From: Candidatus Methylomirabilis sp.
GTDB taxonomy: Bacteria > DYJV01
Reading direction: 5' to 3'
Length of the DNA: 23,222 nucleotides
NCBI GenBank assembly: GCA_020722945.1
Contig: DYJV01000038.1
Span: 1-23,222, forward strand
In this document: piece after piece, positions 1-23,222 of the stretch
Numbering within the stretch: position 1 is the stretch's first letter
Layout of the letters: each line of letters opens with the position of its first letter
Position numbers and translations under genes: made by a program
Notes under the pieces: model-generated
Told to the model about the DNA's origin: nothing
What the model saw: only the letters and a program-made list of their open reading frames with translations
Databases searched by the model: none

Positions 1-36
1 GTTGGTGCAGGTGTTGTTGCTGAGATTATTGCTTAA
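1..36 (+). CDS. tuf: Elongation factor Tu, C-terminal end only (partial)
   Basis: The first 36 bases read in frame as VGAGVVAEIIA followed by TAA. This is the highly conserved C-terminus of EF-Tu, the GTPase that brings aminoacyl-tRNA to the ribosome. The rest of the gene lies outside the window. The position directly upstream of rpmG, tRNA-Trp, secE and nusG is the classical place for a tuf gene, which supports the call despite only 11 residues being visible. Confidence 0.88.
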   Translation, partial: VGAGVVAEIIA

Positions 37-58
37 ACATATTTAGTGAGGTGAAAAG

Positions 59-208
59 ATGAATGAAGTAATTATATTAAGTTGTCAAGATTGTAAAAGG
101 AAAAATTACACAACTACAAAGAATAAAAAGAATCACAAAGAGAAATTAGAACTAAAAAAATTCTGCAAATTTTGTAAAAAGCATACACTACATAAAGAGG
201 GGAAATAA
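59..208 (+). CDS. rpmG: 50S ribosomal protein L33, zinc-binding form
   Basis: This is a 49-residue basic protein of the large ribosomal subunit. It carries two Cys-x-x-Cys pairs (C9/C12 and C36/C39), the zinc ribbon of the C+ form of L33. The order tuf - rpmG - tRNA-Trp - secE - nusG is widespread in bacteria and confirms the assignment. ATG at 59 follows a GTGAGGTG Shine-Dalgarno element about 5 nt upstream. The short length and the lysine-rich middle (residues 21-34) are normal for L33. Keeping the zinc form implies no obligatory zinc-sparing replacement at this locus. Confidence 0.93.
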
Positions 209-213
209 TTTAT

Positions 214-288
214 AGGCCAGTAGCTCTAATTGGATAGAGCGTCGGACTCCAAATCCGAAGGCTGAGGGTTCGAGCCCCCCCTGGCCTG
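214..288 (+). tRNA. trnW: tRNA-Trp (anticodon CCA)
   Basis: A full cloverleaf can be folded. The acceptor stem is AGGCCAG (214-220) paired with CTGGCCT (281-287), with G288 as discriminator. The D stem is GCTC/GAGC. The anticodon stem is TCGGA (242-246) with TCCGA (254-258), and loop CTCCAAA has CCA at 249-251. The T loop TTCGAGC lies at 269-275. The T stem (264-268 with 276-280) has one A·C mismatch (265/279). The CCA tail is not encoded (TA follows G288). A tRNA-Trp between rpmG and secE is a common arrangement. Confidence 0.97.
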
Positions 289-338
289 TAATGATAAAAG
301 TAAAGTTTTAAACACAGAAACTATAAAATGAGGTTAAT

Positions 339-554
339 ATGACAGAAGAGAAAATTGTAGAATTAAGTAAAATAGAGCAACTTAAAGTTTATATCTCTGA
401 GGCAAAGGGTGAGCTCAAGAAAATAATTTGGACTGAAAAGAAAGCAGCTATGAACATTACATGGGCAGTAATTGCTATATCTATTATAGTTGCTGTTGTT
501 TTGGGTGTTATTGACCTTATTTATACGAGCATTATCAAGTTTATAGTCAGTTAA
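339..554 (+). CDS. secE: Preprotein translocase subunit SecE
   Basis: SecE is the small essential clamp of the SecYEG protein-conducting channel in the inner membrane. The 71-residue product is the short, single-span bacterial type. An amphipathic, charged cytoplasmic helix (about residues 10-36, with the conserved ELKKIIWTEKK stretch) is followed by one hydrophobic segment at about 41-64. A GAGGT element lies just before ATG 339. It lies 16 nt upstream of nusG, the near-universal secE-nusG pair, and is probably transcribed with the tRNA and the ribosomal protein genes. Confidence 0.95.
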   Translation: MTEEKIVELSKIEQLKVYISEAKGELKKIIWTEKKAAMNITWAVIAISIIVAVVLGVIDLIYTSIIKFIVS

Positions 555-570
555 TCGAAGGAAATTTTTA

Positions 571-1101
571 ATGGATAAAAAATGGTATGTCGTAAATACT
601 AAAACAGGGTTTGAACTTAAAGCCAAAGAAGCTATTGATGAAAAGTTGAAGAACGAAGTTATCCACGATTTAGTTGAGGAAGTTATTGTTCCTACTGAAA
701 AGGTATTGGAAATCGTAAATGGGAAAAAGATTTCACGAGTAAAGAAGATATTCCCAGGCTATATCTTGATAAAAATGATTGTTACAGACAAAACATGGCA
801 TTTTATAAAGTCTGTTCCATATATTACAGGGTTTGTGGGTCGTAAAACTACTCCTGTTCCTATATCTGACCAAGAAGCCGAAACTCTTATATCAAGTTAC
901 AAAGAGGGGAAATTACTCGCTTCTCTAAAATCAAAATATGAAGTTGGTGATAATGTAAGGGTTATAGATGGCCCATTTGTTAATTTTACAGGATCAATAG
1001 AGGATGTAAAGCCAGAAAAATCTAAAATTAGAGTTTTGGTGAGTATTTTTGGAAGAGCTACACCTGTGGAAGTAGATTTTGATCAGGTAGAAAAAATTTA
1101 A
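571..1101 (+). CDS. nusG: Transcription termination/antitermination factor NusG
   Basis: NusG binds RNA polymerase, suppresses pausing, and links transcription to Rho and to the ribosome. The 176-residue protein has the usual two domains. The N-terminal NGN domain (about 1-115) begins KKWYVVNTKTGFE and includes FPGYILIKM. The C-terminal KOW domain contains VGDNVRVIDGPFVNFTG. Length is typical, with no large inserted domain. An AAGGAA element 8 nt before ATG 571 supports the start. It sits in the conserved secE-nusG-rplK-rplA order, next to rpoBC whose product it serves. Confidence 0.97.
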   Translation: MDKKWYVVNTKTGFELKAKEAIDEKLKNEVIHDLVEEVIVPTEKVLEIVNGKKISRVKKIFPGYILIKMIVTDKTWHFIKSVPYITGFVGRKTTPVPISDQEAETLISSYKEGKLLASLKSKYEVGDNVRVIDGPFVNFTGSIEDVKPEKSKIRVLVSIFGRATPVEVDFDQVEKI

Positions 1102-1117
1102 TTTCAGGGAGAGATAA

Positions 1118-1543
1118 ATGGCAAAAAAAGAAGTTGCAAAAGTTAAGTTGCAAATTGAAGCAGGGAAAGCAAATCCTGCACCACCTGTGGGACCTGCTTT
1201 GGGTCAGCATGGTGTAAATATTATGGAGTTTTGTAAATCATTTAACGCAAAGACGCAAAGTGAAGCTGGAATGATTATACCTGTTGTAATTACTGTATAT
1301 AATGATAAAAGTTTCTCTTTTATCACCAAAACTCCTCCTGCTGCTGTTTTGCTTAGAAAAGCTGCAGGTGTCCCAAAAGGTTCAAGCAAGCCAAACAAAG
1401 AGAAAGTTGGTAAAATTACATCCTCGCAGGTTGAAGAGATAGCTAAGCTAAAATTGGAAGATTTAAATACAACATCCCTCGCTTCCGCCAAAAGAACTAT
1501 TCAGGGCACAGCAAGAAGCATGGGTTTAGAAATAGTAGATTAG
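1118..1543 (+). CDS. rplK: 50S ribosomal protein L11
   Basis: L11 binds 23S rRNA at the GTPase-associated centre and is the target region of thiostrepton-type antibiotics. The 141-residue product is of normal length. It has the proline-rich N-terminal motif [22 protein letters not shown] (residues about 19-40) and the C-terminal rRNA-binding domain ending in [12 protein letters not shown]. It starts 16 nt after nusG with a GGGAGAG ribosome site. The gap is too short to hold a free-standing L1 operator, so any L1 autoregulation would have to overlap the nusG end; none was recognised. Confidence 0.97.
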
Positions 1544-1553
1544 GAGTTTTGCA

Positions 1554-2249
1554 ATGTTGAGAAGAGGAAAAAAGTATTTAGAAAATTTAAAAGTATATAA
1601 TAAGGATCAGAAATATACTCTTGAAGAGGGTCTCTCTATTCTTAAAAAGGTATCTTATGCTAAATTTGATGAAAGTGTCGATATTGCTGTGAATCTTGGG
1701 GTGGACCCAAAACATGCTGATCAGATGGTTAGGGGAGCTATTGTTCTTCCACATGGCACAGGTAAAACTTTCAAAGTTTTGGTCTTTGCAAAGGGAGAGA
1801 AAGAGAAAGAAGCTCTTGATGCTGGGGCAGATTTTGTTGGTTTAGATGACTATGTTGATAAGGTAAAAAATGGCTGGTTTGAATTTGACAAAGTGGTTGC
1901 TACTCCTGATGTAATGAACGTAGTTGGTAAACTTGGTAAAATACTTGGTCCAAGAGGTTTAATGCCAAACCCCAAAGTTGGAAGTGTTACTTTTGATGTT
2001 GGAAGGGTAGTAAAAGAGATAAAATCTGGTAAAATTGAGTTTAAAGTTGACAAATCTGGGAATATTCATGCTGGGATAGGTAAAAAATCTTTCAATAACG
2101 ACAAACTAAAAGATAATATTGTTGCAGTTGTTTCAGAACTTATTAGATTAAAACCTTCTACGAGCAAAGGGATATACATAAAAAGTATCAATATCTCAAC
2201 AACCATGAGCCCGGGAGTAAAGTTAGACACGACAGTTTTTACAAGTTAG
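1554..2249 (+). CDS. rplA: 50S ribosomal protein L1
   Basis: L1 forms the mobile L1 stalk that helps release deacylated tRNA from the E site, and in many bacteria represses its own operon. The 231-residue protein shows the family landmarks: RGKKY near the N-terminus, the [22 protein letters not shown] stretch (about 50-71), [14 protein letters not shown]-like sequence (here [16 protein letters not shown], about 128-143) and a C-terminal [18 protein letters not shown] 1554 follows a TAGGAG element that overlaps the rplK stop codon, so the two genes are probably translationally coupled. Confidence 0.97.
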
Positions 2250-2251
2250 TT

Positions 2252-2340
2252 TGATTTCTGTCTAAGAAAACAGGTACCTTTTTAGGTTTAAAATATGCCT
2301 GTCGAGACAGGTAAAAGTCTTGGCAGAAGCGAAATATGTA
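2252..2340 (+). promoter_or_regulatory. L10 leader: autoregulatory mRNA structure before rplJ-rplL
   Basis: The 104 nt between rplA and rplJ is the only long gap in this ribosomal-protein run. It contains a compact hairpin CCTGT-CGAG-ACAGG (2298-2311) followed by AAAAGTCTTGG, and upstream pairing segments CTGT (2258-2261) and ACAG (2270-2273). Position and the CCTG-CGAG-CAGG element resemble the bacterial L10 leader, where the L10(L12)4 complex binds to repress rplJL. The call rests on location and partial motif resemblance, not on a covariance model. Confidence 0.62.
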
Positions 2341-2353
2341 AGGAGGTGATTTC

Positions 2354-2872
2354 TTGCCAACAATAGCTAAAGTAAAATTAGTTGAGGAGTATAAAAAGCT
2401 TCTCCAAAACTCCAGAGCTTTGTTTTTAGTAAACTATAAGGGGCTTACAGTTGAAGAGGTTGATCTTGTAAGGAGAAAATTTGACACTGTTAATGCAAAA
2501 TATAAAGTTGTAAAGAACACTTTATTCAAGATAGCATTAAAAGGCACAGATTCTGAAGCTATTTCTGATTATCTTATTGAGACCAATGGTGTTATTTTTG
2601 TCAAAGATGACCCCGTTGTAGTTAGTAAAACATTAAACGAAATTGCTGATAAGAGCAAATTCCTAATTTATAAAGTAGGGATTCTTGAAGGTAAAATAGT
2701 TGATGAAGCTCAGTTGAAATTTCTTTCAACACTACCTTCAAGAGAGGTTCTTCAATCACAATTATTGTCACTCTTTCTTGCTCCATCAACAAATATGGTT
2801 AATCTTCTCGCTGCAATGCCGAGAAACTTTTTAAATGTCTTAAATTCATACAAAGAAAAAAAAGAAAATTAA
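2354..2872 (+). CDS. rplJ: 50S ribosomal protein L10 (TTG start)
   Basis: L10 is the base of the ribosomal stalk. Its N-terminal domain binds 23S rRNA beside L11 and its C-terminal helix carries the L7/L12 dimers. The 172-residue product has the typical start PTIAKVKLVEEYKKLLQNSR, the motif NYKGLTVEEVDLVRRKF, and a C-terminal helix ending in basic/acidic repeats. TTG 2354 is chosen because a near-perfect AAGGAGGTGAT ribosome site (2340-2350) ends 3 nt before it and the family N-terminus starts exactly there; no ATG nearby fits. It lies 21 nt upstream of rplL. Confidence 0.95.
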   Translation: MPTIAKVKLVEEYKKLLQNSRALFLVNYKGLTVEEVDLVRRKFDTVNAKYKVVKNTLFKIALKGTDSEAISDYLIETNGVIFVKDDPVVVSKTLNEIADKSKFLIYKVGILEGKIVDEAQLKFLSTLPSREVLQSQLLSLFLAPSTNMVNLLAAMPRNFLNVLNSYKEKKEN

Positions 2873-2893
2873 AATTCGGGAGGAAAATTTAAT

Positions 2894-3277
2894 ATGTCTA
2901 TAAGTAAAGATGATGTAGTCAAATTTCTTGAGAGTATGACAGTTCTTGAGATGGCTCAATTTGTAAAAGAGCTTGAAGATAAATGGGGTGTTTCTGCTGC
3001 TGCTCCTGTAGCAGTTGCTGCTATGCCTGCTGCTGCTGGTGCTGCTGCTCCTGTAGCAGAGGAGAAAACTGAGTTTGATGTTGTTCTTACAGGTTTTGGA
3101 GACAAAAAGATCCAAGTAATAAAAGTAGTAAGAGAGTTGACAGGTTTAGGTCTTAAAGAAGCTAAAGACCTCGTAGAGGCTGTTCCAAAAGTTGTTAAAG
3201 AAGCGGTTTCTAAAGATGAAGCAAACTCAATGAAGCAAAAGCTTGAAGAAGCTGGGGGCACAATAGAAATCAAATAA
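2894..3277 (+). CDS. rplL: 50S ribosomal protein L7/L12
   Basis: L7/L12 is the flexible multi-copy stalk protein that recruits translation factors and stimulates their GTPase activity. In the 127-residue protein, the N-terminal dimerisation domain spans about 1-33. An alanine/proline/valine-rich hinge lies at about 34-55. The C-terminal factor-binding domain (about 58-127) contains [22 protein letters not shown] and [24 protein letters not shown] site precedes ATG 2894. The gene ends the rplJL translation unit and is followed by an attenuator-like hairpin before rpoB. Confidence 0.98.
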
Positions 3278-3327
3278 ATCTCTTAATGATTAAAATCTTC
3301 AAAAATAAATTTTTAAAAGAGTAAAAA

Positions 3328-3350
3328 GGAGCAATAGGTAACTATTGCCC
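3328..3350 (+). terminator. Attenuator-like hairpin between rplL and rpoB
   Basis: The inverted repeat GCAATAG (3331-3337) / CTATTGC (3342-3348) closes a GTAA tetraloop. Two further G-C pairs (3328-3329 with 3349-3350) lie across a one-base bulge, and a T-rich tract broken by A and C follows (3351-3378). The stem is AT-rich and the tract imperfect, so partial rather than full termination is likely. A partial terminator at this place is known in E. coli, where it lowers rpoBC output relative to the ribosomal proteins. Confidence 0.6.
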
Positions 3351-3423
3351 TTATTATTCTTTTATTTTTCTTTTTAAACAATATTAACAATTCCTTAAAA
3401 ACTCCATAAAAAAAGGAAAAAAA

Positions 3424-6400
3424 ATGACAAAAATCAAGAGAATAAGAAAATCTTTTTCAAAATTAGAAAAAGTTCTTGAACAACCATATTTTTTAGAAAC
3501 CCAAAAGAAATCTTACGATATCTTTCTTCAGAAAGATGTTGATATTGAAGATAGACAGAATGTGGGGCTTCAGTCAGCTTTTCTCTCTGTTTTTCCGATA
3601 AAAGATTTTTATGGGACTAGTCAGCTTGATTTTGTTTCATATGAAATTGGTGAACCTAAATATACGATAGATGAATGTATCCTTAAAAAACTCTCTTATA
3701 GCGCTCCGATAAGAATCACAGTAAGATTGATAACGTGGGATATTGATAGTGAAAGTGGTGCCAAATCAATAAAAGATATTAAAGAACAGAAGATTTACTT
3801 TGGTGATTTTCCCCTTATTACTGATAATTCTACCTTTATTATAAATGGTATTGAAAGAGTTATAGTTTCCCAGCTTCATAGGTCTCCAGGTGTATTTTTT
3901 ACATACGACAAGAAAGATCTCATAGCAAGGATTATCCCATACAGAGGTAGCTGGATAGATTTTGAATTTGATTCTAAAAATCTTTTATATGTTAAGATAG
4001 ATAAAAGGAAAAAAATACCTGCAACCATACTTTTCAGAGCTCTTGGTTTGTCAACCAAAGAGATTCTTAACTATTTTTATGAAAAAGAGGAGTATATATT
4101 TGAAGATAACAAGATATTTAAAATACTTAACTACGACAGAGAAAAAACATTACTAAATTTTAGATTACTTGAGGATATTTCATTAGATGGTGAAGTTATT
4201 ATCCAGAAGAATAGAAGAATTAAGAAAAATACAGTTAAAAAGCTCAAAAATGCAGGTATTACAAGACTAATTGCAGAAAAGGATGACTTGATTAACAAAA
4301 TTTCTGCAAATGATATTATTGATGAAGCAACTGGTGAGATTATCATTGAAACTAATCAAGTTATTACTGAGGAGAAACTTGAGCAAATTAAGCAAGCAGG
4401 CATAAAATTTATAGAGGTTCTCTTTATAGACAATATTAATACTTTACCTATCATAAGGGATACTCTTGCAATAGATAAAATATCTGATATTGCTAAAAAA
4501 TATAAAGAAGATTTCCCTGACAAATCGATAAAAGATATAGAGGTTTCTGCTGCACTCATAACAATATACAAAAGATTAAGACCGGGTGAACCTGTTGATG
4601 AGGATATAGCCTCAAACTTTTTTGCATCACTTTTCTTTGATAAAGAGAAATACAGTTTATCAAAGATAGGTAGACTAAAATTAAATTTTAAGCTTGGGCA
4701 GAAGAAGTCTATTGATGATGTTGTTCTCAAAAAAGATGATATACTTCTTGTTGCCAAGTATCTAATAGAGATAAAAAATGGAACACCTGGGTATGAAGTT
4801 GATGATATCGATAATCTTGGCAATAGAAGGGTCAGAAGTGTTGGAGAGCTTATCGAAAATCAATTTCGTATAGGGCTTGTAAGGATGGAGAGGGCTATAA
4901 AGGAGAAATTAAGCCTTAAAGATATAGATAGTCTCATGCCACAAGATATAATCAACCATAAGCCTGTTATGACTGTAATTAATGATTTTTTTCAAAGTAG
5001 CCAGTTATCTCAGTTTATGGATCAGACCAACCCATTATCAGAGATTACACATAAAAGAAGATTGAGTGCTCTTGGACCTGGTGGTCTTACAAGGGAGAGA
5101 GCAGGTTTTGAAGTAAGGGACGTTCATGCTACTCATTATGGAAGGATCTGTCCTATTGAAACTCCTGAGGGTCCAAACATAGGCTTAATTTCATCAATGA
5201 CTACATATTCTGTGGTCAATGATTTTGGTTTTTTAGAAACACCATATAAGAAAGTAGTCAATGGAAAGGTTACAGATGAAATTGTAAATTTATCTGCATT
5301 TGAGGAGAAGGATATTATTATTGCTCAGGCTAATGCACCTATTGATAAAGATGGGAACTTTAAAAATGAATTTGTTTTGTCTCGAATAAATGGAGATTTC
5401 AAATTAATTCATAAAAATGATGTTCATATGATGGATGTTTCACCAAACCAAGTTGTGAGTGTTGCTGCATCTCTTATCCCATTTCTTGAGCATGATGATG
5501 CGAATAGGGCGTTAATGGGTTCAAATATGCAACGTCAAGCAGTTCCACTGCTATCGACTGAAGCACCACTTGTAGGGACAGGTATGGAGGGTAAGACCGC
5601 TAAAGACTCAGGTCTTGCAATTGTATCTAAAAGAGATGGGATTGTTCAGAATGTAGATAGAGATAGGATTGTCATAAAATCATTTGAAGATACACTTGAT
5701 AATTACGATATTTACTACCTTTTAAAAAATAGAAAATCGAATCAAAATACCATTTATGAGCAGAAACCTGTTGTTATCCAAGGTGATATTGTAAAAGCTG
5801 GAGATGTAATTGCCGATGGTCCTGCGATGGATAATGGTGAGCTTGCACTTGGAAAAAATGTTCTGGTTGCATTTATGCCTTGGGGTGGTTACAATTTTGA
5901 GGACTCAATACTTATAAATGAAAATATACTTAAAAATGATGTTTTTACATCTGTTCATATTGAAGAGTTTGAAGCTCTTGCAAGGAACACCAAACTTGGT
6001 GATGAAGAGATAACTGCTGATATCCCAAATGTAGCAGAGAGTGATCTTAAAAATCTTGATGAAAATGGGATAGTAAGGATAGGTGCCTATGTTCATGCTG
6101 ACGATATACTTGTTGGTAAAGTTACACCTAAAAGCGAAACTCAGCTTACTCCTGAAGAGAAACTTCTAAGAGCAATATTTGGTGAGAAAGCTAAAGATGT
6201 TACTGACTCATCTTTGAGGGTTCCACCGGGAGTAGAGGGTGTTGTTGTTGATGTAAAAATTTTTAGTAGACAGAGAAAAATTAATTTTGAAATTGATAAA
6301 TACCTTGAAAAAGATACAGCTTTCCTTGAAAAGATGAAGAGGGAAGAGATTGCCATTGTTAAAAGTAATTTCTATTCCAAAATGTGTAAGTTATTGTCAG

Positions 6401-7548
6401 GTAAAAAACTAAAAAAACAACTTATGTTTGGAGATAATGTATTAAACGCTGATACTATCCTGACTGAAGAACTTATAAAAGATATTCCTACAGGTGTATT
6501 TGACAAAATAAGTGTAGATTCTCATACAGAGGAGGAAATTTACAAATATAAGATTTTATACGAAACAAAAATTAAAAATATAGATACAGCGTATCAGAAT
6601 AAAATTGAAAATTTAGGTAGTGGAGATGAGTTACAACCAGGTGTGTTTACCATGGTAAAAGTTTTCCTTGCTGTAAAAAGAAAATTATCTGTTGGTGATA
6701 AGATGTCTGGACGACATGGTAACAAAGGTGTTGTCTCCAAAATACTCCCTGAAGAGGATATGCCATTCTTATCAAATGGGACAGTTGTTGATATTGTATT
6801 AAACCCTCTTGGAGTTCCATCTCGTATGAATGTTGGTCAGATATTTGAAGCGCATCTTGGTTGGGCACTCAAAGAGGTAGGGGACAAGATAAATGAGTAT
6901 ATTGAGGAGAATTATTCACCTGATAAATTAAGGGAAAAGATAATAGAGTATTACAATGATAAAGAAGTTGCTAATTTTGTGAGGGGGCTTGATGAAGAAT
7001 CTATAATAGAGATGGCTAAATCACTCTCTAAAGGTTTATTTATTTCTACACCTGTTTTTGACGGAGCATCAGAGCAAGAAGTTAAAGATTATCTCAAAAG
7101 AGTTGGGCTTCCAGAGACTGGGCAGGTTGACCTTTTTGATGGAAGGACAGGAGATAAATTTGATAAAAAAGTTACAGTTGGTGTAATGTATATGTTGAAA
7201 CTTCATCACCTTGTTGATGAAAAAATCCATGCAAGGTCAATAGGTCCATACTCACTCGTTACTCAGCAGCCTCTTGGTGGGAAAGCTCAGTTTGGGGGGC
7301 AGAGACTTGGAGAGATGGAGGTCTGGGCATTGGAAGCTTATGGAGCAGCATATACACTTCAAGAGTTTCTTACTGTTAAATCTGATGACCTTCAAGGTAG
7401 AAATAGAATGTATGAATCTATTGTTAAAGGGAAGAATTTTCTTCAAGCTGGTGTCCCTGAGTCATTTAATGTTCTGATCAATGAACTGAAAGGATTAGGA
7501 CTTGATTTACAATTAATAGAGTATAATCAGGAAGATTTACAACAATAA
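3424..7548 (+). CDS. rpoB: DNA-directed RNA polymerase subunit beta
   Basis: This is the beta subunit of the core polymerase, forming one jaw of the active-site cleft. At 1374 residues it is slightly longer than the E. coli protein (1342). The rifampicin region is intact at residues 524-548 ([12 protein letters not shown] then [12 protein letters not shown]). D533, H543 and S548 match E. coli D516, H526 and S531, so a rifampicin-sensitive sequence is predicted. The active-site motif [12 protein letters not shown] lies at 1091-1102, and the C-terminal clamp motif [18 protein letters not shown] is present. An AAGGA site precedes ATG 3424. It lies 15 nt before rpoC and is surely co-transcribed with it. 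Confidence 0.99.
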
Positions 7549-7563
7549 TTTAAGGGGGCTACC

Positions 7564-10500
7564 TTGAGAGATATATTATCTTTATTTGAAAAACCTAAAG
7601 ATCCTCGAGTATTTAAAGCTGTTAAGATCAGTTTGGCTTCTCCTCAGACTATAAAAGAGTGGTCTTTCGGCGAGATAAAGAAGCCTGAGACTATAAATTA
7701 CCGAACTTTCAGACCTGAAAGGGATGGTCTTTTCTGTGCAAAGATATTTGGACCTGTTAAAGATTTTGAGTGTAACTGTGGCAAATATAAAAGGATGAAA
7801 CATAGAGGTATTGTATGTGAGAAGTGTGGAGTTGAAGTTATTCAGTCCAAAGTAAGAAGGTATAGGATGGCACATATAGAGCTTGCTACTCCTGTGGCTC
7901 ATATATGGTATTTTAAAAATCAACCTTGCAGAATAGGAGTTCTTCTTGGAATGTCTTTGAAAGAGGTTGAGAAAATTCTATATTACGATGGATATGTTGT
8001 GCTTGACCCGGGAGAAACACCTCTGAAGTATGGTCAGATATTGTCAGAAGAGCAATATGATGAAAATTTTGCCAATTATCCCGGAAAATTCAGAGCAGAG
8101 ATGGGAGCTGCTGCTATTAAAGAGATGCTTCAGAATCTGAATCTCGAAGAGATGACTTTTAAACTCAGGACAGAGCTTGGAGAAACCAAATCAGAAACAA
8201 AGCAGAGAAATATTATTTCAAAATTAAAGATAGTTGAGGCATTTGTTAACTCCAAAAATAAGCCTGAATGGATGATACTTGATGTTGTTCCTGTTATCCC
8301 CCCTGATCTTAGACCTCTTGTGCCTCTTGAGGGTGGAAGGTTTGCAACTTCTGATCTAAATGATCTTTATAGAAGATTAATAAATAGGAACAATCGACTA
8401 AAAAGACTTTTAAGTTTGAATGCTCCAAACATAATTATAAATAACGAAAAAAGGATGCTTCAGGAGGCTGTTGATGCCCTCTTTGATAACACAAAAAGGG
8501 AGCGTCCGATTATTGGTTCAAATAAGAAACCTCTAAAATCACTCTCCGAAATTATCAAAGGGAAGCAGGGTAGATTTAGGCAAAATCTTCTTGGTAAAAG
8601 GGTTGATTACTCTGGAAGGTCTGTTATTGTTGTTGCACCAGATCTTAAGTTACACGAATGTGGTTTACCTAAAAAGATGGCTTTAGAGTTATTTAAACCA
8701 TTCATATTTAACAAACTCATAGAGAAGGGTCATGTCCAGTCTATGAAGACTGCAAAAAAATATGTAGAGATGGGTAATCCTGAAGTTTGGGATGCTCTTG
8801 AAGAGGTTATAAAACAGCACCCTGTTTTACTTAACCGAGCACCTACTTTGCACAGACTTGGTATTCAAGCTTTTGAACCTGTCTTATCAGAGGGTAAAGC
8901 GATAAGACTTCACCCACTTGTTTGTGCTGCATTTAATGCTGACTTTGACGGTGACCAGATGGCAGTGTATGTTCCACTATCTTATGAAGCACAGATAGAG
9001 GCAAGGACTCTTATTATGGCTACAAACAATGTCTTGCTGCCTGCTAATGGTAAGCCAGTAGTGGTTCCGAGTCAAGATATTGTATTAGGATTATACTACC
9101 TTACTTCTCAAAGGGAGTTCGATAAAGGTGAGGGGCTATTTTTCGGTTCACTTGAAGAGGCAATAGTTGCTTACGATATGGGTCAAGTAGGCCTTCAAGC
9201 AAAGATAAAGGTCAGACTTGATGATAAAATTTACGATACAGTTATGGGCAGGTTGCTTGTTTATGAAATTACTCCTAAAAAAATAGGTTTTGATGCAGTC
9301 AATAAAGTCTTAAAGAAAAAGATAATTGCTAAATTGATAGACGAAATATACAGGGTTGCTGGTCTTAGAGATACGGTTGTTTTTGTAGATCAGATTAAAA
9401 ATTTAGGTTACAAATATGCTACAAAAGCGGGAATATCTATCTGTATAGATGACCTTGAAATACCTAAGGAGAAGCAGGAAATTCTTGATTTTACAATTAA
9501 TCAGGTTCAAAATATAGAGAATGAATATAGAGAAGGTTACATAACACAAGGTGAACGATACAACAAAATAATAGATACATGGCAAAGCACAACTGACCAG
9601 ATAGCAAAGAAGATGATGGTCAATATTGCTTCAAAAGAGTATGTATCTCAAGACAACAAGATCAAGAGAGTAGGGAATAGTTTTAACTCAATATTTATTA
9701 TGGCAGATTCTGGTGCAAGGGGTAGTGAAAACCAAATGAGGCAACTTGCAGGGATGAGGGGTTTGATGGCAAAGCCTTCTGGGGAGATAATAGAAACCCC
9801 TATTATTGCTAACTTTAGAGAAGGGTTGAATGTTCTTCAATACTTTATCTCTACTCACGGTGCAAGGAAAGGTTTGGCTGACACTGCTTTGAAAACTGCA
9901 AATGCTGGTTATCTTACAAGGAGGCTTGTTGATGTTGCTCAAGATGCCTTTATTGTTGAATCTGATTGTGGAACTCTTGATGGTATAGAGGTTGAATCAC
10001 TTGTAGAGGGTGGTGAAATCATAGAGACTGTTGGTTCGAGAGTTCTTGGAAGGACAGCTCTTTACGATATATTAGACCCTCATTCAGGTAATGTTATTGT
10101 AAGTGCAAATCAGCTTATTGATGAGGAAGCTGCCAAATTGATAGATGAAAAGGGTATCAATAAGGTAAATATCAGATCTGCTCTTACTTGTGCATCTGTG
10201 AAGGGTGGAGTTTGCTCTTTATGTTATGGACGAGATCTTGCAAGGGGAAGCATGGTTGAGATAGGTGAGCCTGTTGGTGTAATTGCCGCACAGTCGATAG
10301 GTGAGCCGGGGACTCAGCTTACAATGAGAACTTTCCATATTGGTGGGACAGCAAGTGCAACCACTGAGCAGAGCAGTCTTGAAGCTCACAAAGATGGTGT
10401 TGTTAAATATGTAGATCATCATTTTGTTGTAAATGATAAGGGTCAGGTGATAGTTATGACCCGACATGCAAAATTATTACTCCTTGATGAGTTGGGCAGA

Positions 10501-11682
10501 GAGATAGAGAAGAACAATCTTGTCTATGGTGCGAGACTTTTCTTTAATGATGGGGAGAGTGTTAAGAAGGGTGATAAACTTGCTGAGTGGGATCCTTTTA
10601 CTGTCCCTATTATCACAGAAGTTACTGGTAGAATTAAATTTGGTGATATTTTTGAAGGTATTACAATACAAGAGCAGGTAGATGAAGTTACCAAACTTGT
10701 TACCAAAAAGGTTATTGATTATAAAGACCCAAATTTAAGACCAAGGATATCAATAAAAGATGAAAATGGTAAAACGGCTAAACTCCCAGATGGGAAAACT
10801 CTTGCCAGATACCCTTTACCAGTAAATGCAGTCATTAATGTTGAAGAGGGCTCTTTTATCTCTGCTGGGACAGTAATTGCTAAAATACCAAGAGAAACAA
10901 CCAAAACAAAAGATATTACCGGAGGTCTTCCAAGAGTTGAAGAGCTTTTTGAAGCAAGAATCCCAAAAGATTTTGCAATAATAAGTGAAATTGAAGGTAG
11001 GGTATCATTTGGAAAGATTACAAAGGGGAAAAGGAAGGTAATTATCACACCTGAGGTTGGTGAACCTATGGAGTATCTAATCCCTAAAGGGAAATACATT
11101 ACTGTTCGTGAAGGTGAATATATACAAGCGGGTGAGGCACTTATGGATGGAGCACTTAACCCACATGATATCCTTAAAGTTAAGGGGGTCAAGGAGCTTG
11201 CTAAGTATCTTGTAAATGAGGTTCAGGAGATTTACAAACTTCAGGGTGTTGAAATAAACGACAAGCATATAGAAGTTATTGTAAGACAGATGTTAAGAAA
11301 AGTAGTCATTAAAAATTCTGGGAATAGCAACTTCCTCAATGGTGATCTAGTAGAAAAGGTTACATTTGAAGAGGAGAATAGAAGAGTTATGATGGAAGGT
11401 AAAGAGCCTGCAAGGGGGGAGACAGTGTTGCTTGGTATTACTAAAGCTGCATTGAATACTGATAGTTTTATATCGGCTGCTTCATTCCAAGAAACAACAA
11501 AAGTTCTTACTCAGGCTGCTATTGAAGGAAAGGTAGATAACCTCTACGGTTTAAAAGAGAATGTTATCATGGGAAGACTTATACCCGTTGGAACAGGTGT
11601 TAGAAAATACAACAAAATAGAACTTGTTGGTGTTGATAACTCTTTTGACGAAGAGAAAGAGGAGAGTGAAGAGTCAATTTAA
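7564..11682 (+). CDS. rpoC: DNA-directed RNA polymerase subunit beta' (TTG start)
   Basis: This is the catalytic beta' subunit, 1372 residues. The N-terminal zinc ribbon cysteines are C70, C72, C85 and C88. The magnesium-binding loop NADFDGDQM lies at 458-466 with D460, D462 and D464, the same numbering as E. coli. The second zinc site (CGTLDG, then [12 protein letters not shown]) and the bridge-helix/trigger-loop motif [19 protein letters not shown] are present. The tail is acidic ([10 protein letters not shown]). TTG 7564 follows AAGGGGG by 5 nt and gives the family N-terminus. The gene is followed after 25 nt by thi4 without a visible terminator. Confidence 0.98.
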
Positions 11683-11707
11683 TAATAAACCTAATTGGAG
11701 TTTGGCT

Positions 11708-12481
11708 ATGTTAGATGAACTAATTATCACCAGAGCTATAATAGATAGATTTATTGAGAAATTCAAAAGTTGTTTAGACCTTGATGTTGCCATTGTTGGT
11801 GGTGGTCCTGCTGGTTTAGTTGCTGGTTACTATCTTGCAAAAAATAACATCAGAGTTGCAATGTTTGAAAAGAAGTTGAGTATTGGTGGCGGTATGTGGG
11901 GCGGTGGTATGATGTTTAATGAGATAGTTGTCCAAGAGGATGGTAGGTTTATATTAGATGAATTTAACATCAATTATTCAAGGTATGAGGATGGTTACTA
12001 TACTGCTGATTCAATAGAGTCTGTATCAGCACTTACCAACAGCTCTGTAAGAGCAGGGTTAAAGATATTTAACTGTGTTTCTGTTGAAGATGTTGCTGTA
12101 AGGGAAGATGGTGTTGCAGGTCTTGTAATCCAATGGAGTCCTGTTGAAATGGCAAAATTACATGTTGATCCACTTGTTATAAAATCAAAATTTGTCATTG
12201 ATGCAACAGGTCACGATTCTAACATTGTTGAGATTGTCCAGAAAAAATGTGAAGGGAAGCTTTTTACTAAAACAGGGAATATTGTTGGAGAGAGATCTCT
12301 ATGGGCTGAAGTTGGTGAAAAGACCACAGTTGACAACAGCAAAGAAGCTTATCCTAATCTTTATGTTGCAGGTATGGCAGCAAATAATGTCTTTGGTAGT
12401 AACAGAATGGGTCCTGTATTTGGAGGGATGCTACTTTCTGGGAAGAAAGTTGCTGAAGATATAATCAATAAATTAAAATAA
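11708..12481 (+). CDS. thi4: Sulfide-dependent thiazole synthase, Thi4 family
   Basis: Thi4 makes the adenylated thiazole precursor of thiamin from NAD, glycine and a sulfur source. The 257-residue protein has a dinucleotide-binding GGGPAG motif (31-36), the signature [10 protein letters not shown] (60-69), DATGHD (165-170) and the C-terminal [11 protein letters not shown] (231-241). Plant and yeast enzymes carry a sacrificial cysteine before the MDP motif; the aligned residue here is His152 (LHVDP). This is the pattern of archaeal and anaerobic bacterial enzymes that use free sulfide and turn over repeatedly. ATG 11708 follows TTGGAG by 7 nt. A reading frame continuing upstream to 11624 would invade rpoC and is rejected. 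First gene of the thi cluster, 25 nt after rpoC. Confidence 0.93.
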
Positions 12482-12500
12482 TCTGATTCACCATTAATTT

Positions 12501-12543
12501 TAAGGGGCTGTTTATGATTTTTACAATCATCAATAGCCTCTTA
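12501..12543 (+). terminator. Long hairpin in the thi4-thiD2E gap, possible attenuator
   Basis: The arms TAAGGGGCTGTTTATGATT (12501-12519) and 12525-12543 pair over 19 positions with one mismatch and two G·T pairs around a 5-nt loop. No clean T tract follows directly (ACTTTATATCTG, then TTGATTTTTTC at 12555-12565). The structure could stop part of the transcription arriving from rpoBC-thi4, or stabilise the upstream mRNA end. The rest of the 132-nt gap shows no TPP riboswitch consensus (no CTGAGA with a matching second helix) and no convincing promoter. Confidence 0.5.
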
Positions 12544-12613
12544 CTTTATATCTGTTGATTTTTTCTTAATCTAAACTGAAAGAAAACCTCATATTTTAGA
12601 AAAGATTCGTTAA

Positions 12614-13660
12614 ATGAGATATATTAGGATAATTGATGCAAATATAAACAGATCTGCAGAAGGTTTGCGGATATTAGAGGAGATATTCAGGTTTATCTAT
12701 GACGATATTTCTATATCAGAACGCCTCAAATTCATTAGGCATGAAGTAAGAGAGTTATCCAAAAATTTACCTTTATCTCAATTTAGAGAATCTGCAACTG
12801 ATGTTGGCAAAGATAGTGCTGCTATTTCTGAGATGAAACGAGAAAGTATCGCTGATATCCTTAATGCTAACCTTAAAAGAGTTGAGGAGAGTTTTAGGGT
12901 TCTTGAAGAGTTTTTTAAGATTGATGATAAAAGGATGAGCTCAGCGTTTAAAAAACTTCGATTTCAGATATACTCACTTGAACAAGATATTTTTTCAATT
13001 AAGAGAAGATTCAGAGATATATTCTCACTAAACAAAGTTCTTTACGGGATAATTGATACAAGGTTTTCAAATAAATCTCACAAAGTTATATGCTCTTCAC
13101 TCATTGAAGGTGGAGTCAAAATAATTCAACTCAGAGAGAAAATTCTTGATGATAGACAACTTTTATCTACTGCATCTGAAATTGCAAAAATATGCAAAGA
13201 TAATGGTGTTATCTTTATAGTCAATGATAGGGTTGATATAGCAATTCTATCTGATGCAGATGGTGTTCATCTTGGACAGAGTGATATTGATATTTTAGAT
13301 GCAAGAAGGATACTTGGGAGTAACAAAATTATTGGTGTATCTACCCATAATCAACAGCAGGTTGAACAAATTGTTCCGTATAATCCTGATTACATAGGAT
13401 TTGGTCCTATTTTTACTACAAATAGCAAGGAGAATCCTGATCCTGTTGTTGGAGTAGAGCTGCTTGCAAAAATTAAAGCATTATATCAAGATTTACCTAT
13501 TGTTGCCATTGGTGGAATAAATCTTGATAATTTTAATAAAGTTATTAACTCCAATCCTGAAATGATAGCTGTTTTGAGTGGCATAGTAGGCAAAGATGAT
13601 ATTGCCGGAGAGGTAAAAAAATATAGGAGTTTGATGGATGACACAGTTAGAGTATGCTAA
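12614..13660 (+). CDS. thiE: Fused HMP-P kinase (ThiD2) / thiamin phosphate synthase (ThiE)
   Basis: This is a two-domain protein of 348 residues. Residues 1 to about 130 resemble the helical ThiD2 family (IDANINRSAEGLRILEEIFRF at the start, then a second helix pair ESFRVLEEFFK), a monofunctional HMP-phosphate kinase. Residues about 140-342 are a ThiE TIM barrel with QLREK (172-176), NDR (204-206), DGVHLGQSD (216-224), STHN (243-246), GFGPIF (262-267) and AIGGI (298-302). These bind HMP-PP, thiazole phosphate and magnesium. It should therefore phosphorylate HMP-P and join it to the thiazole to give thiamin phosphate. The ribosome site before ATG 12614 is weak. The stop overlaps thiC by 23 nt. 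The ThiD2 assignment rests on sequence resemblance recalled from the family. Confidence 0.9.
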   Translation: MRYIRIIDANINRSAEGLRILEEIFRFIYDDISISERLKFIRHEVRELSKNLPLSQFRESATDVGKDSAAISEMKRESIADILNANLKRVEESFRVLEEFFKIDDKRMSSAFKKLRFQIYSLEQDIFSIKRRFRDIFSLNKVLYGIIDTRFSNKSHKVICSSLIEGGVKIIQLREKILDDRQLLSTASEIAKICKDNGVIFIVNDRVDIAILSDADGVHLGQSDIDILDARRILGSNKIIGVSTHNQQQVEQIVPYNPDYIGFGPIFTTNSKENPDPVVGVELLAKIKALYQDLPIVAIGGINLDNFNKVINSNPEMIAVLSGIVGKDDIAGEVKKYRSLMDDTVRVC

Positions 13661-14921
13661 AAAGGATCAAATCAGTAATCAGATGGTAATTGTTTCTGAG
13701 GATGAGCGTGTAGATGTTCAAGTTTTAAAAGAGGATATAAAATCTGGAACGGTTGTTATTCCAGCTAATATAAATCATAAATCACTTCATCCAAAGGGTA
13801 TTGGAAAAGGTCTGACTACAAAGGTAAATGTAAATCTTGGGACATCAAAAGATAGAGAAGATTTTGATCTTGAGCTGAGGAAGCTTGATATCTCTATCAA
13901 ATATGGTGCTGATGCTGTGATGGATTTAAGCACTGGTGATAATCTAAACAGTATAAGGAAGATCATTATAGATAAATCTACTATTCCAGTAGGGACAGTC
14001 CCTATCTATCAGGCTGCTGTGAAGAGTGTCAAAGATTACGGTTTCATTGGGAAAATGAGCAGGGCACTCCTTTTTGAAGTTATTGAAGAGCAGTGTGAAG
14101 AAGGGGTTGATTTTATTACTGTTCACTGTGGAGTTAATCAGAGTTCAGTAGAGAGATTAAAAAACCAGAAAAGATTGACAAATGTTGTAAGCAGAGGTGG
14201 CTCTTTCCTTGTTGAATGGATGATTTACAACAACAAAGAGAATCCTTTGTATGAATATTACGACGATCTTTTAAAGATAGTTAAAAAAAATGATGTAACA
14301 TTAAGTCTTGGAGATGGGATGCGTCCCGGCTGTCTTGCTGATGCTACTGACAGAAGCCAGATTCATGAGTTAATAACTCTCGGTGAATTGACCAAAAGAG
14401 CTTGGGAGAGTGGAGTTCAAGTTATGATAGAGGGACCAGGTCATGTTCCGATAGATCAGATTGAGATGAATATAAAACTTGAAAAATCTTTGTGTAACGG
14501 TGCCCCTTTTTATGTTTTGGGCCCACTTGTTACTGATATAGCACCCGGATACGACCATATTACATCTGCAATAGGTGGAGCAATTGCAGCATGGCATGGA
14601 GCGGATTTCCTATGCTACGTGACTCCTGCTGAACATTTGAGACTCCCTGATGAAAATGATGTAAAAGAGGGACTTATTGCTTCAAAAATTGCTGCACATT
14701 CAGGTGATATTGGGAAGAGGATAAAAGGTGCGAAAGATAAAGATAATATGATGGCAAATTTTAGGAGAGATTTTGATTGGGAAAACCAAATAAATATAAG
14801 CCTTGATCCTCACAAAGCCAGAGAATACAGAGATTCTATAAGTTTAAATGATAAAGAAGTTTGCAGTATGTGTGGTGAATATTGTGCTGTAAAAAAGGTA
14901 AAGAAATTCTTTTCTGAATAA
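13638..14921 (+). CDS. thiC: Phosphomethylpyrimidine (HMP-P) synthase ThiC
   Basis: ThiC is a radical-SAM iron-sulfur enzyme that rearranges aminoimidazole ribotide into HMP phosphate, the pyrimidine half of thiamin. The 427-residue protein is the shorter form common in anaerobes, lacking the long N-terminal domain of E. coli or plant ThiC. Typical stretches are present: YGADAVMDLSTGDN, VGTVPIYQA, LGDGMRPGC and EGPGHVPIDQIEMN. The cluster cysteines are at the C-terminus, C409, C412 and C416 (CSMCGEYC), spaced CX2CX3C rather than the CX2CX4C of E. coli-type enzymes. ATG 13638 has AGGAG (13625-13629) 8 nt upstream, inside the end of thiE, so the genes are translationally coupled. Confidence 0.96.
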   Translation: MTQLEYAKKDQISNQMVIVSEDERVDVQVLKEDIKSGTVVIPANINHKSLHPKGIGKGLTTKVNVNLGTSKDREDFDLELRKLDISIKYGADAVMDLSTGDNLNSIRKIIIDKSTIPVGTVPIYQAAVKSVKDYGFIGKMSRALLFEVIEEQCEEGVDFITVHCGVNQSSVERLKNQKRLTNVVSRGGSFLVEWMIYNNKENPLYEYYDDLLKIVKKNDVTLSLGDGMRPGCLADATDRSQIHELITLGELTKRAWESGVQVMIEGPGHVPIDQIEMNIKLEKSLCNGAPFYVLGPLVTDIAPGYDHITSAIGGAIAAWHGADFLCYVTPAEHLRLPDENDVKEGLIASKIAAHSGDIGKRIKGAKDKDNMMANFRRDFDWENQINISLDPHKAREYRDSISLNDKEVCSMCGEYCAVKKVKKFFSE

Positions 14922-14981
14922 AAAGTCTCGTTTTCTGTTAAATGATGGAGAGTTTACAAATATAGTAGAATTGTAAAATTC

Positions 14982-15057
14982 AAAATTTAAATTTTAAATA
15001 TAAATTATAAAAATATGCTGACTTTCTCAAAAAAATATATAATTTAGAGAGTGTCAG
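14982..15057. terminator. Convergent thiC / ferredoxin intergenic hairpins
   Basis: The 191-nt gap between the convergent thiC and ferredoxin genes is very AT-rich. CTGACTTTCTC (15018-15028) pairs with GAGAGTGTCAG (15047-15057) with one mismatch and one wobble, across an A/T loop that can pair further. Read on the minus strand it is followed by CATATTTTTATAATTTA, so it fits best as the terminator of the ferredoxin transcript. On the plus strand no T run follows. AAAATTTAAATTTT (14982-14995) is a perfect 14-nt palindrome between thiC and the hairpin. Confidence 0.5.
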
Positions 15058-15112
15058 TGGTTATTAAAGTTTCTCTATCGCTCACTTTTTAATCGGATTA
15101 ATTGAAAAAATT

Positions 15113-15316
15113 TTATTTCCAGACCTCAATAACCACATCTGGGCAGATATTGGCACACATTCCGCACCCTACACATTTACTGATGTCGGTTATTTCGATG
15201 TATTGGTATCCTTTTAGATTTATTTTGTTGGTTAGTTGTATTATTGATTGGGGACAGGCTGTTGTGCATAGACTACAACCTTTGCATCTGTTTATATTTA
15301 TTTTAACTTCAGGCAT
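15113..15316 (-). CDS. 2[4Fe-4S] ferredoxin, KorD/oxidoreductase delta-like
   Basis: This is a 67-residue soluble electron carrier with two complete cluster motifs: C11-C14-C17 with C21-Pro, and C48-C51-C54 with C58-Pro. The insertion between the motifs and the overall form (INRCKGCSLCTTACP, then CVGCGMCANICP) resemble the delta subunit of 2-oxoacid:ferredoxin oxidoreductases (KorD/VorD). No other oxidoreductase subunit is present in the window. Its ATG overlaps the dxs stop by 8 nt, with AAGGAG 7 nt upstream inside dxs, so it is translated as part of the isoprenoid operon. Possible partners are the iron-sulfur enzymes IspG/IspH of the MEP route, the nearby ThiC, or a distantly encoded oxoacid oxidoreductase; the sequence does not decide. 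Confidence 0.93.
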   Translation of the reverse strand: MPEVKININRCKGCSLCTTACPQSIIQLTNKINLKGYQYIEITDISKCVGCGMCANICPDVVIEVWK

Positions 15317-17180
15317 CTAAAGCTCCTTCTATCTCTTTTTTTATATTTTCTGTGCTCAAACCGTATCTCTCTCTAAGATATTTCTGAGAACCATGTTCCA
15401 CAAATATATTATCTATACCGATTATCTTAAACAATTTAAAATCTAAAATCCCTTTTCGTGATGCAAATTCAAGGATAGCACTTCCAGCACCACCTGCTGT
15501 AACATTCTCCTCAACAACGATTACTTTTTTAAATTTGAGAAGTTTCTCCTGAAGTAGCTCTTCGTCGAGTGGCTTAATAAATCGGAGGTTTATCAGCTCT
15601 ATTTGGTTTTGGAATGGTTCTGCTGCTTTTATTACATTCTCAAATATATGTCCAACTGAAATTAAGAGAAGATTCTCTCCATTTGAGATTACTTCACTTC
15701 TGCCAATCTCAATTGGCTGAGGAGTTTTAGGATTGTAAATTGAATCATCAGAACACCCTCTCGGATATCTTATTGCAATTGGAGATTTTACTTTTGTGGC
15801 AAAAGTAATCATATCTTTTAACTCGGTTTGGTTTTTGGGAGCCATAATAATAAAATTAGGGATATGTCTAAGATATGATATATCAAATACTCCATGATGG
15901 GTAGGACCATCTTCGCCGACAATTCCTGCTCTATCCAGAGCAAAAATTATATGTAAATTTTGTAATGCAACATCGTGTAAAAGCATATCGTAAGCTCTCT
16001 GCAAGAAAGTTGAATATATTGCAACAACAGGTATAAATCCTTGTGTTGCCAATCCTGCTGCAAATGTAACACAATGCTGCTCTGAAATTCCGCAGTCAAA
16101 AAATCTGTCAGGGAAATTTTTTGAAAATTTTTCAAGTCCTGTGCCTGAGGGCATTGCTGCTGTAATTGCAACAATTTTACTATCGTTGGCTGCTAAATGT
16201 GTAATTATATCTGAAAAAGCTTCTGTGTAAGTTGTGCAGTTTGACTTGTGTTTGTTGTCACCGGTTTCGATGGTAAAAGAGCCTATGCCATGAAATTTGG
16301 TAGGCTGATTCTCAGCAGGAGAGTAACCTTTACCTTTTTTGGTATAAACATGTATTAATATCGGTTTGTTGTGTGATTTGATATTTTCGAAAGTTTCAAG
16401 CAGGACATCTATATTGTGCCCATCAATTGGACCTACATATTCGTATCCAAGCTCTTCAAATATTACTCCTGGTGGTATTACAAAACCTTTAACACTTGCT
16501 TCGGTATGCTTCATAAATTTGAGTATCTGATCCCCTACGCTTGGGATGAGCTGGATGGTTTTCTTAAAATCTTCCCTCAATCTTGTAAATATCTTTCCTG
16601 TCAATATTTTACTAAGGTATGATGACAATGCCCCTACATTTTTGGAGATTGACATTTCGTTGTCATTAAGGATGATTATTAAGTCTTTGTCAATTGAGCC
16701 AGCAAGATTGAGCCCTTCAAATGCTATCCCGGCGGTCAGAGAACCATCTCCAATTACTGAAATAACTTTGAATTTCTCATTTTTTATATCTCTGGCAACA
16801 GCCATTCCGAGACCTGCTGAGATAGATGTGCTGCTGTGACCAGTATCGAAAGAGTCGTAAACGCTCTCTGATCTTTTTGGAAAGCCGCTTAATCCACCCT
16901 CTTTACGGATAGTTGGGAAGAGAGATCTCCTACCTGTAAGAATCTTGTGTGCATAACACTGATGTCCTACATCCCAGATGATTTTGTCGTTAGGGAGGTT
17001 AAATGAGTAGAGTAGAGCAATTGTTAATTCTATTGCACCAAGATTACTTGCGAGATGACCGCCATTGTTTGATATAGTGTTTATAATGGTATCTCGTAAC
17101 TCTTGTGCTAATTTGGGCAGGTCCCTGATATGTAATTTTTTGAAATCTTCGTAGCAATCTATTTTTGATAAAATTTCCAT
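15309..17180 (-). CDS. dxs: 1-deoxy-D-xylulose-5-phosphate synthase
   Basis: Dxs condenses pyruvate with glyceraldehyde 3-phosphate using thiamin diphosphate, the first step of the MEP isoprenoid pathway. The 623-residue protein is full length. GGHLASNLGA holds H42, DVGHQCYAHKILTGR holds H73, and the cofactor motif GDGSLTAG lies at 144-151 with LNDNEMSIS at 171-179. The transketolase pyrimidine-binding segment has DCGISEQHCVTFAAGLA, and HHGVFDISYLRHIPN follows. It starts 2 nt after the ispA stop and its end overlaps the ferredoxin start by 8 nt. In many bacteria Dxs also feeds thiazole synthesis; here the Thi4 route should make that unnecessary. Confidence 0.97.
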   Translation of the reverse strand: MEILSKIDCYEDFKKLHIRDLPKLAQELRDTIINTISNNGGHLASNLGAIELTIALLYSFNLPNDKIIWDVGHQCYAHKILTGRRSLFPTIRKEGGLSGFPKRSESVYDSFDTGHSSTSISAGLGMAVARDIKNEKFKVISVIGDGSLTAGIAFEGLNLAGSIDKDLIIILNDNEMSISKNVGALSSYLSKILTGKIFTRLREDFKKTIQLIPSVGDQILKFMKHTEASVKGFVIPPGVIFEELGYEYVGPIDGHNIDVLLETFENIKSHNKPILIHVYTKKGKGYSPAENQPTKFHGIGSFTIETGDNKHKSNCTTYTEAFSDIITHLAANDSKIVAITAAMPSGTGLEKFSKNFPDRFFDCGISEQHCVTFAAGLATQGFIPVVAIYSTFLQRAYDMLLHDVALQNLHIIFALDRAGIVGEDGPTHHGVFDISYLRHIPNFIIMAPKNQTELKDMITFATKVKSPIAIRYPRGCSDDSIYNPKTPQPIEIGRSEVISNGENLLLISVGHIFENVIKAAEPFQNQIELINLRFIKPLDEELLQEKLLKFKKVIVVEENVTAGGAGSAILEFASRKGILDFKLFKIIGIDNIFVEHGSQKYLRERYGLSTENIKKEIEGALDA

Positions 17181-17182
17181 TT

Positions 17183-18076
17183 TTAATTTACTCTTTTTAA
17201 TATGTATAGTGCTATTTCTTTTAAAAAAAGTGATCTTCCCCCTAAAAATGAGATACTATTTATTGCATTTTCAATGAGTATTGTGGCTATCTCTTTTGAT
17301 TTGTCAAGTCCAAATATTTTAGGGTAGGTAGATTTGTTGTTTTTGGAGTCACTACCACTTTTTTTACCCATATCTTCCAAAGAGCTTGTTATATCGAGTA
17401 TATCATCAACTATTTGGAAAGCAAGTCCTATATTTAGCCCATACTCCTCTATTTTTTTTAAAATATAGGGATCGTTTGTTGCAATGCGTGCTCCAGAGTA
17501 AACTGCTGCGGTTATCAGCATAGCTGTTTTGTGGATGTGAATGGTTTGTATGGTTTCAGAAGAGATATTGCTATTTTCGTAAAGTATATCGTAAATTTGT
17601 CCACCTACCATTCCTGAAGAGCCTGAAGATTTGGCAATAAAATTTGTGATATCGAGGATAGTATCGCTGTCTATGGATTTGTAAAATGATTTATTTGTAA
17701 GAATGTAAAAAGCATCTGTCAGAAGTGCATCCCCTGCCAAAATTGCAACAGCATCACCAAATACTTTATGATTAGTAAGCCGCCCTCTTCTGTAATCGTC
17801 ATTATCCATTGCTGGGAGATCATCGTGAATAAGTGAGTATGTATGAATAAATTCGATTGCTGCTCCTACATTAAGTGAATCTTGTTCGTTACCTCCAAGA
17901 GCTTGATTAGTGGAGTAAGTAAGTATTGGTCGTAATCTTTTGCCCCCTGCAAGAAGGCTGTATTGGATAGATTCTTTGAGCTTTGGTGGTGAAAAGATCA
18001 AAATATTATCAGAAAGATATTTGAGGTGATTCTCAAAAATGTTTTTTTGGGTTTTGAGGAGGGTGTCTATATCCAT
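17183..18076 (-). CDS. ispA: Polyprenyl (farnesyl-type) diphosphate synthase
   Basis: This trans-prenyltransferase adds isopentenyl units to allylic diphosphates, making farnesyl (possibly geranylgeranyl) diphosphate in the cytoplasm. In the 297-residue protein, GGKRLRP lies at 44-50. The first aspartate-rich motif DDLPAMD lies at 85-91 with the two-residue insert of bacterial IspA, followed by DDYRRG. The second aspartate motif DDILD lies at 224-228 (QIVDDILD), and the GSDSKNNKSTYP tail motif is present. The gap to xseB is 6 nt and to dxs 2 nt, the common xseB-ispA-dxs operon. Chain length cannot be fixed from sequence alone. Confidence 0.95.
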   Translation of the reverse strand: MDIDTLLKTQKNIFENHLKYLSDNILIFSPPKLKESIQYSLLAGGKRLRPILTYSTNQALGGNEQDSLNVGAAIEFIHTYSLIHDDLPAMDNDDYRRGRLTNHKVFGDAVAILAGDALLTDAFYILTNKSFYKSIDSDTILDITNFIAKSSGSSGMVGGQIYDILYENSNISSETIQTIHIHKTAMLITAAVYSGARIATNDPYILKKIEEYGLNIGLAFQIVDDILDITSSLEDMGKKSGSDSKNNKSTYPKIFGLDKSKEIATILIENAINSISFLGGRSLFLKEIALYILKRVN

Positions 18077-18082
18077 AAAAGA

Positions 18083-18304
18083 TTAATCCTTTTGAAAATC
18101 TTCTAAAATAAGATTGTTGTTCTCTTTTCCAAGTATAATTTGGACTTTCTCCTCTATTTTGGTGATCTTTTCACTGCATTTTTTGGAGAGCTTTAACCCC
18201 TCTTCAAAAAGAGTAATAGATTCTTCAAGTGGGATATTACCCTGTTCTAAAATATTTACTATCTCCTCAAGCCTTTTAAGTGATTCTTCAAAATTATCTT
18301 TCAT
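18083..18304 (-). CDS. xseB: Exodeoxyribonuclease VII small subunit
   Basis: XseB is the small regulatory/stabilising subunit of exonuclease VII, which degrades single-stranded DNA. The 73-residue, helical, acidic product shows the family pattern FEESLKRLEEIVNILEQGNIPLEESI and LFEEGLKLSKKC. The large subunit xseA is not in the window. It heads the xseB-ispA-dxs-ferredoxin operon; its function is unrelated to isoprenoids, but the linkage is widespread. The ATG at 18304 has no Shine-Dalgarno element, and a perfect TATAAT lies only 8 nt upstream, which suggests a very short leader. Confidence 0.93.
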   Translation of the reverse strand: MKDNFEESLKRLEEIVNILEQGNIPLEESITLFEEGLKLSKKCSEKITKIEEKVQIILGKENNNLILEDFQKD

Positions 18305-18312
18305 AGATTCTC

Positions 18313-18339
18313 ATTATAACAATTTTTACGAAATTTCAA
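18313..18339 (-). promoter_or_regulatory. Probable promoter of xseB-ispA-dxs-fdx
   Basis: On the minus strand, TTGAAA (18339-18334) and a perfect TATAAT (18318-18313) are separated by 15 nt, or 16 nt if the -35 is read one base earlier. Initiation about 7 nt after the -10 would fall at about 18306, almost at the xseB ATG (18304). The match to the sigma-70 consensus is good, but the spacing is short and the region is AT-rich. Confidence 0.5.
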
Positions 18340-18363
18340 TATAGATAATTTTTAACTTTTTTA

Positions 18364-18392
18364 TTGAATTTTTTTTCATATTCTAATATTTA
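18364..18392 (+). promoter_or_regulatory. Possible promoter of the Liv-type transporter operon
   Basis: In the 116-nt divergent region, TTGAAT (18364-18369) lies 17 nt upstream of TATTTA (18387-18392). Overlapping TAATAT boxes at 18384 and 18391 are alternatives with poorer spacing. The whole region is A/T-dominated, so the exact element is uncertain. A GGGAGG ribosome site follows at 18410-18415. Confidence 0.35.
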
Positions 18393-18420
18393 ATATATCA
18401 AATCAAATTGGGAGGGTAAA

Positions 18421-19641
18421 ATGAGAAGAAAATTTTTTATCTCTTTTTTAGTTTTTATGTTGTCTCTATTTATGTTTTCTTTAAGTTTGTCTGCAAAAAG
18501 TGTAAAGATAGGGTTTATTTATATTTTATCAGGACCTTTTGCCACATATGGTGATTTTGCCAAAAAAGGTGCACAGCTTGCCGTTGATGAGATAAATAAA
18601 TCTGGTGGAATACTTGGTAACCAAGTAGAGTGTATTTTTGAGGATAGTGCAGGTAAACCTGATGTTGCACTTAGAGCTATAAGGAAGCTTGTTTTACAAG
18701 ATAAAGTTGATATTCTTGTAGGTCTTGATTCAAGTGGAGTTGCAAATTCAGTTGTTCCTGTTATTGACCAGCTAAAAACACCCCTTATCATCACTCACGC
18801 AGCTTCACCTGAAGTTACAGGGAAGCTTTGTAACAAATATACATTCAGAATATCTGTAAATCTCCCACAAAATGTCAAAGCAGCAGCAATCCTTGCATCT
18901 GAGACAAATGCTAAAAAGTGGACGACTATAGGTCCGGGATACGCTTTTGGATTTGATTCGTGGAAATATTTTAAAGATTACCTAAAAAAGATAAAACCAT
19001 CATCAGAATTTTTCTCTGACGAGGAAGTTGTGTTTCCACCTGCAAAAACTACAGATTTTAGCCCATACATCACCAAAATTATGAATTCAAAGCCAGATGG
19101 AGTTTTAATATCTCTGTGGGGTGGGAATCTTGTTGATTTTGTGAGACAAGCAAATGATATGGGTTTCTTCAAACAGAAGTTTCAAGTTCTTATGACACTT
19201 GGTGCAGCTACAGAAGTATTGGATGCTCTTGGGGATAAGATGCCTGAGGGGATATGGGTTGGGACAAGATATTGGTTTAAAGCTAACGATTCTGACCTAA
19301 ATAAAAAATTTGTAGATAGTTATTTCAAAACTTACAACAAATATCCATCATACAATGCACATGGTGCATATTCTGCAGTTTATGCATTTAAAAAAGCTGC
19401 TGAAAAGTCTAAAAATCTTGACAAAGATTCTATTGTAAAGTCTCTTGAAGGTCTTGAGGTTGATCTCCCTCTTGGAAAGGTCACAATGAGAGCAGAAGAT
19501 CATCAAGCAGTCTCAAATGCAACATGGGGTAAAACAAAAATAACCAAAGATTTCCCATTTGCTATTTTGGATCCTGTGAGGATATTCCCTGCGGCTCAAG
19601 TTACACCACCTGTTGCTGAAACAGAGTGTAAACTTAAATAA
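18421..19641 (+). CDS. Periplasmic substrate-binding protein, Liv (branched-chain amino acid) ABC type
   Basis: This is the solute receptor of the ABC importer encoded by the next four genes. Residues 1-25 form a Sec signal peptide (MRRKFF, hydrophobic core, cleavage about at SLSA/KS). No cysteine lies at the cleavage site, so it is a soluble periplasmic protein rather than a lipoprotein. The mature part has the type I periplasmic fold signatures KIGFIYILSGPFATYGDFAKKGAQLAVDEIN (about 28-58) and the segment DFSPYITKIMNSKPDGVLI. The family transports leucine-type amino acids but also amides, urea and aromatic acids, so the ligand is unknown. The operon order binding protein - two permeases - two ATPases is canonical. 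Confidence 0.9.
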   Translation: MRRKFFISFLVFMLSLFMFSLSLSAKSVKIGFIYILSGPFATYGDFAKKGAQLAVDEINKSGGILGNQVECIFEDSAGKPDVALRAIRKLVLQDKVDILVGLDSSGVANSVVPVIDQLKTPLIITHAASPEVTGKLCNKYTFRISVNLPQNVKAAAILASETNAKKWTTIGPGYAFGFDSWKYFKDYLKKIKPSSEFFSDEEVVFPPAKTTDFSPYITKIMNSKPDGVLISLWGGNLVDFVRQANDMGFFKQKFQVLMTLGAATEVLDALGDKMPEGIWVGTRYWFKANDSDLNKKFVDSYFKTYNKYPSYNAHGAYSAVYAFKKAAEKSKNLDKDSIVKSLEGLEVDLPLGKVTMRAEDHQAVSNATWGKTKITKDFPFAILDPVRIFPAAQVTPPVAETECKLK

Positions 19642-19664
19642 ATTTTCTCTTTTAAGGTTTGCGA

Positions 19665-20525
19665 TTGGATACATTTTTTATTAATTGCCTTAATGGTTTA
19701 AGCTGGGGTATGCTTCTTTTTCTTATCTCTGCTGGGTTGTCGACAATTTTTGGAGTCATGGGTGTGTTAAATTTTGCCCATGGCTCTTTTTATATGCTTG
19801 GTGCATATTTTTGTATGCAGATAATGTTTTTTTCAGATAATTATTGGATAGGGCTCATACTATCACCTATTGCAGTTGCTATTTTTGGAGCATTGATAGA
19901 GAGAACCATCCTAAGACATGTTTATCAAAGAGATATTACATATCAGCTTCTTCTTACATTTGCTCTTCTTTTGATAGTTGATGATACGGTTAGGTTGATC
20001 TGGGGTGCGGGTTACTACCTTACAGAGCCGCCAGAGATACTTTCAGGTGTTATCAATGTTTTTGGACAATCATACTCACTTTATCGGATATTTTTGATTT
20101 TTATGGGTCCACTTGTTGCGATTGGACTACTTATATTTTTTCAAAAAAGCACATGGGGCAAAATTATCAGAGCAGCTTCAATGGACAGAGAGATGGCAGA
20201 AGGTTTAGGTATAAATGTTTCATTTATATATACTGCTGTTTTTGCTTTGGGCTGCTGGCTTGCTGGTGTAGGTGGGGCACTTGCAGCACCATTTCAGAGT
20301 ATCTCCCCTGCTATGGGTGAAAAGATAATAATAGAGAGTTTTATTGTTGTAGTTGTAGGTGGTCTTGGGAGTTTTCAGGGAGCTTTTTTGGGAGCACTAC
20401 TTCTTGGAGTGATGGAGGCTTTTGGGACTTCTATGGTAGGAGATATACAAATGGCACTTCCATATCTTTTACTTGCCATCATACTAATTTTTAGACCTAC
20501 AGGATTTTTTGGGAAAACCAGATGA
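19665..20525 (+). CDS. livH: Liv-type ABC transporter permease, LivH family (TTG start)
   Basis: This is one of the two membrane subunits of the importer, very hydrophobic with about eight predicted spans. It has the LivH pattern STIFGVMGVLNFAHGSFYMLGAY near the N-terminus and a C-terminal cytoplasmic-loop region EGLGINVSFIYTAVFALGCWLAGVGG. Two in-frame TTG codons are possible (19659 and 19665). The second is preferred because AAGG (19654-19657) lies 7 nt before it but only 1 nt before the first. The protein is then 286 residues. Its TGA overlaps the next ATG by four bases. The substrate is not determined by this subunit. Confidence 0.9.
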   Translation: MDTFFINCLNGLSWGMLLFLISAGLSTIFGVMGVLNFAHGSFYMLGAYFCMQIMFFSDNYWIGLILSPIAVAIFGALIERTILRHVYQRDITYQLLLTFALLLIVDDTVRLIWGAGYYLTEPPEILSGVINVFGQSYSLYRIFLIFMGPLVAIGLLIFFQKSTWGKIIRAASMDREMAEGLGINVSFIYTAVFALGCWLAGVGGALAAPFQSISPAMGEKIIIESFIVVVVGGLGSFQGAFLGALLLGVMEAFGTSMVGDIQMALPYLLLAIILIFRPTGFFGKTR

Positions 20526-21457
20526 AAAAGATACACATATTAATATTGATTGCTCTTTTACTACTTCTTCCACTATTTACGCCTGAATATTGGCTCTTTA
20601 TCTTTTGTGAAATACTTATAATGGGATTTTTTGCAACAAGTTTTAATCTACTGTTTGGTTATACAGGTCTGCTTTCATTTGGTCAGGCAGGGTTTTTTGG
20701 CATTGGAGCGTATAGTGTTGCTATACTCATCCAGAATGGTTTCTCTTTTATTCCACTACTCCTTTTTGCAGGGATGTTTTTTGCTGCTCTTGTATCAATA
20801 ATTGTAGGTGCACTTTCAGTCAGACACGATCAGATCTTTTTTGGAATGATAACACTTGCTTTTGGAATGATGCTCTACACCATTGCTCACAATTGGACAT
20901 CTTTTACAGGTGGAAGCGATGGATTAGCTATTGTAATGCTACCTTCTGTTAATATTTTTGGGAAAGAGCTTCTTTTATGTAATCCTCTCACCCTTTACTA
21001 TTTTAATCTTGCTATTGTAGTTCCCTCAATACTTCTATTATACATGATAACTGTATCACCCTTTGGACTTTTACTTAAAGGTATCAGAGAAAATAAAGAG
21101 CGTCTCTCTTTTTCAGGTGGTAATATCTCTATTATTAGATTGACAGCTTTTTTTATATCTTCAGCTTTTGCAGGACTTGCAGGTGCTCTTTATGCACTTT
21201 TTAGCAGTATGGCTACCCCTGAATTTCTTCACTGGGGATTCTCTGCCAAACCTGTCATAATATCTATTCTTGGGGGTTTTAATCTTTTTTTGGGTCCATT
21301 TTTAGGTTCTGCGATATTTTTTCTCCTCGAACAATTTGTCAGACAATATACAGATAGTTGGATGATTTTTCTTGGAGGAGTCCTTTTAATCATAGTTTTA
21401 TTTGCTCCTGAAGGGATTGCAGGTCTCGTAATCAAATTTTTTAAAAAGAGAGAGTAA
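20522..21457 (+). CDS. livM: Liv-type ABC transporter permease, LivM family
   Basis: The second membrane subunit of the importer has 311 residues, mostly hydrophobic helices. Family landmarks are FNLLFGYTGLLSFGQAGFFGIGAYSVA (about 41-67), FFGMITLAFGMML, WTSFTGGSDGL and the coupling-loop segment SPFGLLLKGIRENKERLSFSG (about 179-199). The start ATG overlaps the livH stop (ATGA), and its own TAA overlaps the livG ATG (TAATG), showing translational coupling through the operon. No lost or inserted segment is apparent. Confidence 0.93.
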   Translation: MKKIHILILIALLLLLPLFTPEYWLFIFCEILIMGFFATSFNLLFGYTGLLSFGQAGFFGIGAYSVAILIQNGFSFIPLLLFAGMFFAALVSIIVGALSVRHDQIFFGMITLAFGMMLYTIAHNWTSFTGGSDGLAIVMLPSVNIFGKELLLCNPLTLYYFNLAIVVPSILLLYMITVSPFGLLLKGIRENKERLSFSGGNISIIRLTAFFISSAFAGLAGALYALFSSMATPEFLHWGFSAKPVIISILGGFNLFLGPFLGSAIFFLLEQFVRQYTDSWMIFLGGVLLIIVLFAPEGIAGLVIKFFKKRE

Positions 21458-22224
21458 TGTCTAATACTATTTTAAAAATAGATAAGTTGAGCCACAGCTA
21501 TGGTAAATTTAAAGTAATAACAGACATCTCATTTGAAGTAGAAAAGGGTTGTATAACAGCTCTTATTGGCCCAAATGGTGCTGGCAAAACTACATTTTAT
21601 AATGCCATTTCTGGGAAATTTCCACCAACATCAGGTAGAGTGATATTTGATGGAATTGATATTACTGGTATGCCAGCATATAAGGTGGCAGATCTTGGAC
21701 TTGTTAGATCATTTCAAATAACTAATATTTTTAATAACTTATCTGTCCTTGATAATATATTGATTCCACTTATTTTGCACCACAAAAAGAGAAATAGCAT
21801 GCTTAAAAGTGTAGTATCTCACAAAGAGCTTATTAAAAAGGGTGAAGAGATTCTTGAACGATTATCTCTCTCTAAATTTTCAAAGAGAAAAGCATCTGAG
21901 CTTGCGTATGGAGATAAAAGGTTAATAGAGATAGGGATTGTTCTTGCAAGAGAGCCGAAGATGATACTTCTTGATGAACCTACGGCGGGGATGAATCCTG
22001 AAGAGACAGAAAGTATGATCAAGCTCATTAAAGAGCTATCTATTATGAGTAAAACCACGCTATTTTTTACAGAACACGATATGAATTTTGTATTTAATGC
22101 TGCTTCATATATTTATGTTCTTCACCAAGGTGGTCTCCTTGCTTATGGGACACCTGAAGAGATAAAGAGTAATGAGCAAGTAAAGGAGGCTTATCTTGGC
22201 GGAAGCCTTTATTCTAAAAGTTGA
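21457..22224 (+). CDS. livG: Liv-type ABC transporter ATP-binding protein, LivG family
   Basis: This cytoplasmic ATPase of the importer has 255 residues. The Walker A motif GPNGAGKTT lies at 38-46, Q87 forms the Q-loop (RSFQ) and LAYGD (149-153) is the signature, the variant typical of LivG rather than LSGGQ. Walker B MILLDEP lies at 169-175 and the H-loop is H207. The insertion between Q-loop and signature, with NIFNNLSVLDN, is the usual family length. The last 29 nt overlap livF. It should pair with LivF to form the ATPase heterodimer. Confidence 0.94.
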   Translation: MSNTILKIDKLSHSYGKFKVITDISFEVEKGCITALIGPNGAGKTTFYNAISGKFPPTSGRVIFDGIDITGMPAYKVADLGLVRSFQITNIFNNLSVLDNILIPLILHHKKRNSMLKSVVSHKELIKKGEEILERLSLSKFSKRKASELAYGDKRLIEIGIVLAREPKMILLDEPTAGMNPEETESMIKLIKELSIMSKTTLFFTEHDMNFVFNAASYIYVLHQGGLLAYGTPEEIKSNEQVKEAYLGGSLYSKS

Positions 22225-22903
22225 AGATATACATGTTTATATAAATGAAAGTTATATTTTGCAAGGAGTTGATCTTGACCTCAGGCAGGGTGAGATAGTT
22301 GCACTACTTGGAAGAAATGGTGCAGGCAAGACGACTACTATCAGGAGTATTGCAGGATATTTAAAGCCTAAAAAGGGTAAAATAACTTTTAAAGAGACCG
22401 ATATTACTTCTCAACCTACTTACAAAAATGTCAGAGCAGGGATCGGTTTTGTTCCTGAAGATAGAAGGATATTTCCTGATCTTACAGTTGAGGAGAATCT
22501 GTCTATTGCCTCTTTTTATAATAGAAATGGTGAATGGAGTATTGAGAAGATTTTTGAGACTGTTCCCCTTATAAGTAAATTTAGAAAGAGAAAGGGTGGA
22601 GAGCTTAGCGGAGGTGAGCAGCAGATAGTTGCAATAGCAAGAGCTTTAGCCACAAATCCTGATCTTCTTTTACTTGATGAGCCTTGTGAAGGGCTTGCTC
22701 CTGTAATAGTTGAGAAGTTAGGGGAAATTATACTCTCATTAAAAAATAGGATCCCTATTCTTTTATCAGAGCAGAATGCTTACTTTGCTCTTGAAGTTTC
22801 TGATAGAGGTTATATCATTGATAAAGGCAGGATAAAATATCAAGGGACTTCATCTAACCTCAAATCTGACAAAGATGTCCAAAAGCGTTATCTTGCTGTG
22901 TGA
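22196..22903 (+). CDS. livF: Liv-type ABC transporter ATP-binding protein, LivF family (TTG start)
   Basis: The second ATPase of the importer has 235 residues. It shows Walker A GRNGAGKTT at 39-47, signature LSGGE at 137-141 (LSGGEQQIVAIARAL) and Walker B LLLLDEP at 157-163. EQNAYFAL replaces the H-loop histidine by glutamine, as is usual in LivF. TTG 22196 is chosen because AAGGAGG (22183-22189) lies 6 nt upstream, inside livG, and the next residues AEAFILKVEDIHVYINES match where the domain should begin. The overlap with livG is 29 nt. It is the last gene of the operon. Confidence 0.93.
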   Translation: MAEAFILKVEDIHVYINESYILQGVDLDLRQGEIVALLGRNGAGKTTTIRSIAGYLKPKKGKITFKETDITSQPTYKNVRAGIGFVPEDRRIFPDLTVEENLSIASFYNRNGEWSIEKIFETVPLISKFRKRKGGELSGGEQQIVAIARALATNPDLLLLDEPCEGLAPVIVEKLGEIILSLKNRIPILLSEQNAYFALEVSDRGYIIDKGRIKYQGTSSNLKSDKDVQKRYLAV

Positions 22904-22994
22904 GATTTTATAAATATTTCAAAAATTTAATTTTTGGTTTTCGGTTATGAATCTCTAAGTTATTTTACAACTCACCATTAGTAGACAATATTTT

Positions 22995-23036
22995 TGAATG
23001 GTAAATTGTGAATGGAAAATGGTGAATGATTCTTTC
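22995..23036 (+). repeat. 14-nt tandem repeat cluster A (three units)
   Basis: Three 14-nt units start at 22995, 23009 and 23023: TGAATGGTAAATTG, TGAATGGAAAATGG and TGAATGATTCTTTC. The first six bases TGAATG are identical in all three and the rest has drifted. An inverted copy of part of the unit, TCACCATT (22972-22979), pairs with AATGGTGA (23018-23025). It is followed by TTCTTTCCAAG, which recurs in similar form after cluster B. Confidence 0.7.
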
Positions 23037-23138
23037 CAAGCTTGTTATCTCAATCCCAACTTTTATCACCAAAATCCCACCCTTGTTTGCCCTATTTTGA
23101 GTACTAATAAACACAGGTAGGTGATGAAATTATTAATG

Positions 23139-23180
23139 TTGAATGATAAATGTTGAATTGTGAATTGAGCATGATTTTTC
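23139..23180 (+). repeat. 14-nt tandem repeat cluster B (two and a half units)
   Basis: Units start at 23139 (TTGAATGATAAATG) and 23153 (TTGAATTGTGAATT), again with a period of 14, with an inner half-unit TGAATT seven bases on, at 23161. The cluster ends in ATGATTTTTCCAG, similar to the ATGATTCTTTCCAAG that ends cluster A. The two clusters therefore look like diverged copies of one longer element, about 145 nt apart. Confidence 0.6.
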
Positions 23181-23222
23181 CAGATTGAAGGGTAGTAATA
23201 AATGATTGCTTTCCATTTATTG

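Follow-up and report, generated by a model that had tools for sequence, protein, structure and literature searches.

A probable Thi4-type thiamin route in two adjoining genetic units of a Candidatus Methylomirabilis genome

Introduction

Among the non-Cys THI4s, the closest described relatives of the thiazole enzyme presented here, the Thermovibrio ammonificans protein carries Met158 at the position of the sacrificial Cys, a His stands at this sulfur-donor position in 171 of 199 known members, and a non-Cys THI4 is able to work in air once sulfide is raised (PMC8454699). The THI4 product is adenylated carboxythiazole (ADT) and not thiazole phosphate (PMC8454699), the step between the two having been predicted for a Nudix hydrolase that was still unidentified (PMC4215014). 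ThiG-less pathways that depend on Thi4 only were described by Joshi et al. 2021 (PMC8454699), with Thi4 as the sole thiazole source and ThiC and ThiE in the genome. For the pyrimidine half, free HMP is not a substrate of ThiD2, which phosphorylates HMP-P (Thamm et al. 2017, cited in PMC12345177).

Here we analyse a stretch of 23,222 nucleotides (the window), which is contig C54 of a 2.51-Mb Candidatus Methylomirabilis assembly of 184 contigs, 98.1% complete with 5.8% contamination, in which absences are not absolute. It very likely encodes the known Thi4-type thiamin route as two adjoining genetic units, the gene functions being assigned from sequence similarity.

Results and discussion

The thi4 gene and its product

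A first-pass annotation of the window had named three adjacent genes, thi4, thiD2-thiE (thiD2E) and thiC, and all three were recovered at full length and as placed, with scores far beyond chance:

11708..12481, plus strand: thi4, predicted sulfide-type (non-Cys) ADP-thiazole synthase, 257 aa, start ATG at 11708 with GGAG ahead
12614..13660, plus strand: thiD2-thiE fusion, predicted HMP-P kinase (ThiD2) and thiamin phosphate synthase (ThiE), 348 aa
13638..14921, plus strand: thiC, predicted HMP-P synthase, radical SAM, 427 aa, with C-terminal CSMCGEYC

In a profile search Thi4 scored 330 bits against TIGR00292 (curated equivalog cut-off 148.3), with residues 6-257 on profile positions 3-254 of 254, the full length of the model, and it scored 272.8 bits against PF01946. 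The closest solved structure is 7rk0, the T. ammonificans THI4 (E 2.4e-98), and the Methanocaldococcus jannaschii THI4 (4y4n) also matches over its whole length (E 1.5e-68). Chain indices of 7rk0 agree with the published Met158, Asp160, His175, Arg58 and Arg239 (residue roles from PMC8454699). His152, within the motif LHVDP, aligns with Met158, leaving no Cys at the sulfur-donor position; a His replaces the sacrificial Cys, as in methanogen THI4s. Both metal ligands are kept, Asp154 and His169 being equivalent to Asp160 and His175 of the T. ammonificans enzyme, and Arg233 is kept in the alignment with 7rk0. The likeness to the non-Cys THI4s 7rk0 and 4y4n consists of the whole-length match, the Asp and His metal ligands and the Arg of the glycine-imine site, whereas the window protein differs from 7rk0 in having Lys56 in place of Arg58, and its gene stands behind rpoC. 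The Lys also occurs in the relatives G001, L048, L050 and L051, which are described below. With His152 and the metal ligands as its basis, the window Thi4 looks like the known catalytic, sulfide-using non-Cys type. LHVDP was also read in the Thi4 of G001 and in all 30 best Thi4 loci of another phylum, that of genome G032, where TIGR00292 Thi4 is present in 137 of 297 genomes.

The thiD2-thiE fusion and thiC

ThiD2-ThiE is a single frame without a stop, with PF17792 at residues 5-124 (128.7 bits) and PF02581 at residues 143-324 (202.6 bits), and it passes the fusion model NF002727 only just (340.3 against a cut-off of 335). It is full length and has the same domain order as the known ThiD2-ThiE bifunctional proteins (PRK02615/NF002727; PF17792), from which it shows no notable difference; one scan of genomes returned 117 relatives. 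The ThiE motifs QLREK, VND, GVHLGQSD and GVSTH align with the B. subtilis thiamin phosphate synthase, and the ThiE domain as a whole aligns end to end with that protein, standard in appearance and with no extra domain.

ThiC matches TIGR00190 at full length, with 639.9 bits against a cut-off of 460. The BzaB model TIGR04386 also matches over the full length, and on that ground the gene could be taken to serve B12 lower-ligand synthesis rather than thiamin; the score of 574 bits, however, lies under the BzaB cut-off of 700 whereas the TIGR00190 cut-off is far exceeded, this is the sole ThiC in the genome, and thiC overlaps thiD2E by 23 nt both here and, with an overlap of identical length, in G001. 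A BzaB role was rejected on the model cut-offs (TIGR04386 below, TIGR00190 above), and we regard it as barely conceivable.

Thiamin genes across the genome

Genome-wide absences rest on profile searches of the genome's contigs. There is no real ThiG in the genome, the best candidate being a partial match of 27.6 bits, nominally over the loose Pfam cut-off of 23 bits, where true ThiG proteins in other genomes reach 330-382 bits. ThiH is absent genome-wide (best score 24.3 against a cut-off of 380), and nothing in the genome passes the cut-off for ThiD (PF08543; best 23.4 against 27). The result that the first-pass annotation had itself named as telling against its reading, a full thiG/thiS/thiH set with a separate thiD, was thus looked for genome-wide by way of ThiG, ThiH and ThiD and not found. 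The genome holds one copy each of thi4, PF17792 (ThiD2) and thiC, the remaining PF01946 matches being short, Rossmann-type and at most 30.5 bits, and a single ThiL over the cut-off (231 against 184 bits) is encoded on contig C6, elsewhere in the genome as had been expected. It was also correctly noted that no thiF, thiS, thiG, thiH or thiO is named among the neighbours, which are ORFs of rpoB/rpoC size, dxs, an FPP-synthase-type gene and an ABC transporter. ThiS, ThiF and ThiO are unable to make thiazole without ThiG. Thi4 in place of ThiG, and ThiD2-ThiE and ThiC as described, were borne out by the cut-offs passed and by the genome-wide absence of ThiG.

Since no ThiG, ThiH or ThiD is convincingly present over its cut-off, the three genes are single copies and ThiL lies elsewhere, the organism in all likelihood has no other de novo route to thiamin than the one through these genes and ThiL. 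The value of the locus is that of a clean genome-wide case, in which the only detected route combines an apparently sulfide-type Thi4 with ThiD2-ThiE, ThiC and ThiL. This resembles the pathways of Joshi et al. 2021 (PMC8454699) in that Thi4 is the sole thiazole source and ThiC and ThiE are in the genome; the genomes selected in that study, however, all had ThiD, whereas in the window organism the predicted kinase is the ThiD2 half of the fusion and nothing passes the ThiD cut-off. Free HMP is probably not usable through a ThiD-type kinase in this organism, because no such kinase passes the cut-off.

Gene order, hairpin and regulation

Two further features bear on whether the genes form one module or two:

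7564..11682, plus strand: rpoC, ORF of 1372 aa, identified by position, size and its match in G001
12501..12543, plus strand: hairpin, 43 nt (12 bp and 6 bp), lying between thi4 and thiD2E

Upstream of thi4 are two ORFs of rpoB/rpoC size, named from position, size and the G001 match and not from hmmscan, and thi4 starts 25 bp after rpoC (gap 11683-11707). G001, the one relative compared (n = 1), is the MAG 'bacterium isolate T10_maxbin2_scaf2bin.187', from the same phylum and order and another family. Its RpoC ORF of 1376 aa is in the corresponding position, 30 bp before thi4 (L009:1447-1476), and a response regulator and a kinase come downstream of its thi4, the next gene beginning 3 bp after thi4 with no room for a hairpin. 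Its thiD2E-thiC pair is on a different contig from rpoC-thi4, where it is preceded by a gene whose product has a domain of the nitrate-reductase-delta type. In this sole relative compared the genes are split, which makes a conserved three-gene module doubtful.

In the window, the gap that separates thi4 from thiD2E has a fold z-score of -3.1. Its strong hairpin was not scored as a terminator by a consensus scan and matches no known RNA family, and since it occurs just once in the genome it was rejected as a repeat element; it is possibly a transcript end or a processing site. The split in G001, the 23-nt overlap kept in both genomes and the hairpin-bearing gap in the window make two units side by side the best reading: thi4 as the tail gene of the rpoBC cluster, followed by the overlapping thiD2E-thiC pair. 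No TPP riboswitch was found in the window, and none over threshold in the window genome or in G001, while the control search found it in ten well-known genomes.

A vitamin gene is tied to the RNA polymerase cluster in both genomes compared from the phylum, at an rpoC-thi4 spacing of 25-30 bp. In the phylum of G032, the 30 best Thi4 loci have neither rpoC nor ThiD2 within 1.5 kb, and a wide rpoC-thi4 linkage was rejected on this ground.

The three genes in other bacteria

One scan of named genomes yielded 80 ThiD2-carrying loci, with neighbours counted within the available stretches. ThiG was close by in 19 of these, mostly together with ThiC, and Thi4 in three (L048, L050 and L051), all from MAGs labelled Deltaproteobacteria (Deltaproteobacteria/Myxococcota). 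Like the window, these three carry thi4-thiD2E-thiC in one order and on one strand, with a His-type Thi4 and in genomes that lack a real ThiG; in L050 and L051, however, the genes overlap by 1-4 bp, without gap or hairpin, whereas thi4 and thiD2E of the window are separated by a gap. The trio is neither unique to the window nor tightest there. The earlier description of one of the smallest complete thiamin modules consequently loses its force, three MAGs having the same trio, tighter where readable, without ThiG.

In trees, ThiD2E groups moderately with the Myxococcota-type block (95/79) and ThiC does not. Common descent of the window trio and that block was dropped because ThiC groups elsewhere; with ThiC apart from theirs and ThiD2E moderately grouped, the trees weakly suggest that the layouts of the window and of L048, L050 and L051 may have arisen separately.

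In the phylum of G032, a ThiC match lies within 1.5 kb in 13 of the 30 best Thi4 loci, and ThiD2 in none.

ADT hydrolysis and the proposed pathway

The first-pass annotation had gone further and proposed that, starting from common metabolites and sulfide, the three genes suffice to make thiamin phosphate, with only ThiL or an equivalent kinase left to be encoded elsewhere. Their adjacency on one strand, the lack of ThiG and ThiD in the genome and the recurrence of the trio without ThiG in three other MAGs, the genes overlapping by 1-4 bp in the two that could be read fully, are what such a self-sufficient module would look like, but the Thi4 product is ADT (PMC8454699, PMC4215014) and a Pfam domain search found neither a Nudix nor any other ADT-hydrolase domain in the three block proteins. 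The split in G001 and the gap with a hairpin 3' of thi4 also argue against it. As Thi4 releases ADT, which needs cleavage before ThiE can use it, the claim of sufficiency is not supported: the three-gene block cannot be a complete pathway, an ADT hydrolase is still needed, and we consider self-sufficiency improbable.

Sufficiency could be regained if one of the block proteins, for instance the fusion through its ThiE domain, used or hydrolysed ADT itself. A second activity of this kind is compatible with the evidence, the hydrolase having been left without a name in PMC4215014, and it would, if true of the ThiE domain, fill the unassigned hydrolysis step of Thi4 pathways. That domain nevertheless looks like a standard one, matching B. 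subtilis ThiE from end to end with nothing added. Moreover, THI4s support an E. coli delta-thiG strain using the host's own enzymes (PMC8454699; support of delta-thiG likewise in PMC7555113), so that general hydrolases can probably cleave ADT, and an ADT-using block protein is highly improbable.

Under the preferred reading, the known Thi4-type route in two adjoining units, Thi4 would convert NAD, glycine and sulfide to ADT, the use of sulfide being predicted from His152 and the metal ligands, and ADT would then be cleaved to carboxythiazole phosphate by a hydrolase that is coded outside the block and is probably among the genome's five Nudix proteins. By homology, ThiC would convert AIR to HMP-P, the ThiD2 domain would phosphorylate HMP-P to HMP-PP, ThiE would join both halves to give thiamin phosphate, and ThiL, also coded elsewhere, would yield thiamin diphosphate. 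The five Nudix genes of the genome lie on other contigs (C83, C87, C104, C134 and C157); one product passes the cut-off for NAD+ diphosphatase and another is NudE-like. With five candidates only, the genome offers a small test bed for the ADT hydrolase; otherwise the window confirms a known pathway, with genes that are real and rightly named.

Downstream neighbours

Downstream of thiC, dxs and an FPP-synthase-type gene adjoin each other on the minus strand (15309-18076), facing the thi genes. As dxs stands beside an isoprenoid gene, it would need no link to thiazole synthesis. Beyond them, a five-gene ABC transporter on the plus strand (18421-22903) resembles urea/branched-chain amino acid systems but reaches none of the UrtA-E and Liv cut-offs listed.
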